Origin: Paracidobacterium acidisoli
Lineage (GTDB): Bacteria > Acidobacteriota > Terriglobia > Terriglobales > Acidobacteriaceae
NCBI RefSeq assembly: GCF_003428625.2
Contig: NZ_QVQT02000008.1
Coordinates: 71,420 to 135,419 of the forward strand
DNA: 64,000 bases
Direction: 5' to 3'
Numbering within the stretch: the stretch's first letter is position 1; every line of letters starts with the position of its first letter. This document shows, in pieces, positions 1 to 64,000 of the stretch. The notes under the pieces were generated by a model. That model saw nothing but the letters and a program-made list of their open reading frames with translations. It made no database searches and was not told the origin of the DNA. Position numbers and translations under genes: made by a program.

Positions 1-1916
1 CGCTCCGGCGAGATGCCGAACACTTTGATCGAGCTGCCCACCTCATTCGATGAGACAAAGCGCGTGTAGACATAAAAGGACGTGTCTTCGACTCCCTTGG
101 CCATAACGGGACCGGTGAGCTGCTGAAATTTGAGCGTGAAGTAGAGCTCGCGCGGATCGATGTCCGCTCCGCTGCGGCCGTGCAGCAGCAGCGTGTTTTT
201 GAGGAAGTCGAAGGCAGTCGCATCCACTTCGGGGTTTTTCTGTCTGGCGCGCGCGACGGCCCTTTCGATCACCGCGCGATCGTGTTCCGTGTATTTGCCG
301 CGGTCGTCGACATACGTGCGGTAAACAGGGAAGCAGGCGATGGTCTCGCGAATAGCGGCTTCGAGAATGTTGTCGGTGAAATCGCGCGCGCGCCGCTCGG
401 TTGCGGCAAGCTGGCTGAGCAGATTGGTGAGCACGTAGACCTCGCTTGAAAGCGAGTTCTGCATGATATTCAGCTTGGAGCGATAGATGATGTCGTCGGG
501 ATCGGATTTGCCGTCCGTAAGTTTGGCGTAAAAGTCGGTGAAACGCTTCTCGTTCTGCGACTGAATGAAGATCTGATTGCTGAAATGTACGAAGTCGTAG
601 CCCGAGGTGCCGAGCACGGGCCAGCCCTGCGGCAGAGACTCCTTCGGCTCGAGGATCTTTTCCACGACGACGTAGAACGGCCCGCGCACGGTATTCCAGT
701 CGTAGCCGCGCACCGATTCGCGAATGCTTTTTTCGATTCCGTTCGGCGACAGCTCTCCCTGCGGCGATTGGCCGCCGCACTGGCTGGCCACATACAGAAG
801 CTGCAGGCGGATGAGGTACTGGCGCGGATTGAAGAGTCCGTCGGCATGGTCGATGCGGAATCCGGTGGCCTGTCCGCGCGCCATCATTCTGCGGATCAGG
901 CAGTGCGTGGCGGCAAAGACCTCCGGGTTCTCCATGCGCAGGCCGGCGAGATCGTTGATGTCGAAGAAGCGGCGGTAATTGATCTCTTCGGCCGATACCT
1001 TCCAGAACGCGAGCCGGTAGGGCTGCTGCTCGAGCAGCTCATGGAGGCGGTCGAAGCTGCGTGTGTCGCCTTCGACGCCATTGATCTTCGCGATGGCCCG
1101 CGCCAGTATGGGCTGCATCTCGTCGCTCAGCAGCATCTCGCGCAGCCTGGGCCTCAGCTCGCCCAGCTGCTCGCGGCGCTGCGCGGTGAGAGCGGTGTCG
1201 GTCGTGGCGTGTGGAGGAATATGCGCGAGCTCGCGCAGCAGATCCCGAAAGTCCTGCGGCACGCCGAGATCGTCATATTCATTTTCGGGAAAGATGACGG
1301 GCAGCGACCGCGGGGCCACCGGCATGCGGTGGTCGTAGTAATCGACGCGGAACTGGCCGTTTTCCATGGCAATCTGAATGTGCCGGCTCTCCAGCTCTTC
1401 GCCGTACTGGCTGCCGAGGATGGGCAGCAGCAGCTTGTCCTTCATGTCCTCCTTGAGCGGCGTCCAGTCGATGTCGAAGTATTCGGCGTATTGCGAAGAG
1501 CGGCCGTTCTGAAGCACGTCCTGCCACCAGATGGAGTCGTTGCCGATGCCCATATGGTTCGGCACGATGTCGATCAGCAGGCCCATTCCGAGCTCATGCA
1601 GAGTGGAGGAGAATATTTCGAAGGCCTCATCCCCGCCCAGCTCGCTGTTCAGGCGGTCGTGCCGCGTCACATCGTATCCGTGCATGCTGCCGGGCCGCGC
1701 TTCGAAGATGGGCGACGTGTAGCAGTCGCCGATGCCGAGCTGCTTCAGATAAGGCAGCACGCTCTGCGCGTCGGCAAAGGTGAAGCCGCGATGCAGCTGC
1801 AGCCGGTAGGTCGACCGGGGAGCGCGCGCCTGGCCGTGCAGGGTCCGGAGGATGCAGTCTTTGCTCTGCGAGAGTTCTTCCGCCATAGGCTGAGTCCGTG
1901 TTCTCCTGTTTGCCAT
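1..1916 (-). CDS. treY: Malto-oligosyltrehalose synthase (TreY), 3' end outside window
   Basis: TreY is the GH13 enzyme that converts the reducing-end glucose of malto-oligosaccharides to an alpha,alpha-1,1 linkage, so TreZ can release trehalose. It is cytoplasmic. About 638 codons are visible and the frame is still open at base 1, so the C-terminus is missing. Visible GH13 motifs are IVPNHMG (region I), GFRIDHADGL (region II, nucleophile Asp) and VVVEKIL (region III, acid Glu). The segment LGTSGYDF is typical of TreY rather than ordinary amylases, and the N-terminus begins with the usual STYRLQLHRGFTF strand. Two in-frame ATGs are possible, at 1916 and 1886. I chose 1916, but AGGAG at about -15 of the 1886 start makes that one nearly as likely. 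treZ would be expected just outside the window. Confidence 0.93.
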   Translation of the reverse strand, partial: MANRRTRTQPMAEELSQSKDCILRTLHGQARAPRSTYRLQLHRGFTFADAQSVLPYLKQLGIGDCYTSPIFEARPGSMHGYDVTRHDRLNSELGGDEAFEIFSSTLHELGMGLLIDIVPNHMGIGNDSIWWQDVLQNGRSSQYAEYFDIDWTPLKEDMKDKLLLPILGSQYGEELESRHIQIAMENGQFRVDYYDHRMPVAPRSLPVIFPENEYDDLGVPQDFRDLLRELAHIPPHATTDTALTAQRREQLGELRPRLREMLLSDEMQPILARAIAKINGVEGDTRSFDRLHELLEQQPYRLAFWKVSAEEINYRRFFDINDLAGLRMENPEVFAATHCLIRRMMARGQATGFRIDHADGLFNPRQYLIRLQLLYVASQCGGQSPQGELSPNGIEKSIRESVRGYDWNTVRGPFYVVVEKILEPKESLPQGWPVLGTSGYDFVHFSNQIFIQSQNEKRFTDFYAKLTDGKSDPDDIIYRSKLNIMQNSLSSEVYVLTNLLSQLAATERRARDFTDNILEAAIRETIACFPVYRTYVDDRGKYTEHDRAVIERAVARARQKNPEVDATAFDFLKNTLLLHGRSGADIDPRELYFTLKFQQLTGPVMAKGVEDTSFYVYTRFVSSNEVGSSIKVFGISPE

Positions 1917-2120
1917 CGGCGCAGTGTATCGCTTTCATGCGGGCAGGGCATTCTGCAGACGGCGCAGAGCCCGCATGAAAGAGAGTTTCCGATGTCCGGC
2001 AAGCACGATCTGCCGCACTCCCTGAGATGCTTCGGAATGCAGAGCAGACGAATGACGTCCGATGTTCGCGGACGGCTCAGGGTTGTTTCAGCGAGGGTTC
2101 AGACCTTCTTCGTGGTCTTC

Positions 2121-2633
2121 TCAGACAAAGTGATCGCCGTCGGCGGCGGCATGCGCCTCGGGCTGCTTTTTGCGCATGACATCGAAGAATGCCTTCAGAC
2201 CATTCACCGCTCCGGCGACGTGCCGCAGCGGCGTGGATACGGCACTCTGCACCGCAGCCGAGGCATCGACCACGGTGTTCAGGGTTCCGGTCATCATCTC
2301 GTTCATGCGCTCGGCCTGGGCCTGGGTGAGGTTCAGAATTTCGTCCACGGTTTCGCTGGCGTGATTGGCCTGATGGCGGAGCAGATGGCTGGCTTCCAGA
2401 AGATTGTCGGCGGTGACCCTCAGTTTGGGAGACAGATCTTCCACCAGATGCTGTGTGCTGCTGAGAATGGGGCCGAGTTTTTCTTCCGTTCTTTCCGCGA
2501 ACTGCTGCATCTTGTGGAAGGATTTCCTTACCGAAAGAAAGATGCCAAGCAGCACCAGCGCCTGCAACAGCACGCCGATCGCGGTTACAACGGTGAAGAG
2601 GATGTAAACAATCTCTGGTACGTGCGTCTGCAT
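2121..2633 (-). CDS. DUF948-like membrane-anchored coiled-coil protein
   Basis: The protein is 170 residues. Residues about 8-32 form one hydrophobic segment (IVYILFTVVTAIGVLLQALV), followed by a long heptad-rich helical region with repeats such as TEEKLGPILSSTQHLVEDL and ETVDEILNLTQAQAERM. This resembles DUF948 and MCP-type helical proteins anchored by an N-terminal membrane helix. The function of such proteins is unknown. It lies upstream of treY and downstream of a YtxH gene on the same strand. YtxH and DUF948 genes are often neighbours in Gram-positive bacteria, which supports the family call. The ATG at 2633 is preceded only by a weak GGCGGAA, so the start is moderately certain. Confidence 0.7.
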   Translation of the reverse strand: MQTHVPEIVYILFTVVTAIGVLLQALVLLGIFLSVRKSFHKMQQFAERTEEKLGPILSSTQHLVEDLSPKLRVTADNLLEASHLLRHQANHASETVDEILNLTQAQAERMNEMMTGTLNTVVDASAAVQSAVSTPLRHVAGAVNGLKAFFDVMRKKQPEAHAAADGDHFV

Positions 2634-2781
2634 TTCCGCCCCTGATTCATGACATCACCGCAGCCGGTCCACAGTCCTGTCAGGACTTTCTTTCCCGCTG
2701 CAGGCGACTCCTCCCGTTCCGGCGCTTCTGCGGCCCGTTTCGCTTTTACCCAAACAGGCCGCGCGCGGCGGAAGGTGGAAT

Positions 2782-3189
2782 TTACGACTGATACGACGGA
2801 TCGGATGGTGCAGGCGCAGCGGCGCTGCTGCGGTAAGCGTCCCGGCCGGCCTCGACCGCAGCCGAAACCTTGCCTGCCTGCTCATCGACAAACTGCCGCC
2901 CCTGGCTGACAAACTCATCCCACTGCGCGCGGCCGCGCTCGACGTAATCCTTGCCGCGGTCGACATAATCGTTGACCTGATCGCGCCCACGATCGACGAT
3001 CGTACTGACCTGGTCGGCCGCTTCACGGCTGCGCTGCTTCAGATACTCCGTGCCCTCACGCGCACCGGAGAGAATCTCTTCCCGGGTTTCGCGGCCCGAC
3101 TTCGGGGCATACAGCACACCGATCAGAGCGCCGAGGCTGAGCCCGGCAAGAAACCAGCTAAACCCACTGGACTGTTTTTCTTCCGACAT
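2782..3189 (-). CDS. YtxH domain-containing protein
   Basis: A 135-residue protein with an N-terminal glycine-rich transmembrane helix (FLAGLSLGALIGVLYAPKSG) that is the YtxH (Gvp36-like) signature. The rest is a charged amphipathic helix with an 11-residue-like periodicity (DRGRDQVNDYVDRGKDYVERG), similar to LEA-type helices. YtxH proteins are associated with general stress responses in Bacillus, but no biochemical activity is established. A good AAGGAG lies upstream of the ATG. The gene probably precedes the DUF948-like gene in a transcript. The Ala/Pro-rich C-terminus looks disordered. Confidence 0.8.
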   Translation of the reverse strand: MSEEKQSSGFSWFLAGLSLGALIGVLYAPKSGRETREEILSGAREGTEYLKQRSREAADQVSTIVDRGRDQVNDYVDRGKDYVERGRAQWDEFVSQGRQFVDEQAGKVSAAVEAGRDAYRSSAAAPAPSDPSYQS

Positions 3190-3365
3190 TGCTTTTCTCC
3201 TTCCGCTTTGCTGTCGTCCCCGAAAAACCGGATGGTACCAAAACGGGCCCCGAGGGGCAAATAAACACCTGTGAGAGAGATGCGCCGGAGACGTGTTGTG
3301 CTGCCAGCGCCGGAGTGGAAAGCGGTGGATCGCCGCGCATCGCGATCATGTCTGCGCGCAATAAG

Positions 3366-4361
3366 TTACAGGCCGCCAGGGCGTGTCTGGCGATGATCCC
3401 ACACCATGGCGTCGAAGGTGTGGGTTTCCACAAAGCCAAGACGCTCATAGAGCGCCGCGGCGTTCGTATTGGATGCCGTAACGGTGAGGGTGAGCGTATG
3501 AAAACCGCGCTTCTTCAGGTTCGCGGCGCAGTCGCGCAGCATGATCTCTCCCAGGCCGAGGCCGCGGTAGCTTTTGGCCACGCACACCTGGGTAACGTGT
3601 CCCACGTCGCCGCGGACGCGGGAGCAGAGCAGCACGCCGGCCGGCTCCTGTTGCCCGGCTTTGAGAAGAATGCGCGAGCCCTCCGGATCGAACATGCCGC
3701 AGCCGGGAAAGCGCACGATGTTGTGGAGAAAGCGCAGCGATCCGGCGGTGGAGCGGTACTGATCGTTGATGTGGCTGTCGAGATGGCCCTGGTACGCCTG
3801 GGAGATCAGATGTCCGGTCGGCACGAAGTCCTCGTCTTTCCAGGGGCGCATGGTCATGCCGGCAAGCAGAAGGCGGCTTGCCGTCTGCGGCTCGATGCGC
3901 TCGAGCGAAAGCTCCATGAACATGCGGCGATGCACCTCAAAGCCGGCATGGTGGAAGATTTCGGCGTGCAGCCCGTGCGGATGCAGCAGAAGCTGCGACT
4001 CGATCCGGTCGATGCCGGGGGTGTTCTGCAGCATCTCCAGCAGATGGCGCAGAAGCTGCTGCTCGATCTCGGCCGCGGTGGCGCCGCTGCGGGGCGCGTC
4101 GAGCGCGAAGACGTCGCCGATGACGGCCTTGTTGTCTTCGTACACGCAGAAAATGTAGCCGGAGATACGGCCGTTCTCGACGGCGACGAAGCCCGGCAGC
4201 ACGCGCGAATCGAGATACTGCAGCAGCAGATCGGCGGAGGCGCGGTAATCCCAGTGCAGCCGCTCGCTCCACACGCAGCTTTCCGCATCGAGCAAAGGGC
4301 GCAGGCTGCCGGCAGAAAAGTGGCGAAGATCGAAGATCTCGAGTTGGAGCGCCGGAGTCAT
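3366..4361 (-). CDS. GNAT family N-acetyltransferase, probably two-domain
   Basis: A 331-residue protein, about twice the length of a single GNAT domain. The C-terminal half (about 170-325) has the acetyl-CoA-binding motif A as VTQVCVAKSYRGLGLGEIML and the motif B segment NTNAAALYERLGFVETHTF. The N-terminal half (about 20-160) has a similar alternation of strands and helices (GFVAVENGRISGYIFCVY) and may be a degenerate GNAT copy that helps recognise substrate. The substrate cannot be read from the sequence. The gene follows the glycosyltransferase at 4450-6222 on the same strand, separated by an inverted repeat, so it may or may not share its promoter. Confidence 0.82.
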   Translation of the reverse strand: MTPALQLEIFDLRHFSAGSLRPLLDAESCVWSERLHWDYRASADLLLQYLDSRVLPGFVAVENGRISGYIFCVYEDNKAVIGDVFALDAPRSGATAAEIEQQLLRHLLEMLQNTPGIDRIESQLLLHPHGLHAEIFHHAGFEVHRRMFMELSLERIEPQTASRLLLAGMTMRPWKDEDFVPTGHLISQAYQGHLDSHINDQYRSTAGSLRFLHNIVRFPGCGMFDPEGSRILLKAGQQEPAGVLLCSRVRGDVGHVTQVCVAKSYRGLGLGEIMLRDCAANLKKRGFHTLTLTVTASNTNAAALYERLGFVETHTFDAMVWDHRQTRPGGL

Positions 4362-4384
4362 TTCAGAGCAGAGAGCTCAGAGCA

Positions 4385-4431
4385 CAGGGCTCAGGCTGCG
4401 CCGTCCGATTCGTCCGGCACTCTGAGCCCTG
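4385..4431. repeat. Inverted repeat in spacer, 10-bp arms
   Basis: CAGGGCTCAG (4385-4394) and CTGAGCCCTG (4422-4431) are exact reverse complements separated by 27 bases. They sit in an 88-base spacer rich in CTCAGAG-type words, between two minus-strand genes. There is no T-tract on either strand, so it is not a convincing intrinsic terminator. It may be a small dispersed repeat or a decayed hairpin. Confidence 0.55.
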
Positions 4432-4449
4432 AGAACTGAAAATAATCTT

Positions 4450-6222
4450 TTATTGTCTGGCCGCAACCTCGTAAATGACCAGGTTCTGAGCAGGATACGT
4501 GAAAAGAGGTTCGTATGTCCGCCCCTTCAGTAATGGAGCCAGCTTATCGATAAAGGATTCACGAACGACGAGCAGGTGCTGCTCATTCGGCACGCCATCC
4601 TCATCGTAGTCGATCACCTTGCGATCGCGGTAGAAGGAGAGCCCATACTCCATATCCCGGCGGACGCGATAGACAGCGACCGTGCTGCCGGGGCCGGGCG
4701 GGTCGATCCGGTTCAGAATCCGGGCCAGCGGCCGCGCCGAAAAGGTCATGTCGATCAGAGTGATCGTCCGCTTGGTGGCCGGAACCGCGCCGACGCCAAA
4801 GACCGGACCCACGCCGAAGAGGAACAGAATCAGCACGATCATAGGGGTCATGGTGGCGATGCGCAGCCGTTTTACGCCGAAGCGGGCCACGGTGATCAGG
4901 ATAAAGACGGCGGCGGCGAATCCGGTCAGCCCGCCGGCGATCAGCGCCGAGCCGGGCGGCAGCTGCTCGGGATTTCTGAGATGCAGCGGCAGCAGCAACA
5001 CGAAGGCGGTCAGCAGGCCGGTGAGCACGGCATGCGTGATCAGCAGCCAGGGCTTCAGCCCGCGCTCGCGGATGCGGTTCAGATAATCGCCGGTAAGAAT
5101 GGTCAGCGGCGGAACCGAGGGCAGAATGTAGCCGGGCAGCTTGGACTGCGAGAGGGAAAAGAAGACGATGGGAATGAGCGCCCAGAGCACCAGGAATTCG
5201 GGGAAGGCGTCTCCGGCGCGGATGTGGCCCATGTAACGGTTCTTCGCGCGCCGTGCCTTCCACTCGTTGATCGACTCGCGGACGGCGTCGGCAAAGGCGG
5301 TGATGGCGATGACTGCCCAGGGAGTAAGGGCAAGAATCACGACCGGGAGGTAGAACCAGAAGTCGTGCTCATGCTCGAAGCGGTTGGTGGCGAAGCGCTC
5401 CAGATTATGTTCGAGGAAGAAGACGCGGAGGAAGTTCGGGTTCCGCTTCTGCACCGCGATGAACCACGGCAGCACCATCGCGAAGTACAGCGCCATCCCC
5501 GGCCACCACACGCTGCGCCGGATGATGGACCACTCTCGCCGCAGCGCGGCGAAGGCCACGATGATGAGCACCGCCAGAAACGGAGCGACCGGTCCCTTGG
5601 CCAGGGTGGCGGCGCCGACAAAGAAATAGAGATCGAAGAGCCAGAACTTGCTGTCCGTCTCATACCAGGCATACCAGCCCAGCATGCCGATGCAGAAGGG
5701 CGCGGCCAGCTGCATGTCGGTCGAAGCGCCGCGCGCGAAGCTGAGAATGCCGGCGCAGGAGGCGGTGATCAGCGCCGCATCGAGCTGTCCGCCGTTGCGG
5801 AAGCGCCGGATATGCAGGTAGATCAGGACGATGAGCGTGAAGGCGAAGCTGGTGGAGGGCAGACGCGCCGCCCAGTCGTGCACGCCGAACTCGCGGAAGG
5901 AAAACATGGCGCGCCAGTAATAGAGCGCGGGCTTTTCAAGCCAGGGATGTCCCCACAGAATGGGGGTGATGAAGTCGCGGCGGTGCAGCATCTCGCGCGC
6001 CACCTGCGCGTAACGCGGCTCGTCGGCGCCCACCAGGCCGAGGCCGTCTCCGCCAAAGATGGGGACCAGTCCATAAAAGAGGAAAAAGGCCGTAAGGACG
6101 AAAAGTGTTCCCGCTTCCAGTACTGTGCCCACGACCGGAAAACGTGTCGAGAGGCTGGAGGGGCTGTAGCGAAGGATCCGCTTAGCCGCGGAGTTTTCTG
6201 CTTGATTTGATTTCTCAGCCAC
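4450..6222 (-). CDS. ArnT/PMT-type glycosyltransferase family 39 membrane protein
   Basis: A 590-residue polytopic membrane protein of the PMT_2/ArnT (GT39/GT83, GT-C fold) group. These enzymes move a sugar from a polyprenyl-phosphate donor to lipid A, protein or glycan on the outer face of the inner membrane. The key first-loop motif DEPRYAQVAREML, with its catalytic acidic residue, is present at about 80-92, followed by a TPILWGHPWLEKPALYYW segment typical of the family. About a dozen hydrophobic helices follow, and a soluble C-terminal domain (about 480-590) with YEPLFTYPAQNLVIYEV. The start is GTG at 6222. Sugar and acceptor are unknown, so I do not name it arnT. Confidence 0.85.
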   Translation of the reverse strand: MAEKSNQAENSAAKRILRYSPSSLSTRFPVVGTVLEAGTLFVLTAFFLFYGLVPIFGGDGLGLVGADEPRYAQVAREMLHRRDFITPILWGHPWLEKPALYYWRAMFSFREFGVHDWAARLPSTSFAFTLIVLIYLHIRRFRNGGQLDAALITASCAGILSFARGASTDMQLAAPFCIGMLGWYAWYETDSKFWLFDLYFFVGAATLAKGPVAPFLAVLIIVAFAALRREWSIIRRSVWWPGMALYFAMVLPWFIAVQKRNPNFLRVFFLEHNLERFATNRFEHEHDFWFYLPVVILALTPWAVIAITAFADAVRESINEWKARRAKNRYMGHIRAGDAFPEFLVLWALIPIVFFSLSQSKLPGYILPSVPPLTILTGDYLNRIRERGLKPWLLITHAVLTGLLTAFVLLLPLHLRNPEQLPPGSALIAGGLTGFAAAVFILITVARFGVKRLRIATMTPMIVLILFLFGVGPVFGVGAVPATKRTITLIDMTFSARPLARILNRIDPPGPGSTVAVYRVRRDMEYGLSFYRDRKVIDYDEDGVPNEQHLLVVRESFIDKLAPLLKGRTYEPLFTYPAQNLVIYEVAARQ

Positions 6223-6323
6223 AGTTCCGCGTTATACCGTTCCTTTTCGGTTATGTGCCGGCGGTGCGGACGATGGCAGACAATCTGCCACCGGACAGTT
6301 ACGTGGAAAACGGTATCAGGCTA

Positions 6324-7433
6324 TCAGATCGACTCGCCGAATGCGCGGCCCCCGGCTGTTCCTGCGCCATCGTGCGCGGAAATCTGCATTTTCCGGCGCA
6401 GCGTGTCCAGAATAAGCACCATCGCTTCGGGCAGCGGTCCTTCGAGCGTGCAGCCGCTGGCGTGCTCGTGGCCGCCGCCGCCGAACATCTCGGCAATGCC
6501 GGCCACATTGATGGTGGGGCCTTTGCTGCGCAGAGAGAGCCGCACCTGCCCGTCGCTGAGCTCGCGGAGAAATACGGCTACATCCACGCCCGCGATGCCG
6601 ATGGCATAATTCACGATTCCCTCGCAGTCCTCTTCCGCCGCTCCGGCGCGCAGCATGTTTTCGCGGGTGACCCAGAGCCATGCCAGCCGGCCCTCGCGCT
6701 GCAGACTGGAGAGCGCCGCGCCGAGCAGCAGCATCTTGGATGCGGGATTGGAGAAATAAACATGGCGGGCGATGTCGGCGGGATCGGCTCCGTGCCGGAC
6801 CAGCTCGCGGGCCAGCTCAAAGGTATGCGCGTCGGTGCCGTCGTAACAGAACGAGCCGGTATCGGTGAGCACGGCGGTGTAGAGGCAGGTGGCCATCTCG
6901 GCATTGACCGGGACGCCGAGGAGCCGGGCCAGCTCGTAGACCATCTCGGCTACGGCGCTCGCCCTGGTGTCGATCCAGTTCACGTCGCCGAAGGCGCGGC
7001 CGCTGACGTGATGGTCGATATTGATGAGGAAGCGGTCCTCGAGGCCATGCAGACGCGACCGCTCGATGCCGTCGCACTCCAGCAGAATGACGGCGTCGTA
7101 GTCGCCCTCGACACAGCCCGTCTGCCGTATGGTCTGCGCGCAGGGCAGCCCCCAGTAGATGAGCGGCACCGGATCGCAGGAGACAAGATCCACCTGTTTG
7201 CCGAGCTGCTGCAGCATCATGCCGCAGGCCAGCATCGAGCCGATGGCGTCTCCATCGGGCCGGGCGTGCGCCGATACAAGAAAGCGCTGCCGCGCCAGTA
7301 CCGCGTCCCCGACTTCGTGAATATTGTGACGTGTCTGCATCGTTTCTTCGACGCCATTCCGGTATGCGAAACCGTCAGGCAGCTTCCCCGCGGTCCCGGC
7401 ATCCGGCCGTTTACTCCCGGCTGCCTGTTCCAT
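6324..7433 (-). CDS. nrnA: DHH-DHHA1 phosphoesterase, NrnA-like oligoribonuclease/pAp phosphatase
   Basis: NrnA degrades short RNA oligonucleotides and dephosphorylates 3'-phosphoadenosine 5'-phosphate in the cytoplasm. From the chosen ATG at 7433 the product is 369 residues, slightly longer than the usual ~320-340. DHH-family motifs are visible: AHARPDGDAIGS (motif I), ILLECDGIERS (motif II Asp), INIDHHVSGRAFGDVNW (motif III), and the DHHA1 signature GGGGHEHASGCTL near the C-terminus. The ATG overlaps the end of rbfA by 23 bases, indicating translational coupling. A second ATG (MQTRHNIHEVG, about 31 codons in) would also leave all motifs intact. RbfA followed by NrnA is a widely conserved order. 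Confidence 0.92.
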   Translation of the reverse strand: MEQAAGSKRPDAGTAGKLPDGFAYRNGVEETMQTRHNIHEVGDAVLARQRFLVSAHARPDGDAIGSMLACGMMLQQLGKQVDLVSCDPVPLIYWGLPCAQTIRQTGCVEGDYDAVILLECDGIERSRLHGLEDRFLINIDHHVSGRAFGDVNWIDTRASAVAEMVYELARLLGVPVNAEMATCLYTAVLTDTGSFCYDGTDAHTFELARELVRHGADPADIARHVYFSNPASKMLLLGAALSSLQREGRLAWLWVTRENMLRAGAAEEDCEGIVNYAIGIAGVDVAVFLRELSDGQVRLSLRSKGPTINVAGIAEMFGGGGHEHASGCTLEGPLPEAMVLILDTLRRKMQISAHDGAGTAGGRAFGESI

Positions 7434-7791
7434 GCTTCTTTTTCGTCCGGCCCAGCAGCTCATCGATGCGGGCCTTCAGCTTGTCGGAGCGGTCGACATG
7501 GAAGGTCAGATCGGGCACGTGGCGCACGCCCATGCGCTCCAGCAGCTCATGCCGGATGTATCCGCGGGCGGCCATCAGCCCCTCGAGCGTGTTGTTCTCC
7601 TCCTCCGGTCCGCCGTCTACCGCAACATAAATTACGGCGGATTTGCCTCCGGGATTCAGCACGACCTGGCTGATATAGGCGAAGCTGATGCGGGGATCGG
7701 ACAGCTCACCCTCGATCATCGCTCCGATCTCTTCTCTCAGCGTCTCCGCCACGCGGTCCTGATGGTACTTCCGAGCCCTCTGTTCCGGCAT
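7411..7791 (-). CDS. rbfA: Ribosome-binding factor A
   Basis: RbfA is a KH-fold factor that binds the 5' helix region of 16S rRNA during late 30S maturation and cold adaptation. The 126-residue length is normal. Diagnostic features are the N-terminal RVAETLREEIGAMIEGELSDPR helix, YISQVVLNPGGKSAVIYVAV, and RGYIRHELLERMGVRHVPDLTF, which carries the conserved R...VPxL/IxF element. It lies between ylxP and nrnA, its usual partners in the infB neighbourhood, although infB itself is not adjacent here. Confidence 0.96.
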   Translation of the reverse strand: MPEQRARKYHQDRVAETLREEIGAMIEGELSDPRISFAYISQVVLNPGGKSAVIYVAVDGGPEEENNTLEGLMAARGYIRHELLERMGVRHVPDLTFHVDRSDKLKARIDELLGRTKKKHGTGSRE

Positions 7792-7907
7792 ACTCCAGCA
7801 TCCTTGTATGGTTAAACGATTGAGAATATCAGACGGGACGCCGCGAAAATCACAAAAGTGAGGAGCGGCGAAGAAAATGTGCTGAGATGAAAATCGGCGG
7901 ATTCCGG

Positions 7908-8213
7908 CTAATCAGCAGCGCCTTCCAGAAACTCCCACCAGGCCTCGGTGATGGTAGCCCCAAGATCGTTGGCGATGCGCGTCGCGGCGTCTTCAACCTG
8001 CCGCATCAGGCCGGTCAGATAGTCGCGTGAGCCGGAGATGGCGGCAACGCCGAGCGTGGCCGACTGCCAGGTGACGGCCTCGTCGAGCTCGGCCACCGAG
8101 ATATTGAAGCCGTGCGCCAGCTTTTCTTTAAGGCTGCGCACCACCTGGCGCCGGTCCTTGAGCGACTGCGCGTGCTCGATGCGCAGCTCGATGGTCATGG
8201 AAGCAACAGGCAT
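7908..8213 (-). CDS. ylxP: DUF503 / YlxP family protein
   Basis: A 101-residue single-domain DUF503 protein. Family marks are the start MTIELRIEHAQSLKDRRQVVRSLKEKL (LK.KR..V..L..KL pattern), FNISVAELDE, WQSATLGVAAISG and the closing LEFL-like EAWWEFLEG. DUF503 proteins are small ferredoxin-like-fold proteins encoded beside rbfA, and a role in ribosome function is suspected from context only. It is 116 bases upstream of rbfA on the same strand. A divergent plus-strand gene starts about 117 bases from its 5' end, so a two-way promoter region is likely at 8214-8329. Confidence 0.9.
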   Translation of the reverse strand: MPVASMTIELRIEHAQSLKDRRQVVRSLKEKLAHGFNISVAELDEAVTWQSATLGVAAISGSRDYLTGLMRQVEDAATRIANDLGATITEAWWEFLEGAAD

Positions 8214-8329
8214 AAGGCGCTGTGACCATGCTATCGCGCCGCAGCGGCGACCTGCCCGTGATTTGTCCGCTACAATCAGTCGTTCGCCGGGAGGGCGGAG
8301 GCAAATACCCGTCTTCTGCGCAGAAAACG

Positions 8330-9712
8330 ATGCCGCACTTCTTTCATCCCGATCTCGTTTTCACGGAGGGCGCGTTCCGCTCCGGCTGCGGCCTGCTGGT
8401 GAAGGACGATGGCTGGATCGAAGCGGTGCTGAGAGCGGAAGATACAGCAGCCTGGCCCGCGACCCGGTTAGCCGGTAAGGCGCTTCTGCCCGGATGTGTG
8501 AACGCGCACTCGCATAGCTTTCAGCGGCTGATCCGCGGGCGTTCAGAGCGCCACAGCACGGGGGGCGATGACTTCTGGAGCTGGCGCGAGGCAATGTACC
8601 GCGCCGCTGCCGCCGTCAGCGACGAGGATGTGTATGACGTGGCCCGCATGACCTTTCTCGAAATGGTCACGGCCGGCATTACGACAGTGGGCGAGTTTCA
8701 CTATCTGCATCGCAGCGAGAGCGGAGCGGCGTACAGCGATCCCAACCGGCTCGGCCTTCAGGTCGTCGCCGCGGCGGAGTCGGTGGGACTGCGCATCGCG
8801 CTGCTGCGCGTGGCTTATCTGCGCGCCGGGTATGGGCTGGCTCCGCATGCGGGCCAGGCGCGCTTTTACGAATCGGCGGCGGAGTATCTGGAAAACGCCG
8901 CGGCCCTGGCAGACGCGCTGCATGCTAAATCCGGCAGAGCCTGGATGGGAGTGGCTCCGCACAGCATACGCGCCGTGCCGCTGAAGGATCTGGAGCAGAT
9001 GGCGCTGTGGGCCACAGAGCACGCTCTGCCCATTCACATGCACGCGGCGGAGCAGCCGGCGGAGCTGGCCGCATGCCGCGAGGAGTACGGCGCGACTCCG
9101 GTCAGGCTGCTTGCCGAGCTTGGGCTGCTGTCGGATGCGTGGACGCTGGTGCACGCGATCCACATAACTGAGGAGGAGATGGAGGCGATGGCCGCGGCGC
9201 GGACGACGGTCTGCGCGTGTCCGGCGACGGAGCGGAACCTGGGAGACGGTGTCTTCGATGCGGCCCGCGCTGCCGGGCACGGCATTCGCATCGCGCTGGG
9301 GTCGGACAGCCAGGCGCAGATCGATCTGCTGGAAGATGCGCGCGAGCTGGAGTATCACCTTCGCCTGACGCGGCAGAAGCGGGGCATCCTCGACGGCATC
9401 GGCGGCCGCGATCTTTCGGAGCGGCTCTTCGGCTATGCGACGGCAGGTGGCGCAGCGGCTCTGGGTTTCGACGGCGGCGTGCTGGCTCCCGGATATCCTG
9501 CGGACTTCTTCACGGTCGACCTCGATCATCCGTCGATTGCCGGGGCTGCGGCTGACGATCTGCTGCCGTCGCTGGTCTTTTCGCTGCAGCGAGGGACGAT
9601 CCGCGATGTTGCGGTGGGCGGCAGGTGGATTCTGCGGGATGGGCTGCACTCCGCGGCAGAGGAGATCGTCGCCCGCTATAAAGAGATCGCTGCGCGGGTG
9701 TGGCGGCAATAA
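8330..9712 (+). CDS. hutF: Formimidoylglutamate deiminase (HutF-type amidohydrolase)
   Basis: HutF hydrolyses N-formimidoyl-L-glutamate to N-formyl-L-glutamate and ammonia in the five-step histidine degradation route. From the ATG at 8330 it has 460 residues, the normal family length. Metal and active-site motifs of the amidohydrolase TIM barrel are present: NAHSHSFQRLIRGRSE (HxH plus the HutF-type FQR), HMHAAEQPAE, LVHAIHITEEE and ALGSDSQAQIDL (final Asp). The DFWSWREAMY segment is typical of HutF. An upstream in-frame ATG at 8222 would add 36 residues that look non-conserved, so I prefer 8330 although its Shine-Dalgarno is poor. No other hut genes are adjacent. Confidence 0.88.
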   Translation: MPHFFHPDLVFTEGAFRSGCGLLVKDDGWIEAVLRAEDTAAWPATRLAGKALLPGCVNAHSHSFQRLIRGRSERHSTGGDDFWSWREAMYRAAAAVSDEDVYDVARMTFLEMVTAGITTVGEFHYLHRSESGAAYSDPNRLGLQVVAAAESVGLRIALLRVAYLRAGYGLAPHAGQARFYESAAEYLENAAALADALHAKSGRAWMGVAPHSIRAVPLKDLEQMALWATEHALPIHMHAAEQPAELAACREEYGATPVRLLAELGLLSDAWTLVHAIHITEEEMEAMAAARTTVCACPATERNLGDGVFDAARAAGHGIRIALGSDSQAQIDLLEDARELEYHLRLTRQKRGILDGIGGRDLSERLFGYATAGGAAALGFDGGVLAPGYPADFFTVDLDHPSIAGAAADDLLPSLVFSLQRGTIRDVAVGGRWILRDGLHSAAEEIVARYKEIAARVWRQ

Positions 9713-9862
9713 GCGTGCAGAGGGCATCCCGTGCGCGACGTGTCTGCGGCAGGACGATGAAAGGGAGATCTGAAAACGGGATCGCGCCGGAAGAGGATCG
9801 CGATTCGGAGCGCCGCGCCAATGCTACAATCGATATGCTGGCCCGGGTTGTTCCCGCATTGT

Positions 9863-9954
9863 GGAGAGGTGGCAGAGCCCGGTTGAATGCAGCTGACTCG
9901 AAATCAGCCATACCTTTACGGGTATCGGGGGTTCGAATCCCTCCCTCTCCGCCA
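9863..9954 (+). tRNA. tRNA-Ser (anticodon CGA)
   Basis: A class II cloverleaf can be folded by eye. The acceptor stem GGAGAGG (9863-9869) pairs with CCTCTCC (9944-9950), followed by discriminator G and an encoded CCA (9952-9954). The anticodon arm CTGA-CTCGAAA-TCAG places CGA at 9899-9901. A long variable arm around TACCTTTACGGGTA and the T-arm GGGGGTTCGAATCCCTC follow. The long variable arm and G73 discriminator agree with serine identity. No integrase or attachment-like repeat was seen beside it. Confidence 0.97.
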
Positions 9955-10034
9955 TATCCCTTCAAAAAACTCTTAAGCCGTAATCTCCGCGCCGTTTCAT
10001 CTGTCGCGTGACATTGAGAAGCTATTCTGCCGGA

Positions 10035-11165
10035 TCAGGCCTGGCTTTTGCGCGGCGTCAGCCAGCCTCGGATCAGGCGGCGTGACGGCTCCTCGTACCA
10101 CTCGAAGACGGCGCAGGCAATCAGGATCAGCAGCAGAGGCGAGACCACGGCGCCGAGCGAAGCGCCCCGCGGGTTCCATCGCTCAAACGCGACGCGCACC
10201 CAGTTCCGCACCGGAAACTGGAGCAGATAGACGGCATAGCTGGCGCCGCCAAGGAAGACGAGCACGCGGTTCGACAGCCAGCGGCCGATCAGGCCTCCGC
10301 CTGCGGCGAGCTCGTAGATGAGGACGGCAAGTGGGAGGACAGACAGCGTCAGCCAGTGTCCGTGGAGTGTGCAGAGAATGACGATGGTGGCGGCGAGAGA
10401 GAGCAGTGCGCGTCCGCTGACGGACGAGGGCTGCTTCTCAAGATAATGCTGACCGATCAGGATGCCGAGCAGGAATTCAGGCAGACGGACGACGGGAATG
10501 GGCAGCGCCACCAGGATGCTCCGAAAGATACCCTGCAGATGGTCGACCGGCAGGGCCGTGTGACAGAAGACGATCACCAGCACCAGGGCCGCCATCGCCG
10601 ATAGTCTTTGCCGCGTGCGCATGCGCGTGCAAAAAGGCAAAACGAAGGGAAAGCAGAGATAAAAGAAGGCTTCGACGGAGAGCGTCCAGGCGGGAGGGTT
10701 CCACGCCTGCGCCAGATAGAAATAGTGCGGGTTCCAGGTCTGGACGGCCGCCGCGGTAGCGGCCATAGCGCCTTTGCTCAGCACGATGTGCCACGGTCCG
10801 TCATTGCGAAAGGGCCAGTTCAGCGCCAGCGAAAGCAGATAGACGGGATAGACGCGCGCGATGCGGGCCGCCCAGAAGCTGAACGGACTTTTCGACCGGC
10901 CTGTATCTCCGGAGTAAGAATAAGCAAGCACGAAGCCGGAGAGAAGAAAGAAGAAAGGAACGCCCATATAGCCGTTCTGCAGAAAACAGATAAGCGCTTC
11001 CGGAAGGCGATGCTCGCTGGCAGGCCGCGAGGCGAAATGATAGAGGACGACGTAAAAGGCAGCGAGAAAACGCGCGCCGGTCAGAGCGTTGAGCGGCTTT
11101 CGCCGCAGGCTGGTTGCAGGGCTGTGAGATGCGGGAACTGCGAGTGTATCGACGACAGCGATCAT
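10035..11165 (-). CDS. Acyltransferase family 3 (OafA/YrhL-like) membrane protein
   Basis: A 376-residue integral membrane acyltransferase. These proteins O-acylate surface or exported polysaccharides and other glycans. The signature LTGARFLAAFYVVLYHF (Arg and His of the Acyl_transf_3 active site) is at about 28-44, followed by GVPFFFLLSGFVLAYSY and ARIARVYPVYLLSLAL. Eight to ten hydrophobic helices follow, ending in the EWYEEPSRRLIRGWL tail typical of the family. I chose the ATG at 11165 because the family alignment begins just after it. The frame stays open further upstream, but that part is unlike a protein. The acceptor is unknown, and no polysaccharide cluster surrounds it. Confidence 0.88.
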   Translation of the reverse strand: MIAVVDTLAVPASHSPATSLRRKPLNALTGARFLAAFYVVLYHFASRPASEHRLPEALICFLQNGYMGVPFFFLLSGFVLAYSYSGDTGRSKSPFSFWAARIARVYPVYLLSLALNWPFRNDGPWHIVLSKGAMAATAAAVQTWNPHYFYLAQAWNPPAWTLSVEAFFYLCFPFVLPFCTRMRTRQRLSAMAALVLVIVFCHTALPVDHLQGIFRSILVALPIPVVRLPEFLLGILIGQHYLEKQPSSVSGRALLSLAATIVILCTLHGHWLTLSVLPLAVLIYELAAGGGLIGRWLSNRVLVFLGGASYAVYLLQFPVRNWVRVAFERWNPRGASLGAVVSPLLLILIACAVFEWYEEPSRRLIRGWLTPRKSQA

Positions 11166-11468
11166 GAGCGTGGAGAGCGGGGCCGATCGCTTATCAGAAA
11201 AAGCGGATAACTTTAATGTCTCACAGGTACTATTTTTACAACAGCAAAAAAAGACGATTGCTTCTCGTACAGAGTGCGTTCTCTGCCGCCGGTTTTTCCA
11301 TCCGCACTCTCTGTGCGGGCCTCTTATGTGGACCTTCGTTATGGCGGCTGAAAGGCCGTGCCGGCCGTCTGCATTATGCGGAACAGAATGCCGGATCTTC
11401 CGGCGGGCGGAGCGCCGCTCCGGCAAAAAGCTATTGACTTTATACGGGGATATGATATCTCTCAAACT

Positions 11469-11543
11469 ATGAAACACACTTCCATCCATTTGGTGCAGGC
11501 CACGTTCAGCCTGTCGTGTGTTTCCGTTCGATGTCGTCTCTGA
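11469..11543 (+). CDS. Candidate 24-residue leader peptide with two cysteines
   Basis: An ATG at 11469 opens a 24-codon frame ending in TGA: residues MKHTSIHLVQATFSLSCV then SVRCRL. Cys codons are at positions 17 and 22, near the C-terminus. An AT element TTGACTTTATACGGGGATAT (11434-11453) lies just upstream. There is no Shine-Dalgarno, so translation would be leaderless-like. The ORF is overlapped by an inverted repeat. It lies 362 bases before the M28 peptidase. This could be an attenuation-type leader for a Cys- or sulfur-responsive cluster, but that is inference, and a chance ORF is a real alternative. Confidence 0.33.
   Translation: MKHTSIHLVQATFSLSCVSVRCRL
11471..11524 (+). promoter_or_regulatory. 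Nested inverted repeat overlapping the leader ORF
   Basis: GAAACACAC (11471-11479) is the exact reverse complement of GTGTGTTTC (11516-11524). Inside it CAGGC (11496-11500) pairs with GCCTG (11509-11513) around an 8-base loop. The RNA could fold as a two-tier hairpin that covers most of the leader ORF. No T-tract follows directly. It could be a regulatory RNA hairpin or an operator. Confidence 0.45.
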
Positions 11544-11905
11544 CATCCCCTTCTCCTCGCCTTTTGAAAAGGAAACCGTTCCCGCTCGTATCGTTGTTTT
11601 GCTGAGCTGCATGGGCTGGTGTACTGCACCGGCTGTCTCATAGTCCGTTCCGCGCAGCTGTATCTGCAGGGAAGGCAACTGTGCTGTCAGCTCGCAGCAG
11701 ATGATCGTTCTCTTTTCCTTTTCTCGCAGCGGCCATGTCGCCGCTTCAGATCAGCAGACCGGCTGTGCACGCTGTGGATGTGCCTGGAGCGCCGAAAGCC
11801 TGAGGTGATCTTTGCCTGGGCATTCGAACCGTTTCCAGGGCTCTCACTGCCCGCACGGAAGCGGTCTCGGGCATTCCGGCTCATGAAAGAAAGGAAAACG
11901 GGACG

Positions 11906-13507
11906 TTGAACAGCAGAAAGTTCCTGCTATTGATTCTCTCCGCCACGGCTGCAGTGATTGCATGCCCCGCGCAGGTCGATTCCCCCGACGCAGCCGCGCA
12001 GTGGTGGTCGCATGTCAGTTATCTCGCCAGCGATGCGCTCGCCGGACGCAGAACAGGCACTGCGGATTTCGTAAAGGCCGCGGAGTATCTTCAGGCGCAG
12101 TTCAAAGCGGCCGGCCTCAGCCCTGCGGGCGCCAGCGGCTACCTGCAGGATGTGGGATTTGAAGAGCAGCAGATCGATAACGCGGCCTCGCGTCTCGATG
12201 TCGTGTATGAAGGCCAGGCGGTTTCGCTTCCTGTTGGGAGCGCTGCGATTCTCTCTCCGTATGCCGGTCCGGATACGACCGTGGACGCGCCCGCTGTCTT
12301 TGCGGGCTATGGCTTTGCGGTGCCGGTGCAGCACTTCGACGACCTGAGCGGCGTCGATGTAAAGGGAAAGATTGCGGTGGTGCTGGCCGGCAGTCCGCCC
12401 TCAGTGCATGGTCCGCTGCGGGCTTATTTCAGAACCGCTGCGGAGCGCTGGAAGCAGCTGCGAGCCGCCGGCGCGGTCGGCGTCATTACCATTCAGGAGC
12501 CGAGGCCGCAGAACGCTCCCGCGGGGCCGCGTCCCGGCGAGGGACCGCGCCCGACGATTCGGCTGGCGAGCCCGGAGCTGAATCCTCTTGCCGGCAACAA
12601 GCTCAGCGCGACGGTTCCGATCGCAGCGGCAGATGCGCTGTTCGCGCACAGCGGGCACACGCTCTCCGATCTGGAAGCTCAGGCCGAGGCCGGTAAAGAG
12701 CTCCCGAAATTTTCACTGAACGTGACCATCCATGCTCACACGGCCGTGAAGCAGTTCAGCCAGTTTACGGCGCCGAATGTTGCGGGAGTGCTGGAGGGGA
12801 GCGATCGCAGGCTGAAGAAGGAGTACATCGTTCTCAGCGCGCACCTCGATCATCTGGGAAAGGGACGGCCCGTCAACGGAGACGACATCTACAACGGCGC
12901 GATGGATAACGCCACGGGGATCGCGTCGCTGATTGAAGTGGCGAAGCAGCTTGCAGCCGGGCCGCGGCCGAAGCGCTCGATCCTTTTTCTTGCGCTGACG
13001 GGTGAAGAAGAAGGCGAGCTGGGCTCGCAGTACTTTGCGCAGTTTCCAACCGTGCCGCGTGCGCAGATTGTCGCGGACCTCAACATGGATATGTATCTTC
13101 CGCTCTTTCCGCTGCGCTATCTGGAGGTGCAGGGGCTGGGAGAGTCGTCGCTCGGGAACGATGTGCGAGCTGTGGCGCAGCTGAACGATGTCGAGGTGCA
13201 GTTCGACAAACAGCCCGACCAGAACCGCTTTATCCGCAGCGATCAGGCGAGTTTTGTGAAGCACGGCATTCCCGCGCTTGCTTTCAAGTTCGGGTGGGTG
13301 CCCGATTCGCCGGAAGAAAAGACCTTCAACGACTGGATCAAAAACCGGTACCACAAGCCGTCGGACGATCTCGAACAGCCCGTCGATAAAAATGCGGCGG
13401 TGCTCTTCGATCGCATACTCGGCCAGCTCGCGCTGCGTGTGGCCAATGCCAAAGAGCGGCCTGCGTGGTATCCGGAGAGTTTCTTCGCTTCCATTCCGCG
13501 GTCGTAG
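11906..13507 (+). CDS. Exported M28 family zinc aminopeptidase with PA-like domain
   Basis: A 533-residue secreted metallopeptidase that releases N-terminal amino acids from peptides. Start TTG at 11906, preceded by AAAGGAAAA. The N-terminus has a signal peptide (KFLLLILSATAAVIACPAQ) in which VIAC could act as a lipobox. A protease-associated region lies at about 90-260 (VDVKGKIAVVLAGSPPSVHG). Peptidase M28 metal ligands are LSAHLDHLG (His), NGAMDNATGIASLIE (bridging Asp), ALTGEEEGELGSQYF (catalytic and metal Glu), DLNMDM (Asp) and VKHGIPALAF (His). It is followed 92 bases later by a TonB receptor and an S9 peptidase on the same strand, suggesting joint peptide degradation and import. Confidence 0.92.
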   Translation: MNSRKFLLLILSATAAVIACPAQVDSPDAAAQWWSHVSYLASDALAGRRTGTADFVKAAEYLQAQFKAAGLSPAGASGYLQDVGFEEQQIDNAASRLDVVYEGQAVSLPVGSAAILSPYAGPDTTVDAPAVFAGYGFAVPVQHFDDLSGVDVKGKIAVVLAGSPPSVHGPLRAYFRTAAERWKQLRAAGAVGVITIQEPRPQNAPAGPRPGEGPRPTIRLASPELNPLAGNKLSATVPIAAADALFAHSGHTLSDLEAQAEAGKELPKFSLNVTIHAHTAVKQFSQFTAPNVAGVLEGSDRRLKKEYIVLSAHLDHLGKGRPVNGDDIYNGAMDNATGIASLIEVAKQLAAGPRPKRSILFLALTGEEEGELGSQYFAQFPTVPRAQIVADLNMDMYLPLFPLRYLEVQGLGESSLGNDVRAVAQLNDVEVQFDKQPDQNRFIRSDQASFVKHGIPALAFKFGWVPDSPEEKTFNDWIKNRYHKPSDDLEQPVDKNAAVLFDRILGQLALRVANAKERPAWYPESFFASIPRS

Positions 13508-13599
13508 CGGGGCGGAGCGACGCAGCAGGAAAGACGTTTATCGGAACATATCGTTCCTCATTCATTTCATGGTGGCTTCGCATTTGTAAGGAGATTTAT

Positions 13600-16500
13600 A
13601 TGAGTTCTTCGGGAACCCGGCATAGTTTATTTCTTCTTCTCCTGATCTCGTTCGCGTTTGTTTCATTCGGCCAGACTGTTACCAGCGGCACCGTCGTCGG
13701 CTCTGTGACGGACTCGAGCGGCGCAATTGTTCCGGATGCAGCGGTGACCATCCGGCAGGCAGACACCGGCACGGTCCGCACGACGAAGACGACCGCCGCC
13801 GGCCAGTACCGCTTTCCGTTTCTCAAGCCGGGCGAGTATTCGATTACGGCCGAGGCTACGGGGCAGACGGCAAGCGTTCCGAGCTTCAGCCTGCTGGTGG
13901 GGCAGGAGCAGCAGATCAATCTGGTGCTCGCCGTGCAGTCGGTGCAGCAGTCTGTTTACGTGAACAGCTCTTCCACGCTGCTGGAGACGGAGAATGCCAA
14001 TCAGGCGACCTCGTACAGCGAAAAGGAAGTCGCCAACATGCCGGTGAACGGCGGCGACATCACGAACATCGCCTTTACGACGCCGGGCCTGCGGCTGAAT
14101 GTGGGCGGCGGCAATACGAACTTCAACGTCAACGGGCTGCCCTTCAGCTCAGCGCTCTTTACGGTCAACGGAGCCGACATCAACGAGCCGTACAACCTGA
14201 ACAACAAGTCCGGCGCGAGCAACAACACGCTCGGCGCCAATGATATTCAGGAGGCCGCGGTGGTGCTGAATGCCTTCAGCGCCCAATACGGCCGCATGGC
14301 CGGAGCGCAGGTGAATTACATCACCAAGTCCGGCACGAATGAGTTTCACGGCAATCTGGCGGAGAACTATAACGACGCCGTTTTCAATGCCAACGACTAC
14401 TTCAAGAACCTGGAAGGAACGCCGCGCGGACGCGCTGTGGCCAATCAGTATGCGGCTTCGATCGGCGGGCCGATCCTGAAGAACAAGCTCACCTTCTTCG
14501 CCAATACGGAAGGACTGCGCTACGCGCTGCCCTCTTCGGGCGTGGTCTCTCTGCCTTCGCCGCAGTTTCAGCAGTACACGCTGGCGCACATCCCGGCGGA
14601 CTCGGTGCCGTATTATCAGGATCTCTTCAAGCTCTACAACAATGCTCCGGGCGTGAACCGCGCGGTGCCTGTGACCAACGGCAACGGTCCTGAGCAGGAC
14701 AACACCGGTCACCTCGGCTGCGGCGTGCAGACATTTTCCGGCACGTATGTGAACGGATCGAGCGGCCCGCGCTTCGGCTCTGATGTGCCCTGCGCGGTCG
14801 CCTTCGGCACGAATGCGTCGAGCCTCAACACGGAGACTTATGTCTCCGGGCGCGTGGATTACAACATCAGCGACAGGCAGAAGATCTACTTTCGCCTGAG
14901 CCGCGACTGGGGCATTCAGGCCAGCGCCACCAGCCCCATCAGCCCCACCTTTAACCAGCAGAGCAATCAGCCCTGGACCATTCCGCAGGTCAACTACACC
15001 TACACCATTACGCCGACGCTGGTGAATAACTTCATCGCCAGCGGCAACTGGTACTCGGCGGTCTTCGGCGTGGTGAACTTCCCCGACGCGCAGACTGCTT
15101 TTCCCGGAAACATCACCTTCAACGACGGCGGGGCCAACGGCAGCGCCAACAATACAACGGGCACCGGGTTTGCCAACGTGAATGCGCTGCTGCCCACCGG
15201 ACGGCGCGGCGAGCAGTTCGAGCTGATCGACGACGTCTCATGGAGCCGCGGCCACCATACGATTCAGGCGGGCGTGAACGACCGCAACAATCGCATCTCG
15301 GACTCGAGCATCTCCAGCGGCTCGATCATCGGAGCCTACACGTTTAACGATCTCACCGACTTTGCAACCGGCGCGGTGAACAGCACCAGTACCGGCAGCA
15401 AATTCACGCAGTCCTTTCCGCTGCTTTCTACTGTGCACACACGGCTCAACTCGCTTGGCTTTTACGGGCAGGATGAATGGAGCGCCCGCAAAAATCTGAA
15501 CATCACCTACGGCGTGCGCTTTGAGCTGCAGGGAAATCCCTCGTGCAAAGAGAACTGCTACTCGCGCTTCAACACGGAGTTCCTGGCCTCCGGCTATCAG
15601 GCAGGAGCCGGTGTTCCATACAACACCACCATTCAGACCGGCCTGCACAAGAACTTCGCCAGCCTGGAAGGCGTTGTGACGGAGCCGCGTCTTGGCGTTG
15701 CCTGGTCTCCCCGCGGCGAGGGCGGGATCGTGATTCGCGGTGGTGTCGGTCTGTTTGCGAATACTTTTCCCGGCAGCATCGCCGCCAGCGTCTTTGGCAA
15801 TGCGCCCAACAAATTCACGCCCACGGTGAGCTATGGCGATGTGGCGCTGAACAACGACCCCAGCAGCTCTCAGTCGGTCGCCATCGCGTCCGACCTGGCC
15901 TTCCGCAACGGCTTTACCGCCGGTGACGATCTGAACCAGCTGCAGGCTGCGCTCGGCAGCGTGAAGTTCGCGACGCCGGCGTTTTATGTGAATCCGAACC
16001 ACTTCAGCACGATCAAGGTGCTCGAGTGGAGCCTCGAGCTGGAGCAGCCGCTGGGCCGCCGCGATGTCTTTGTCCTGAGCTATTCGGGCAATCATGGATA
16101 CGACGAGTCCGTGAACAACTCGGATGCGAATGCTTATATCGGCACTCCGAGCCGGTACCCCAACGGCTTCGGCGCGCTGCCCTCTGCGATTCCCGATCCA
16201 AGGTTTTCGACCGTCAGTCAGATTCTTACTTCGGGCTATTCGAATTACGACGGATTCACCGCGCTGGTGCGTCACGCCCTGAGCTATGGATTTCAGGGGC
16301 AGGCCAGCTACACCTGGAGCCACGCGCTGCAGCTGGAACCGCTCACCGGAACAGCGACGACCTTCTACGTCTACAACCCGTATAACCTGCGAGCCGGATA
16401 CGGCCCGACAGGCTTCGATACAAGAAACAACTTCACGGCCGATTTTCTGTGGGTTACGCCGCGGGAGAAGAATCGCTGGCTGCAGGCGGGGCTCGGCGGA

Positions 16501-17019
16501 TGGACACTGGGCAGCAAGCTGTATGTTTACAGCGGCCGCCCGTTTTCAGTCACCAACAGCAAGATTCCCGGCGGGCTCTCCACTACCTTTGGCGGACCGG
16601 TGCTGGCCGATCTGCTCGAGCAGAACCTGGCAGGGAAGCACTGCTCGCGAGCTGCTGTGACCACGCCGTGCTTCAGCAGCACGCAGTTTGCGACGTACCA
16701 GGCGACTGCGGCGAACCCGAATCAGCAGACCGATTTCGGCAATACTCCTCCAAACGATTTCCGGGGTCCGGGCTTCTTCAGCGTAGCCAGCCAGCTGACG
16801 AAGAGAATTCCCATTCATGAGCGTGTGGCCTTCGAGGCCGGAGCCACGGCCTACAACCTTTTCAACCACGCGAACTTCGCCGTGCCCACGGGCAACGTCG
16901 CTTCCGGTCTGGGACTGATTACCAGCACCGTCAGCTCGCCGACAAGCATCTATGGCACGGGACAGGGAGCAATCGTTTCGGGCCGCGTTCTGGTGCTGCT
17001 CGGCAAGTTCACGTTCTGA
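13600..17019 (+). CDS. TonB-dependent receptor, Oar-like with CarboxypepD regulatory domain
   Basis: A 1139-residue outer-membrane protein. After a signal peptide (HSLFLLLLISFAFVSFGQ) comes a CarboxypepD_reg-like Ig-fold domain at about 25-110 (SGTVVGSVTDSSGAIVPDA), then a plug domain (EVANMPVNGGDITNIAF; FSAQYGRMAGAQVNYITKSG) and a long beta barrel ending in ...GKFTF with a terminal Phe. This architecture is expanded in Acidobacteriota and is thought to import oligomers energised by TonB-ExbBD. I chose ATG 13600 because of the strong GTAAGGAG seven bases upstream. Frame-open sequence further upstream overlaps the peptidase gene. Flanking M28 and S9 peptidases suggest peptides as cargo, which is inference. 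Confidence 0.93.
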   Translation: MSSSGTRHSLFLLLLISFAFVSFGQTVTSGTVVGSVTDSSGAIVPDAAVTIRQADTGTVRTTKTTAAGQYRFPFLKPGEYSITAEATGQTASVPSFSLLVGQEQQINLVLAVQSVQQSVYVNSSSTLLETENANQATSYSEKEVANMPVNGGDITNIAFTTPGLRLNVGGGNTNFNVNGLPFSSALFTVNGADINEPYNLNNKSGASNNTLGANDIQEAAVVLNAFSAQYGRMAGAQVNYITKSGTNEFHGNLAENYNDAVFNANDYFKNLEGTPRGRAVANQYAASIGGPILKNKLTFFANTEGLRYALPSSGVVSLPSPQFQQYTLAHIPADSVPYYQDLFKLYNNAPGVNRAVPVTNGNGPEQDNTGHLGCGVQTFSGTYVNGSSGPRFGSDVPCAVAFGTNASSLNTETYVSGRVDYNISDRQKIYFRLSRDWGIQASATSPISPTFNQQSNQPWTIPQVNYTYTITPTLVNNFIASGNWYSAVFGVVNFPDAQTAFPGNITFNDGGANGSANNTTGTGFANVNALLPTGRRGEQFELIDDVSWSRGHHTIQAGVNDRNNRISDSSISSGSIIGAYTFNDLTDFATGAVNSTSTGSKFTQSFPLLSTVHTRLNSLGFYGQDEWSARKNLNITYGVRFELQGNPSCKENCYSRFNTEFLASGYQAGAGVPYNTTIQTGLHKNFASLEGVVTEPRLGVAWSPRGEGGIVIRGGVGLFANTFPGSIAASVFGNAPNKFTPTVSYGDVALNNDPSSSQSVAIASDLAFRNGFTAGDDLNQLQAALGSVKFATPAFYVNPNHFSTIKVLEWSLELEQPLGRRDVFVLSYSGNHGYDESVNNSDANAYIGTPSRYPNGFGALPSAIPDPRFSTVSQILTSGYSNYDGFTALVRHALSYGFQGQASYTWSHALQLEPLTGTATTFYVYNPYNLRAGYGPTGFDTRNNFTADFLWVTPREKNRWLQAGLGGWTLGSKLYVYSGRPFSVTNSKIPGGLSTTFGGPVLADLLEQNLAGKHCSRAAVTTPCFSSTQFATYQATAANPNQQTDFGNTPPNDFRGPGFFSVASQLTKRIPIHERVAFEAGATAYNLFNHANFAVPTGNVASGLGLITSTVSSPTSIYGTGQGAIVSGRVLVLLGKFTF

Positions 17020-17050
17020 TGAGACCGGCATACATACGGAGGAAGAAGAG

Positions 17051-19054
17051 ATGCGGATAAGAAAGCCCGAATCAAAGAGTCGATTGAAGTCCGGATCGAT
17101 CGTGCTGCTCCTGACGGTTGCCGCTCTGACTGCTGTGCCCGCGCCGGCACAGCAGAGACGGCCGCTTACGCTGCAGGATCTGGCGTATGCGGAACCATCA
17201 TTCGGACAGCGTGGTGTGCTTGCGCCGGATGGCAGACACTTCGCCATTACTGTCAAAGGGCAGATCGCTCTGCTGCCGGTGGATGGAGGGCCCGCCGTTC
17301 CCGTCACCACAGCGCCGGGCGCGAAGTCGGAGGTGAGCTGGTCGCCGGACGGCCGCAGCCTCGCCTTCGTCAGCGAGGGACAGATCTGGACAGTCTCGGC
17401 ATCGGGTGGAACGCCTCTCAGACTTACAAACGATCCCGCCGGTCCCGGTGATCCGCGCGGTGCGACCGATCATCTTCCGAAGTGGAATCCAAAAGGAGGA
17501 TGGATACTCTACGAGTCCGGCAGCAAAGGCTGGGATGAGCTTTGCGTGGTCAGCGAAGACGGGAAGACGAAGCATGAGCTGGCGCCCACTGAGGTCTACT
17601 CAGGCGCCGACGCTCTCGGCAACACGGCGCCCGATCATGGCGATGCGGTCTCCGCAGACCGCTTTGCTCCCGATCCTGCGTGGTCGCCGGATGGAACGCA
17701 CGTCTCCTATACCGAGCGGTCGCGCCGCTTCTTCTCCGGCAAGCTGAAGGTTCTGGATTTCGATCCGGCATCGGGTGAGCCGAAGGGCGATGCCGTCGAT
17801 GTGTATGTTGCGAAGAATGATCCAGGTGGCGCATGGGCTGTAAACACCGCAGCCTGGTCGCCGGACAGCAGAACCCTGGCCGTGGTGCTGCAGCAGACCG
17901 GATGGGACAAGATCTTTCTCATTCCGGCAGCCGGAGGCCAGCCGAAGCAGCTGACGCGCGGCGAGTCAGAGGATGAGACGCCGGTCTACGCGCCGAATGG
18001 CCGATGGATCGCGATCGTCTCCAATCGCGATCTGCCGGAAGAGCGGCATATCTGGATTGTGCCCACGGATGGCTCCGCGCCGTGGAGGCTGACGCACACT
18101 GCCGGGGTTGAGAGCGATCCGCAGTGGTCGCCCGACAGCGGCACCATTTATTTTTCACGCGGCACATCGCTGCGCGAGCCTGTCACGTATGCGGCACCGG
18201 TGCGCGGCGGCGAAGCGGCGCGTCCGCTGCAGCCGCTGAAGCCGTCGATCTATGAAGAGGCCGGCCTGCCCGCTCCGGAGGTCGCGCACTACAAGGGCAA
18301 GGATGGACTGCCGCTGGCCGGCATCCTTTACCGCCCGCTGGGCTATCGCGCCGGTGTGCGCTATCCCACGGTGATCTGGGCGCATGGAGGTCCTGAAGGG
18401 CAGGTCACGCTGAGCCTTTCGCCGTGGTCGCTGTTTCTGGCGCAGGAAGGCTTTCTGGTCTTCGAGCCGAACTTTCGCGGCGGTACGGGATACGGCGAAA
18501 GATTTCGCAATCTGAATGTGGAAGACTCCGGCGGCGGCGAGATCGACGATATCGGCGCGGCCGTGCAGTCGCTCATCGATCGCGGGCTTGCCGATCCGAA
18601 GCGTGTGGCGATTGGCGGCGGCAGCCACGGAGGAACCGTGGTGGCGAATGCGGTGACCAAGCTTCCCGATCTGTTCGCCGCGGGCATCGAGATGTTCGGC
18701 GTCGTCGACCGCGCGCTCTATCTTCAGTACACGAATCGCAACTCAAGAATACGGTGGGAGACGAAAATGGGAGGAACTCCGGAAGAGAAGCCCGCCGTTT
18801 ACCGCCGCGCGAATGTGCTGCCGGATGTGGACCGCATCAAAGCGCCGCTGCTGGTCCTGCATGGCGAGGAGGACCCGCAGGTGCCTCCGCAGGAGTCGAT
18901 CGAGTTTGTCGCTGCGCTGAAAAAGGCCGGGAAAACCTACAGCTATTTCACGTATCCCAACGAGGGCCACGGGTTCCGGATACCGGCGCACCGGCTCGAT
19001 TCCATGCAGCGCGAGCTGGCATTTCTGCAGAAGTATCTCAACCCTCAGCCATAA
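17051..19054 (+). CDS. Exported S9 family prolyl-oligopeptidase-like serine peptidase
   Basis: A 667-residue secreted peptidase with a signal peptide ending in VPAPAQQ. Residues about 60-390 form a PD40/WD40-like propeller with repeated WSPDG blades (SEVSWSPDGRSLAFVS, DPAWSPDGTHVSYT, NTAAWSPDSRTLAVV, DPQWSPDSGTIYFS). The C-terminal alpha/beta-hydrolase domain has the nucleophile elbow IGGGSHGGTVVANA (Gly-Gly-Ser-His-Gly), the Asp in HGEEDPQVPP and the His in YPNEGHGFR. Start ATG 17051 has GGAGGAAGAAGAG directly upstream. The gene lies 31 bases after the TonB receptor and is probably in one operon with it, cutting peptides in the periplasm or outside the cell. Confidence 0.93.
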   Translation: MRIRKPESKSRLKSGSIVLLLTVAALTAVPAPAQQRRPLTLQDLAYAEPSFGQRGVLAPDGRHFAITVKGQIALLPVDGGPAVPVTTAPGAKSEVSWSPDGRSLAFVSEGQIWTVSASGGTPLRLTNDPAGPGDPRGATDHLPKWNPKGGWILYESGSKGWDELCVVSEDGKTKHELAPTEVYSGADALGNTAPDHGDAVSADRFAPDPAWSPDGTHVSYTERSRRFFSGKLKVLDFDPASGEPKGDAVDVYVAKNDPGGAWAVNTAAWSPDSRTLAVVLQQTGWDKIFLIPAAGGQPKQLTRGESEDETPVYAPNGRWIAIVSNRDLPEERHIWIVPTDGSAPWRLTHTAGVESDPQWSPDSGTIYFSRGTSLREPVTYAAPVRGGEAARPLQPLKPSIYEEAGLPAPEVAHYKGKDGLPLAGILYRPLGYRAGVRYPTVIWAHGGPEGQVTLSLSPWSLFLAQEGFLVFEPNFRGGTGYGERFRNLNVEDSGGGEIDDIGAAVQSLIDRGLADPKRVAIGGGSHGGTVVANAVTKLPDLFAAGIEMFGVVDRALYLQYTNRNSRIRWETKMGGTPEEKPAVYRRANVLPDVDRIKAPLLVLHGEEDPQVPPQESIEFVAALKKAGKTYSYFTYPNEGHGFRIPAHRLDSMQRELAFLQKYLNPQP

Positions 19055-19135
19055 GGCCGCAATGATCTGAGCGAGACGGCGGGGCTTCTTCGCTTTCGTG
19101 TGTGTGACGTTGCACGAGGATGGAGAAGCCCGTCG

Positions 19136-20188
19136 TTATGCCGGCTTCAGCGCCTGAATCACCGACTCGCTGAAGCGCTCCATCTCTTCCATCTGCGGGC
19201 TGAACTGCAGCAGAAGCAGATCGACGCCTGCTTTCTCGAATTGCTCGATCCGATCCTGCACCTGCGCCGGGGTTCCGACGAGGCCGGAGCGCAGGCCGCG
19301 ATTGGAGACCGAATACTCCTCGATGGAGACGGTCCGCTCGAGCTGCGTTCCCTGCAGCCACTGCTGATAGTTCGCGTAACCGGAGGCGTTCTGCTTTACG
19401 TCGGTGATGCGCTCTACCTCGCGCTGCGCCTCCTGCTCCGTCTGTCGAACAATGGCATATCCGGCGACGCCATACTGCATGGGAGGCAGACCGAAGCGCT
19501 CGCGCCGCGCCTTCATGTCTTCGATCCGGGTGCGAATATCCTCCGGCGAATCGCCGTGCATCACGTAGGCATCGCACTTCTGCGCGATCAGGTTCTTCGC
19601 CGCTTCCGATTCGCCGCCGGCATAGATCGGCGGCCGCGGTTTGCGCACGGGCTTCGGTTCGAGCACGGTGCCTTCGAGCGTGTAGTAGCGGCCGGTGTGA
19701 GTGAAGGAAGACTGCGACCACACTCCGTCAACCACGTCGAGCCACTCTGAGGTGCGCGCGTAGCGATCGTCATGGCGGTCGAAGGTGACGCCATACATGC
19801 GCGCCTCCTGCTCCCACCAGGATGACACCACATTGAGCGCGAGCCTGCCGTTGCTGATGTGATCGATGTTCGCCGCCTGTTTGGCCAGCAATGCGGGAGT
19901 ATGAAAGGTGGGCCGCACGGCGATCATCAGCTCCAGCTTTTCTGTCACCGCGGCCAACGCCGCGGATGTTGACCAGGCATCGAGGCCAGGCGCGTGAACG
20001 CCTTTAATGTCGTTCAGGTTCAGCTCGGCGATCAGGCTCAGGTCGAAGCCGATCTGCTCGCTGCGGCGCGCCAGACGGCTGACATAAGCCCAGCTCGCCT
20101 CCATCCCCTCGTCTTCCACATTGCGAAGCCATCCGCCGAAGACCGGCATCCAGTAGCCGAATCGCATTCCCTGATTACTTTGCGGCAC
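19136..20188 (-). CDS. LLM flavin-dependent monooxygenase (SsuD/SfnG-like)
   Basis: A 350-residue bacterial luciferase-like TIM-barrel monooxygenase that would use reduced FMN and oxygen. It begins MRFGYWMPVFGGWLRN, like dimethylsulfone/alkanesulfonate monooxygenases, and has the family blocks MIAVRPTFHTPALLAKQAAN, GRLALNVVSSWWEQEARMYG, ERFGLPP and a GLVGTPAQVQDRIEQFEKAGVD substrate-binding tail. I chose GTG at 20188 because AGGAGAGG lies six bases upstream, whereas the ATG at 20167 has no proper site. With this start it overlaps the ATP-grasp gene by 14 bases, so the two are translationally coupled. A sulfonate or sulfone substrate is inferred from similarity. Other LLM members oxidise amines or other compounds. 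Confidence 0.85.
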   Translation of the reverse strand: MPQSNQGMRFGYWMPVFGGWLRNVEDEGMEASWAYVSRLARRSEQIGFDLSLIAELNLNDIKGVHAPGLDAWSTSAALAAVTEKLELMIAVRPTFHTPALLAKQAANIDHISNGRLALNVVSSWWEQEARMYGVTFDRHDDRYARTSEWLDVVDGVWSQSSFTHTGRYYTLEGTVLEPKPVRKPRPPIYAGGESEAAKNLIAQKCDAYVMHGDSPEDIRTRIEDMKARRERFGLPPMQYGVAGYAIVRQTEQEAQREVERITDVKQNASGYANYQQWLQGTQLERTVSIEEYSVSNRGLRSGLVGTPAQVQDRIEQFEKAGVDLLLLQFSPQMEEMERFSESVIQALKPA

Positions 20189-21182
20189 GGGCAACCTCTC
20201 CTTCGAGGAAGTCGGCAAGATGAACGAAGGGATCGAAGCCGATGACGCGCGGAGCGTCTGCAACAAAATTCGAAAGAGCGTTCACGTCGTAGTAGTAGAT
20301 CTGCCCGTCGCGGTCGTCGACGATGTATTCGATACCGCCCACGTCGATGCCCGCAGCGGCGACGATCCGCTCGATGGTATGAATGACCTCCGGCGGCGGA
20401 GTATAGCCTTCCACCTTCAGACCGGCCTTCGCTGCCTCGACCACGCAGGCATTCTGCAGCGCCTCTCCGCGAGCCGTCTGACAGATATCGGCTGGGCACA
20501 GGTCGAAGGTCTGCCCGCTGAGGTGCACATGGATCGCATAGAGAAACTTTCCGTTCAGCGTTTCCACGCGCGTAATGCGGCCCTCGCGCGCGGGGATGAA
20601 CTCCTGCACCAGCGCGATGTGATCGAAGCCGAGCTGCAGAGCGCCCTCGTCCGCAGCCGCGGCAAGATCGTTCGGGCTGTCGAAGCGAACGATGCCGGCT
20701 CCGCTGCCGCCGACGTTGGGTTTCACCACCACGGGGTAACGAAGACCTTCCGCCGCCGCTGCCGCGTGGCGTGGATCGTGAATCACCCTTGAGCGTGGAT
20801 ACGAGATGCCAAGAGAGCGCAGCAGCGATAACTGCAGAGCCTTCGAGATTTCATAGCGAAAGGCCTTCACACCGTTAACGACTCGCGCGCCGAGCAGCTC
20901 CAGATGCTCGAGGTAGGCGAGCGTGTGAAGGATGCCGGTGCCGTGGCCGCGGCGGTCGGCCGAAGGGCTCATGCGATTGAAGAGCACGCGAAAGGATGGT
21001 GCGTCTCCGCTCACGTCATAGATATGATCGGGCGCATAGATCTTCTGATAGAGAACTTCCCGTTTGTCCAGCTCCGTGAAGATGGGAGCAAACCAGCGTG
21101 GATGCTCATAAAGAAACGCGAGCGCAGCCGCGGATGATACGGATTCGCTGCCGGTGGCCGGAGACGCGACGGCTGTGGTCAT
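20175..21182 (-). CDS. ATP-grasp (RimK-like) carboxylate-amine ligase
   Basis: A 335-residue ATP-grasp enzyme. These enzymes activate a carboxylate as acyl-phosphate and join it to an amine or thiol. Visible are the ATP-binding strand YPVVVKPNVGGSGAGIVRF, the hinge ALVQEFIPAREGRITRVETL and the magnesium-binding YYYDVNALSNFVAD (Asp and Asn). ATG 21182 has GAGAGG nine bases upstream. The sequence upstream in frame looks like translated spacer. It overlaps the flavin monooxygenase by 14 bases. Substrate is unknown. Its tight coupling to an SsuD-like enzyme suggests a role in modifying or recycling a sulfur- or amine-containing small molecule, an inference only. Confidence 0.83.
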   Translation of the reverse strand: MTTAVASPATGSESVSSAAALAFLYEHPRWFAPIFTELDKREVLYQKIYAPDHIYDVSGDAPSFRVLFNRMSPSADRRGHGTGILHTLAYLEHLELLGARVVNGVKAFRYEISKALQLSLLRSLGISYPRSRVIHDPRHAAAAAEGLRYPVVVKPNVGGSGAGIVRFDSPNDLAAAADEGALQLGFDHIALVQEFIPAREGRITRVETLNGKFLYAIHVHLSGQTFDLCPADICQTARGEALQNACVVEAAKAGLKVEGYTPPPEVIHTIERIVAAAGIDVGGIEYIVDDRDGQIYYYDVNALSNFVADAPRVIGFDPFVHLADFLEGEVARAAK

Positions 21183-21380
21183 GGAAGATATCCTCTCAGC
21201 ACAGATAGCCCGGATTTGACCGGCGGCCTTTCCTGAAGAAAGCGCCGGTAACTCCGATTCTATCTCCGCAATTGCCGCGCTGTGCCTCCGCATATCGCGG
21301 CGCATGCGAGGGTGTTTCGCCGCGTCCATGTCTGCCGCGCTGACTGCGGTGTGCCGCGCCGGTTAAAATGCCGGGAAAGC

Positions 21381-23096
21381 ATGACAGAGTTATTCGTGAA
21401 CGTTTTATCCAGATTGCGGTGGTGCTTCCGGGCAGGAAGCCTCCGAAGTTTTCAGAGCCTGATTCTCATCATCGGTTTCGCGGCCGTGAGTGCGATGGCG
21501 CAGAACCAGAGCCCGCAGCGGCCCGCGGAGATAACGCTGCGCGGCACGGTGCTTGACGTGGCGAATCACGCTGTCGGCGGCGCAGCGGTGACGCTTGCGC
21601 AGAAGGACGTTGCCGGCAGCACGCAGACGACGACCGGCGCCGACGGCGCTTTTGCATTCGCTCATCTCCGGCCAGGGAGCTACACCCTCCGTGCGGCAAA
21701 GCCGGGCTCCCGCAGCCGCATGGTCACTGTTTCTGTATCGACGGGAGATCAGCCGCAGCCGATTCAACTGATCCTTCAGCCTTCGTCTGCCGCCGACCAT
21801 TCTTCGTCCTCCGCGAGCCCGGCGAATCCTTCTGCATCCTCAGCCGATGCGATGGAGTTTGCAGACCAGCCTAACTTTGCCGTGGCCGGCGTGACGGACT
21901 GGACCGCGGTGGGTGGGCATGGCGCCGATATCAGTCTGCGCACCAGCGAAGCGCTGACCCGCGAAACGCTGACGCTGCGGCCGGAAGATGCAGACAGCAG
22001 TGCCGGCAGCTCCGGTGCGGCGCATGTATCGGAAGAGAGCCTGCGCGCGCAGTTAGCGAAGGCTCCGCACAGCTACGCCGCGAACCATCGGCTCGGCATG
22101 TTCTGTCTGCGCGCGGCGAGGTATCGCGAGGCGATACCGCTGCTCGATGCTGCCTCTCGCATCGATCCCGCGAACCAGGAGAACGGATATGACCTGGCGC
22201 TTGCTCTGGAGGGCGCAGGCGATCTTTCGCAGGCGCAGGAGCAGGTGCGAAGAATGCTGGCGATGCACGACAGCGCCGATCTGCATCGTCTCTCAGGCGA
22301 GCTGGATGAGAAGCAGGGCGATCCTCTGAACGCGGTGCACGAGCTCGAGCATGCGGCACGCCTTGATCCCAGCGAGCAGAATGATTTTGAGTGGGGCTCG
22401 GAGCTGCTGCTGCATCGCGCGGTATGGCAGGCGCAGGAGGTCTTTCGCAAAGGGGCAGAGGCGTATCCAAAGTCGGCGCGCATGCTGACCGGGCTGGGCA
22501 CGGCGCTCTTCGCGAGCGGCCTCTACGATCAGGCAGCGGTTCGCATCTGCGCCGCATCGGATCTCAATCCGGAAGATCCCGCGCCCTATACCTTTCTGAA
22601 CAAAATTGAAAGCGCCGCGCCTGTGCCGCTGAGCTGCGCTGAGCCGAAGCTGGCTCGCTTTCTTGAGGAGCAGCCGAACAATGCGCTGGCCAGTTATTTT
22701 TACGCGATGGCGATCTGGAAGCGCCGCGCGCCGCGGCACGACCCGCAGGCCTCGCAGCAGGTGGAGAGCCTGCTGACAAAGGCGGTGACGCTTGATCCGC
22801 ACTGCGGCGACGCCTGGCTGCAGCTTGGAACGCTCTCGTTCGATCAGGGCAATCTGCAGAAGGCCATCGGCTTCTACTCCAAAGCCGTCGAGGCCGATCC
22901 GCAGATCGTCGAAGCATACTATCGACTGGGCGTGGCCTACGATCGAACCGGCGATGCGGCGAAGGCGAAGAAGGAGTTCGAGCTCCACGAAGAGCTCGAA
23001 AAGAAGCAGGCCGCGGCCATCGAACAGCAGCGGCGCGAGGTGAAGCAGTTCCAGATCGTGCAGCGGAATCAGACGGCCGCTCCGAAGGCGCACTGA
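21381..23096 (+). CDS. Exported CarboxypepD-domain TPR protein (paralogue of 32957-34387)
   Basis: A 571-residue exported protein. An N-terminal hydrophobic signal (LILIIGFAAVSAMAQNQ) is followed at about 45-130 by a CarboxypepD_reg-like domain (ITLRGTVLDVANHAVGGAAV; GSYTLRAAKPGS), a Ser/Ala-rich linker (about 135-160), and at about 215-560 TPR repeats (YRLGVAYDRTGDAAKAKKEF; DAWLQLGTLSFDQGNLQKAI). The TPR half closely resembles the protein at 32957-34387, sharing patterns such as ELLLHR, YPKSxR and LNPxD. Start ATG 21381 has GGGAAAG before it. It is divergent from the ATP-grasp gene and convergent with the FG-GAP gene at 23124. Function unknown; TPR domains usually serve as protein-binding scaffolds. 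Confidence 0.82.
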   Translation: MTELFVNVLSRLRWCFRAGSLRSFQSLILIIGFAAVSAMAQNQSPQRPAEITLRGTVLDVANHAVGGAAVTLAQKDVAGSTQTTTGADGAFAFAHLRPGSYTLRAAKPGSRSRMVTVSVSTGDQPQPIQLILQPSSAADHSSSSASPANPSASSADAMEFADQPNFAVAGVTDWTAVGGHGADISLRTSEALTRETLTLRPEDADSSAGSSGAAHVSEESLRAQLAKAPHSYAANHRLGMFCLRAARYREAIPLLDAASRIDPANQENGYDLALALEGAGDLSQAQEQVRRMLAMHDSADLHRLSGELDEKQGDPLNAVHELEHAARLDPSEQNDFEWGSELLLHRAVWQAQEVFRKGAEAYPKSARMLTGLGTALFASGLYDQAAVRICAASDLNPEDPAPYTFLNKIESAAPVPLSCAEPKLARFLEEQPNNALASYFYAMAIWKRRAPRHDPQASQQVESLLTKAVTLDPHCGDAWLQLGTLSFDQGNLQKAIGFYSKAVEADPQIVEAYYRLGVAYDRTGDAAKAKKEFELHEELEKKQAAAIEQQRREVKQFQIVQRNQTAAPKAH

Positions 23097-23123
23097 ACCG
23101 GAAGCATGTAAGCGGCGGCCTGC

Positions 23124-24902
23124 TTACTTCAGCTTCGCTGCGGCAGTGGCGATGATGCCGTCTCCTTCGCGGATGGTGAGGATCTGATTGGCCTTTACGT
23201 GAGCGAAGCGCTCGACCTTCCAGGTCGTCGGCCACTTCACTTCGATCAGATCCACGGTGTCGGCCGCTCCGAGGCCGAAGTGCAGGCGCAGATCGCTCTG
23301 CGACATCACGCTGGTGCCGCTGTGCACCTCGTCCATCTGAATATGTTTGCCGGTGGTCACGCGCACTCTCGCTCCGATGGCGGTGCGATTGCATTGCGTT
23401 CCCAGCAGCCTGATCTTGATCCAGTTCTGTTGATTGCCTCCGTCATTGCGAAGCAGTGAGGGCAGATCGTTCATGTTCAGGATCAGAACGTCGACGTCGC
23501 CATCATTGTCGTAGTCTCCGAAGGCCGCGCCACGGCTCGAATACTGCTCGCTGATGCCGGGCCCCATCTCGGCGGAGACGTCTTTGAACTGGCCGTTGCC
23601 AAGATTTTTATAGACGAGGCGCGGATTTTTAAACGTCTGGCCGAAGTGGTAGCGGTCGATCTCCGGATACACGTGCCCGTTGACCTGAAGGATGTCTTTC
23701 CATCCGTCGTTGTCGTAATCGATGAAGCCGCAGCCCCAGGCCACATAGCGATTGTTGGCCACGCCGGCGGAGAAGGCGACGTCGGTGTAGGTTCCATCGC
23801 CGTTGCCGTGGTACAGGTCGCTGGTGTCATCGGCAAAGTTGGTTTTGAAGATGTCGAACCATCCGTCGCAGTCGTAATCGGCCACGGCGACGCCCATCCC
23901 GGCCTGCTCGTGGCCCTCGTTGCTGTAGGCGCAGCCGGCCATCATGGCCACGTCGGTAAAGGTGCCGTCGTGATTGTTTTTGAAGAGAATGCTCGGCTCG
24001 GAGTCGACGGCCACATAGATATCCGGCCATCCATCGTTGTCGAAGTCATAAGAGACGGCGGTGATGGAGTAGCGCGGGCCCGGCTTCAGGATGCCTGATT
24101 TCTCCGAGACATCGGTAAAGGTGCCGTTGCCGTTGTTGTGATAGAGAAGGTTCACGCCGCCGGGAAGGCCGCGCGGACCGCACATGACGGGCACGCCTTT
24201 CCACTGGCAGTTATTCGCGGCGCCGGCGGGAGGAATCATCGACGGCTCGAGCGCGACGTAATTGCAGACGAAGAGATCCAGATGGCCGTCGCGGTCATAG
24301 TCGAGAAAGGTGCAGCCTACGCCCCAGCGGATCTGATCTTTATAGAGGCCGGACTTGTGAGTGACATCGGTGAAGGTGCCGTCGCCGTTGTTATGGAAGA
24401 GGATGTTATGACCCCAGAAACAGCAGAAGAGATCGTCCCATCCATCGTTGTCGTAATCGCCCACGCAGACGCCGGTCTGCCATCCGGTCACGCCCAGCCC
24501 TGACTTCTCTGTGACGTCGGTAAACGTGCCGTCGCGGTTGTTCTTATACAGATGCGAGGTCGGCGCCTTGCCCGCGGGCCACTGCGTATCGAGCCGGTCC
24601 CCGTTCGAGAGATAGATATCCAGCCATCCATCGTGGTCGTAGTCGAAGAAGGCGAGCCCGCTGCCCTTGGCTTCAAGGATCGATCGCTTGTGATCGACAC
24701 CGCCCCACACACTCGGAGCATTCAGCCCGGCCTCGCGCGCCACATTCACAAACTGAACGGGAGACGCTGCGGGACCGGCCACCGCGGCCTGCGCCAGCGA
24801 GGGATCGCCCCACTTCCAGAGCGGTGTTGCAAGCATCTCCGTCAGCGTACTGCCGAGAAGAAAGAGAGAGGAGCCGAGGAAGCGGCGTCGCGGAAAATTC
24901 AT
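23124..24902 (-). CDS. Tat-exported CRTAC1-type FG-GAP/VCBS and ASPIC/UnbV protein
   Basis: A 592-residue protein with a Tat-type signal (FPRRRFLGSSLFLLGS). The body is an FG-GAP/VCBS beta-propeller with at least seven calcium-binding DxDxDG loops (DYDHDGWLD, DYDNDGWDD, DYDRDGHLD, DFDNDGWPD, DYDCDGWFD, DYDNDGWKD, DYDNDGDVD), each followed by NNGDGTFTDVT-like segments. An ASPIC/UnbV domain lies at about 500-575 (NRTAIGARVRVTTG; HSGTSVMSQSDLRLHFGLG). This is the CRTAC1 arrangement, related to integrin-alpha-like propellers, with unknown bacterial function. The next gene on the same strand is a larger protein with the same domains, so the two probably work together outside the inner membrane. 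Confidence 0.9.
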   Translation of the reverse strand: MNFPRRRFLGSSLFLLGSTLTEMLATPLWKWGDPSLAQAAVAGPAASPVQFVNVAREAGLNAPSVWGGVDHKRSILEAKGSGLAFFDYDHDGWLDIYLSNGDRLDTQWPAGKAPTSHLYKNNRDGTFTDVTEKSGLGVTGWQTGVCVGDYDNDGWDDLFCCFWGHNILFHNNGDGTFTDVTHKSGLYKDQIRWGVGCTFLDYDRDGHLDLFVCNYVALEPSMIPPAGAANNCQWKGVPVMCGPRGLPGGVNLLYHNNGNGTFTDVSEKSGILKPGPRYSITAVSYDFDNDGWPDIYVAVDSEPSILFKNNHDGTFTDVAMMAGCAYSNEGHEQAGMGVAVADYDCDGWFDIFKTNFADDTSDLYHGNGDGTYTDVAFSAGVANNRYVAWGCGFIDYDNDGWKDILQVNGHVYPEIDRYHFGQTFKNPRLVYKNLGNGQFKDVSAEMGPGISEQYSSRGAAFGDYDNDGDVDVLILNMNDLPSLLRNDGGNQQNWIKIRLLGTQCNRTAIGARVRVTTGKHIQMDEVHSGTSVMSQSDLRLHFGLGAADTVDLIEVKWPTTWKVERFAHVKANQILTIREGDGIIATAAAKLK

Positions 24903-24927
24903 AGACCGTGATGATTATAGAGCGGGG

Positions 24928-27900
24928 CTACTGCAGCATCTGCAGTGCCTTTTTTGCATTTGCATTGTCCGGCTCGGCCTGCAGCAGATCGAGCATGACC
25001 TGCCGCGCCTTTTGCTTATCTCCCTGAAGGGCGAAAAGGCGCGCAAGGTTGAACCATGACTGATCGTAGGTAGGAACGAGGCGAATGCAGGCGCGGAATT
25101 GCTCCTCTGCCTTCGCGTAATCCCGCTCATGCACGTAGAGAACGCCGAGATTGTTCAGCGCTTCGGGGTAGTCAGGACGCAGCGTGATGGCCCTCTGCAG
25201 CGCATCTGCCGCCTGCGCGAGTTGGTTCTGCTGCGCGTAGAGCATGCCCAGGCTGTAGTTCGCTTCCGGGTCGTCGGGCTGCAGGGCAAGCGCGCGATTC
25301 AGATAGTCACTCGCCTGCTCGTACGATCCCTGCCTGCGATACACATTGCCCAGGTTCAGCAGAGCGATGGCGTAACCGGGCCGCAGAAGCAGAGACTGCT
25401 GAAAATCTTTGATGGCCTCATCCGGGTTGTTCTGCTGCGCGGCCATCATGCCAAGGTTGTTCCATGCCTCCGGATAATTGGGGCGCAGCTTCAGCGTCTG
25501 CTCCAGATACTGTCGCGACTGCTGAAAGTCATTTCGTCTCAGATAGAGCGTGCCGAGGTTGTAATACGCCTCCGCATCGTCCGGCTTGGCGGCGATAACC
25601 TGCCGGAACGATGCCTCCGCCTGTTCCAGATAGCCGTGCTGGAACATTGCTACGCCATAGGTAAAGTCATTGCGCTGGAAGGTGTCCTGGCAAAGAACGC
25701 CCCCCAGCGGCAGGGCCTTCCGCATGCGGTCGGCAGCCGTTGACGGCGCGGAGCGCACATCGTCCGCCAGCTTCTGCGGATCGAGCGGCCCCTGATACAC
25801 CTTCACGATCATGCCGTCTTTATCGAGCAGGAACGATGTCGGGATGGGAAGGTCGCGGCGGCGATCGAAGAGGTAGCGATAGATGATGTTGTAGATTCCG
25901 GCAGTCTCTTCGGTCGCGAAGAGGACAGGAAACGAGAAGCGCTCCTGCTGTACGAAGGCCTGCGATGCCGGAAGGTGCTGCGCATCGTCGACGTTGATCG
26001 CCACGACAGCCAGCTGCGCTGCTGCAAGGTCAGCGGAGTGGAGCTCGAGCCGTGTGAGCCCTTCGCGTGAAGCGGGTGCCGTGGAGGTCCAGAAGCTGAG
26101 GAGCGTGAAGCGGCCGCGAAACGACGCAGGCGTATGCGTGCTGCCCGTCAGGTCGGGCAGAGAAAAATCCGGAGCCTTCAGCGGCTCGATCAGCCAGGTC
26201 TCGGCGACATTCGGCAGCGACTCCTTTGGAGGCTGCGTGCCTGGTTCGCTCCACGCCGCGGGCGGCGCGGAGAAGGGAACGGCGGCGAAGGTTGATGAGC
26301 CCTCTTCGATCTCGATGCGGTGATTGACCGGCAGCCGGTCGAAGTGCTGCGACAGGCCGCCGGGCCACTGAATCGTCGCGCGAATCGTGCCCTCTTCTTT
26401 TCCGACGCCGAAGAAGAGCTCCTTTGTGTGCTGAGCCAGAAATCCGGAGCCGGCCTCGAGCGATTTCATCTGGCGAAGGCTGCCGACTTCGACCGTGATC
26501 GACGCTCCGATCGCATCGCGATTGCTCTTTTGTCCGCGCAGGCGGAAGGAGATCGAGTGGCCGATGTCCTTCATCGCATTGCGCAGAATGCGCAGCTGCG
26601 GCGCATTGCGATTTTTGAGAATGACCTCCAGTCGGCCGTCGTGATCGAGATCGGCGAGCGCGAAGGAGCGGCTGTCTTCAGGGAAGTCGAGGCCGACGAC
26701 GCCCGAGACTTCGGAGAATGTGCCGTCGCGGTTGTTGGCGAACATCACGTTGCGCTCGTAGGCGCTCCAGGAGCGGTCGGAGCGGATCAGCTCATTCAGC
26801 GCGTTCCATCCATGCTCATACGCCAGCGACGGGGTGGCATCTTCGGGCGACCGGCCCACCACCTGCCGCCAGAAGAAGCTGGCCAGATCCTCGCGCTCGG
26901 GTCCGGAGATGTAGCCATTGGCGACATAGAGATCGGGCCAGCCGTCGTGATCGAAGTCCCAGAAGTCGGAGCACCACGACCAGCGGCCCATCTCCACGCC
27001 GGCCTCGGCGCCAATGTTCTGAAACGTTCCGTCGCCCTGATTGCGATAGAGCGAATTGCCGCGCGCATGTCTGCGGTAGAGCGAGCGAATGGCCTCCGGC
27101 GCCTGCTGGTGAAAGATCGTCTGCGCCGCAACGCGCTGGCCCGCGGACGACCACATGTTGGCTGCGTAGATGTCCTGCTTTCCGTCGTTGTCGCAGTCAG
27201 ACCAGGCGGCGCTCATGCCCGCGCCCGCATCCTGTACGTGAGCGGCTTCTGAAACAGCGGCGAAGGTGCCGTCGCCATTGTTGCGATAGAGATTGCTGCG
27301 GCCGAAATCGTTAGCGACATAGAGATCGGGCCATCCGTTCGCATCGAAGTCGCCCCAGGCGCAGGCGAAGCTGTAGCGGTCGTTCTCAGCATTGAGCCCT
27401 GCCGCATCGGTCCTGTCTTCGAAGGCGCCGTCGCCTTCATTGTGCAGAAGAAAGTTGGGTGGACCGTTCCGTGCGTCGAAGTAAGGCACCGGATAGTGAT
27501 ACTGGTCGAGGCCGAGATAGTAGTTATACAGGCAGAAATAAATATCCAGCCGGCCATCGTGATCGTAGTCGGCAACGGCAGCGTGGGTGAAGGTTCCCTG
27601 CGGCTGCTTTTTGAAGCGGAAGGCGTCGCGCTTCAGTGAAAAGGTTCCGTCGCCCTGATTGAGAAAGAGCAAAGGGCCGCTGCCGCAGACCACCAGAAGA
27701 TCCTGCAGCCCCTTGTTCCTGAAGTCGGCAAAGAGCGCGCAGGCCGTGCTGTCAAGGACACCGACTCCGGCCTTTTCCGTGACGTCCTCAAAGGTGCCGT
27801 CGCCGCGATTGCGATAGAGACGATTGGGCAGCCCGGCCGGCTGCGAGACGTAGAGATCGTCGAAGCCGTCGTGATCGAAGTCGCCCACGGCGATGCCGTT

Positions 27901-28779
27901 GTTTCCGTAGACATCGATGCCGCAGGCGCCGTCGAGAACCGTTCGCCAGTAGTCGACGCCGCGCAGCATCTGGCGCGTGTAAGATTCCGTTCCGCCGAGG
28001 CACTGCGAGGTGACGTCGAGGAATACAGGAGAATGCGCCGTCGCGGCCGTCTCTTCGCGGGCCTTCCAGAGACGCGCCTTCCATGTGCCTGACGAATCGC
28101 GGGACCACTCGGTCTGCCAGGAGCCGACACGCTCCTCGCGCCGTTCATCGCCGCGCGTGGCGACAAGGTCGTAGCGAATCTCCGCGCGCACGGCAGGCGG
28201 ACTCCCTGCAATTCTGCCGCTCACGATCTCTTCGATCTGAACCATCTCGAACTCGGCGGTTTCCACATGGTGAAACGGGCTGAGCCACGCCTGAACGCTG
28301 CGCAGAAATTCTGCCTGACCGGACACCGCATCCGGAGCGAACCGCTTTCGGGCTGCGTCGACTCCGCCGCCTGTGCGCAGAGCGGTCTCACCGGACGCGG
28401 TGAGTGGAGAGGCTTCGATCAGGGGATCGAGAAACTTCGACAGGCCGAAGAGGTCGCGGGGCGATGTGAGGATCGAACGGCTCCACTCCCGAAGAATGGC
28501 TTCGATCTCAAATGCATACTTTTCCGTTACATATTCATCCGAGCCGGGAGCGACCAGGCGAAGAACGTCTTCAAGCGGCGACCGCGCCGGATACCGGGGC
28601 GTCAGATGCACATCGGAGAAGGGAAGCGCGGCATCTTCTTTTGGCAGCGCCGGAGTAAAACCGGGCAGAAGCGGAAGCCCATGAAAGGGCGCGGCGCGCA
28701 GAAGCAGAGGCGCGAACCCCATCCCTCTGATAAATGCCCGCCGGGAAAGGCCCCGGCCCTTATTTTTGTAAAGCGACAT
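24928..28779 (-). CDS. Multidomain Tat-exported protein: FG-GAP/ASPIC + cysteine-less TlpA-like domain + TPR
   Basis: A 1283-residue fusion. Order of parts: a Tat signal GLSRRAFIRGMGFAPLLL (about 10-40), an unassigned domain (about 50-250), FG-GAP/VCBS repeats with DFDHDGFDD, DYDHDGRLDI, DCDNDGKQDI, DFDHDGWPD (about 265-680), ASPIC/UnbV (NRDAIGASITVEVGSLRQM, about 735-800), a redoxin fold (PDFSLPDLTGSTHTPASFRG then LLSFWTSTAPAS) at about 850-1010, and at least seven TPRs to the end (YYNLGTLYLRRNDFQQSRQYL). The thioredoxin CxxC position reads STAPAS, so it cannot be a thiol oxidoreductase. The start at ATG 28779 is favoured by GGAA nine bases upstream; ATG 28788 is possible. It lies 25 bases before the CRTAC1 gene, likely an operon. 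Confidence 0.88.
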   Translation of the reverse strand: MSLYKNKGRGLSRRAFIRGMGFAPLLLRAAPFHGLPLLPGFTPALPKEDAALPFSDVHLTPRYPARSPLEDVLRLVAPGSDEYVTEKYAFEIEAILREWSRSILTSPRDLFGLSKFLDPLIEASPLTASGETALRTGGGVDAARKRFAPDAVSGQAEFLRSVQAWLSPFHHVETAEFEMVQIEEIVSGRIAGSPPAVRAEIRYDLVATRGDERREERVGSWQTEWSRDSSGTWKARLWKAREETAATAHSPVFLDVTSQCLGGTESYTRQMLRGVDYWRTVLDGACGIDVYGNNGIAVGDFDHDGFDDLYVSQPAGLPNRLYRNRGDGTFEDVTEKAGVGVLDSTACALFADFRNKGLQDLLVVCGSGPLLFLNQGDGTFSLKRDAFRFKKQPQGTFTHAAVADYDHDGRLDIYFCLYNYYLGLDQYHYPVPYFDARNGPPNFLLHNEGDGAFEDRTDAAGLNAENDRYSFACAWGDFDANGWPDLYVANDFGRSNLYRNNGDGTFAAVSEAAHVQDAGAGMSAAWSDCDNDGKQDIYAANMWSSAGQRVAAQTIFHQQAPEAIRSLYRRHARGNSLYRNQGDGTFQNIGAEAGVEMGRWSWCSDFWDFDHDGWPDLYVANGYISGPEREDLASFFWRQVVGRSPEDATPSLAYEHGWNALNELIRSDRSWSAYERNVMFANNRDGTFSEVSGVVGLDFPEDSRSFALADLDHDGRLEVILKNRNAPQLRILRNAMKDIGHSISFRLRGQKSNRDAIGASITVEVGSLRQMKSLEAGSGFLAQHTKELFFGVGKEEGTIRATIQWPGGLSQHFDRLPVNHRIEIEEGSSTFAAVPFSAPPAAWSEPGTQPPKESLPNVAETWLIEPLKAPDFSLPDLTGSTHTPASFRGRFTLLSFWTSTAPASREGLTRLELHSADLAAAQLAVVAINVDDAQHLPASQAFVQQERFSFPVLFATEETAGIYNIIYRYLFDRRRDLPIPTSFLLDKDGMIVKVYQGPLDPQKLADDVRSAPSTAADRMRKALPLGGVLCQDTFQRNDFTYGVAMFQHGYLEQAEASFRQVIAAKPDDAEAYYNLGTLYLRRNDFQQSRQYLEQTLKLRPNYPEAWNNLGMMAAQQNNPDEAIKDFQQSLLLRPGYAIALLNLGNVYRRQGSYEQASDYLNRALALQPDDPEANYSLGMLYAQQNQLAQAADALQRAITLRPDYPEALNNLGVLYVHERDYAKAEEQFRACIRLVPTYDQSWFNLARLFALQGDKQKARQVMLDLLQAEPDNANAKKALQMLQ

Positions 28780-28922
28780 CTCTGTCATTTCCGATGAGCG
28801 GGCAAAGTGTCTGCATCCTAGCACAACGGGCCAGGCGTCCCAAAGGGTCGTTGGCATCGAGCGAATGAACGCTTGAACTGTCCTTTTTTATCAGTCACAT
28901 ACAGAGCGTCTCCACCTTTTGG

Positions 28923-28952
28923 TTGACAGGGTTCATTTCTCTGTGTTCTAGT
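28923..28952 (+). promoter_or_regulatory. Predicted sigma-70-type promoter of the TonB receptor gene
   Basis: A perfect -35 hexamer TTGACA (28923-28928) is followed after 18 bases by TCTAGT (28947-28952), four of six matches to TATAAT. Transcription would begin near 28959, just upstream of two LacI-type operators and about 105 bases before the ATG of the receptor gene. Confidence 0.55.
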
Positions 28953-28967
28953 CTCCTCCGGAATCAA

Positions 28968-29003
28968 TGTAAGCGTTTTACCCGTTGTATGTAACCGATT
29001 GCA
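28968..29003 (+). promoter_or_regulatory. Two LacI-family operator sites, 22 bp apart
   Basis: TGTAACCGATTGCA (28990-29003) fits the LacI/GalR-family pattern TGNAANCGNTTNCA at every defined position. TGTAAGCGTTTTAC (28968-28981) fits all but the last two. The central CG steps are 22 bases apart, close to two helical turns, so two dimers would bind on the same face. The position just downstream of the predicted start site suits repression relieved by a ligand. No lacI-type gene is in the window. Confidence 0.65.
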
Positions 29004-29063
29004 CACTCGAGTCAGCGCGCAGGCGCAAATGACCATCGTGCGGGGAAAGTGGAGGTTTTTCGG

Positions 29064-32000
29064 ATGAGCCATGATCGCAATATATTCAGCAAATTACGGC
29101 CTCTGGGCTGGATTGCGTTTGCTGCTATCTGTTTTACTGTCATGCAAATGCAGCCGGCATTCGGGCAGGTGGACGAGGGGTCCCTTACCGGAACGGTGCA
29201 GGATACTTCAGGCGCGGTGGTTCCAAATGCGCATGTCACCCTGCTGAACACGGACCAGGGTCTGAACCTTGAAACGATCACCAACCAGGCGGGCGCGTAT
29301 ACGTTTTCACCGGTGCGCATCGGCCACTACTCGGTGAGCGTCACCGCGCCGGGTTTTGCCGAGACGACGCAGAAGAACCTTGAGGTTCACGTCTCGCAGA
29401 ATCTGCTGGTGAACATTCAGCTTCAGCCGGGCACGACGACGCAGACCGTGGAAGTGACCACGGCGCCGCCGGTGCTGCAGACCGAAGATGCTTCGGTAGG
29501 ACAAACGGTCGGTACGCAGACAGTGAACAGCCTGCCGCTTAACGGCCGTAACTTCACCTTCCTGGCCCAGCTCGGCGCCGGCGTGAATACTCCCGAAGCC
29601 GACACGCGCGGCAACGCGGCCTCCGGCGCGTTTTCAGCGAACGGTCTTCGTCCCGCGCAGAACAACTATCTGCTCGACGGCATCGACAACAACTCCAATG
29701 CCGTCGACTTCCTGAACGGAACCAACTTCATCATCCTTCCTCCACTGGATGCGATTCAGGAATTCAAGGTACAGACGGCGGACTTCAGCGCCGAATACGG
29801 ACGCTCCGCGGGCGCGGTGCTCAACGCCACCATCAAATCGGGAACCAACAGCATCCACGGTGTTGCCTGGGAGTTCTTCCGCAACGATAAGCTCGATGCT
29901 TCCGATTACTTCGAGACCAATGGCAAGGGCGAGTATCGCCAGAACCAGTTCGGTGCTCTGATCGGCGGTCCGGTCATCAAGAACAAGCTCTTCTTCTTCG
30001 GCGATTACGAAGGTCTGCGGCGCGTGCAGGGCACGGCGACCACCAGCACTGTGCCGACCGCATTGGAGCGCAACAGCGGCTACACGGATTTCACCGATAT
30101 CATCACAAGCTCACCGAGCATCGATGCTCTGGGACGCACCATTCTGCAGGGCACCATTCTCGACCCCACGACCACCCGTCAGGTGGCGGGCGGCGCTTAT
30201 GTGCGCGATCCGTATGGCCTGAGCACCTGCTCTGATCCAACGCATCCGACACCGGCCAGCTGCCCGGGTCTGAACCAGCTCACCGGTCCTACGGCACAGC
30301 TTGATCCGAATGCGATCAAGCTGCTGAATCTGTTGCCTGCGCCGACCAAATCGACGCTGACGAACAACTATGCATCGAGCCCCAGTCTTTATGAGCATCG
30401 CAACGCCTTCGATACGCGTGAAGACTTCAACGCCTCCGATAAGGATCAGGCCTTCGTCCGCTTCAGCTGGGTCGACGACCCGCAGTTCATCCCGGGAGCC
30501 TTCGGCGGCATCGCAGACGGCGGCGCCTTCCAGCAGGGCATTCAGACGGCAAAGTCCGATCAGGCGGTTGCCGCGTGGACACACGTCTTTAGTCCCAGCA
30601 CCATCAACGTTGCACGGGTGGGCTGGAACCATCTTCACACCACACGATTCGGACCGGACGGCAACACAACCGGCATTCCGGGACAGTTCGGCATTCAGGG
30701 AGTCCAGCAGGTAGCGGAAAACGGCGGTCTTCCCACGCTGACGATCAGCGGGCTGTCGCAGTTCGGCAGCAACCCGTATCTGCCTTCGGACGAAGTCAGC
30801 GAAACTCTGCAGGCAGCAGACGACTTCACGAAGATTTACGGCAACCACAGCTTCAAGATGGGTATTGAGTTCCAGAACGTACACTTCTCGACGCTGCAGC
30901 CTGCGTATTCGAGAGGCTCGTTCGACTACAACGGCACCTTCACCGATGTCGTGAATCAAAACAGCAAGACAACGGGTCCGGCGCAGTTCCTGCTCGATCC
31001 AATAGCATCAAGTGTTGGCGGACCAGACTTCGTCGGTGGCCCCGATCAGGTACAGGCCTCCAACATCAGCAAAACCTATGATGCCCGGAAATATCTGGCT
31101 CTCTATTTCCAGGATGACTGGAAGGTCACTCCAAGGCTGACCCTCAATCTTGGTCTGCGCTGGGATTATTTCACTCCGATCAGCGAGACGAACGGAGGTC
31201 AGGCCAACTTTATCCAGAGTGGTCCACCCAATGGCGGTCCGATCTTCCTGCTTCCGAAGACCGGAAAGGACAACAGGGATCTGTCTTCGACGGCCAACAA
31301 TTCGGCGCTGAACGGAAACGGCTTCCTGGACCTGCTGGCAAACGATGGCATCACGCTGGTGGAAACCGACAAGTACGGGGACGGACTTGTGCAGACGCAG
31401 AAGTCCAACTTCGCCCCGCGCTTCGGAGTGGCATTCCAGGTCACGCCGAGGTTCGTTACCCGCGGCGGCGTCGGCATCTCCTACAACGCCTTTGAAAATC
31501 AGGGATACGGACCGAACATCGGTGAGAACTATCCCTTCGTTTACAACTTTAACTATCAGCAGCAGAACCTCGGCATTCCAGGCGTCACGCCGATCAGCGC
31601 AGGCTCTCCCTATGCTGGTTGCGGATCGGCTGTAAATTCCTCCGGAACGCCGACCGGAACAGCGACCACCGAGGCAGGTCTTGCCTGCCTGGCCTTCACT
31701 CCGCTGGCAGTAAACGCTCAGGGGCTGAGTCTGCAGGGGCTTCAGTTCAATTACCAGACTCCGCGCACAGTGAGCGCGAACCTCACCTTCCAGTACTCGC
31801 TGACGCATACTCTGTCTGCACAGGCCGCTTATGTGCTCACGGATGGCGACAACCTGCAGGCTGGGGTTGGCAATAACTGGGTATCGCAAATCCTGCCGGC
31901 CGGCATCAGCACCAAGCCGTACGTGCCGTTCCCTGATTTCTCGCAGCAGGCGAGCTATCAGCGAACCATTGGGCACAGCATCTACAACGGTCTGCAGACC

Positions 32001-32840
32001 CAGCTGGAACAGCAGCTTGGCAACGGACTGACGTACCTGCTCACCTACACCTACTCGAAGACGCTTTCCGATGCGGGCGACCTGCTGAACGGCGGAAGCA
32101 CCAACGGGTTCCGCGCGCCGTATGTGCCGGGACTGGGACCCCACTTCGACTGGGGTCTGGCTGATTTCGACATTCGCAATGTCTTCCACTTCAGCGGCGG
32201 CTATCAGCTGCCGTTCGGTAAAGACAAGCAGTTTATGGCGAGTTCCGGCAAGCTGGCGAACGCCGTCGTCGGGGGATGGAGCGTCAACTGGATCGTCACT
32301 CTGCAGGGTGGTCAGCCGGTCAGCCTCAGCTGCCCGTCCGGAACCACATCGGGAACAAACTGCAACGATGTCAGGGTCTCGGGACAGAGCGAAAAACTTG
32401 GACTGCACACGGATTCCAACGGAAACCTGAGCTGGTTCGGTAATCCGAAGGCCTTCCAGCAGCCCTGCGAGCTGGGAACGGATTCCTCGGGCAACACGGT
32501 TCCGATTCCAGGCACGCCCCCCGGCTGCATTCCGCTGTCGGGCCCTCAGGCTCTGGGCTGGGGACCATCGACAACAATGGGACCGGGCTTCCGTCGCTTT
32601 GACTTCTCGATGTTCAAGGCATTCGCCCTCAACGAACGCTTCTCGATGCAGTTCCGGGCGGAGTTCTTCAACATCCTGAACCATCCGAACTTCAATGCGC
32701 CGAACTTTGGCGGCAACGGTGTGACGGCGGTTTCGAACTCCAGCAACTTCAACAGCCCCAACTTCGGCGAAATCGGGTCGACTCGCGATGCTCCGTTCGA
32801 TCCGAGACAGATTCAGTTCGCGCTGAAGCTGTATTACTAA
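29064..32840 (+). CDS. TonB-dependent receptor, Oar-like with CarboxypepD regulatory domain
   Basis: A 1258-residue outer-membrane receptor. A signal peptide (WIAFAAICFTVMQMQPAFGQ) precedes a CarboxypepD_reg domain at about 40-125 (GSLTGTVQDTSGAVVPNAH), the plug with VNSLPLNGRNFTFLAQLGAG and FSAEYGRSAGAVLNATIKSG, and a 22-strand-type barrel ending IQFALKLYY. Start ATG 29064 has GGAGG about nine bases upstream. Upstream are a TTGACA promoter and two LacI-type operators, suggesting induction by a carbohydrate-derived signal. Downstream on the same strand are a TPR protein, a phosphatase-like Tat protein and an unknown protein, probably a polycistronic unit. Confidence 0.94.
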   Translation: MSHDRNIFSKLRPLGWIAFAAICFTVMQMQPAFGQVDEGSLTGTVQDTSGAVVPNAHVTLLNTDQGLNLETITNQAGAYTFSPVRIGHYSVSVTAPGFAETTQKNLEVHVSQNLLVNIQLQPGTTTQTVEVTTAPPVLQTEDASVGQTVGTQTVNSLPLNGRNFTFLAQLGAGVNTPEADTRGNAASGAFSANGLRPAQNNYLLDGIDNNSNAVDFLNGTNFIILPPLDAIQEFKVQTADFSAEYGRSAGAVLNATIKSGTNSIHGVAWEFFRNDKLDASDYFETNGKGEYRQNQFGALIGGPVIKNKLFFFGDYEGLRRVQGTATTSTVPTALERNSGYTDFTDIITSSPSIDALGRTILQGTILDPTTTRQVAGGAYVRDPYGLSTCSDPTHPTPASCPGLNQLTGPTAQLDPNAIKLLNLLPAPTKSTLTNNYASSPSLYEHRNAFDTREDFNASDKDQAFVRFSWVDDPQFIPGAFGGIADGGAFQQGIQTAKSDQAVAAWTHVFSPSTINVARVGWNHLHTTRFGPDGNTTGIPGQFGIQGVQQVAENGGLPTLTISGLSQFGSNPYLPSDEVSETLQAADDFTKIYGNHSFKMGIEFQNVHFSTLQPAYSRGSFDYNGTFTDVVNQNSKTTGPAQFLLDPIASSVGGPDFVGGPDQVQASNISKTYDARKYLALYFQDDWKVTPRLTLNLGLRWDYFTPISETNGGQANFIQSGPPNGGPIFLLPKTGKDNRDLSSTANNSALNGNGFLDLLANDGITLVETDKYGDGLVQTQKSNFAPRFGVAFQVTPRFVTRGGVGISYNAFENQGYGPNIGENYPFVYNFNYQQQNLGIPGVTPISAGSPYAGCGSAVNSSGTPTGTATTEAGLACLAFTPLAVNAQGLSLQGLQFNYQTPRTVSANLTFQYSLTHTLSAQAAYVLTDGDNLQAGVGNNWVSQILPAGISTKPYVPFPDFSQQASYQRTIGHSIYNGLQTQLEQQLGNGLTYLLTYTYSKTLSDAGDLLNGGSTNGFRAPYVPGLGPHFDWGLADFDIRNVFHFSGGYQLPFGKDKQFMASSGKLANAVVGGWSVNWIVTLQGGQPVSLSCPSGTTSGTNCNDVRVSGQSEKLGLHTDSNGNLSWFGNPKAFQQPCELGTDSSGNTVPIPGTPPGCIPLSGPQALGWGPSTTMGPGFRRFDFSMFKAFALNERFSMQFRAEFFNILNHPNFNAPNFGGNGVTAVSNSSNFNSPNFGEIGSTRDAPFDPRQIQFALKLYY

Positions 32841-32956
32841 GCCTGTGTCATCAGGCTAAGATGAAAGCAACTCCGGGAAGGCACGCCTGCCGGGTGTCTT
32901 CCCGATTGCTTTTCTCCACTGTGTTTTATTCAGGCGGCGACAACAGGAGCGCATGG

Positions 32957-34387
32957 GTGAGCCGAAGGCCGCGGTTTCGGCTGATGACGCTGTGTTCTCT
33001 CCTGGTCTGCACAGGAATCGCTGCGACCGCTCAGAACAACAGAAGCGACAGCCGAAGCCGGAAGCTGGAGCAGCAGTTTGAGGCTGCGGTTGCGCAGTAC
33101 AACGCCGGTCATCTTCCCGAGGCGGCGGCGCAGCTCGAAGCGATGCTGCCGGTGGTGCCGAACAGCTTCGAGGTGCACGAGCTTCTGGGACAGGTCTACG
33201 CCTCGGAGTCGCAGAATGCGAAGGCCGTCGCGCAGTTCCAGGCCGCTGTCCGGTTAAAACCGGATTCGGCGGCGGCGAGGACCAATCTGGCCGCGAGTCT
33301 GCTGCGCGCGGGAAATTCTGCGCTGGCCGGCGAGCAGTTCCGCAGGGCGCGGGAGCTTGAGCCGTCGAATTACGATGCGAATCACAATCTCGGAGAGTTC
33401 TATATTCAGTCGGGCAAACTGGCGGAGGCGCTGCCGTTTCTGGAGCAGGCGCAGCACCTTCGTCCCACGGCATACGACAACGGGTACGATCTGGCGCAGG
33501 CCCGTTTTCTGACCGGCCACCTCGCCGATGCGCGGCAGCTCGTTCAAAGCCTCATACAACAGAACAATGCCGCGGAGCTGCACGCCCTGCTCGGCCAGAT
33601 CGATGAGAAGGATGGAAAGTTTCTCGACGCGGCGAATGAGCTGGAGACCGCAGCGCACATGGACCCGAGCGAAGACAACCTGTTTAACTGGGCAGGAGAG
33701 CTGCTTCTGCACCGGACCTATGAACCGGCGATCCAGATCTTTCAGGAGGCTGTGCGGCGTTATCCGAAGTCGCCCCGGCTGTGGATCGGTCTGGGTGTGG
33801 CTGTGTACTGGCGCGGCAGATACGACGAAGCGGTAAAGGCGCTGGTGACGGCAGCGGATCTGAACCCGTCCGATTCCCGCTGCTACTTCTTTCTTTCGAA
33901 GGTGTATGACAACTCTCCCACTCAGGCAGGGGACGTTCTCCGGGTGTTTCGGCGGTATGCCGAGCTTCAGCCTCACAATGCTCTGGCCCAGTATGATTAC
34001 GCGATGAGTCTGTGGAGAGAAAAGCGGGCTGGGGGTATGAATCCGGATCTCGTGGAGGTGCAGTCTCTGCTTGAAAGGTCGGCGGCACTCGATCCGGCAT
34101 CTTCCGATGCCCGCCTGCAGCTTGGCAATCTCTACTTCGACCAGCATGAATATGACAAATCCATTCCCGAGTACGAGAGCGCGCTGAAGCTGAACCAGAA
34201 TCTTCCGGATGCGCATTACCGCCTGGGACAGGCCTGGGCCCGTACCGGGCAGAAAGACCGGGCGCAGAGTGAATTCCAGCTCTATAAGACCCTGCGGGCG
34301 CAACATCTGGCAGAGACGGACAAAGAGGCCGCCGATATTCAGGAGTTTGTGTATTCAGCGAAGGATGCTCCCACCGCGCATCCGTGA
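32957..34387 (+). CDS. Exported TPR repeat protein (paralogue of 21381-23096)
   Basis: A 476-residue TPR protein. I chose GTG at 32957 because AGGAG lies seven bases upstream and the product then begins SRRPRFRLMTLCSLLVCTG, a normal signal peptide cleaved after AATAQ. An ATG at 32861 would add 32 residues without a good ribosome site. Residues about 40-450 are made of TPR units (ARTNLAASLLRAGNSALAGE, ANHNLGEFYIQSGKLAEALP, ARLQLGNLYFDQHEYDKSIP). It lacks the CarboxypepD domain of its paralogue upstream of the FG-GAP genes. It lies 116 bases after the TonB receptor and probably acts in the periplasm as a scaffold. No enzymatic motif is seen. Confidence 0.85.
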   Translation: MSRRPRFRLMTLCSLLVCTGIAATAQNNRSDSRSRKLEQQFEAAVAQYNAGHLPEAAAQLEAMLPVVPNSFEVHELLGQVYASESQNAKAVAQFQAAVRLKPDSAAARTNLAASLLRAGNSALAGEQFRRARELEPSNYDANHNLGEFYIQSGKLAEALPFLEQAQHLRPTAYDNGYDLAQARFLTGHLADARQLVQSLIQQNNAAELHALLGQIDEKDGKFLDAANELETAAHMDPSEDNLFNWAGELLLHRTYEPAIQIFQEAVRRYPKSPRLWIGLGVAVYWRGRYDEAVKALVTAADLNPSDSRCYFFLSKVYDNSPTQAGDVLRVFRRYAELQPHNALAQYDYAMSLWREKRAGGMNPDLVEVQSLLERSAALDPASSDARLQLGNLYFDQHEYDKSIPEYESALKLNQNLPDAHYRLGQAWARTGQKDRAQSEFQLYKTLRAQHLAETDKEAADIQEFVYSAKDAPTAHP

Positions 34388-34508
34388 CCGTTGAAGGAGC
34401 GGAATGCGGAAGACGGAAAAAGCCGCAGGGAAAAGCGGCGCGGACAGGTAAAGGCGGATTCAGTTGACGATGCCATTATGCAGCAACGATTTTCCAAAGG
34501 CCCTTCGC

Positions 34509-35663
34509 ATGGAGGCAGCCAGCCCGCGCGAGGTGGCTCATGCGCTCAGCTGCAGCCGTCGCGATTTTCTGCGCGGAGCGGCGGGCGTGGCGCTGGGAAG
34601 CGCGCTGATGAGCGGCAGTCCGCTGATTCGTGGTGTGGCCGCGGCAAAGAAGCGGAAGATCATCGTCGTCACCTTCGGCGGAGGAGCCCGCGATCAGGAG
34701 ACCTTTGCTCCCGCAGGCCAGGAGAACATTCCGCATATGCTGCATGAGCTCGTCCCGCAGTCGAGCTTTTTTACCCAGGTGGTGAATCACGGGATTCTCG
34801 GTCATTATGTGGCGACGGCCAGCCTGGCGACGGGCGTCTATGAGACGCTCAACAATTTTGCCGCTGTGCCGCCGGAGCATCCCACGGTCTTCGAATACTT
34901 CCGCAGGGATCTGCACCGTCCGTCATCCGACGCGTGGGTGGTTGCGCCCAGCAACGGGTTCAACCGGATCGGTGAGAGCGACGACCGATCCTTTGGGCCG
35001 GGCACGGGCGCGCGCGTCATTCTGCCGAAGCACCTGCTGACCGCGGCCATGTCCGGAGGCAGCACCGATTACGATCATCTGCTTCGCGATAATTACGAGA
35101 GCCCTCTGTACACGCCTTCGCTGGCCGGCGGTGAATTTGAGCTGCAGCAGCTCGAGCGCATCCTGAAGCTTTCGGTCGACGACTTCCGGGCGCATGCGCG
35201 AACGCTCTCGAGCCCCGACGAGCTCTCGATGTACATCGTGCGGCGGCTGATGCAGCTTGAGGCGCCGAGCCTGCTCTGGATCACCATGCACGATATCGAT
35301 GTGGCCCATGCCGGCGCGTATTCGCTTTATGTGGAGGGCATCCGGCGCACAGACCGTCTCTGCAGCGAATTATGGAAGACGATACAGAGCGAGCCCGAGT
35401 ATGCCGGCAACACGACGCTCTTTATCCTGCCGGACTTTGGACGCGACGGCGACGACGATGCGGGAGGAAACGGATTTCAGCACCATCGCACCGGCGACGC
35501 GGCTTCGCGGACCACGTGGATGATGGCTCTGGGCGCGGGTGTGCGCGAAGGCGTGATCTACGACCGGCCCATGCAGTCGATCGATCTGGTGCCCACTCTG
35601 GGAGCGATGATGGGATTCTCCGCCTCGCTTTCTCAGGGAAAGCCGATCGCGGAGCTGGTGTAA
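34509..35663 (+). CDS. Tat-exported alkaline-phosphatase-superfamily-like protein
   Basis: A 384-residue protein with a Tat signal (CSRRDFLRGAAGVALGSALM). The mature part looks like the alkaline phosphatase/sulfatase/DUF1501 fold: the first strand IIVVTFGGGARDQETF, a late metal-site strand TTLFILPDFGRDGDDD, the pair FQHHRTGDAASRTTWMMALG and the closing QSIDLVPTLGAMMGF, which is the usual DxxPTxL sulfatase-type tail. The typical catalytic Thr/Cys context is not clear, so activity is uncertain. ATG 34509 has AAAGG eight bases upstream. It ends three bases before the next gene's start and is likely cotranscribed with the TonB receptor and TPR genes. Confidence 0.68.
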   Translation: MEAASPREVAHALSCSRRDFLRGAAGVALGSALMSGSPLIRGVAAAKKRKIIVVTFGGGARDQETFAPAGQENIPHMLHELVPQSSFFTQVVNHGILGHYVATASLATGVYETLNNFAAVPPEHPTVFEYFRRDLHRPSSDAWVVAPSNGFNRIGESDDRSFGPGTGARVILPKHLLTAAMSGGSTDYDHLLRDNYESPLYTPSLAGGEFELQQLERILKLSVDDFRAHARTLSSPDELSMYIVRRLMQLEAPSLLWITMHDIDVAHAGAYSLYVEGIRRTDRLCSELWKTIQSEPEYAGNTTLFILPDFGRDGDDDAGGNGFQHHRTGDAASRTTWMMALGAGVREGVIYDRPMQSIDLVPTLGAMMGFSASLSQGKPIAELV

Positions 35664-35666
35664 CGT

Positions 35667-36875
35667 ATGCTGCCACGCGATCTCAAAGCCGAATCCTTCG
35701 ACCGGTATCCTCCCCAGGCGAGGAAGCTGATCACGGCACACCTGTCTGTTCTGCAGCAGCTTCCGCTGAGCATGCTGCCTGGCCTGCTGCGCGAGGCCAT
35801 CGACTACGACTTCCGGTTTCCGGCAGAGCGCGCGGCCATCGATCAGGAGCTGGCCTGCCTCACCGCGCTCTCACCGGCGCAGCTCGCCGGCTGGGTGCAG
35901 CCCTTCACGCAGCTGTCGCTGTCGTCGAAGCTCGAACGTTTCGACTGGATCAATCAGCCCGCCCAGTTCATGGAACAGCTCTCCGCATATCTGTGGTCGA
36001 CGCATCAGCTCGACGCCTTCAGCAAAGCGGCGACCGCGTACGGAAACCGTCTGCAGGCGGCCGCGCCGCCGGAGAAGCTTCCGGTGCGCCGTCTGGGGAT
36101 CGCCGTGATCGGACAGGGCGTAGCCTCATACGACCAGCCGCTGTTCCGCAACCTGCGCCCTTACGGCACGTACTTTTCGCAGGTAAAGCCCGACAACGGG
36201 CTCAACATCCTGCTGGACGCCGCCGCTGCCCGGGCGAAAGCGCATCCCGTGCCGTACGGCCACTGGTACGTCGACGGCGGGCATGCGGCCGATCACAGCC
36301 CTCTGCTGACCAGCGTCTCCTATGAGGCGATCGACCCGGTGCGCGCTGCGCTGCTGCGGAAGATGCAGGACGAGATTCACCGCCCCGGCATGGGGCCGGA
36401 GGAGCTGCGCACCGATATGGCCCGCTGGCTGCCGGAAGATCTCGGCATGAGCAGGGCCGGTGACCCGGTGCTCGACCGCTTTCAGATAAAGCTGCTCACC
36501 GAAGGCTCCGGAACGCAGATCTTCAGCACCACCTTTGCGCAGTGGACGGCCCGCGAAGCCCTGCGGCGGGCGCAGGCGCTGACGCTGCTGGTGCGCTTTG
36601 CTCCGCGGCAGCGGCAGCGGCCGATGAACGAGCTGCTGTCGAACGACAAAAGCGAGGCCGGGCTCGATCCCGCCGGCTCGCTGGTCGATGCGGACATGGG
36701 CGCATACTACAACTGGATCAACCAGCAGCGGCTTCCCGGCGCGGATCAGTCGGTCTTTCTCGCCTGGTTCGAAGGTCACGGCCAGGCAGTGCTGATCGCT
36801 CCCGCCATGCCGCATGGGACGGAATCGAGTTCACCCGCCGATCTGAGCGATCTGCTCAAATGGGGCCTCGGCTGA
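35667..36875 (+). CDS. Conserved-looking protein of unknown function, coupled to phosphatase-like gene
   Basis: I do not recognise this 402-residue protein. It has no signal peptide or membrane helix, so it is probably cytoplasmic. The N-terminal third is helical (YPPQARKLITAHLSVLQQLP; LSPAQLAGWVQPFTQLSLSS), and the centre has LGIAVIGQGVASYDQPLFRNLRPYG and PYGHWYVDGGHAADHSP, with clustered Tyr, His and Asp that could be a ligand site. Only three bases separate it from the Tat-exported phosphatase-like gene, so they are almost certainly cotranslated. Codon use resembles its neighbours. The operon with a TonB receptor suggests a role after import or in control of it, which is inference. Confidence 0.7.
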   Translation: MLPRDLKAESFDRYPPQARKLITAHLSVLQQLPLSMLPGLLREAIDYDFRFPAERAAIDQELACLTALSPAQLAGWVQPFTQLSLSSKLERFDWINQPAQFMEQLSAYLWSTHQLDAFSKAATAYGNRLQAAAPPEKLPVRRLGIAVIGQGVASYDQPLFRNLRPYGTYFSQVKPDNGLNILLDAAAARAKAHPVPYGHWYVDGGHAADHSPLLTSVSYEAIDPVRAALLRKMQDEIHRPGMGPEELRTDMARWLPEDLGMSRAGDPVLDRFQIKLLTEGSGTQIFSTTFAQWTAREALRRAQALTLLVRFAPRQRQRPMNELLSNDKSEAGLDPAGSLVDADMGAYYNWINQQRLPGADQSVFLAWFEGHGQAVLIAPAMPHGTESSSPADLSDLLKWGLG

Positions 36876-36900
36876 GAGCGGCTCCCGCTTTTCCAGTATG

Positions 36901-36914
36901 TACAATTAAATCAA
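36901..36914 (+). promoter_or_regulatory. Predicted -10 box directly before brnT, suggesting a leaderless transcript
   Basis: TACAAT (36901-36906) matches five of six -10 positions and ends eight bases before the brnT ATG, with no Shine-Dalgarno in between. Transcription would start at or next to the ATG. ATGTAC occurs twice (36898-36903 and 36915-36920), 17 bases apart, and could be contacted by the BrnA autoregulator. No clear -35 was found. Confidence 0.4.
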
Positions 36915-37187
36915 ATGTACGAATGGGACGAGGCAAAGCGGGAAGCCAGTCTCAGGAAGCATGGGCTCGACTTTGCGGATGCTTACCTTGTCTGCGAACA
37001 TCCGGAGAAGCTGATGCTGCTTTCGGCTCGGACTGATGAACAGCGGAGGATGGATCTGGCGCTGGTCGAAGTCCACGGCAGCCTGCTTTGCGTGGTCTGC
37101 ACGGAGCGCGGAAACGATATTCGGATCATCTCGTTTCGCAGAGCCTCGCGAAGAGAAAGGAGATTGTATGCGGCGGCCAAAAATTAA
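36915..37187 (+). CDS. brnT: BrnT family ribonuclease toxin
   Basis: BrnT is a RelE-fold RNase toxin that cleaves RNA and arrests growth when not bound by BrnA. This 90-residue product has the family start YEWDEAKREASLRKHGLDFADA (FEWDxxKxxxNxxKHG pattern), an internal LVEVHGSLLCVVCTERGNDIRIIS strand pair and the closing SFRRASRRERRLYAAA, with the RRA/RxE-Y residues used in catalysis. Its 3' end overlaps the antitoxin start by 20 bases. The toxin-first order is typical of brnTA. Confidence 0.93.
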   Translation: MYEWDEAKREASLRKHGLDFADAYLVCEHPEKLMLLSARTDEQRRMDLALVEVHGSLLCVVCTERGNDIRIISFRRASRRERRLYAAAKN

Positions 37188-37497
37188 GAGTCAGACCGAC
37201 TGGGAGCGGGTGAAGCGCGAGTCCGGCGCGGATGCTCCGATTGCCTGGGAACCCGAAGACGGCCCGTACGACCCGAACGACGAGGCGGCGGTTGAGGCGT
37301 ACTGGAAGGCGGCGACGATCGTCCGCCGGCCTGGACAGCGGGGCCCGCAGAAGGCTCCGACAAAAGAGCGGATCACGATCCGCCTTTCGCATGACATCGT
37401 GGAACATTTCCGGTCTACGGGCGGCGGGTGGCAGACGCGCATGGACGAGGCATTAAGGGAATGGATGAAAGGAAGGCGGAAGAAAGCGGCAAAGTAA
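37168..37497 (+). CDS. brnA: BrnA family antitoxin
   Basis: A 109-residue antitoxin. The C-terminal ribbon-helix-helix domain is seen as ERITIRLSHDIVEHFRSTGG followed by GWQTRMDEALREWMKG, the BrnA_antitoxin (DUF4415-like) signature. This domain dimerises and binds the promoter, while the N-terminal part wraps the toxin. ATG 37168 has AAAGGAGATTGT before it, a strong ribosome site inside brnT, giving high antitoxin synthesis. Confidence 0.9.
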   Translation: MRRPKIKSQTDWERVKRESGADAPIAWEPEDGPYDPNDEAAVEAYWKAATIVRRPGQRGPQKAPTKERITIRLSHDIVEHFRSTGGGWQTRMDEALREWMKGRRKKAAK

Positions 37498-37707
37498 ATA
37501 GTCCATCTATGGATGGCACCAGCCAGGCAGTCGTCGGTACTTTCGACACATTTGTTGTTTCAGGCAATTCCATCTTGTTTCCCTTCGTCTTGTCTGCAGC
37601 CTGCACTCGTCCGACCGTAAGTTTCCGATATACAGGTCATCGTACTTCTCTTTTTTCACCGCGCACCGGATATCCTGAAGAGGACTACCAGCCAAAGAAC
37701 GCCAAGC

Positions 37708-39780
37708 GTGTCCACTCCAACCCAGACCGCCTCCTCGCTCCCGTCGCTCCATGACTTCTTCGCGCCGGGCGGCATGCTGTCGCGCTCCGAGCTGCCGTAC
37801 GAGTTTCGCAAGGGGCAGCTGGAGATGGCGCAGGCCGTGGAGCGGGCTCTGAACGAGAGCAAACACCTCATCGTCGAGGCAGGCACCGGAACCGGCAAGA
37901 CGCTCGCCTATCTGCTGCCGGCGCTGCGGGCCTGCGCGCGCACCGGGCAGCGGGTGATCATCTCTACGGGCACGAAGAACCTGCAGGAGCAGCTCTTCTA
38001 TAAGGACGTTCCGTTTCTCGAGTCGCTGCTGGGGCCGCTGCGCGTCTGCTATATGAAGGGCCGCGCCAATTATCTGTGCCGCCACAAGCTCTTTGCGCTG
38101 CGCAGCCAGCCGATTCTGTCAGGGCTCGAAGAGATCGAGCAGTATCAGAAGATCGCCGAGTGGGAGAAGACGACCGAGACCGGCGACCGCGTGGAGATCG
38201 ACGATCTGCCGGAGACGTCGGCCCTGTGGAGCAAGCTCGACGCGCGCAGTGAAGCCTGCCTGGGGCAGTCGTGTCCGGATTACGAGCGCTGCTTCATCAC
38301 CGAAATGCGCCGCCGCGCGATGGAGAGCGATGTGGTGATCGTGAATCATCACCTCTTCTTCGCCGATCTGGCCATCAAACAGCAGGCGAAGGCGGCTCCC
38401 GATGCGGGCATACTGCCGGAGGCCGCCGCGGTGATCTTTGACGAGGCGCATGAGCTGGAGGATGTGGCGTCGAGCTACTTCGGCATCAGCCTCAGCAATG
38501 TGCGCTTTGAGGAGCTGGCGCGGGATATCGAGACGCTGCTGCGGGCAAAGCAGGCGCTGACGACGGAGACTATCGGAGCGGCGCAGTCCACGCGTGAGCG
38601 CGCAAGGCTGTTCTTCGGAGCCCTGCCCGTTTCTTCGCAGTCTTCGAGCGCTGCCGGGCGCGGTGCGCCGGGTACTGCCGGACGCGGAGCTCCAGTCGAA
38701 GGCCGCATGCAGTTTGCCAACCGCGAAGAGTTTCTGGAGACGCAGGGCGACCTGTATCTGGGCGTGCTGAACGGGCTGCACCGCATGGAGACGGAGCTGG
38801 CCCGGGTGCGCGGCGTGGAAGAGGCGCAACCCTTGGCGAAGCGGGCCGCCGACATTCGCGAGCGGCTGAAGTTTCTGATGGAGGCCGAGGACAAGAACAC
38901 CGTCTTCTGGCTGGAGCGGCGCGGCGGGCGCACCATGACGACGCATCTGCAGGCGACACCGATCGATGTCTCCGGCCTGCTCGAGGATCTGCTCTTCGAG
39001 AACTTTCCGAGCGTGGTGCTCACGTCGGCGACGCTGACGGTGCAGGGCGGATTTGCGCACATCCGGAAAAGGCTCGGCCTGCGCGATGCGCGGGAGCTGG
39101 TGGTGCCGTCGCACTTTCAGTACGGCCGGCAGGCGCTGCTCTATCTGCCGCCGGAGATGCCGGACCCGCGCGACGCCAACTTTCAGGACGAAGCCGTCAA
39201 ACGCATCCGCCGCGTGCTCGATATCACGCGGGGTCGCGCCTTCTGCCTCTTCACCAGCTACGCCCAGATGCGCGACATCTACGAGCGGCTGCTGATGGAG
39301 GTGGGCTATCCGCTGCTGCTGCAGGGCACGGCGCCGAAAAAGGCGCTGCTCGAGGAGTTCCGCACGACGCCGAACGCGGTGCTGCTGGGCACGTCGAGCT
39401 TCTGGCAGGGCGTGGACGTGCAGGGCGAGGCGCTGAGCTGCGTCATCGTCGACCGGCTGCCCTTTGCCGTGCCCTCCGACCCGGTGGTGCAGGCGCGCAT
39501 GCGCGCAATCGAGGAGGCGGGCGGCGCGCCGTTCTTCGAATATCAGGTGCCGTCGGCGGTGATCACGCTGAAGCAGGGCTTTGGGCGGCTCATTCGCTCG
39601 CTCGAAGACCGCGGCGTGCTGATGCTGCTCGATCCCCGGCTGCAGCGGCAGCGCTACGGGCGCGTCTTTCTCGACAGCCTGCCGCCCTACCGCATCACGC
39701 AGGAGATTCGCGACGTGGAGGCGTTCTTTGCGCAGCCGCCTGTACCGGCAGACCCGCCGGCCGGAAGCCGGCGCGGCTGA
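37708..39780 (+). CDS. dinG: DinG/XPD-family ATP-dependent DNA helicase
   Basis: A 690-residue superfamily 2 5'-3' helicase that unwinds DNA and R-loop structures. Motifs: Walker A IVEAGTGTGKTLAYLLPAL, motif Ia ISTGTKNLQEQL, Fe-S cluster cysteines in YLCRHK and CLGQSCPDYERC, VIVNHHLFFADL, DEAH box VIFDEAHELED, motif III LTSATL, motif V GTSSFWQGVDVQGEAL and motif VI KQGFGRLIRS. The GTG at 37708 has a poor ribosome site but fits the conserved N-terminus. Residues about 315-335 contain an unusual AGRGAP repeat (DNA 38653-38694) that looks like a lineage-specific linker insertion. Confidence 0.94.
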   Translation: MSTPTQTASSLPSLHDFFAPGGMLSRSELPYEFRKGQLEMAQAVERALNESKHLIVEAGTGTGKTLAYLLPALRACARTGQRVIISTGTKNLQEQLFYKDVPFLESLLGPLRVCYMKGRANYLCRHKLFALRSQPILSGLEEIEQYQKIAEWEKTTETGDRVEIDDLPETSALWSKLDARSEACLGQSCPDYERCFITEMRRRAMESDVVIVNHHLFFADLAIKQQAKAAPDAGILPEAAAVIFDEAHELEDVASSYFGISLSNVRFEELARDIETLLRAKQALTTETIGAAQSTRERARLFFGALPVSSQSSSAAGRGAPGTAGRGAPVEGRMQFANREEFLETQGDLYLGVLNGLHRMETELARVRGVEEAQPLAKRAADIRERLKFLMEAEDKNTVFWLERRGGRTMTTHLQATPIDVSGLLEDLLFENFPSVVLTSATLTVQGGFAHIRKRLGLRDARELVVPSHFQYGRQALLYLPPEMPDPRDANFQDEAVKRIRRVLDITRGRAFCLFTSYAQMRDIYERLLMEVGYPLLLQGTAPKKALLEEFRTTPNAVLLGTSSFWQGVDVQGEALSCVIVDRLPFAVPSDPVVQARMRAIEEAGGAPFFEYQVPSAVITLKQGFGRLIRSLEDRGVLMLLDPRLQRQRYGRVFLDSLPPYRITQEIRDVEAFFAQPPVPADPPAGSRRG

Positions 39781-39849
39781 ACGGGCAGAAATTTGCCGGA
39801 TGGAATGAATCGCAGCGGCAAACGGCCGTTCCGTTTTAAAGTATGAGGA

Positions 39850-40110
39850 GTGGCACGAAACCTTTACATCCTGGCGGGAACGCTGCTGTTCTTCGGCCTG
39901 ATCTCCTTCGGCATGTCGTTTATGGCGAGCAGCACGCAGCCCGGCTTGCCGGGCAACGGCACGCTCTGGAAGACGACCTCGCTGCTGCTGGCGCTGGTGG
40001 GCCTGCTGGTGGGGCTGATGGGCGTAATGACGGCGATGTTCGAGCAGGTGGACCGGCGGACCGAAGAGCGGCGGCTGCGCGCGCTGCAAAAACGGCGCGG
40101 CCACCTCTGA
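39850..40110 (+). CDS. Small two-helix membrane protein, unknown function
   Basis: An 86-residue product with two hydrophobic helices (LYILAGTLLFFGLISFGMSF and LLLALVGLLVGLMGVMTAMF) and a basic C-terminal tail RRTEERRLRALQKRRGHL. I do not recognise the family. Start GTG 39850 is directly adjacent to an AGGA, so the start codon is uncertain. The last 56 bases of the gene are duplicated about 1 kb downstream inside the hxlR-type gene. Confidence 0.6.
   Translation: MARNLYILAGTLLFFGLISFGMSFMASSTQPGLPGNGTLWKTTSLLLALVGLLVGLMGVMTAMFEQVDRRTEERRLRALQKRRGHL
40050..40105 (+). repeat. Direct repeat copy A (44 bp identical within 56 bp)
   Basis: Bases 40062-40105, starting CGAAGAGCGG and ending GGCCACC, are identical to 41113-41156. 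Extending left to 40050 adds 12 bases with three mismatches. Copy A is the natural 3' end of the small membrane protein gene, so it is the probable source. Confidence 0.9.
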
Positions 40111-40205
40111 GCTGCTGTCCGGCCTGCGACGCCGCGGTTCTGTAACAGACGGCGAGGCCTGTCACCCCTCTGCGAGCAGGCGTTTTCGGCGTCGGACGGG
40201 GAGGC

Positions 40206-40655
40206 TCACACGCCTGCCGCGAGAAGAAGGCAGACCAGGGCCGCTCCCAGGGCGGCCACGCGCAGGCGATGCATCGCGTCCCATCTGTGGTGCTCGCGCT
40301 TCGCCTCTTCCGGAAAGGAATCCGCCTGCAGTCTGCCCATGCGATTGTTGATGGGGACCAGAAAGAGCAGCGTGAGCAGAATGACCGTTGCCCAGATCGT
40401 GCCGGCTGCGATCAGCAGAGGTAATCCGGATGCATGGCGCTGCAGAACGGCTTCGGCGATGAGCAGCAGGAAGCTGAGCACATACCAGAAGGGCATGGCC
40501 GTGCCGAGCTTCTTTGCAAACAGGCTGACAGCTCTGGCCTGAGACCGGTCTTCCATCTGCCACAAAACCGGATTGATAAAGGCGGACACGGCAAACTCGG
40601 TGCCGGTCAGCAGTCCGATACTGACAATGGTCGCGATGTTGAGAATGTGCATCAT
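40206..40655 (-). CDS. DUF1772 family membrane protein
   Basis: A 149-residue protein with four hydrophobic helices. DUF1772 (anthrone-oxygenase-like) features are the opening helix IATIVSIGLLTGTEFAVSAFINPVL, the WYVLSFLLLIAEAVL helix, TLLFLVPINNRM (the conserved VPxNxRM/L) and HHRWDAMHRLRV with conserved W and H-R. ATG 40655 has AGGAG seven bases upstream. It is divergent from an HxlR-type regulator, with a 28-bp palindrome between them, so it is the probable target of that regulator. The substrate is unknown. Confidence 0.85.
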   Translation of the reverse strand: MMHILNIATIVSIGLLTGTEFAVSAFINPVLWQMEDRSQARAVSLFAKKLGTAMPFWYVLSFLLLIAEAVLQRHASGLPLLIAAGTIWATVILLTLLFLVPINNRMGRLQADSFPEEAKREHHRWDAMHRLRVAALGAALVCLLLAAGV

Positions 40656-40706
40656 GAATCTGCTCCTGCCGATGAGACGCGGGCTGGGTGTATGCTGACG
40701 CAAAGA

Positions 40707-40734
40707 GATGTACTGACAAATATGTCAGTACATC
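40707..40734. promoter_or_regulatory. 28-bp perfect palindrome, likely HxlR operator
   Basis: GATGTACTGACA (40707-40718) and TGTCAGTACATC (40723-40734) are exact reverse complements around an AATA centre. It lies in the 100-base divergent promoter between the DUF1772 and HxlR-type genes. GTAC-containing inverted repeats are typical of HxlR/DUF24 regulators, so this is very likely the binding site for both autoregulation and target control. Confidence 0.85.
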
Positions 40735-40755
40735 CTGAGTTGAGAGGCTCTTTCG

Positions 40756-41193
40756 ATGCCGGTTTCGAAGAAAGAATTCTCAGAGTGTCCCATCGACGCC
40801 ATGCTCTCCGTCATTGATGGGCGCTGGAAGGGCACGATTCTGTGGCGGCTTTCCGAGGGGCCGATGCGCACCGGCGAGCTTCGCCGCAGCATTCCCGGCA
40901 TGACCGAGAGAATGCTGATCCGGCACCTGCAGGAGCTGGTGCGCGATGGAATTCTGGTGCGTCGTCAGGAGAGGAGCCTTCCTCCCTGTGTCCGGTACTC
41001 GATCTCGAAGTACGGGATGACGCTGCTGCCGGTTCTGGAGATGATCTGCGCCTGGGGCCGCACTCATCTTCGCATCATGAACGGGAGCTGCCGTATGTCC
41101 GGATCAGCGGATCGAAGAGCGGCGGCTGCGCGCGCTGCAAAAACGGCGCGGCCACCGACTCTCTCTGCGAGCGGACCATCGAGCCGGGAGTGA
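40756..41193 (+). CDS. HxlR family transcriptional regulator with altered C-terminus
   Basis: A 145-residue winged-helix regulator. The HxlR signature is complete: CPIDAMLSVIDGRWKGTILWRL, GELRRSIPGMTERMLIRHLQELVRDGIL, RRQERSLPPCVRYSISKYGMTLLPVLEMICAWG. The first Cys (residue 11) is the position used for redox or electrophile sensing in HxlR-type sensors. The family usually ends at about 105-120 residues; here a 56-base duplicated segment (41101-41156) supplies an Ala/Arg-rich tail of about 30 residues (SADRRAAAARAAKTARPP). The tail is probably acquired and disordered. Confidence 0.9.
   Translation: MPVSKKEFSECPIDAMLSVIDGRWKGTILWRLSEGPMRTGELRRSIPGMTERMLIRHLQELVRDGILVRRQERSLPPCVRYSISKYGMTLLPVLEMICAWGRTHLRIMNGSCRMSGSADRRAAAARAAKTARPPTLSASGPSSRE
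41101..41156 (+). repeat. Direct repeat copy B (44 bp identical within 56 bp)
   Basis: Second copy of the 40050-40105 segment, in the same orientation but read in a different frame, at the 3' end of the HxlR-type gene. No terminal inverted repeats or target duplications are visible, so an illegitimate duplication or gene-conversion event fits better than an insertion sequence. Confidence 0.9.
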
Positions 41194-41225
41194 GCCGCCA
41201 TCGGTTTCCGGGTAAAGTGGATTCC

Positions 41226-41885
41226 ATGACCATACTGCTGCATGCTGTCGAGGCCCGGGTGCTGGGCGCGCTGGTGGAAAAGGAGATCACGACTCCTGAG
41301 TACTATCCTCTTTCGCTCAATGCGCTGGTGAATGCCTGCAACCAGAAGAACAATCGCGAGCCGGTGATGCATCTGGATGAGGCTGAGGTTCTGCAGGCGC
41401 TGCATGGGCTGGAAGACGACAGGCTGGCTGGCCCCAGGCGCGGCTCCGACAGCCGGGTGACGAAGTACGAGCATCACCTGCAGGAGGTCTTCAATTTCAC
41501 GCGCGGCGAGGTGGCGGTGATCTGCGTGCTGCTGCTGCGCGGGCCGCAGACGCCGGGCGAGCTGCGCGGGCGAACCGAGCGGATGCATCGCTTTGCGGAG
41601 ATCGACGACGTGCTGTCGACCCTGCAACGGCTGATGCAGCGCGAGCCGGCGCTGGCCAGGGCGCTCCCGCGCCAGCCGGGAACGAAAGAGATTCGCTATA
41701 TGCACCTGTTGTCGGGAGAGATCGACGATGCAGCAGAGGCGGCGCAGCCCTCGGCCATGAATGCCGGAGAGGCTTCGGCCGGGAGCGATCGCCTTATGCG
41801 ACTCGAAGATGAGGTGGCGAGACTGCGGGAAGAAGTGTCTGAGCTGAGGGAGCAGGTGGCTAAGCTCACCGGGCAGGAATCGTAG
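41226..41885 (+). CDS. yceH: YceH family (DUF480) protein
   Basis: A 219-residue protein with two winged-helix-like DUF480 domains. Family marks are LHAVEARVLGALVEKEITTPEYYPLSLNAL at the N-terminus, NQKNNREPVM, DSRVTKYEHH and AVICVLLLRGPQTPGELRGRTERMH, and LPRQPGTKEIRYMHLL. The last 35 residues form a coiled coil (RLEDEVARLREEVSELREQV). The function of YceH is not established. The start ATG at 41226 matches the conserved start. Downstream is queD. Confidence 0.9.
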   Translation: MTILLHAVEARVLGALVEKEITTPEYYPLSLNALVNACNQKNNREPVMHLDEAEVLQALHGLEDDRLAGPRRGSDSRVTKYEHHLQEVFNFTRGEVAVICVLLLRGPQTPGELRGRTERMHRFAEIDDVLSTLQRLMQREPALARALPRQPGTKEIRYMHLLSGEIDDAAEAAQPSAMNAGEASAGSDRLMRLEDEVARLREEVSELREQVAKLTGQES

Positions 41886-42007
41886 GTTTGGAAGCAGCCG
41901 GCAGCGGGCCTGAAATTGACGCCGAAGCCGGTGAATCCGCATCGAAGATACAATGGGAAAAGGGCCGAATCGTCTGCGAGACGGGTCCGAGAGAGTCGAT
42001 ATCAGGC

Positions 42008-42385
42008 ATGTACGAAGTAACAGTCGAAGGCGGATTTTCTTCCGGGCACTACCTGCGCAATTACAAGGGGAAGTGCGAGAATCCGCACGGACATAACTAT
42101 AAGGTCCGCATTACCTTGTGCGGCAAAACGCTGGATGCGGCGGGGCTGCTGCTGGATTTCAAGGATCTGAAGCAGGTCATGCGTCCGGTGATCGAGCGCA
42201 TCGATCACCAGATGCTCAACGACCTTGCGCCGTTCACGGAGATCAACCCCTCGGCGGAGAACCTGGCTCGCTTCTTTTATGACGAGACGAACCAGCAGCT
42301 CCACGAGATGACGCAGGGGCGTGTGCGCGTCAAGGACTGCACGATCTACGAGACCGATACGACGACGGCGACATATTACGAGTAA
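42008..42385 (+). CDS. queD: 6-carboxytetrahydropterin synthase QueD
   Basis: QueD converts 7,8-dihydroneopterin triphosphate to 6-carboxy-5,6,7,8-tetrahydropterin, the first committed step to queuosine. The 125-residue length is normal. Zinc ligands and catalytic residues are visible: FSSGHYL (His), KCENPHGHNYKV (catalytic Cys and two His), LLLDFKDLK, the IDHQMLND motif (Asp-His) and the late Glu in CTIYETDTTTATY. The ATG at 42008 matches the family start, although the frame is open further upstream. queE follows 0.7 kb downstream, beyond a toxin-antitoxin module. Confidence 0.93.
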   Translation: MYEVTVEGGFSSGHYLRNYKGKCENPHGHNYKVRITLCGKTLDAAGLLLDFKDLKQVMRPVIERIDHQMLNDLAPFTEINPSAENLARFFYDETNQQLHEMTQGRVRVKDCTIYETDTTTATYYE

Positions 42386-42417
42386 CCGCATTTATACTGA
42401 GACGCCGGAGGTTTTCC

Positions 42418-42663
42418 ATGCAGATTGAACTCAGCGACAAGCTGCAAAATGCGCTGGAACAAGCCGCGGCCTCTGCCGGCATGAGCGTTTCGAGGTACGC
42501 TGGTCTGCTTATGGAAGAGCAGCTGGCTCAGGATTCACAGAGAGCGATTTTGCGTTCCCAGGCGATCGATGCCCTGATCGAGCACATGAAGACTGCAGCC
42601 TCGGCTTCCGGGCGGGAAAGACGTGGCTGGAGAGAGTTCATTCATGAAGGTCATGCAGTTTGA
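42418..42663 (+). CDS. Putative VapB-type antitoxin
   Basis: An 81-residue protein beginning QIELSDKLQNALEQAAASAGMSVSRYAGLLM, the pattern of a ribbon-helix-helix DNA-binding domain (strand, then helices). The C-terminal part (SGRERRGWREFIHEGH) is suitable for wrapping a toxin. GGAGG lies seven bases before the ATG. Its TGA overlaps the TTG start of the PIN toxin gene (TTGA), the usual coupling of such pairs. Confidence 0.78.
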   Translation: MQIELSDKLQNALEQAAASAGMSVSRYAGLLMEEQLAQDSQRAILRSQAIDALIEHMKTAASASGRERRGWREFIHEGHAV

Positions 42664-43067
42664 GCTTTGTACTCGATAGTTCCACAGCGCTCAGCTGGTG
42701 CTTTAAGGACGAGCAGTCGCCGGAATCGCTGGAAGTTCTGAAGCTTGCGAGACGGCGCGCCATTTTTGTTCCCTCTTTATGGCACGTGGAAATGGCGAAC
42801 ATCCTCGGAAGTTCTTTTCGTAAGCAGCGATTGAATGAAATCGATCTCAAAATTGCTTTGCGGATGTTTGCCGTCCTTGAGCTGCATACAGATACGGTTT
42901 ATCCCCATATCAGCTCGTCTGTTTTAATGCCGCTGATGCAGGCTTATTCGTTAACCGCGTATGACGCCGTATATCTTGAGCTGGCCCTGCGTCTCAACCT
43001 GCCGCTCGCGACGCTGGACGCAAACCTGGCCGCAGCATCCAGGCAGGCAGGGATAACGCTTCTCTGA
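42660..43067 (+). CDS. PIN-domain VapC-like toxin
   Basis: A 135-residue PIN domain ribonuclease. The four acidic active-site positions can be placed: FVLDSSTALSW (Asp), WHVEMANIL (Glu), LTAYDAVYLELAL (Asp) and LATLDANLAAAS (Asp). TTG start overlaps the antitoxin stop, with GAAGG eight bases upstream. VapC toxins cleave tRNA or rRNA. The pair separates queD from queE, which are adjacent in many genomes. Confidence 0.87.
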   Translation: MSFVLDSSTALSWCFKDEQSPESLEVLKLARRRAIFVPSLWHVEMANILGSSFRKQRLNEIDLKIALRMFAVLELHTDTVYPHISSSVLMPLMQAYSLTAYDAVYLELALRLNLPLATLDANLAAASRQAGITLL

Positions 43068-43087
43068 TCGAGTAGCTGGTAGTGATT

Positions 43088-43768
43088 ATGCACTTCATTG
43101 AAATCTACAAATCCGTTCAGGGCGAATCGAGCTTTGCCGGGCGGCCCTGCATCTTTGTGCGGCTGGCCGGGTGCAATCTGCGCTGCTCGTGGTGCGACTC
43201 GGAGTACACCTTCACGGGCGGCCACCGGCTGACGGACGAGGAAGTGATCGCTGCGATGGAGGCGCTGGCTCCGGTAAAGCTCATCGAGTTTACCGGCGGC
43301 GAGCCGATGCTGCAGGAGCGCGAACTGGTTCCGCTGATGGAGCGCCTGCTGGCGGCAGGCTATGAGCTGATGATCGAGACCAGCGGAGAGCGCCCGCTCG
43401 ACCGCGTGCCGAAGGCGGTTCACAAGATCGTCGACGTAAAGTGCCCCGGTTCGGGCGAAGGCGGCAGCTTTCGCATGACGAATCTCGATCACCTCACGAA
43501 GCGGGATGAGGTAAAGTTCGTGATTGCGGGCCGTCCGGACTACGAATTTGCGCGGGCCTTTGTCCGCGAGCACGATCTGGCGGCGAAGGCCGGCAGCGTG
43601 CTGTTCTCTCCGGCGTTTTCAAAGACGCCGTCGCCCGAGCGAAGCACCGCGAACGCCCTGCTCGACCCGCGCGAGCTGGTGGAGTGGATGCTGGCCGACG
43701 GGCTCGACGCCCGGCTGAGCCTGCAGATTCACAAGTACATCTGGGAGCCGCAGAAGAAGGGCGTTTAG
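43088..43768 (+). CDS. queE: 7-carboxy-7-deazaguanine synthase QueE
   Basis: QueE is the radical SAM enzyme that rearranges 6-carboxytetrahydropterin to 7-carboxy-7-deazaguanine. The 226-residue product has the conserved opening IEIYKSVQGESSFAGRPCIFVRLAGC, the radical-SAM cysteines CNLRCSWCDSEYTF (CX3CX2C), the EFTGGEPMLQ glycine-rich SAM motif, and the IETSGE and VDVKCPGSGE strands characteristic of QueE. The start could also be GTG at 43082, two codons earlier; neither has a good ribosome site. queC is not in the window. Confidence 0.94.
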   Translation: MHFIEIYKSVQGESSFAGRPCIFVRLAGCNLRCSWCDSEYTFTGGHRLTDEEVIAAMEALAPVKLIEFTGGEPMLQERELVPLMERLLAAGYELMIETSGERPLDRVPKAVHKIVDVKCPGSGEGGSFRMTNLDHLTKRDEVKFVIAGRPDYEFARAFVREHDLAAKAGSVLFSPAFSKTPSPERSTANALLDPRELVEWMLADGLDARLSLQIHKYIWEPQKKGV

Positions 43769-43856
43769 CCGGTTCTTTTCTCCACACTCGGAAATTCCAT
43801 CGTATGATGGTGCGACGCGGGACGCTGGTCTGGTCCGGCAGGGAAAGAGGCTGCCG

Positions 43857-44324
43857 TTGTCTTTACTGGTCTTCGCTTTTCTGATTGGAGTCATCGCCGG
43901 GCTCCGTGCGCTCACTGCTCCAGCCGTCGTGTGCTGGGCCGCCGCGCTGAGCTGGCTGCCGTTGGAGGGCACGCCGCTGCACTTTCTGGCTTCGCCGATC
44001 ACGCGCTGGATCTTCACCGTGCTGGCCGTCGGCGAGCTGATCAACGACAAGCTGCCGAAGACGCCGAGCCGCACCGCTCCTCCGTCGTTTATTGTCCGCA
44101 TCATCACCGGAGCGCTCTCCGGCGCGGCGCTGGGCGCTTCGCAGCACATGCTGGTCGGCGGGCTGATCGCGGGGGCAATCGGCGCGGTGGCGGGCACGCT
44201 GGGCGGCCATGCATGCAGAGTGCGGCTGGTCAAGGCAACCGGCGGCAAAGATTTGCCCATCGCACTGCTTGAAGACGCGATTGCCATTATTGGCGGTTTC
44301 CTTATCGTGTCGCATCTGCCATGA
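43857..44324 (+). CDS. DUF4126 family membrane protein
   Basis: A 155-residue protein with about four hydrophobic helices and the DUF4126 pattern: FLIGVIAGLRALTAPAVVCWAA at the N-terminus, ELINDKLPKTPSRTAPPSF in the central loop, and the glycine-rich ALLEDAIAIIGGFLIVS end. TTG start with AGAGG seven bases upstream. The stop overlaps the next gene's ATG (ATGA). Function unknown; coupling to a flavin disulfide oxidoreductase hints at a shared role. Confidence 0.83.
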   Translation: MSLLVFAFLIGVIAGLRALTAPAVVCWAAALSWLPLEGTPLHFLASPITRWIFTVLAVGELINDKLPKTPSRTAPPSFIVRIITGALSGAALGASQHMLVGGLIAGAIGAVAGTLGGHACRVRLVKATGGKDLPIALLEDAIAIIGGFLIVSHLP

Positions 44325-45700
44325 CCACAAAATTCGACGCCATCATTATCGGAGCCGGCCAGGCCGGTCCCTCGCTTGCAGGCCGTCTCACCCAGGCCGG
44401 CCGCCGGGTCGCCATGATCGAGCGCAGGCTCTTCGGCGGCACATGCGTAAACACCGGATGCACCCCCACCAAGGCCATGGTCGCCAGCGCCTACGCCGCG
44501 CAGGTGGCGCGCCGTGCCGCGGAGTATGGCGTGACGCTGAGCGGCTCGGTCAGCGTCGACATGAAGGCGGTGAAGGCGCGCAAGGACGGCATTGTGGCGC
44601 GGTCGCGCAACAGCGTGGAAGGCTGGCTGCGCGGCATGAAAAACTGCACCGTCTATGACGGGCATGCGCGGTTTGAATCGGCGCACGAGGTACGCGTCGG
44701 GCCGGAGCTGCTGTCGGCGGAGCAGATTTTCCTCAACGTGGGCGGGCGCGCCACCGTGCCCGAGCTGCCCGGCGTGCATGAGGTGAAGTACCTGACCAAC
44801 GTCAGCATGATGGATCTGGATACGCTGCCGCGTCATCTGGTCGTCATCGGCGGCAGCTATGTCGGCATCGAGTTCGGACAGATGTTTCGCCGCTTCGGCA
44901 GTGAAGTCACGATCGTCGAAAAGGGGCCGCGGCTGCTGCAGCGCGAGGACGAAGACGTCTCGGCGGCGGTGAAGGAGATTCTCGAAAAAGAAGGCATTCA
45001 CATCCGGCTGCATGCGGAGTGCATCCATTTTGCGCCGCATGGAGAGGATGTATCGGCAGGTGTGAGCTGCGAGACGGGCGATCCCGCCGTCGTGGGCTCG
45101 CATGTGCTGCTCGCGGTGGGGCGGCGTCCGAATACCGACGATCTCGGCCTCGACAAGGCGGGCGTGGAGATGAACGAGCGCGGCTTCATCAGCGTGGACG
45201 ACCAGCTTCGCACCAGCGTGCCCGGCATCTGGGCGATGGGTGACTGCAACGGCCGGGGCGCATTCACGCACACCTCGTACAACGACTTCGAGATCGTCGC
45301 CGCCAATCTGCTCGACCATGATCCGCGCCGCGTGAGCGACCGCTTTCCCGCCTACGCCGTGTACATGGACCCGCCTCTGGGCCGCGCCGGCATGACCGAA
45401 GCCGAGGTGCGCAAAACAGGGAAGCCTGCACTGATCGGCACACGGCCCATGACCAAAGTGGCGCGTGCGCTTGAGAAGGGCGAGTCGCAGGGCTTTATGA
45501 AGATCCTGGTCGATGCCGAAACGAAGCAGGTCCTGGGCGCGTCGATCCTCGGTACCGGCGGCGATGAGGCAATCCACTGCGTCCTCGATCTGATGTACGC
45601 GCGCGCGCCGTATACGACGATGCAGCGCGCGGTGCACATTCACCCCACGGTCTCGGAGCTGATCCCGACCATGCTCGGCGATCTGAAACCGCTCCGGTAA
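44321..45700 (+). CDS. FAD-dependent pyridine nucleotide-disulfide oxidoreductase (MerA/Lpd-like)
   Basis: A 459-residue flavoprotein. It has the N-terminal FAD-binding IIIGAGQAGPSLAGRLTQAGRRV, the redox-active pair in GGTCVNTGCTPTKAMV (CxxxxC), the NAD(P)H-binding VVIGGSYVGIEFGQMFRRFGS, the second FAD motif SVPGIWAMGDCNGRGAFTHTS, and the C-terminal dimer-interface active-site HIHPTVSELIPTML (His-Pro). It resembles the mercuric reductase group that includes many non-mercury members. The N-terminal HMA domain and the C-terminal Cys-Cys of true MerA are absent, so mercury reduction is unlikely. Overlaps the DUF4126 gene by four bases. Confidence 0.88.
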   Translation: MTTKFDAIIIGAGQAGPSLAGRLTQAGRRVAMIERRLFGGTCVNTGCTPTKAMVASAYAAQVARRAAEYGVTLSGSVSVDMKAVKARKDGIVARSRNSVEGWLRGMKNCTVYDGHARFESAHEVRVGPELLSAEQIFLNVGGRATVPELPGVHEVKYLTNVSMMDLDTLPRHLVVIGGSYVGIEFGQMFRRFGSEVTIVEKGPRLLQREDEDVSAAVKEILEKEGIHIRLHAECIHFAPHGEDVSAGVSCETGDPAVVGSHVLLAVGRRPNTDDLGLDKAGVEMNERGFISVDDQLRTSVPGIWAMGDCNGRGAFTHTSYNDFEIVAANLLDHDPRRVSDRFPAYAVYMDPPLGRAGMTEAEVRKTGKPALIGTRPMTKVARALEKGESQGFMKILVDAETKQVLGASILGTGGDEAIHCVLDLMYARAPYTTMQRAVHIHPTVSELIPTMLGDLKPLR

Positions 45701-45883
45701 ATCCCTTTTCCGTCTTTCCTGTCTCGGGGTGTGCCCCCTGTGCACCCTGTTGTTTTGGTCTGTGCGCCTCGACCCGCGCAATGAAAAGTTCTTCCCTGAA
45801 AGGATGCAGTTTCAGGGGAGCACTGCGCCGCGTATCTCTGATAGGCTTCCGTTCTGGATCACTCAGCCATGTGAAGGAGCCTT

Positions 45884-46888
45884 ATGAATCGACGGGAGTT
45901 TCTGAGTCAGACGGTGGTGCAGACCGGGGTGATGGCCGCCGCCTTTTCAGCCGACAGACTGGGCGGATCATCCCTCGGTGGATCGACATGGATCTCTCCT
46001 GAAGACGTGCAGGCCGCTGGCGAAGCGCCCGCTGCCGTGAAGCCGATGGCCCTGGGTCTGGTGATCGAGCCGTCGAACGGACCGGAAGAGACGCTGGCGC
46101 GTGTGAAGAATCTGGGCTTCACCACCTGCTTCTTCTCGCTCGACGGTTACCTGGGAAAATACACGCCCGCGCTGGCGCGACAGCTGAAAGACCTGCTCGA
46201 GAAGTATGAGCTGGTGGCGACGGCGGCGGAGGTAGTTGGCCCCGGTCCGCTGGTATGGGATTTTCTCGATGGCCCGTCGACGATCGGCGTGGTGCCGCGC
46301 GCGACGCGCACGGCAAGAATGGACGCGCTGAAGCAGACCTCGGACTTCGCAAAGCTGCTCAACATTCCCGCGGTGCAGACGCACTGCGGCTTTCTGCCGG
46401 AAGATCCGCGCGATCCTCTGTATCACGAGGCCGTGGCTGCGATTCACGAGGTGGCGCAGCACTGCGCGGGCAACGGGCAGGATCTGCTGATGGAGACCGG
46501 GCAGGAGACGCCGACGACGATGTCGCGCACCATCAGGGATGTCAATCTGCCGAATCTCGGCGTGGGCATGGACACAGCGAACCTGATTCTTTACGGCAAG
46601 GCCAATCCGGTGGATGCGATGGATATTCTGGGGCCGCATGTGAGGAGCGTGCATGCCAAGGACGGACGCTGGCCGACCGATCCGATGAAGCTGGGCGAAG
46701 AGGTGCTGATCGGCACCGGACGCGTGGATTTCATGGCCGTCTTCAGCCGTCTGCACCGGCTGGGCTACACCGGCGCCATCACCATTGAGCGTGAAACAGC
46801 GCAGCCCGAGCAGTTGATCGCCGATGTGAAGCAGGAGAAGGTGTATCTGGAAAACGTCATCGCGCGTGTGCAGCGCGGCGAGTCGTAA
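45884..46888 (+). CDS. Tat-exported sugar phosphate isomerase/epimerase-like TIM-barrel protein
   Basis: A 334-residue protein with a Tat-type start (MNRREFLSQTVVQTGVMAAAF) and an AP endonuclease-2/xylose isomerase-like TIM barrel: EPSNGPEETLARVKNLGFTTC, DLLMETGQETPTTM (metal Glu), GVGMDTANLILYG (Asp), VRSVHAKDGRW (His/Asp) and GAITIERETAQ (Glu). These metal ligands match the epimerase family. GAAGGAG precedes the ATG. It is 27 bases upstream of a Gfo/Idh/MocA gene that also has a Tat signal. Such pairs occur in oxidative glycoside and inositol-type sugar metabolism; the substrate here is unknown. Confidence 0.86.
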   Translation: MNRREFLSQTVVQTGVMAAAFSADRLGGSSLGGSTWISPEDVQAAGEAPAAVKPMALGLVIEPSNGPEETLARVKNLGFTTCFFSLDGYLGKYTPALARQLKDLLEKYELVATAAEVVGPGPLVWDFLDGPSTIGVVPRATRTARMDALKQTSDFAKLLNIPAVQTHCGFLPEDPRDPLYHEAVAAIHEVAQHCAGNGQDLLMETGQETPTTMSRTIRDVNLPNLGVGMDTANLILYGKANPVDAMDILGPHVRSVHAKDGRWPTDPMKLGEEVLIGTGRVDFMAVFSRLHRLGYTGAITIERETAQPEQLIADVKQEKVYLENVIARVQRGES

Positions 46889-46915
46889 AGGGAAGCGCGA
46901 CCAGGGGAAACGAAA

Positions 46916-48211
46916 ATGGACAGACGGCAGTTTCTTTCAGGATCGGCAGCCGCTTCGGGCCTTCTGCTGCTGAAGCCGAAGACGGCATTCGGCTATGAGG
47001 CGAACTCGGCGGTGCGGCTGGCGCTGCTGGGCTGCGGCAACCGCGGCACCACCGTCGCGACCTCGTTCGCGAAGAACACCAGCGCGCGCATCGTGGCGCT
47101 GGCCGATATCTTTCCCGACAAGCTCGAGCTGGGCAAAACCCACTTCGATGCGCTTGCCGGCACGCTCGGCTATGCGGGCGTGGATCGGAAGCTGATGTTT
47201 CGCGGCTGGCGCGCCTTCGAGGAGCTGGCGGCGGCGCAGGACGTGGACGCGGTGCAGATCTCCACGCCTCCGTTCTTCCACGTGCAGCACCTCGACGCCA
47301 TAGTGCGCGGCGGAAAGCACGCCTACTGCGAGAAGCCGGTGGGCGTCGATATCGCGCAGACGAAGCAGGCGCTCGAGATTGCGCAGCGCGTGGAGCGCAG
47401 CGGCAAAGTCAGCGTCGATGTGGGTTTTCAGATCCGCAGCGCTCCGCCGTATGTCGAGATCGTGCGGCGCATCCACGAGGGCGCTCTGGGAAAGATCGCC
47501 TGTATCGCCGCGCATTACAACGCGCCGCCGTCGGCGTATCCGGAGCGCACCGGCATGAGCGCCGACGAGGTGCGGCTGCGCGACTGGCTGTGGGACCGCG
47601 TGCTCTCGGGAGACATTCTCGTCGAGCAGGACATTCACGTCATCGATATCTGCAACTGGGTTCTCGGCGCGCATCCGCTGAGCGCCGTGGCGCGATGCGG
47701 GCGGAACGTCCTCTCGCATGCCGGGGACATCTCGGACAACTATCAGGTGGTCTATACGTATGCCGGCGATGTGCGGGTGAGCTTTTCATCCACGCAGTTC
47801 GACGCGGACAACTGGTTCGATGTGTCGGTGCGCGTCTTCGGAGCGAAAGGCGTCGCCGAAGCCCCGTACTCCGGACCGCTGCGCATCATCGGTGAAAATG
47901 CCTGGACGTGGAGCGGCCAGGCGGAAGGCGGCTCCGATCAGAGCGCGCAGGCAAAGGCTCCCGGCGCATTCGCGGCGAACGGGGCCTTCACCGATAATCT
48001 GGCCGATGCCGACCGCGACAAGGATCGCGGATTTATCGAGAGCATCGTCTCCGGACGGTTCCACAACCAGATCGCAGCCGGCGTCGAAAGCGCGCGCAGC
48101 GCCATGCTGGGCCGCATGGCTGCCGCGCAGAAGCACGAAGTGGCATGGGACGAGCTGCTGGTGCACGGCGAAGAGTATCGACTGAACATGGACCTGAGCC
48201 GGTTTACATAG
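46916..48211 (+). CDS. Tat-exported Gfo/Idh/MocA family oxidoreductase
   Basis: A 431-residue NAD(P)-dependent oxidoreductase. A Tat signal (MDRRQFLSGSAAASGLLLL) precedes the Rossmann motif VRLALLGCGNRGTTVA, the conserved GGKHAYCEKPVGVD (EKP, catalytic Lys region), and the C-terminal sheet with EQDIHVIDICNWVLG (His-Asp active-site helix). Tat export is consistent with a tightly bound cofactor. AGGGGAAA lies before the ATG. It forms an operon with the preceding isomerase-like gene. The reaction is probably sugar oxidation or reduction; the substrate cannot be named. Confidence 0.9.
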   Translation: MDRRQFLSGSAAASGLLLLKPKTAFGYEANSAVRLALLGCGNRGTTVATSFAKNTSARIVALADIFPDKLELGKTHFDALAGTLGYAGVDRKLMFRGWRAFEELAAAQDVDAVQISTPPFFHVQHLDAIVRGGKHAYCEKPVGVDIAQTKQALEIAQRVERSGKVSVDVGFQIRSAPPYVEIVRRIHEGALGKIACIAAHYNAPPSAYPERTGMSADEVRLRDWLWDRVLSGDILVEQDIHVIDICNWVLGAHPLSAVARCGRNVLSHAGDISDNYQVVYTYAGDVRVSFSSTQFDADNWFDVSVRVFGAKGVAEAPYSGPLRIIGENAWTWSGQAEGGSDQSAQAKAPGAFAANGAFTDNLADADRDKDRGFIESIVSGRFHNQIAAGVESARSAMLGRMAAAQKHEVAWDELLVHGEEYRLNMDLSRFT

Positions 48212-48302
48212 GGCAGTTCCCTATGGTCAGTCGCCAGTCCTCAGTGTTGAAGCAGGTGCGTGTCTTTACTGAGAGCCGGTGACTGTCGACTGTCAACTCG
48301 CC

Positions 48303-49529
48303 TTATAGGGCCTCGAGGCCATCCAGATCGCGGTCGCGCACGCCGATGAGGTAGAGCAGGCTGTCGAGCCCGAGCTGCGAGAGCGAATGGTCGGCTCGCT
48401 GGCGCACCACCGGCTTGGCGCGGAAGGCGATGCCCATGCCGGCCAGGCTGAGCATGGGCAGGTCATTGGCTCCGTCGCCCACGGCCACGGCCTGTTCGAG
48501 CGAGATCTTTTCGCGTGCGGCGATCTCTTCCAGCAGCGCGGCCTTGCGCGGCCCGTCGACGACGGTGCCGATGACACGGCCGGTAACGGCTCCGTCGACG
48601 ATCTCCAGCTCATTGGCAAAGATGTAGTCGATGCCGAGCCGCTGCTGCAGATGGCGCGCGAAGAAGTTGAAGCCGCCGGAGAGGATCGCGGTCTTGTAGC
48701 CGAGCAGCTTCAGCGTGCGGATCAGGCGCTCGGCGCCGTCAACGAGCGGGATCTTCCCCAGCAGCTCGTAAACGCGCTCTTCCGGCAACCCTTTCAGCAG
48801 GCCGACGCGGCGGCTGAAGCTCTCTTTGAACTCGATTTCGCCGCGCATGGCCGACTCGGTGATCTTCACCACCTGATCGGCAACGCCGGCAAGCTTCGCC
48901 AGCTCGTCGATCACCTCGCCCTGGATCAGGGTCGAGTCCATGTCGAAGGCGAAGAGGCGGCGGTTGCGGCGGAAGATGCTCTCTCGCTGAAAGGCGATAT
49001 CGATGGAGAGATCGCTCGCGGCGCTCAGAAAGCTGGCGCGCATGCCGCTCTCCGAGCGGAGCTGGCCGCTGATGTGCAGCTCGACGCAGGCATTGGTGTG
49101 CGGCGCGGGCGCGGCGAGCGAAAGGCGTCCGGAGAGCCGCTCGATGCGGTCGATGTTCATGTCATGCTCCGCAATGATCGAGCTGACGCGGGCCAGATGC
49201 TGCGCGCTGATGACGCGGCCCAGAACGGTGATGTGGTAACGGTCCTTTCCCTGTGCCGCGATCCAGCGGTCGAGCGCCGCCGCGTCCACGGGAGAGTGCC
49301 GAAGCTGCAGCCCCAGCGTTACGCAGCGCGCCTTCAGCTTTTCGAGCGAGGCCGCGCAGGAGGTTCCCTCGGGGAACTCGGCCAGCAGGCCCAGCGCCAG
49401 GGTCTCATGCACCACGGCCTGGCCGATGTCGAGAATACAGGCGCTGCATTCGGCCAGCAGCGCGGTCAGCTCGGCGGTGATGCCGTGGCGGTCCTGGCCG
49501 GAGAAGTGAAGCAGAATCGTTTCGCTCAT
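48303..49529 (-). CDS. serB: Phosphoserine phosphatase SerB with N-terminal ACT domains
   Basis: SerB hydrolyses O-phospho-L-serine in the last step of serine synthesis. The 408-residue product has two ACT-like regulatory domains (about 1-80, LLHFSGQDRHGITAELTAL; about 95-175, YHITVLGRVISAQHLARV), as in long actinobacterial and acidobacterial forms, and a HAD phosphatase domain with FAFDMDSTLIQGEVIDELA (nucleophile Asp), ILSGGFNFFARHL (Ser) and VAVGDGANDLPMLSLAGMG (metal Asp). Single gene, minus strand, between plus-strand genes. Confidence 0.95.
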   Translation of the reverse strand: MSETILLHFSGQDRHGITAELTALLAECSACILDIGQAVVHETLALGLLAEFPEGTSCAASLEKLKARCVTLGLQLRHSPVDAAALDRWIAAQGKDRYHITVLGRVISAQHLARVSSIIAEHDMNIDRIERLSGRLSLAAPAPHTNACVELHISGQLRSESGMRASFLSAASDLSIDIAFQRESIFRRNRRLFAFDMDSTLIQGEVIDELAKLAGVADQVVKITESAMRGEIEFKESFSRRVGLLKGLPEERVYELLGKIPLVDGAERLIRTLKLLGYKTAILSGGFNFFARHLQQRLGIDYIFANELEIVDGAVTGRVIGTVVDGPRKAALLEEIAAREKISLEQAVAVGDGANDLPMLSLAGMGIAFRAKPVVRQRADHSLSQLGLDSLLYLIGVRDRDLDGLEAL

Positions 49530-49633
49530 TGTTCGTAAGGGGTCTCGTCTTCAAGGGTAACAGTGGCGGCGCAGGCCCGGCGCTGCGCAGACGGCCATCT
49601 CTGCGAATCGGCACAGACGTCACCGCGGCGCGA

Positions 49634-50278
49634 TCAGTGCTGCGCGTTCAGATATTTATTGAAAGGAATTTCGAAATAGAAGAGCTCTTTGCCGTCGGCG
49701 TCGCGCAGCTCCCGCAGCACCAGCTTTGCGCCGCGCAGCGGAGTGCTGCCGAGGCCGTCCATATCGTAGAAGAGGAACCCGGAGTGCGTGGTGTGCGGCT
49801 CGACGGCCAGCGCCGAGTATTCGAACTCGTCGAAGTCCTGCTCGATCTTGTTGTCGGTGTTTTTGCCCTTCGTGTGCAGCCTCACCGGGCCGATGGGGAT
49901 ATCGTGCCCCTTTTTGTCTTTGAGCGAGACGCGGCGGTCGACGTCGTCGGGCTCCGCGGCGAGGATTTTGTCGTTCGCCGAGCTGAAGAAATTGATGCGC
50001 GCATCCGACAGCGAGATAGGGCGGTCGCTGTTGTTGGTGACGATGATGCGGATGGGCATGAAGTGATACTTCAGATAATCCACGCGAAAGATTCTGCACT
50101 TCTCCGCCGTGTCGAAGGGCTCGGCCGCGATGACCACCTGTTCGTCTTTATGATTGTCGAGGGCCGGCCACGCCATTGCATCCTTTGCCGGAGGCGGCGC
50201 GGGCCGGTCGTCGGCACGGAGCGGGACGGTTGCCATAAGGCAGAGCAGGGCGATAACGAACAGAGAGCGTGAGCGCAT
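49634..50278 (-). CDS. Exported protein of unknown function
   Basis: A 214-residue protein with a signal peptide (SRSLFVIALLCLMATVPLRADD). The mature part is predicted beta-rich: MPIRIIVTNNSDRPISLSDARINFFSS resembles an immunoglobulin-like or DUF4352-type strand set, and HTTHSGFLFYDMDGLGS is a likely exposed loop. No cysteine pair or catalytic motif is visible. ATG 50299 would add seven residues; neither start has a good ribosome site. It is divergent from waaA, with only 87 bases between the starts. Confidence 0.7.
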   Translation of the reverse strand: MRSRSLFVIALLCLMATVPLRADDRPAPPPAKDAMAWPALDNHKDEQVVIAAEPFDTAEKCRIFRVDYLKYHFMPIRIIVTNNSDRPISLSDARINFFSSANDKILAAEPDDVDRRVSLKDKKGHDIPIGPVRLHTKGKNTDNKIEQDFDEFEYSALAVEPHTTHSGFLFYDMDGLGSTPLRGAKLVLRELRDADGKELFYFEIPFNKYLNAQH

Positions 50279-50365
50279 GACTGTTCTGACAAGTATCATC
50301 TTCGGTTAAGACCTGGGTAAAGCGTCTTTCGTTTAAGACCGGCGCAAAAAAGGATTCGTAAGCGG

Positions 50366-51661
50366 ATGTGGGTTCTCTACAGCCTGGCACTGACGGTGGT
50401 ACTGGTGGCCGGGTCGCCGTGGTGGCTCTTTCGCATGGCCACCAGCGGGAAGTACCGGGAGGGTCTGCCGGAGCGACTGGGCCGCGTGCCGCGCCGGCTG
50501 CGCGCCGCGCCGCGGGCAGAGCCGGTGGTCTGGGTGCATGCCGTCTCGGTCGGTGAGGTGCTGGCCGCCGGCCGCATGATCGCCGAGCTGGGCGAGCGCC
50601 TTCCAGGCTGGCGCATCGTCGTCTCGACCACCACGCGCACCGGTCAGCGGCTGGCCCGCGAGCGCTTCGGCGAAGAGAACGTCTTTTATTTCCCGCTGGA
50701 TTTCGCCTTCGCCGCACGCGCGTACCTTCGCGCTCTGCAGCCGCGCATGCTCGTGCTGCTGGAGACGGAGTTCTGGCCGCGCATGCTGGTCGAGTGCCGC
50801 AGAGCCGGTGTGCCTGTCGTCGTGGTGAACGCCCGCATCTCCGATCGCTCGTGGCCGCGCTACCAGCGGCTGCGATTCCTCTGGCGTCCTCTGCTGAGCG
50901 GACTGTCGCTGGTGCTGGCGCAGAGCGAGCTCGATGTGGAGCGTCTGCGGGCGCTGGGAGCGGCCCGCGCAGAGCTCGGCGGCAATCTCAAGTACGACAT
51001 CCGTACCGCGAAGCCCGCGGCGGTGACGGCGGCTCTCCGAGAGCATCTGCCGCCGGGCGCGAAGCTGCTAATCTGCGGATCGACGCTCGAAGGCGAAGAG
51101 CGCATGCTGCTCGATGCAATCTCTTCCGGCGCGCTGCCGACGGAGACGGTGATGGTGCTGGCGCCGCGTCATCCGGAGCGCTTCGAAGCGGTCGCGCAGC
51201 TGCTGAGCGCGCAGGACATTCCGTGGCTGCGCCGCTCGCAATGGATGGAGGCTCCCGGGCCGGTTCCTGCGGGCACCATCTTTCTGCTCGACTCGATCGG
51301 TGAGCTTGCGTCTCTTTATGCGCTGGCTGCGGTGGCCTTTGTCGGCGGCAGCCTGGTGAGCGCGGGCGGCCACAATCCGCTCGAGCCCGCGCAGTTCGGC
51401 GTGCCGGTGGTGATGGGTCCGAGCTGCGAGAACTTCCGCGGCATCGTGGCAAAGCTGTGGGAGCACGACGCGATCTGCGTGACCCGGCCCGAAGAGCTGC
51501 GGCAGACACTGGCTCGCCTGCTCGAAGATGCATCCTTCGCGCAGTCGCTGGGGGCGCGGGCCAGGCAGGTCTTCGAGAGCGAGGCGGGCGCAACGGCGCG
51601 GGCCGCCGATGCGCTGACGGCGCTGGTGCTGAAGGCGCAGCCTGCGGAGGCCGGGGCTTGA
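50366..51661 (+). CDS. waaA: 3-deoxy-D-manno-octulosonic acid transferase (WaaA/KdtA)
   Basis: WaaA attaches Kdo to lipid IVA on the cytoplasmic face of the inner membrane. The 431-residue length is normal. The N-terminal anchor YSLALTVVLVAGSPWWLF is followed by VVWVHAVSVGEVLAAGRMI (catalytic Glu), TTTTGQ-like STTTRTGQRLA, PLDFAFAARAYLRALQPRMLVLLETEFWP, and the nucleotide-sugar binding GGSLVSAGGHNPLEPAQFGVPVVMGP. Its TGA overlaps the TTG start of lpxK. First gene of an envelope operon. Confidence 0.95.
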   Translation: MWVLYSLALTVVLVAGSPWWLFRMATSGKYREGLPERLGRVPRRLRAAPRAEPVVWVHAVSVGEVLAAGRMIAELGERLPGWRIVVSTTTRTGQRLARERFGEENVFYFPLDFAFAARAYLRALQPRMLVLLETEFWPRMLVECRRAGVPVVVVNARISDRSWPRYQRLRFLWRPLLSGLSLVLAQSELDVERLRALGAARAELGGNLKYDIRTAKPAAVTAALREHLPPGAKLLICGSTLEGEERMLLDAISSGALPTETVMVLAPRHPERFEAVAQLLSAQDIPWLRRSQWMEAPGPVPAGTIFLLDSIGELASLYALAAVAFVGGSLVSAGGHNPLEPAQFGVPVVMGPSCENFRGIVAKLWEHDAICVTRPEELRQTLARLLEDASFAQSLGARARQVFESEAGATARAADALTALVLKAQPAEAGA

Positions 51662-52626
51662 GCCGCCTGCTGTATCCGCTGGTGCCGCTGTATGCCGCGG
51701 CCGCGGCTGCAAAGAGCGCGGCGTATGACCGGGGCTGGCTGCGCGCAAAGCGCCTGCGCTGGCCGGTAGTGAGTGTGGGCAATCTCTCCGTCGGCGGATC
51801 GGGCAAGACGCCGCTGGTGATCCGTCTGGCGCAGCTGCTGTGCCACCGCGGAGTGGACGTGGATGTGCTGTCGCGGGGCTATGGGCGCAGCTCGGCCGCG
51901 GTGGAGCGCGTGGATGAGAACGGCTCCGCGGAGCGCTTCGGCGATGAGCCGCTGCTGATCGCACGTGCTGCGCATGTGCCGGTCTACGTGGCCGCAAAGC
52001 GCTTTGAAGCCGGGCTGCTGGCGGAGCGCGGCGCTGCCGAGCCGGGGCTTCACCTGCTCGACGACGGCTTTCAGCACCGTCAGCTGCGGCGCGATCTGGA
52101 TATCGTCGTGCTGCACCGCAGCGATTTTGCGCAGTCTCTGCTGCCGGCCGGGCGTCTGCGTGAGCCGCTGAGCGCGCTGCAGCGCGCCTCCGTCCTGGTG
52201 CTGCGTGAAGAGGACCGCGGCCTCGAAGCGGAGCTGCGGCGGCGCAGGCTGACGCAGCCTGTCTGGTTCATGCAGCGGCGGCTGGAGGCTCCGCCTGTAC
52301 AGCGGGCGGTGGCCTTCTGCGGCATCGCGCGGCCCGAGGAGTTCTTCGCCGCGCTGCGCTCGGCCGGCATCGAGCTGTGCGCCGCGCTGTCGTTTCGCGA
52401 TCATCACCGCTGGACCCGCGACGATATCACGAAGCTGATCGAATGGCAGCGCCAGCATCGGGCGAAGGCCTTTGTCACCACGGAAAAGGACGGCGTGCGC
52501 CTGCCCGCCGCGCTGCGCAGCCGGCTGGAGTCGGCCGCTCCGCTGTACGTCGCGCCGCTTACCGTGCATCTCGACGACGAGGCCGCGGCGGTCGATCTGC
52601 TGCTTCGCCAGGCTGTGAGAAAATAA
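51658..52626 (+). CDS. lpxK: Tetraacyldisaccharide 4'-kinase LpxK
   Basis: LpxK phosphorylates the 4' position of tetraacyldisaccharide-1-phosphate to form lipid IVA. I chose TTG at 51658 because GGAGG lies eight bases upstream and the four-base overlap TTGA with waaA implies coupling; the product is 322 residues. It has an N-terminal membrane-associated helix (YPLVPLYAAAAAAKSAAYD), the Walker A-like VGNLSVGGSGKTPLVIRLA, DVDVLSRGYGR, LHLLDDGFQHRQLRRDLDIV and SFRDHHRWTRDDI, all LpxK hallmarks. The waaA-lpxK order is common in Gram-negatives. Confidence 0.95.
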   Translation: MSRLLYPLVPLYAAAAAAKSAAYDRGWLRAKRLRWPVVSVGNLSVGGSGKTPLVIRLAQLLCHRGVDVDVLSRGYGRSSAAVERVDENGSAERFGDEPLLIARAAHVPVYVAAKRFEAGLLAERGAAEPGLHLLDDGFQHRQLRRDLDIVVLHRSDFAQSLLPAGRLREPLSALQRASVLVLREEDRGLEAELRRRRLTQPVWFMQRRLEAPPVQRAVAFCGIARPEEFFAALRSAGIELCAALSFRDHHRWTRDDITKLIEWQRQHRAKAFVTTEKDGVRLPAALRSRLESAAPLYVAPLTVHLDDEAAAVDLLLRQAVRK

Positions 52627-52630
52627 CAGT

Positions 52631-53707
52631 TTGCCGCCAGTCAAAAAGCAGTATCGCGTGCTCATCGTGCGCCTCGGCGCCATGGGCGACATCCTTCATT
52701 CGCTTCCTGCCGTCACGGCGCTGCGTGAGGCGCATCCGGGATGGTTTCTCGGCTGGGCGATCGAGCCGCAGTGGCGCGAGCTCTTCGGCACAGGCGAGGC
52801 GCGGCCGGGCACGCCGGCAATGCCGCTGGTGGACCGGGTTCACATCGTTCCCGCCAAGCGCTGGGCAAAGTCACCGCTCAGTCCGGCTACGCTTGGCGAT
52901 ATCCGCCGTGTGCGCCGCGAGCTGCGCGAGGCGCAGTATGACGTGGCCGTCGATCTGCAGGGGGCGGTGCGTTCGGCGATGATCGCGCGCTGGGCGCGCA
53001 CCGGCAAAGTCATCGGCGAGGCGGCGCCGCGCGAGCCCATTGCGAAGTGGCTCTTTCAGCAGCGCGTGGCCACCAGCGGCGTTCATGTGATCGAGCAGTC
53101 GCTCGAGGTGGTGAACGCGATCCTCCGGGAGCGGCTTCCGGTGATGCTTCCGTATCTGCCGCATGATGCCGATGCCGACGAGCGCGCAGCGCGGCTCGCG
53201 CAGCCATTCGTGCTGATCAGCCCCGGCGCGGGGTGGGGCGCGAAGCGCTGGCCGGCGGAGCGCTACGGCGCGGTTGCGAGTACTCTGGCGAAGGCGGGCT
53301 ATGGTGTGGTGATCAATGCTGGCGCCGCCGGAACCCATTCAGGAGAAGAGAAGCTGGCCGAAGAGATCGTACAGAGCAGCGCAATGTATCAGAGCCCGGT
53401 CCCGGTGCAGCCGCTGGCCATGAGCATCGCCGAGCTGACCGCGGTCACGCGGCGCGCCTCGCTGGTCATCGCGGGCGATACCGGTCCGCTGCATCTGGCC
53501 TGCGCGCTCGGCAGGCCGGTGGTGGGCATCTTCGGTCCCACCGATCCCGCCCGCAACGGCCCGTTCGGCTGCGCCTTTCGCGTGCTGCGTCATCCGGAGA
53601 GCGTGCGCGATCATACCCGCCGCGTCGAGCCCGAGGCCGGCCTGCTGACCATTACGCCCGAAGCTGTGGCCGATGCGGCGCTCGAGCTGCTGCAGGAGAC
53701 CCCGTAA
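52631..53707 (+). CDS. Glycosyltransferase family 9 (heptosyltransferase-like)
   Basis: A 358-residue GT-B enzyme of the WaaC/WaaF group, which adds ADP-heptose to the LPS core. The N-terminal domain has VLIVRLGAMGDILHSLPAVTAL, and the C-terminal donor site has FVLISPGAGWGAKRWPAERY and LVIAGDTGPLHLACALGRPVVGIFGPTDP, the GT9 signature. TTG start four bases after lpxK. Its placement after waaA-lpxK fits inner-core heptose transfer, although some GT9 members use other sugars. Confidence 0.92.
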   Translation: MPPVKKQYRVLIVRLGAMGDILHSLPAVTALREAHPGWFLGWAIEPQWRELFGTGEARPGTPAMPLVDRVHIVPAKRWAKSPLSPATLGDIRRVRRELREAQYDVAVDLQGAVRSAMIARWARTGKVIGEAAPREPIAKWLFQQRVATSGVHVIEQSLEVVNAILRERLPVMLPYLPHDADADERAARLAQPFVLISPGAGWGAKRWPAERYGAVASTLAKAGYGVVINAGAAGTHSGEEKLAEEIVQSSAMYQSPVPVQPLAMSIAELTAVTRRASLVIAGDTGPLHLACALGRPVVGIFGPTDPARNGPFGCAFRVLRHPESVRDHTRRVEPEAGLLTITPEAVADAALELLQETP

Positions 53708-54267
53708 TGGCCGCGACGGGCTGGAAGAGAATCGCGAAGCGCATCCGCGTGCCGATGGGCTTTGTATTTGCGGGGCTGTATCTGTGGCTGGCGCGGCCCA
53801 CGCCGCTCTTCATGGCGCTGAGCCTGGCTCTCGTGGTTCCCGGAGTTCTGCTGCGGGCCTATGCGTCGGGATACGTCAAAAAGAACCGGGAGCTGACCGT
53901 TACCGGGCCGTATGCGTACACGCGGAATCCGCTGTACCTCGGGTCGATGACGATCGCTTTCGGCTTCGCCCTTGCGGCGCGCAGCATCTGGATCGCCGTG
54001 GCGCTGGCGATTCTCTTCGCGGTGATCTATATCCCGGTGATCCGTGGCGAAGAGGAGTTTCTGCGCTCGGCCTTTCCCGAGTTCGACGCGTATGCAACGC
54101 GCGTGCCGAGGCTTCTGCCCCGCATCACGCCCGCAAAGAGCGGACAGACGGAGGCGGGTGAGTTTTCGTCCGCCCTGTACTGGAAGCACCGCGAGTACAA
54201 TGCGCTGATAGGCGCTGCGGCGATTTACATCGCCCTTGCGCTGCGGCTGCTTCTTCTGCATCCATAA
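53707..54267 (+). CDS. Isoprenylcysteine methyltransferase-like (ICMT/PEMT) membrane protein
   Basis: A 186-residue protein with about five hydrophobic helices. The ICMT/PEMT signature is ELTVTGPYAYTRNPLYLGSM (SAM-binding GPYxxxRNPxYL) followed by RGEEEFLRSAFPEFDAYATRVPRLLP (EExxLxxxFGxxYxxYxxRVxR). Such proteins methylate lipids or small molecules in bacteria; the substrate is unknown. The ATG overlaps the last base of the GT9 stop codon (TAATG), showing it is in the envelope operon. Confidence 0.88.
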   Translation: MAATGWKRIAKRIRVPMGFVFAGLYLWLARPTPLFMALSLALVVPGVLLRAYASGYVKKNRELTVTGPYAYTRNPLYLGSMTIAFGFALAARSIWIAVALAILFAVIYIPVIRGEEEFLRSAFPEFDAYATRVPRLLPRITPAKSGQTEAGEFSSALYWKHREYNALIGAAAIYIALALRLLLLHP

Positions 54268-54301
54268 AAGGAAAGAAATCTGCACGAATCATGAGGTTGG
54301 A

Positions 54302-55168
54302 TTGATCTGGCATCGCGGACTGTTGTTTCTTTTCCCTGGAATTCTTCTGCTGGCCGGCGTGCAGACGCCCGTATTGCAGGCTCAGTCGCTGCAGGGGCAA
54401 TCGCTGAGGGCGCTTATTCAGCAGGCTCAGGCGCCTGCGCAGGCGGCGCAGAATCAGGCGAGGCAGCCGGTGCCTTCGCTGCCTCAGCCGCGTGCCGGAT
54501 ACAGCTTTCCCGCGAGGCAGACGCTCACCTATCAGGTGGACTGGCGCGTCTTTCCCGCCGGAACGGTGGTGATGCACCTCGAGGGGCAGGGCAATGAGGA
54601 GCACGTCACCTCTACGGCGGACACGCTGGGCGCCATCAACCTCATCTTCCGCGTCGTCGACCGCTTCCAGTCCTCGTTTGATCGCCAGACGGGCTGTTCC
54701 TCGGGCTTTTCGAAGCAGCTGCAGGAGGGGCGCAGGCAGGTCAACTCCGACCTGAAGTTCGATTATCAGCAGCACAAAATGATCCAGAACGAGAGGAATG
54801 TGGTGAGAGGCACGAGCCGCCATCAGGAGGCGTCCATCCCGTCCTGCGTGATCGACCTGCTCTCGGCGATCTTCTACCCCTCGTCGCAGGCGCTGACCGT
54901 GGGGCAGAACTTTCAGGTTCCCGTCGCCGACGGCATGCGGACCATCCCCGTAACCATGAAGATGGAAGGGCGCGAGCAGGTGCACACGCCGCTCGGCACG
55001 TATCAGACGATCCGCGTGCAGCCGACGGCGGATGCGGGCGTGGTCAAAAACCGGGGCAATATCTGGATCTGGTATACGGATGACGACCGGCACATTCCCG
55101 TGCAGATGCGCGCTCGTCTCTTCTGGGGCACGATCACCTTTCAGCTCACCGCGCTTGAAGACAAATAG
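54302..55168 (+). CDS. Exported DUF3108 family protein
   Basis: A 288-residue exported protein. TTG 54302 (GAGG five bases upstream) gives a signal peptide (GLLFLFPGILLLAGVQTPVLQAQ), a Gln/Ala-rich linker (about 30-60) and a DUF3108 domain (GYSFPARQTLTYQVDWRVFPAG; LLSAIFYPSSQALTVGQNF; GTYQTIRVQPTADAGVVKNRG; WYTDDDRHIPVQMRARLFWG). DUF3108 proteins are periplasmic and beta-rich with unknown role. It is the last gene after waaA-lpxK-GT9-ICMT, so an envelope function is plausible. Confidence 0.85.
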   Translation: MIWHRGLLFLFPGILLLAGVQTPVLQAQSLQGQSLRALIQQAQAPAQAAQNQARQPVPSLPQPRAGYSFPARQTLTYQVDWRVFPAGTVVMHLEGQGNEEHVTSTADTLGAINLIFRVVDRFQSSFDRQTGCSSGFSKQLQEGRRQVNSDLKFDYQQHKMIQNERNVVRGTSRHQEASIPSCVIDLLSAIFYPSSQALTVGQNFQVPVADGMRTIPVTMKMEGREQVHTPLGTYQTIRVQPTADAGVVKNRGNIWIWYTDDDRHIPVQMRARLFWGTITFQLTALEDK

Positions 55169-55210
55169 CCGCAGCCGGCCGGCGCGCCGGAGGGTTTGGC
55201 TGCAGATCTT

Positions 55211-55510
55211 TTATTGAATGCGATAGCGCTCGCGCATCAGCCGCTGCAGGCGCGGGCGGTAGATCAGGTCCCAGACGAGCTCCTTGCCGGGAAACATGGC
55301 GAGCGCCGCGTTGCGTGTGCCGGCGATCATCTCCGAGGCCTCCTCGACCGTGAGGCTGACATCCTGCCCGATGACCGACATCACCATGTTCATCAGCATC
55401 TGCAGGCGGCGAAGCCTGCGCTGTTCTTCCAGAAGCTCTTCGGGGGTCTGATGCGAGGGTTCTCTGAATGACTCGAATGACGGCTGCGGAAGTTCGCTCT
55501 GTGAGCCCAT
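55211..55510 (-). CDS. Small helical protein, unknown function
   Basis: A 99-residue, probably cytoplasmic protein. It has a charged helix (PEELLEEQRRLRRLQMLMNMVM) followed by SLTVEEASEMIAGTRNAALAMFPGKELVWDLIYRPRLQRLMRERY, with no known motif. ATG 55510 has GGAGG eleven bases upstream; a TTG at 55546 would add 12 residues. It follows trxB on the same strand, separated by a likely terminator. Confidence 0.65.
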   Translation of the reverse strand: MGSQSELPQPSFESFREPSHQTPEELLEEQRRLRRLQMLMNMVMSVIGQDVSLTVEEASEMIAGTRNAALAMFPGKELVWDLIYRPRLQRLMRERYRIQ

Positions 55511-55610
55511 GTACCGGAATTCCTCCGTTGCGAACGCATCGTACAATGATTGAGACGCGGAAGAAACGGAAAAGGTTCGAGGTCAGCGAGAAAGCTGCCA
55601 GTAGTCAGGC

Positions 55611-55650
55611 ATAAAACGGCCAGCCGGATTTTACTCACTGCTGGCCGTTT
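55611..55650 (-). terminator. Intrinsic terminator downstream of trxB
   Basis: AAACGGCCAGC (55614-55624) and GCTGGCCGTTT (55640-55650) form an 11-bp hairpin with a 15-base loop. Read on the minus strand it is followed by TTTTAT (55616-55611), the layout of a rho-independent terminator for trxB, whose stop is at 55699. Confidence 0.65.
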
Positions 55651-55698
55651 CACTCCTGACCGCTTCATCCCTGAGCGCTTTTGTGCTGACTCGCTGCT

Positions 55699-56634
55699 TT
55701 ATCTCCCGTGCTCTTCGAGATACTTCTCCACTTCAAGCGCGGCCATGCAGCCCGAGCCAGCAGCGGTGATCGCCTGGCGGTAGCGGCGGTCCTGCACGTC
55801 GCCGCAGGCAAAGACGCCGGGAACGCGGGTAAAGACCTGGTTCTGTGTCTGCACGTAGCCGTCTTCATCCAGATCGATCTGTCCGGTGAACATCTTCGCA
55901 TTGGGCTCGTGGCCGATGCCGAGGAAGAGCCCGGTAACGGGCAGGATCGACTCTTCGCCAGTGACCGCGTTGCGCACGCGCACGCCCTTCACCGTCTTCT
56001 CCTCGACGCCCAGCACCTCTTCGATGAGGGTGTTGGCGAGGAAGGTGATCTTCGGGTGAGCGATGGCGCGGTCGAGCATGATGCGTGAGGCGCGGAAGTG
56101 CTCGCGCCGGTGGATCAGCGTGACCTTGGTCGCGAAGCGGGTCAGGAAGAGCGCCTCTTCCATGGCCGAGTCGCCGCCGCCGACCACCGCGATCTCATGG
56201 CCGGAGAAGAAGAAGCCGTCGCAGGTGGCGCAGGAGCTGACGCCGTGTCCGATCAGGGCCTGCTCGGAGGGCAGCCCCAGCCAGCGCGCCGACGCTCCGC
56301 TGGCGATGATCAGCGTGCGTGTGTGGATCGCCTCCTGGCCGAGATGCAGCGTGATGGGATGTTTGCCGAGCTCGGCATGCGTCAGGTGTCCCATACGGAA
56401 CTCCGCGCCGAAGCGCGACGCCTGTTTGCGCATGTTCTCGATCAGCTCCGGTCCCTGGATGCCTTCGGGCCATCCGGGAAAGTTCTCGACCAGCGTGGTG
56501 ATGGAGAGCTGACCGCCCGGCTCATGGCCTTCGATGACCAGCGGCTTCAGATTGGCGCGGGCGGCGTAGATGGCGGCAGTGAGTCCGGCGCAGCCGGAGC
56601 CGAGAATGACAGTATCGCGAATGGTGTCGGACAT
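55699..56634 (-). CDS. trxB: Thioredoxin reductase
   Basis: TrxB transfers electrons from NADPH through FAD to thioredoxin in the cytoplasm. From ATG 56634 it has 311 residues, the usual length. Motifs are VILGSGCAGLTAAIYAARA (FAD), GHEPGGQLSITTLVENFPGWPEG, the redox pair SSCATCDGFFF (CxxC), AVVGGGDSAMEEALFLTRF (NADPH) and VPGVFACGDVQDRRYRQAITAAGSGCMAAL. ATG 56634 has a weak ribosome site but marks the conserved N-terminus. Single-gene unit with a terminator downstream. Confidence 0.96.
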   Translation of the reverse strand: MSDTIRDTVILGSGCAGLTAAIYAARANLKPLVIEGHEPGGQLSITTLVENFPGWPEGIQGPELIENMRKQASRFGAEFRMGHLTHAELGKHPITLHLGQEAIHTRTLIIASGASARWLGLPSEQALIGHGVSSCATCDGFFFSGHEIAVVGGGDSAMEEALFLTRFATKVTLIHRREHFRASRIMLDRAIAHPKITFLANTLIEEVLGVEEKTVKGVRVRNAVTGEESILPVTGLFLGIGHEPNAKMFTGQIDLDEDGYVQTQNQVFTRVPGVFACGDVQDRRYRQAITAAGSGCMAALEVEKYLEEHGR

Positions 56635-56730
56635 AGGAAAACGATCTTTCTGATTGTACCTGTGCGGCATGCCGTTCCGGCCCGCAAAGGCGCCTGGACC
56701 GGATCTTCCGCCGGCCGGGAGATACGCTCT

Positions 56731-56804
56731 TCGATAAATCCCTGAAATAAGCTCTTCGATAATTCTGGAGATAAGATGTTGCGTAAATCCTGGAGATAAG
56801 ATGT
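56731..56804 (+). repeat. Three 24-25-bp imperfect tandem repeats spanning a start codon
   Basis: Units 56731-56755, 56756-56779 and 56780-56804 share the frame TCGATAAATCCTGGAGATAA followed by GATGT-like ends; a partial fourth copy (GGAGATACGCTCT) lies at 56718-56730. Units 2 and 3 each contain GGAGATAAG-ATG, a ribosome site plus start codon. Unit 3 supplies the start of the gene at 56801; unit 2 opens a seven-codon ORF (56775-56798). Confidence 0.8.
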
Positions 56805-57010
56805 TGGGTATGGCGAATCTGACTCTTGTTTACGGAATGCGGCTGCTTCCGGCCGATGAAATTGCCGGCGTAGGGGAGGCTCCGATCGAGCTGAAGAACG
56901 GCAATACAGCGCGGGTGACGATGCATCTGCTGGAGGGTACACGGGAGCAGATCGAGGCGCAGCTCCGGCAGAGTATCGACGCATTTTTCGACTTCTTCCC
57001 TGAAATCTGA
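56801..57010 (+). CDS. Small protein of unknown function
   Basis: A 69-residue protein with no recognised family: LTLVYGMRLLPADEIAGVGE, then a possible beta strand ARVTMHLLEG and a helix TREQIEAQLRQSIDAFFDFF. GGAGATAAG directly before the ATG is a good ribosome site, supplied by a tandem repeat. Likely cytoplasmic. It is followed by 314 bases before a large exported protein on the same strand. Confidence 0.62.
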   Translation: MLGMANLTLVYGMRLLPADEIAGVGEAPIELKNGNTARVTMHLLEGTREQIEAQLRQSIDAFFDFFPEI

Positions 57011-57324
57011 CGGTCTCGTTCGACAGAAGCTGCGGAAGCTTCATCGCAGCCGGGCCGCTGTATGGTTTTCGAGCAAACGTGGCCCGCTCTTTCCGCTTTT
57101 GGGCCAGCTCTGCCGTGTTCCGCGACACAAACTGACTCAAGTCCTCTCTGTTCTCCGCCGAAATGGAGAACGAGGCGTCCGAAGCTTCCCAGCCGGGACC
57201 GGCGCGTTCAGAGGGGCGGGCGATGCGGTGCGCGTGGTGGAAGCAGGCGGATTCAGGCTCCGGTCTTTCAGACTCCGGCATTTCCGATTCAGAAGCTTCC
57301 GGCACGCCGGAAGTTTCAGGAGAG
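57011..57324 (+). other. 314-base spacer, open in frame with next gene from 57163
   Basis: No independent gene is supported. The frame of the next gene is open from ATG 57163 and would encode a Ser/Asp/Gly-rich segment (DSGSGLSDSGISDSEASG). TCAG[G/A]CTCCGG occurs twice in that part, and CTTCCGGC-AC-GCCGGAAG (57296-57313) forms a hairpin 12 bases before the preferred start. Confidence 0.5.
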
Positions 57325-60249
57325 ATGCGGAGGCCGCCGGGAACGCCGTTCGCGGCGATTGCCGGAACCATCCTCGCCATGCTGCTGCTTTTCATGCCTC
57401 CCGGGGTCCGGGCCGGAGGGCCGCGCTGGGTCGCCGGTTCCAGCTACTTCAGTCCCTCCGTCATGGGGCATCCGATCATCATCCCCGGGGGAAAGCTCAT
57501 CTGTTTTTTTGACCTGGGGGATCTGAGTCCGACCGTGACCAAGGCGCAGGCCGATGCTCTGGTAGCCTCGGCGCGTTTGTGGAATAACGTGCCGACGGCC
57601 GCCTTCAACATCGCGGGAGGCGGCAATCTGGCTGAGGATGTGAACGGAACCAACGTCACTGTCTCCTCGACGGGGGTGGTGACCATGCCGGTGGATCTGC
57701 GCTCCACGGCGACGAGCCGTCAGATCGGCGTCGTCTATGACGAAGACGGCTCGGTGATCAATGCGCTTTACGGGCCGGGAGCGAGCGATCCCTCCGACTG
57801 CCAGAAGGACAGTGTCTTTACTTACGTCGACAACTTCTCCACCGCGGGAACGCTCGCTCATGGCGTCATGCTGATCAACGGACTGTGCGCCATGACCAGT
57901 ACGCAGCTGACGAATCTTCAGTATCAGATCGCGCGTGCCTTCGGCCGGCTTGCGGGTCTCGACTGGTCTTCGACGAACGAAGAGATGTTCGTCGGCGATC
58001 AGATCACGACGGAGGGTCTGCAGGGCTGGCCGGTGATGCATCCGGTCGAAAGGCTCTGCGACGAAAGCGGTAATGCGTGCATGCCGAACATGACGACCCT
58101 TCGTCCGGACGATATGGCTGCTCTCAGCCGCCTGTATCCGGTCACTTCAGCGAACATCGGCAGCTTTATCAGCAAGAAGCTCACTGTACCCAACACGATC
58201 TCGGTGACCGGAACAATTCACTTCAAAAATGGCCAGGGCATGCAGGGCGTCAACGTGGTTCTGCGGCCGCTGGTCAATGGAGAGCCCGATATCCGCTACA
58301 CGGTGACCGCCGTAAGCGGCGTGCTCTACCAGGGCAACGCCGGCAACCGGGTCAACGGCCCCGACGATGCGCAGGGCAATGCCCTCGACCGCTTCGGCAG
58401 CAGCGATCCATCGCTCGAGGGGTACTTCGATCTGAGTGATGTGGCGCTGCCTTCGGGCGTGACCTCGTCGGACTATCAGCTCACCTTCGAGCCGATCAAT
58501 CCCGAGTATGTGGAGGAGTTTTCCGTCGGCCCCTACGTGACCGGGCAGGTCACTCCCTCCGGCACCATGCCGGTGATCACGCTGCACGGCCTCACCGCCG
58601 GATCGTCGGTTACCGAAGATGTCGTCATTGACGATTCGGCCGGTGACACAACTGCGACCTCGCGCGGTGTCGGGAGCAGCGAAGAGGAGCCATCGCAGCT
58701 TGCTGCCGGCGGCGAGTGGATGGGGCAGCTCGATGCGCCGGGCCAGACGGTATGGTTTGCGTGGAGAGCGCGCGCCAATCGCGAATTTACCATCGAGGGC
58801 GAGGCGCTCGACGCGAGCGGGCAGGACTCCCAGGACAAGGCGCGCCTGGTTCTGGGGATGTGGAACGGCACGGCCGACGCGGGCACGCTTCCCGCAATCG
58901 GCACGCTGCAGCCTCTGAACGGCGATGTGGTCGGCCTGACCACTCTGCCGGTGGCGACCACCGCGGACGGAGAGGTGCGGCTCGGCATCGCGGATGCCCG
59001 CGGCGACGGACGCCCGGATTACCTCTACCGGGGACGCGTGCTCTATGCCGACACCGTAAGCCCGGCGCGGCTGCCCGTCTCAGGCGGTCCGATCCTGATT
59101 GCGGGCATGGGATTCCATCTGAACTCGACCGTGACGGTGAACGGAAATCCGGCAGAGGTGACCAGCGTCTCGCCCACGGAGATCACCGCCATCGCTCCGG
59201 CCTCGGGCGGCACGACCGGCAATGTGCTGGTCGAGGTGGAAGATCCGCAGACGCTGGGCATGGCGGCGATCGAGGATGGCCTGAGCTACGAGGCGGAGAA
59301 CGGCGATCTGCTGGCCGTGGTGACCGCGCCCTCGGGCAGCGTGGACATGGGCGTGCCTCTGCCGTTCACGGTGCGGGCGCTCGATGAGACCGGTCAGATC
59401 CCCGCATCCGGCGTGACCGTAACCTTTCGGGTGACCGAAGGCGCGGCTGCGCTTGGCTGCGGAGCCGCTTCCTGCAGCGTGGTGACGGGAGAAGACGGCA
59501 CGGCGGCGGTGCTGGTGAGCGCGGCGTCGACGGCGCTGACGCAGATCACCGCCTCGCTCAGCAACGGCGCAACCACGCTGGCTGAGTTTACCGGCGTGGC
59601 TCCTCCGTCGATCAGCGCGGTGACGCCGAATCTCTACCTCGCCATCGGAGCGACCACGACGTGGAATCCGCAGGGCCTGGTGCTGAACAACGGCGCGCCG
59701 GTGGCCGGCCAGAGCGTGAGCTGGACGCCGATGGGCATCGGCGCCACGGTGACCGAGCAGAACGGTGTCAGTAACAGCGGCGGTCTGGTGAGCTCGCAGA
59801 TCGCAGCCGGCCCGCTCGGCGCGGGAGACGTCGTGCCCGTGGATGCCTGCCTCACCGCTTCCTCCACCTGTACCCAGTTCATGGTGCTGGCGGTGCATAC
59901 GCAGACCGCCGCGCTCGCCGCGCTGAGTGGAACCACTCAGAACATCTCCGCCGCGCAGAGCCTCAGTCCGGTCGTGCTTCGGGTCACCGACGCCATCGGC
60001 CATCCCATGGCGGGCGCGGTCGTCACCTTTTATGAGACGACCTACGCCTGGACAGAGCCCTGCCCGCAGCATGGACGCTGTCCTGCCGCGCCCGTGCTCG
60101 GCCAGCAGACCGTGCAGCTCACATCGCTTGCCGACGGCAGCGTCACGCTGGTTCCTTCTGCGAACGACGGGCAGCCGGAGAGGCTCATCGTGACTGCGGT
60201 GACCGGCGACGCGGCGGTGCTGAACTTTCAGATCGAGCAGTATCCCTGA
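57325..60249 (+). CDS. Exported IPT/TIG and Ig-like surface protein with degenerate matrixin-like N-domain
   Basis: A 974-residue exported protein from ATG 57325 (AGGAGAG just upstream; signal FAAIAGTILAMLLLFMPPGVRAG). Residues about 40-260 resemble the matrixin-type proteins of Acidobacteriota (AQADALVASARLWNNVPTAAF; YQIARAFGRLAGLDWSSTNEEMF), but the zinc-binding HExxHxxGxxH is replaced by ARAFGRLAGLDW, so no metalloprotease activity is expected. Further on are an IPT/TIG domain (ILIAGMGFHLNSTVTVNGNP; EITAIAPASGGTTGNVLVEV) and Big_1-like Ig repeats (ASGVTVTFRVTEGAAALGCG; MAGAVVTFYETTYAW). Probable surface adhesin or scaffold. ATG 57163 would add a Ser/Asp-rich N-terminus ahead of the signal and is less likely. 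Confidence 0.78.
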   Translation: MRRPPGTPFAAIAGTILAMLLLFMPPGVRAGGPRWVAGSSYFSPSVMGHPIIIPGGKLICFFDLGDLSPTVTKAQADALVASARLWNNVPTAAFNIAGGGNLAEDVNGTNVTVSSTGVVTMPVDLRSTATSRQIGVVYDEDGSVINALYGPGASDPSDCQKDSVFTYVDNFSTAGTLAHGVMLINGLCAMTSTQLTNLQYQIARAFGRLAGLDWSSTNEEMFVGDQITTEGLQGWPVMHPVERLCDESGNACMPNMTTLRPDDMAALSRLYPVTSANIGSFISKKLTVPNTISVTGTIHFKNGQGMQGVNVVLRPLVNGEPDIRYTVTAVSGVLYQGNAGNRVNGPDDAQGNALDRFGSSDPSLEGYFDLSDVALPSGVTSSDYQLTFEPINPEYVEEFSVGPYVTGQVTPSGTMPVITLHGLTAGSSVTEDVVIDDSAGDTTATSRGVGSSEEEPSQLAAGGEWMGQLDAPGQTVWFAWRARANREFTIEGEALDASGQDSQDKARLVLGMWNGTADAGTLPAIGTLQPLNGDVVGLTTLPVATTADGEVRLGIADARGDGRPDYLYRGRVLYADTVSPARLPVSGGPILIAGMGFHLNSTVTVNGNPAEVTSVSPTEITAIAPASGGTTGNVLVEVEDPQTLGMAAIEDGLSYEAENGDLLAVVTAPSGSVDMGVPLPFTVRALDETGQIPASGVTVTFRVTEGAAALGCGAASCSVVTGEDGTAAVLVSAASTALTQITASLSNGATTLAEFTGVAPPSISAVTPNLYLAIGATTTWNPQGLVLNNGAPVAGQSVSWTPMGIGATVTEQNGVSNSGGLVSSQIAAGPLGAGDVVPVDACLTASSTCTQFMVLAVHTQTAALAALSGTTQNISAAQSLSPVVLRVTDAIGHPMAGAVVTFYETTYAWTEPCPQHGRCPAAPVLGQQTVQLTSLADGSVTLVPSANDGQPERLIVTAVTGDAAVLNFQIEQYP

Positions 60250-60560
60250 GCGGCGATTCCGGATGTGCGATCCCTGAATCGCAATGCGAGGCTCGCCTGC
60301 CACATGACCGTTCGATGAGCGTCGATTCATCTTCCGGCGCTCTTTTTGCGGGTCTGTTTTCAATACCGGCCGGTAAATCCGGCAGACCTCCCCTTCGTGC
60401 CTCAAATCAATATTCCGGGCCTCACGACGTCTTCTTTGTCATTAGAATCGGGAGGAACGCAACTCCTGGGGGCAACTCCGTGTCTCAAGGGACAGGAATC
60501 GGAACCGGACGCGGCTCACAGGACGCATCCTCCGAATGGCCTGAAAGAATGAGGGCAGAA
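60250..60560 (+). other. 311-base spacer without a recognised feature
   Basis: The spacer lies between the IPT protein and the DUF3300 gene. The frame of the DUF3300 gene is open back to 60315, but that translation has no similarity to a signal peptide or domain. No promoter, hairpin with T-tract or repeat could be supported. Confidence 0.5.
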
Positions 60561-61940
60561 ATGAAGATGATGAAGCAACAAACGGACCGTTTTTGGAATC
60601 GCGCCGGAGAGTTCGGCGCACGGCTGTGGACACACCGCGCAGCCGCGTCCGCGCTGAGATTCAGCCGCAGCGCTATTGCGCTTTCTCTGGTCTACCTGAT
60701 GATTCCGCTGGGCATGGGTAACCTTTCGGCGTTTGCACAGAGTGCGCCACCGCCTCCTCCGGATCAGGATGCGCCGATTGACCAGGGTGGAGCGCCGCCG
60801 CAGCAGTACAGTGCCCTCAGCCCGGATCAGCTCAATCAGCTCGTTGCCCCGATCGCGCTCTATCCCGATGCGCTCGTGGCGCAGATTCTGGCCGCCACAA
60901 CTTTTCCCAATCAGATTCCTGACGCCGACCGCTTCGCCCAGCAGCATGCGGGCATGAGCCCGGATCAGATCGCGCAGATGGCCGACGGCATGCCGTGGGA
61001 CCCCAGCGTCAAGGCGCTGACGGCATTTCCCACCGTGCTTTCGAACCTCGACCGCAACATGGACTGGACCTCGCAGCTCGGCAACGCCTACTACAACCAG
61101 CCGCAGGACGTGATGAACGCGGTGCAGGCGATGCGTCAGCAGGCATACAGCTCCGGAAACCTGCGCACCGGCTCACAGATCGCCGTGACCTACGCGCCGG
61201 GTAACATCGTGATCGCGCCGGTCAATCCCGCGGTGGTCTACGTGCCTTATTACAACCCCTGGGCGGTGTATGGCCCGGTCATTCATCCCTGGTATGGCTA
61301 CTATGTTGCGCCGCCGCCGCGCGGCATCGCCTTCGGAGTCGGCCTGGGCATCGGCTTTGGTCTTGGAATCGTCGTCGGTGCATGGTCGCACTGGGGCTGG
61401 GGCTGGGGACACTGGGGCTGCGGATGGGGCAACCACGCCGTCTTCTTCAACCACACCACGTATGTCTCGCGCAGCGTGACGGTCATCAACCACGGCTACT
61501 ACGGCCGCTTTGACCGCAACCCGCAGGCGCGCGCCTTCAACCGCAACGTGTCGATGCACGCCGTGAACTACAACCGCAACGTGAACGTGTACAACCACAC
61601 CACGATCAACCGGACCAACACGTTCAACCGCAACAGCGGCAACACCTACAATCGCGGCAATACCTACAACCGTGGCAACACGTATAACCGCGGCAACGTA
61701 AACAACGGCTTCCGCCAGAACAATGCGCGCCCGGCCCAGAACTTCAGCCGGCCTGCGCAGACTCGTCCGGCGCAGAACTATAACCGGCCGCAGCAGAACT
61801 TCAGCCGGCCCTCCGGCGGCGCGCATCCGCAGGCTCGTCCGGAAGCTCATCCTGGCGGCGGACACCCGAGCGGTGGCCATCCCGGTGGTGGACACCCCGG
61901 CGGCGGCGGCCATCCGGCCGGTCACGGCGGACACCGCTAA
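60561..61940 (+). CDS. DUF3300 family exported protein with Asn/Arg and His/Gly repeats
   Basis: A 459-residue protein. ATG 60561 has GAGG six bases upstream. A long n-region leads to a hydrophobic signal (SAIALSLVYLMIPLGMGNLSAFAQ), then DUF3300 (about 85-240: LNQLVAPIALYPDALVAQILAAT; PDADRFAQQHAGMSPDQIAQM; VNPAVVYVPYYNPWAVYGP). A Gly-rich helix (GVGLGIGFGLGIVVGAWSHW), a Trp/Gly/His stretch, an Asn/Arg region with three TYNRGN repeats (DNA 61644-61697) and a closing HPGGGHP-type tail follow. Function unknown; likely periplasmic or surface, with a flexible and perhaps metal-binding tail. Confidence 0.88.
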   Translation: MKMMKQQTDRFWNRAGEFGARLWTHRAAASALRFSRSAIALSLVYLMIPLGMGNLSAFAQSAPPPPPDQDAPIDQGGAPPQQYSALSPDQLNQLVAPIALYPDALVAQILAATTFPNQIPDADRFAQQHAGMSPDQIAQMADGMPWDPSVKALTAFPTVLSNLDRNMDWTSQLGNAYYNQPQDVMNAVQAMRQQAYSSGNLRTGSQIAVTYAPGNIVIAPVNPAVVYVPYYNPWAVYGPVIHPWYGYYVAPPPRGIAFGVGLGIGFGLGIVVGAWSHWGWGWGHWGCGWGNHAVFFNHTTYVSRSVTVINHGYYGRFDRNPQARAFNRNVSMHAVNYNRNVNVYNHTTINRTNTFNRNSGNTYNRGNTYNRGNTYNRGNVNNGFRQNNARPAQNFSRPAQTRPAQNYNRPQQNFSRPSGGAHPQARPEAHPGGGHPSGGHPGGGHPGGGGHPAGHGGHR

Positions 61941-61959
61941 AAAACAGCACGAACAACAG

Positions 61960-61993
61960 AGCGGGGATGGAGCTCCCATCCCCGCTTTTCTTT
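61960..61993 (+). terminator. Strong rho-independent terminator after the DUF3300 gene
   Basis: AGCGGGGATGG (61960-61970) pairs exactly with CCATCCCCGCT (61976-61986) around the loop AGCTC, followed by TTTTCTTT. It is 20 bases past the stop codon of the DUF3300 gene and convergent with the TonB receptor gene ending at 62079. Confidence 0.92.
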
Positions 61994-62078
61994 GCGGCGA
62001 AAGAAGCTGTGCAGGCTGTGGCGTGCGCAGGAAGTTACCCAAAGCAGCGCTCTGAAAGCTCAGGCGCAGACGGAAGCC

Positions 62079-64000
62079 TCAGAAGCTCAGGCGCAGATTC
62101 AGATAGAAGATGCGGTTAGCCTCGGTGCTCGAGAACAGGCTCGAAGAGAGCGCCGTGTATTGTCCGAAGAGCGGCGACTCCAGCACGCCCACCGGCGGCG
62201 CCGGGTTCACGTTATTCAGAATGTTCTGCGCCTCGAAGCCGAGCGCCAGATTGTACTTCCTCTCCACCGGCGTCTTTTTCTTTTTGCCGCCGGCGGCTGC
62301 AGGCGCTGCCGGAGCGCTGTCCTGCACCGCGGGACCGAAGCCGATACTCCGCAGCAGGGTAAAGTTCAGCATGGTCTGCGACGGCCCGTTCGCATAGTTG
62401 ATGGGGACGATCGTCTGTCCCGGCAGCGGGTCGGCGTCGAAGTTGCCGTAGCGCGTGCGGTAGACACTGGGCCGGTTCAGATCGGTGGCAAAGGCCGGGC
62501 GGTCGTTGAACTGCGCGTCGCCGTTCAGGTCCTGCCCGATGGTGATATTGAACGGGGTCGCCGACTGCATCACGAGAAAGGGCGTAGCCTGAAGGCTCCA
62601 CGGCAGATTGATCACGCCTCCCAGATAGCCCTGGGCGCGAATATCGTTCGAAGCGCGTCCCCAGTCGGCGTGCAGATCGTACTGGTTCGAAGGAAAGCTG
62701 GCGGGACCGGCGGTGTTAGCCTTGTTCCAGCCCAGCGTCCACGAGCCGTACAGCAGCACCGGCCCGGTGGTGAGGTGGAAGCGCACCAGCAGGCGGTTGC
62801 GCTTTGACGCGCCCTCCGATTCGTACTCGTAGATATTTTCGTTCGTTCCCAGCGGACGCACCGGGCTGGCCGGAAAGGTGCCGGGCAGCGGCGCGTTGAT
62901 GTTGCGCGTGAGCAGCAGATCGATCCCGCGCGAATACTGCCAGGTGGCGGAGAGCGTCAGAATCTTGCGCAGCGTCTCATCGATCTCGATGCTCTCCTCG
63001 GCCGTGTACGGAGCGTGCAGGAGCGGAGCGATGCGGTAAATCGTCGGCGAGGATGAGCCATTCGGCGGCGGGAAATTCGGATACGAGGGATTCTCGACCA
63101 GATACTCCTGCTGGACGATTCCGTTCTGGCGCTCCGCCGTAAGCACCAGGTCCGGCGTAAAGCGGTTATAAAAAATCCCGGCTCCGGCGCGCAGAATCGT
63201 GCTCGCGGCCTTCTTGTCCGTCGCGCCGATGGCCCAGGAGTACGACAGCCGCGGCGCAAAATCCGCGTGATCGTGGATATGGTTCTGCGTCTCGAAGCGC
63301 AACCCGTAGGCCAGCGTCATATTCGGGTGCAGCTTCCACTCGTCCTCGGCGTAAAGGCCGAGATCCTGCGCCAGAATCGCAATCTTCGACTGTCCCGTCG
63401 TCAGGCTGAAGAGCGATGGTTTGCCCGCGGCGTAATCGTCGAGCGACGAGAAGATGTACTGTCCGTTGAAGTCCGCATTCGAGTCGTTGGAGTCGCGTGT
63501 GGCGCGCCAGCGGCCGCCGAAGCGGAGGAAGTGCGCTCCGGCCGCGACCGAAGCATAGTTCTGCAGCTCGTACTGGTCCTGTTTGTCGATCACCGTCCCC
63601 AGATTGTTGCCGCCTCCGGTGAAGGCGCCCTGCACCACGATGGTGGGCAAGCTGCTGGCCGCAATCTGATGGTTGCGCGTGCGCACGTACTGAAAGCGCG
63701 TTTCGTTGACGACGTGCGCGCCGTACATCTGTGTATCGCTGATCTGCAGCGTCTGCTGCACGTTGCGCGTGCTGATGGCCTGCGAGGGCAGGGAAAACGA
63801 GCTGGACAGCAGATCGTCCTGCGTGGCGCGGTTGATCTCGTAGCGCACGGTGACGGTCTGATCTTTGCCGGCCTGGAAGTCGAAGCGCGGCGTCAGGTCG
63901 AGCCCTGTCTGCGGACTCGGCACGGCGGCATCGTAAGCCGCGCCTCCCGGAGTGGTGACCGCGTGGATGAACGACTGGCTCTCGTAGCGCTGGCTTTCGA
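62079..64000 (-). CDS. TonB-dependent receptor, C-terminal part (5' end outside window)
   Basis: The 640 visible residues are the C-terminal part of an Oar-like TonB-dependent outer-membrane receptor; the frame continues past base 64000. Beta-barrel features are ANNILNN-like EAQNILNNVNPAPPVG, the DEWKLHPNMTLAYGLRFETQNH strand pair, DFAPRLSYSWAIGATDKKAA, and the terminal strand IFYLNLRLSF ending in Phe, needed for outer-membrane insertion. A Lys/Ala-rich periplasmic or loop insert (PAAPAAAGGKKKKTPVERKYN) precedes the last strands. The plug and CarboxypepD domains would be outside the window. Cargo unknown. Confidence 0.9.
   Translation of the reverse strand, partial: ESQRYESQSFIHAVTTPGGAAYDAAVPSPQTGLDLTPRFDFQAGKDQTVTVRYEINRATQDDLLSSSFSLPSQAISTRNVQQTLQISDTQMYGAHVVNETRFQYVRTRNHQIAASSLPTIVVQGAFTGGGNNLGTVIDKQDQYELQNYASVAAGAHFLRFGGRWRATRDSNDSNADFNGQYIFSSLDDYAAGKPSLFSLTTGQSKIAILAQDLGLYAEDEWKLHPNMTLAYGLRFETQNHIHDHADFAPRLSYSWAIGATDKKAASTILRAGAGIFYNRFTPDLVLTAERQNGIVQQEYLVENPSYPNFPPPNGSSSPTIYRIAPLLHAPYTAEESIEIDETLRKILTLSATWQYSRGIDLLLTRNINAPLPGTFPASPVRPLGTNENIYEYESEGASKRNRLLVRFHLTTGPVLLYGSWTLGWNKANTAGPASFPSNQYDLHADWGRASNDIRAQGYLGGVINLPWSLQATPFLVMQSATPFNITIGQDLNGDAQFNDRPAFATDLNRPSVYRTRYGNFDADPLPGQTIVPINYANGPSQTMLNFTLLRSIGFGPAVQDSAPAAPAAAGGKKKKTPVERKYNLALGFEAQNILNNVNPAPPVGVLESPLFGQYTALSSSLFSSTEANRIFYLNLRLSF

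Follow-up and report, generated by a model that had tools for sequence, protein, structure and literature searches.

Candidate cysteine-responsive leader peptides ahead of TonB receptor-peptidase and sulfate-assimilation genes in Acidobacteriaceae

INTRODUCTION

In a classical amino-acid attenuator, for instance the trp leader, the regulatory codons lie in a leader ORF with a terminator behind it. In mycobacteria, leaderless polycysteine ORFs were reportedly recognized as cysteine-responsive attenuators by Canestrari et al. in 2020. The available parts of three published reports likewise describe leaderless polycysteine short ORFs of mycobacteria as cysteine-responsive attenuators (PMC9094748, PMC9031893, PMC13236596), and a 2005 study, in the portion available, predicted leader peptides for actinobacterial cys operons, with Cys codons grouped in runs close to the stop codon and Rho proposed where there is no terminator (PMC1262725). 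The papers listed in the literature searches included no report of Cys leader peptides for Acidobacteriota, which does not in itself prove that there is none.

RESULTS

We analyzed a 64,000-nt stretch (the window) of the Paracidobacterium acidisoli genome (5.0 Mb, 15 contigs), in which an earlier note had pointed to a 24-codon ORF with Cys at positions 17 and 22. This ORF, MKHTSIHLVQATFSLSCVSVRCRL, is present exactly as described and runs from ATG 11469 to TGA 11543 on the plus strand. The features of the leader are as follows.

11434-11461, plus strand: promoter, with TTGACT at 11434-11439, a 16-nt spacer and an extended -10 element, TGATATCTC, at 11453-11461
11469-11543, plus strand: leader ORF MKHTSIHLVQATFSLSCVSVRCRL, probably near-leaderless, with counterparts at 12 other loci
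11517-11519, plus strand: Cys17 codon of the leader ORF, TGT
11532-11534, plus strand: Cys22 codon of the leader ORF, TGT, within the RCR ending

The AT element that had been placed ahead of the ORF is also there, and we interpret it as a promoter of the form TTGACT-16-TGATATCTC. Because its extended -10 element ends 7 nt 5' of ATG 11469 and no Shine-Dalgarno-like sequence precedes this start codon, the leader mRNA is probably near-leaderless, starting at or next to the ATG. A stricter consensus promoter scan did not list this promoter, and the single promoter-like site that it returned is on the opposite strand. As a query against 61 genomes, the peptide retrieved only itself plus a single weak match (E 2.67), and no NCBIfam model matched it. 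Rfam, applied to the window at the gathering score, placed nothing at the leader; its sole match was a tRNA gene of 89 nt (9863-9951, plus strand).

The gap of 362 bases between the ORF and the first gene, which starts at TTG 11906, was also given correctly. The genes that follow are listed below.

11906-13507, plus strand: M28 peptidase, which opens the unit (start TTG 11906)
13465-17019, plus strand: TonB-dependent receptor (OMP_b-brl_4, CarboxypepD_reg, Plug)
16952-19054, plus strand: S9 prolyl oligopeptidase-type peptidase
19136-20266, minus strand: LLM monooxygenase, SfnG-like
20175-21329, minus strand: ATP-grasp protein

The cluster described before does contain peptidases and a TonB receptor, but the monooxygenase that had been counted with them lies on the opposite strand and belongs to another transcription unit in the window. 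In the G217 genome, the order is TBDR-S9-M28-ATPgrasp-LLM, all on one strand, with the Cys ORF preceding the receptor; the M28 peptidase there is 65% identical to that of the window. By eye, a GntR-type regulator ORF lies immediately upstream of the G217 leader (L033, about 2160-2920). The regions directly upstream of M28 orthologues carried no leader, since in the compared relatives another gene precedes M28. Of 398 family genomes, 74 contained the LLM monooxygenase, and the ATP-grasp gene adjoins it in 39 of 41 compared loci, several of which are cut by contig ends. Inspection by eye of the regions upstream of the ATP-grasp/LLM pair, where a few contigs end too early, revealed no consistent leader.

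We then used the TonB receptor as a query. Among 300 genomes, seven homologues (source genome included) were at least 61% identical, the next best being 47%; among 79 named loci kept of 339, nine were at least 57% identical, with the next best at 48%. Three organisms are common to both lists, leaving 13 distinct loci, window included. The earlier note had suggested looking for C-terminal Cys residues that are kept while the rest of the peptide drifts, and this is the pattern found: all 13 receptor homologues found at or above 57% identity are preceded by a short ORF in which the last Cys lies 1-4 residues from the end (e.g., CCCPCRSC and RCCCCRA). The 12 counterparts of the window leader are as follows.

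G181 leader: MACEQIIATKISDEGSALPCLPTRCRS
G165 leader: MEHRFISVKATDSDPVCPSQPVRCRF
G095 leader: MSSAHGISNVPGARMAAAPLSPRRCRL, one Cys codon
G217 leader: MHKNDHMIEVLFIAASLCVLPCRCR
TAA 166 leader: MHRRRHTFEVNFVLRRCCCLCILPCRCR
Edaphobacter MAG leader: MDVSRLIFKVRLFEHPMCILPCRCC
L136 leader: MHWNWSMSGFSTPTAICVCTIPCRCC
L137 leader: MHNLRYECCCRLCAIAGDVELCVTE
O. savannae leader: MRVLTHFTKNLGSTSSASFLCCRCR
S. bohemicum leader: MNRAPIMSIQLIASRVCCCPCRSC
Terracidiphilus gabretensis leader: MRKRGYRFVDGSVAAAVCLLPCRCR
Edaphobacter lichenicola leader: MRRSFLEQPLEMSGSSLCAGTRCCCCRA

Silvibacterium bohemicum and Occallatibacter savannae belong to the Acidobacteriaceae, Acidobacteriota. Downstream of the receptor, 12 of the 13 loci have an S9 peptidase, the exception being L137. 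Adjacent Cys pairs or runs occur in six of the 13 leaders (L134, L135, L137, L138, L139, L141, or L136 by way of its final pair); the window leader has two Cys codons, which are not adjacent. An extended -10 element lies 4-9 nt ahead of the start codon in 12 of the 13, none of the 13 has a Shine-Dalgarno sequence, and GATAT-rich repeats overlap the -10 element in most of them. A rule-based scan that demands an extended -10 element and a Cys near the ORF end matched eight of the nine closest named loci versus one of the 70 others (Fisher 3e-9). The leader that it missed, that of L137, was read from the sequence and recovered by a scan for three Cys in ten residues, which gave 21 sense versus 12 antisense matches at the 79 loci, with the L134-L141 leaders among the sense matches. 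A scan for the RCR ending yielded 18 matches (duplicates included) versus four in the reversed control. No leader was found where the receptor was at most 48% identical; some of these distant loci have short upstream sequence (L142, 336 nt).

The GATAT-rich repeats over the -10 element, together with the GntR-type ORF upstream of the G217 leader, could be read as the mark of a protein-controlled promoter, for example one with a GntR-type repressor bound at the repeated GATAT, in which case the Cys ORF would be a minor or passive passenger. We consider this unlikely: the extended -10 element already accounts for TGATAT, and such control would leave unexplained the terminal Cys at 13 of 13 loci as well as the TGT bias and the poly-Cys ORFs of sulfate assimilation described below.

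Cys accounts for 47 of the 335 residues of the 13 receptor leaders, and 37 of these 47 Cys codons are TGT. In long frames, which were picked mechanically at 300 codons or more, TGT makes up about 20% of Cys codons (50/246 in the window plus L302 and 46/230 in relatives); the difference from the leaders has a Fisher p of 9e-16, which overstates independence, as do the other p-values for these leaders, because they share descent and were partly selected for Cys. The choice between TGT and TGC played no part in the selection. A separate set of peptides, the 12 cys-operon leaders introduced next, has 60 TGT versus 17 TGC codons (p 7e-23).

PF01507 was detected in 12 of the 13 leader-bearing genomes, but not in G200. 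Eleven of the 12 have a Cys-rich ORF that begins 278-363 nt upstream of the cysD-type match; ten of these ORFs were found with a stricter rule and that of L244 with a looser one, and the L252 ORF starts with GTG. In the twelfth, the source genome, cysD is not first, and the run opens with a sulfite-reductase-like gene that has MSLCPTPVMACCACCRTLSRFCG about 110 nt ahead of it.

L302, G000:C10:258500-272500, minus strand, ATG near C10:266171: leader ORF MSLCPTPVMACCACCRTLSRFCG ahead of sulfite reductase-siroheme synthase-cysD-cysN-cysH

The genes of this run were named by eye from their translations, and PF01507 additionally identifies cysD and cysH. A role in cysteine and sulfur supply is clear for the genes downstream of these leaders in the cysD and sulfite reductase runs. 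We looked at another 29 loci, drawn from 60 genomes of the family: such an ORF occurred in 11 sense versus three antisense cases over the same stretch. When 60 loci were scanned more loosely over 1.5 kb, the two strands were alike (27 sense versus 28 antisense); the signal lies in position rather than in raw count. All 12 leaders from the leader-bearing genomes contain Cys runs, except where the runs are short, and two of the 12 have an extended -10 element.

The terminator set comprised 20 cys-operon leaders, namely these 12 and eight of the 11 further sense matches; L306, L307, and L315 were left out as unconvincing by eye. Of the 20, 11 are followed by an intrinsic terminator that reaches at least -8 kcal/mol and starts 26-52 nt past the stop codon. 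That behind MSLCPTPVMACCACCRTLSRFCG reaches -20.2 kcal/mol (0/30 shuffles equal), and in seven of the 12 the terminator was equaled by at most 2/30 shuffles. Pairing of the leader end with the 5' arm of the terminator clearly beats shuffles in one of 11 cases; in the other 10, at least 15/200 codon shuffles give equally good antiterminator pairing.

Further candidate leaders precede peptidase genes. In O. savannae, a divergent S9 peptidase is preceded by a second leader of the same type, MMTLPISLPSSGCPVARLLPCRCC (L226; L138 minus strand near 2286), retrieved by R1 at E 0.0055. R1 failed to recover the L137 leader; of 18 weaker R1 matches that we inspected, L226 alone reads as a leader. In G181, the Cys-run ORF MKQLSHSVASRHPLTLCCCFMPARS (L113 minus strand, ATG 1272) precedes an M14-like carboxypeptidase, its family assigned by eye; the general poly-Cys scan is noisy (22 matches versus 14 in the reversed control), and we treat this M14 candidate as weak evidence.

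Such counts bear on whether the window ORF might be a chance ORF that has no function. Short Cys ORFs are common, and the looser scans discriminate poorly (27 versus 28 antisense, 22 versus 14 reversed, 21 versus 12). Nevertheless, the combination of position and promoter (8/9 versus 1/70), the RCR ending (18 versus 4 reversed) and the TGT bias make chance an extremely improbable explanation.

The RNA features around the window leader are listed below.

11471-11524, plus strand: nested inverted repeat, with outer arms GAAACACAC at 11471-11479 and GTGTGTTTC at 11516-11524
11496-11500 and 11509-11513, plus strand: inner arms of the nested repeat, CAGGC and GCCTG
11530-11547, plus strand: small hairpin, GATGTC-GTCTCT-GACATC, spanning the final Cys codon and the stop codon (86.9% of cells paired, 12 rows)
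11544-11565, plus strand: pyrimidine-rich stretch past the stop codon with C over G, a possible Rho entry site

The nested inverted repeat reported previously does exist in the window, where the 11440-11560 fold reaches -36.6 kcal/mol (z -4.83, equaled by 0/200 dinucleotide shuffles), but it is not general among the relatives, as the mean fold z across the 13 receptor leaders is -1.5. Its inner hairpin (11495-11514) scored as weakly terminator-like, with three such sites in the region versus 1.1 expected. The smaller hairpin that spans the final Cys codon and the stop codon is for the most part shared: it could be aligned in 12 of the 13, with 86.9% of cells pairing versus 25-61% in slid versions, and CGATGTCG is retained in eight of the 12 aligned rows, window included. 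Covariation in this hairpin among the 12 aligned leaders was not above that of shuffles.

No clear intrinsic terminator follows the window leader; the best candidate, at -12.9 kcal/mol, was matched by 6/30 shuffles. Behind the other receptor leaders, terminators beyond shuffles were found at L137 and L138 (0/30 each) and at L133 (1/30); in G217, the end of the ORF lies in a weak stem that is followed by a T run, and 16/30 shuffles were as good. GC skew is -0.18 to -0.25 in 80-base windows across 11460-11599, and the excess of C over G downstream of the stop codon would suit Rho.

The window copy might then be a decayed or neutral relic, unresponsive while the leaders of the relatives work, given its two Cys codons, the missing terminator, a fold unlike that of the relatives and the M28 gene inserted ahead of the receptor. 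Yet the promoter spacing, the start, the RCR ending, CGATGTCG and the stop hairpin are all retained in it, and we regard decay as quite unlikely.

A more serious alternative is translational attenuation, in which the same sensor is used but stalling, instead of blocking termination, exposes the ribosome-binding site from which the first gene is translated. Translation attenuation appears in the available text of reports on mycobacterial cysteine genes (PMC13236596; PMC9031893), the window leader has no clear terminator, and the minimum-energy fold of 11460-11930 predicts that the region ahead of TTG 11906 is largely paired. Against it, the gap of 362 nt is long, and 11 of the 20 cys-operon leaders in the same organisms have intrinsic terminators. 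The first gene also varies (M28 in the window, the receptor in relatives), making a fixed pairing unlikely. On balance, we hold translational attenuation to be possible but doubtful. Within the window, TTTTCCTTT (11705-11730) is complementary to AAAGGAAAA (11885-11905) just ahead of the M28 start; this putative pairing may possibly mask the M28 ribosome-binding site.

DISCUSSION

The suggestion that a leader peptide senses cysteine at this locus gains support from the C-terminal Cys at all 13 loci and from the poly-Cys ORFs ahead of sulfate-assimilation genes, and we conclude that the window leader is probably a cysteine-responsive leader-peptide attenuator. The ORF, the promoter spacing, the Cys conservation, the TGT bias, the sulfate-assimilation poly-Cys ORFs and the many terminators are read from sequence; from them we infer translation, stalling, the direction of control, the output step and the substrate. 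Transcription would start at ATG 11469 or within a base or two of it, as the promoter spacing implies, and the mini-ORF would be translated immediately. When Cys-tRNA is ample, the ribosome would complete the peptide and depart, RNA structure or Rho would act within the 362-nt leader, and the unit of M28 peptidase, TonB receptor, and S9 peptidase would be kept low. When Cys-tRNA is scarce, the ribosome would stall at TGT codon 17 or 22 and cover the small hairpin (11530-11547) and/or the C-rich tract beyond it, so that termination or sequestration would fail and the genes would be expressed. The imported substrate from which the unit would then gain sulfur may be peptides. For the output step, we judge blocked termination to be likelier than translational control, which is its main rival.

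With rather less assurance, we favor a broader proposal, that several kinds of operon in Acidobacteriaceae (for sulfate assimilation, for scavenging by TonB receptors and peptidases, and for further peptidases) are each governed by a separate Cys-rich mini-ORF, with stalling at UGU codons coupling cysteine supply to outer-membrane nutrient capture without a dedicated regulator. If true, cysteine control sensed by the ribosome reaches beyond Actinobacteria to another phylum, the cysteine signal offers a testable substrate hypothesis for the TonB receptor-peptidase unit, and further such leaders could be sought by their UGU preference, a simple genomic signature. Control of cysteine genes by a leader peptide is already known; the present leaders are distinguished by the phylum, the TonB/peptidase target and the terminators behind the cys-operon leaders.

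Compared with the classical trp-type attenuator, the cys-operon cases of Acidobacteriaceae are alike in having regulatory codons followed by a terminator, whereas the window leader lacks a clear terminator and the receptor set probably has a near-leaderless start. As in the available account of the actinobacterial predictions, runs of Cys codons lie near the stop codon, upstream of cys genes (PMC1262725); that account gives no obvious terminators, in contrast to 11 of the 20 cys-operon leaders here (PMC1262725). To the extent that the available reports describe them, the mycobacterial polycysteine ORFs resemble the present leaders in that a short Cys-rich ORF precedes cysteine or sulfur genes, in the present leaders too probably with its start at or close to the 5' end, and in that several operons per genome carry one. 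Relative to those ORFs, the leaders of Acidobacteriaceae belong to another phylum, are predicted from sequence, carry in the receptor set mostly two to five Cys, placed at the end of the ORF, are followed by intrinsic terminators in many cys operons and include a TonB receptor-peptidase unit among their targets.
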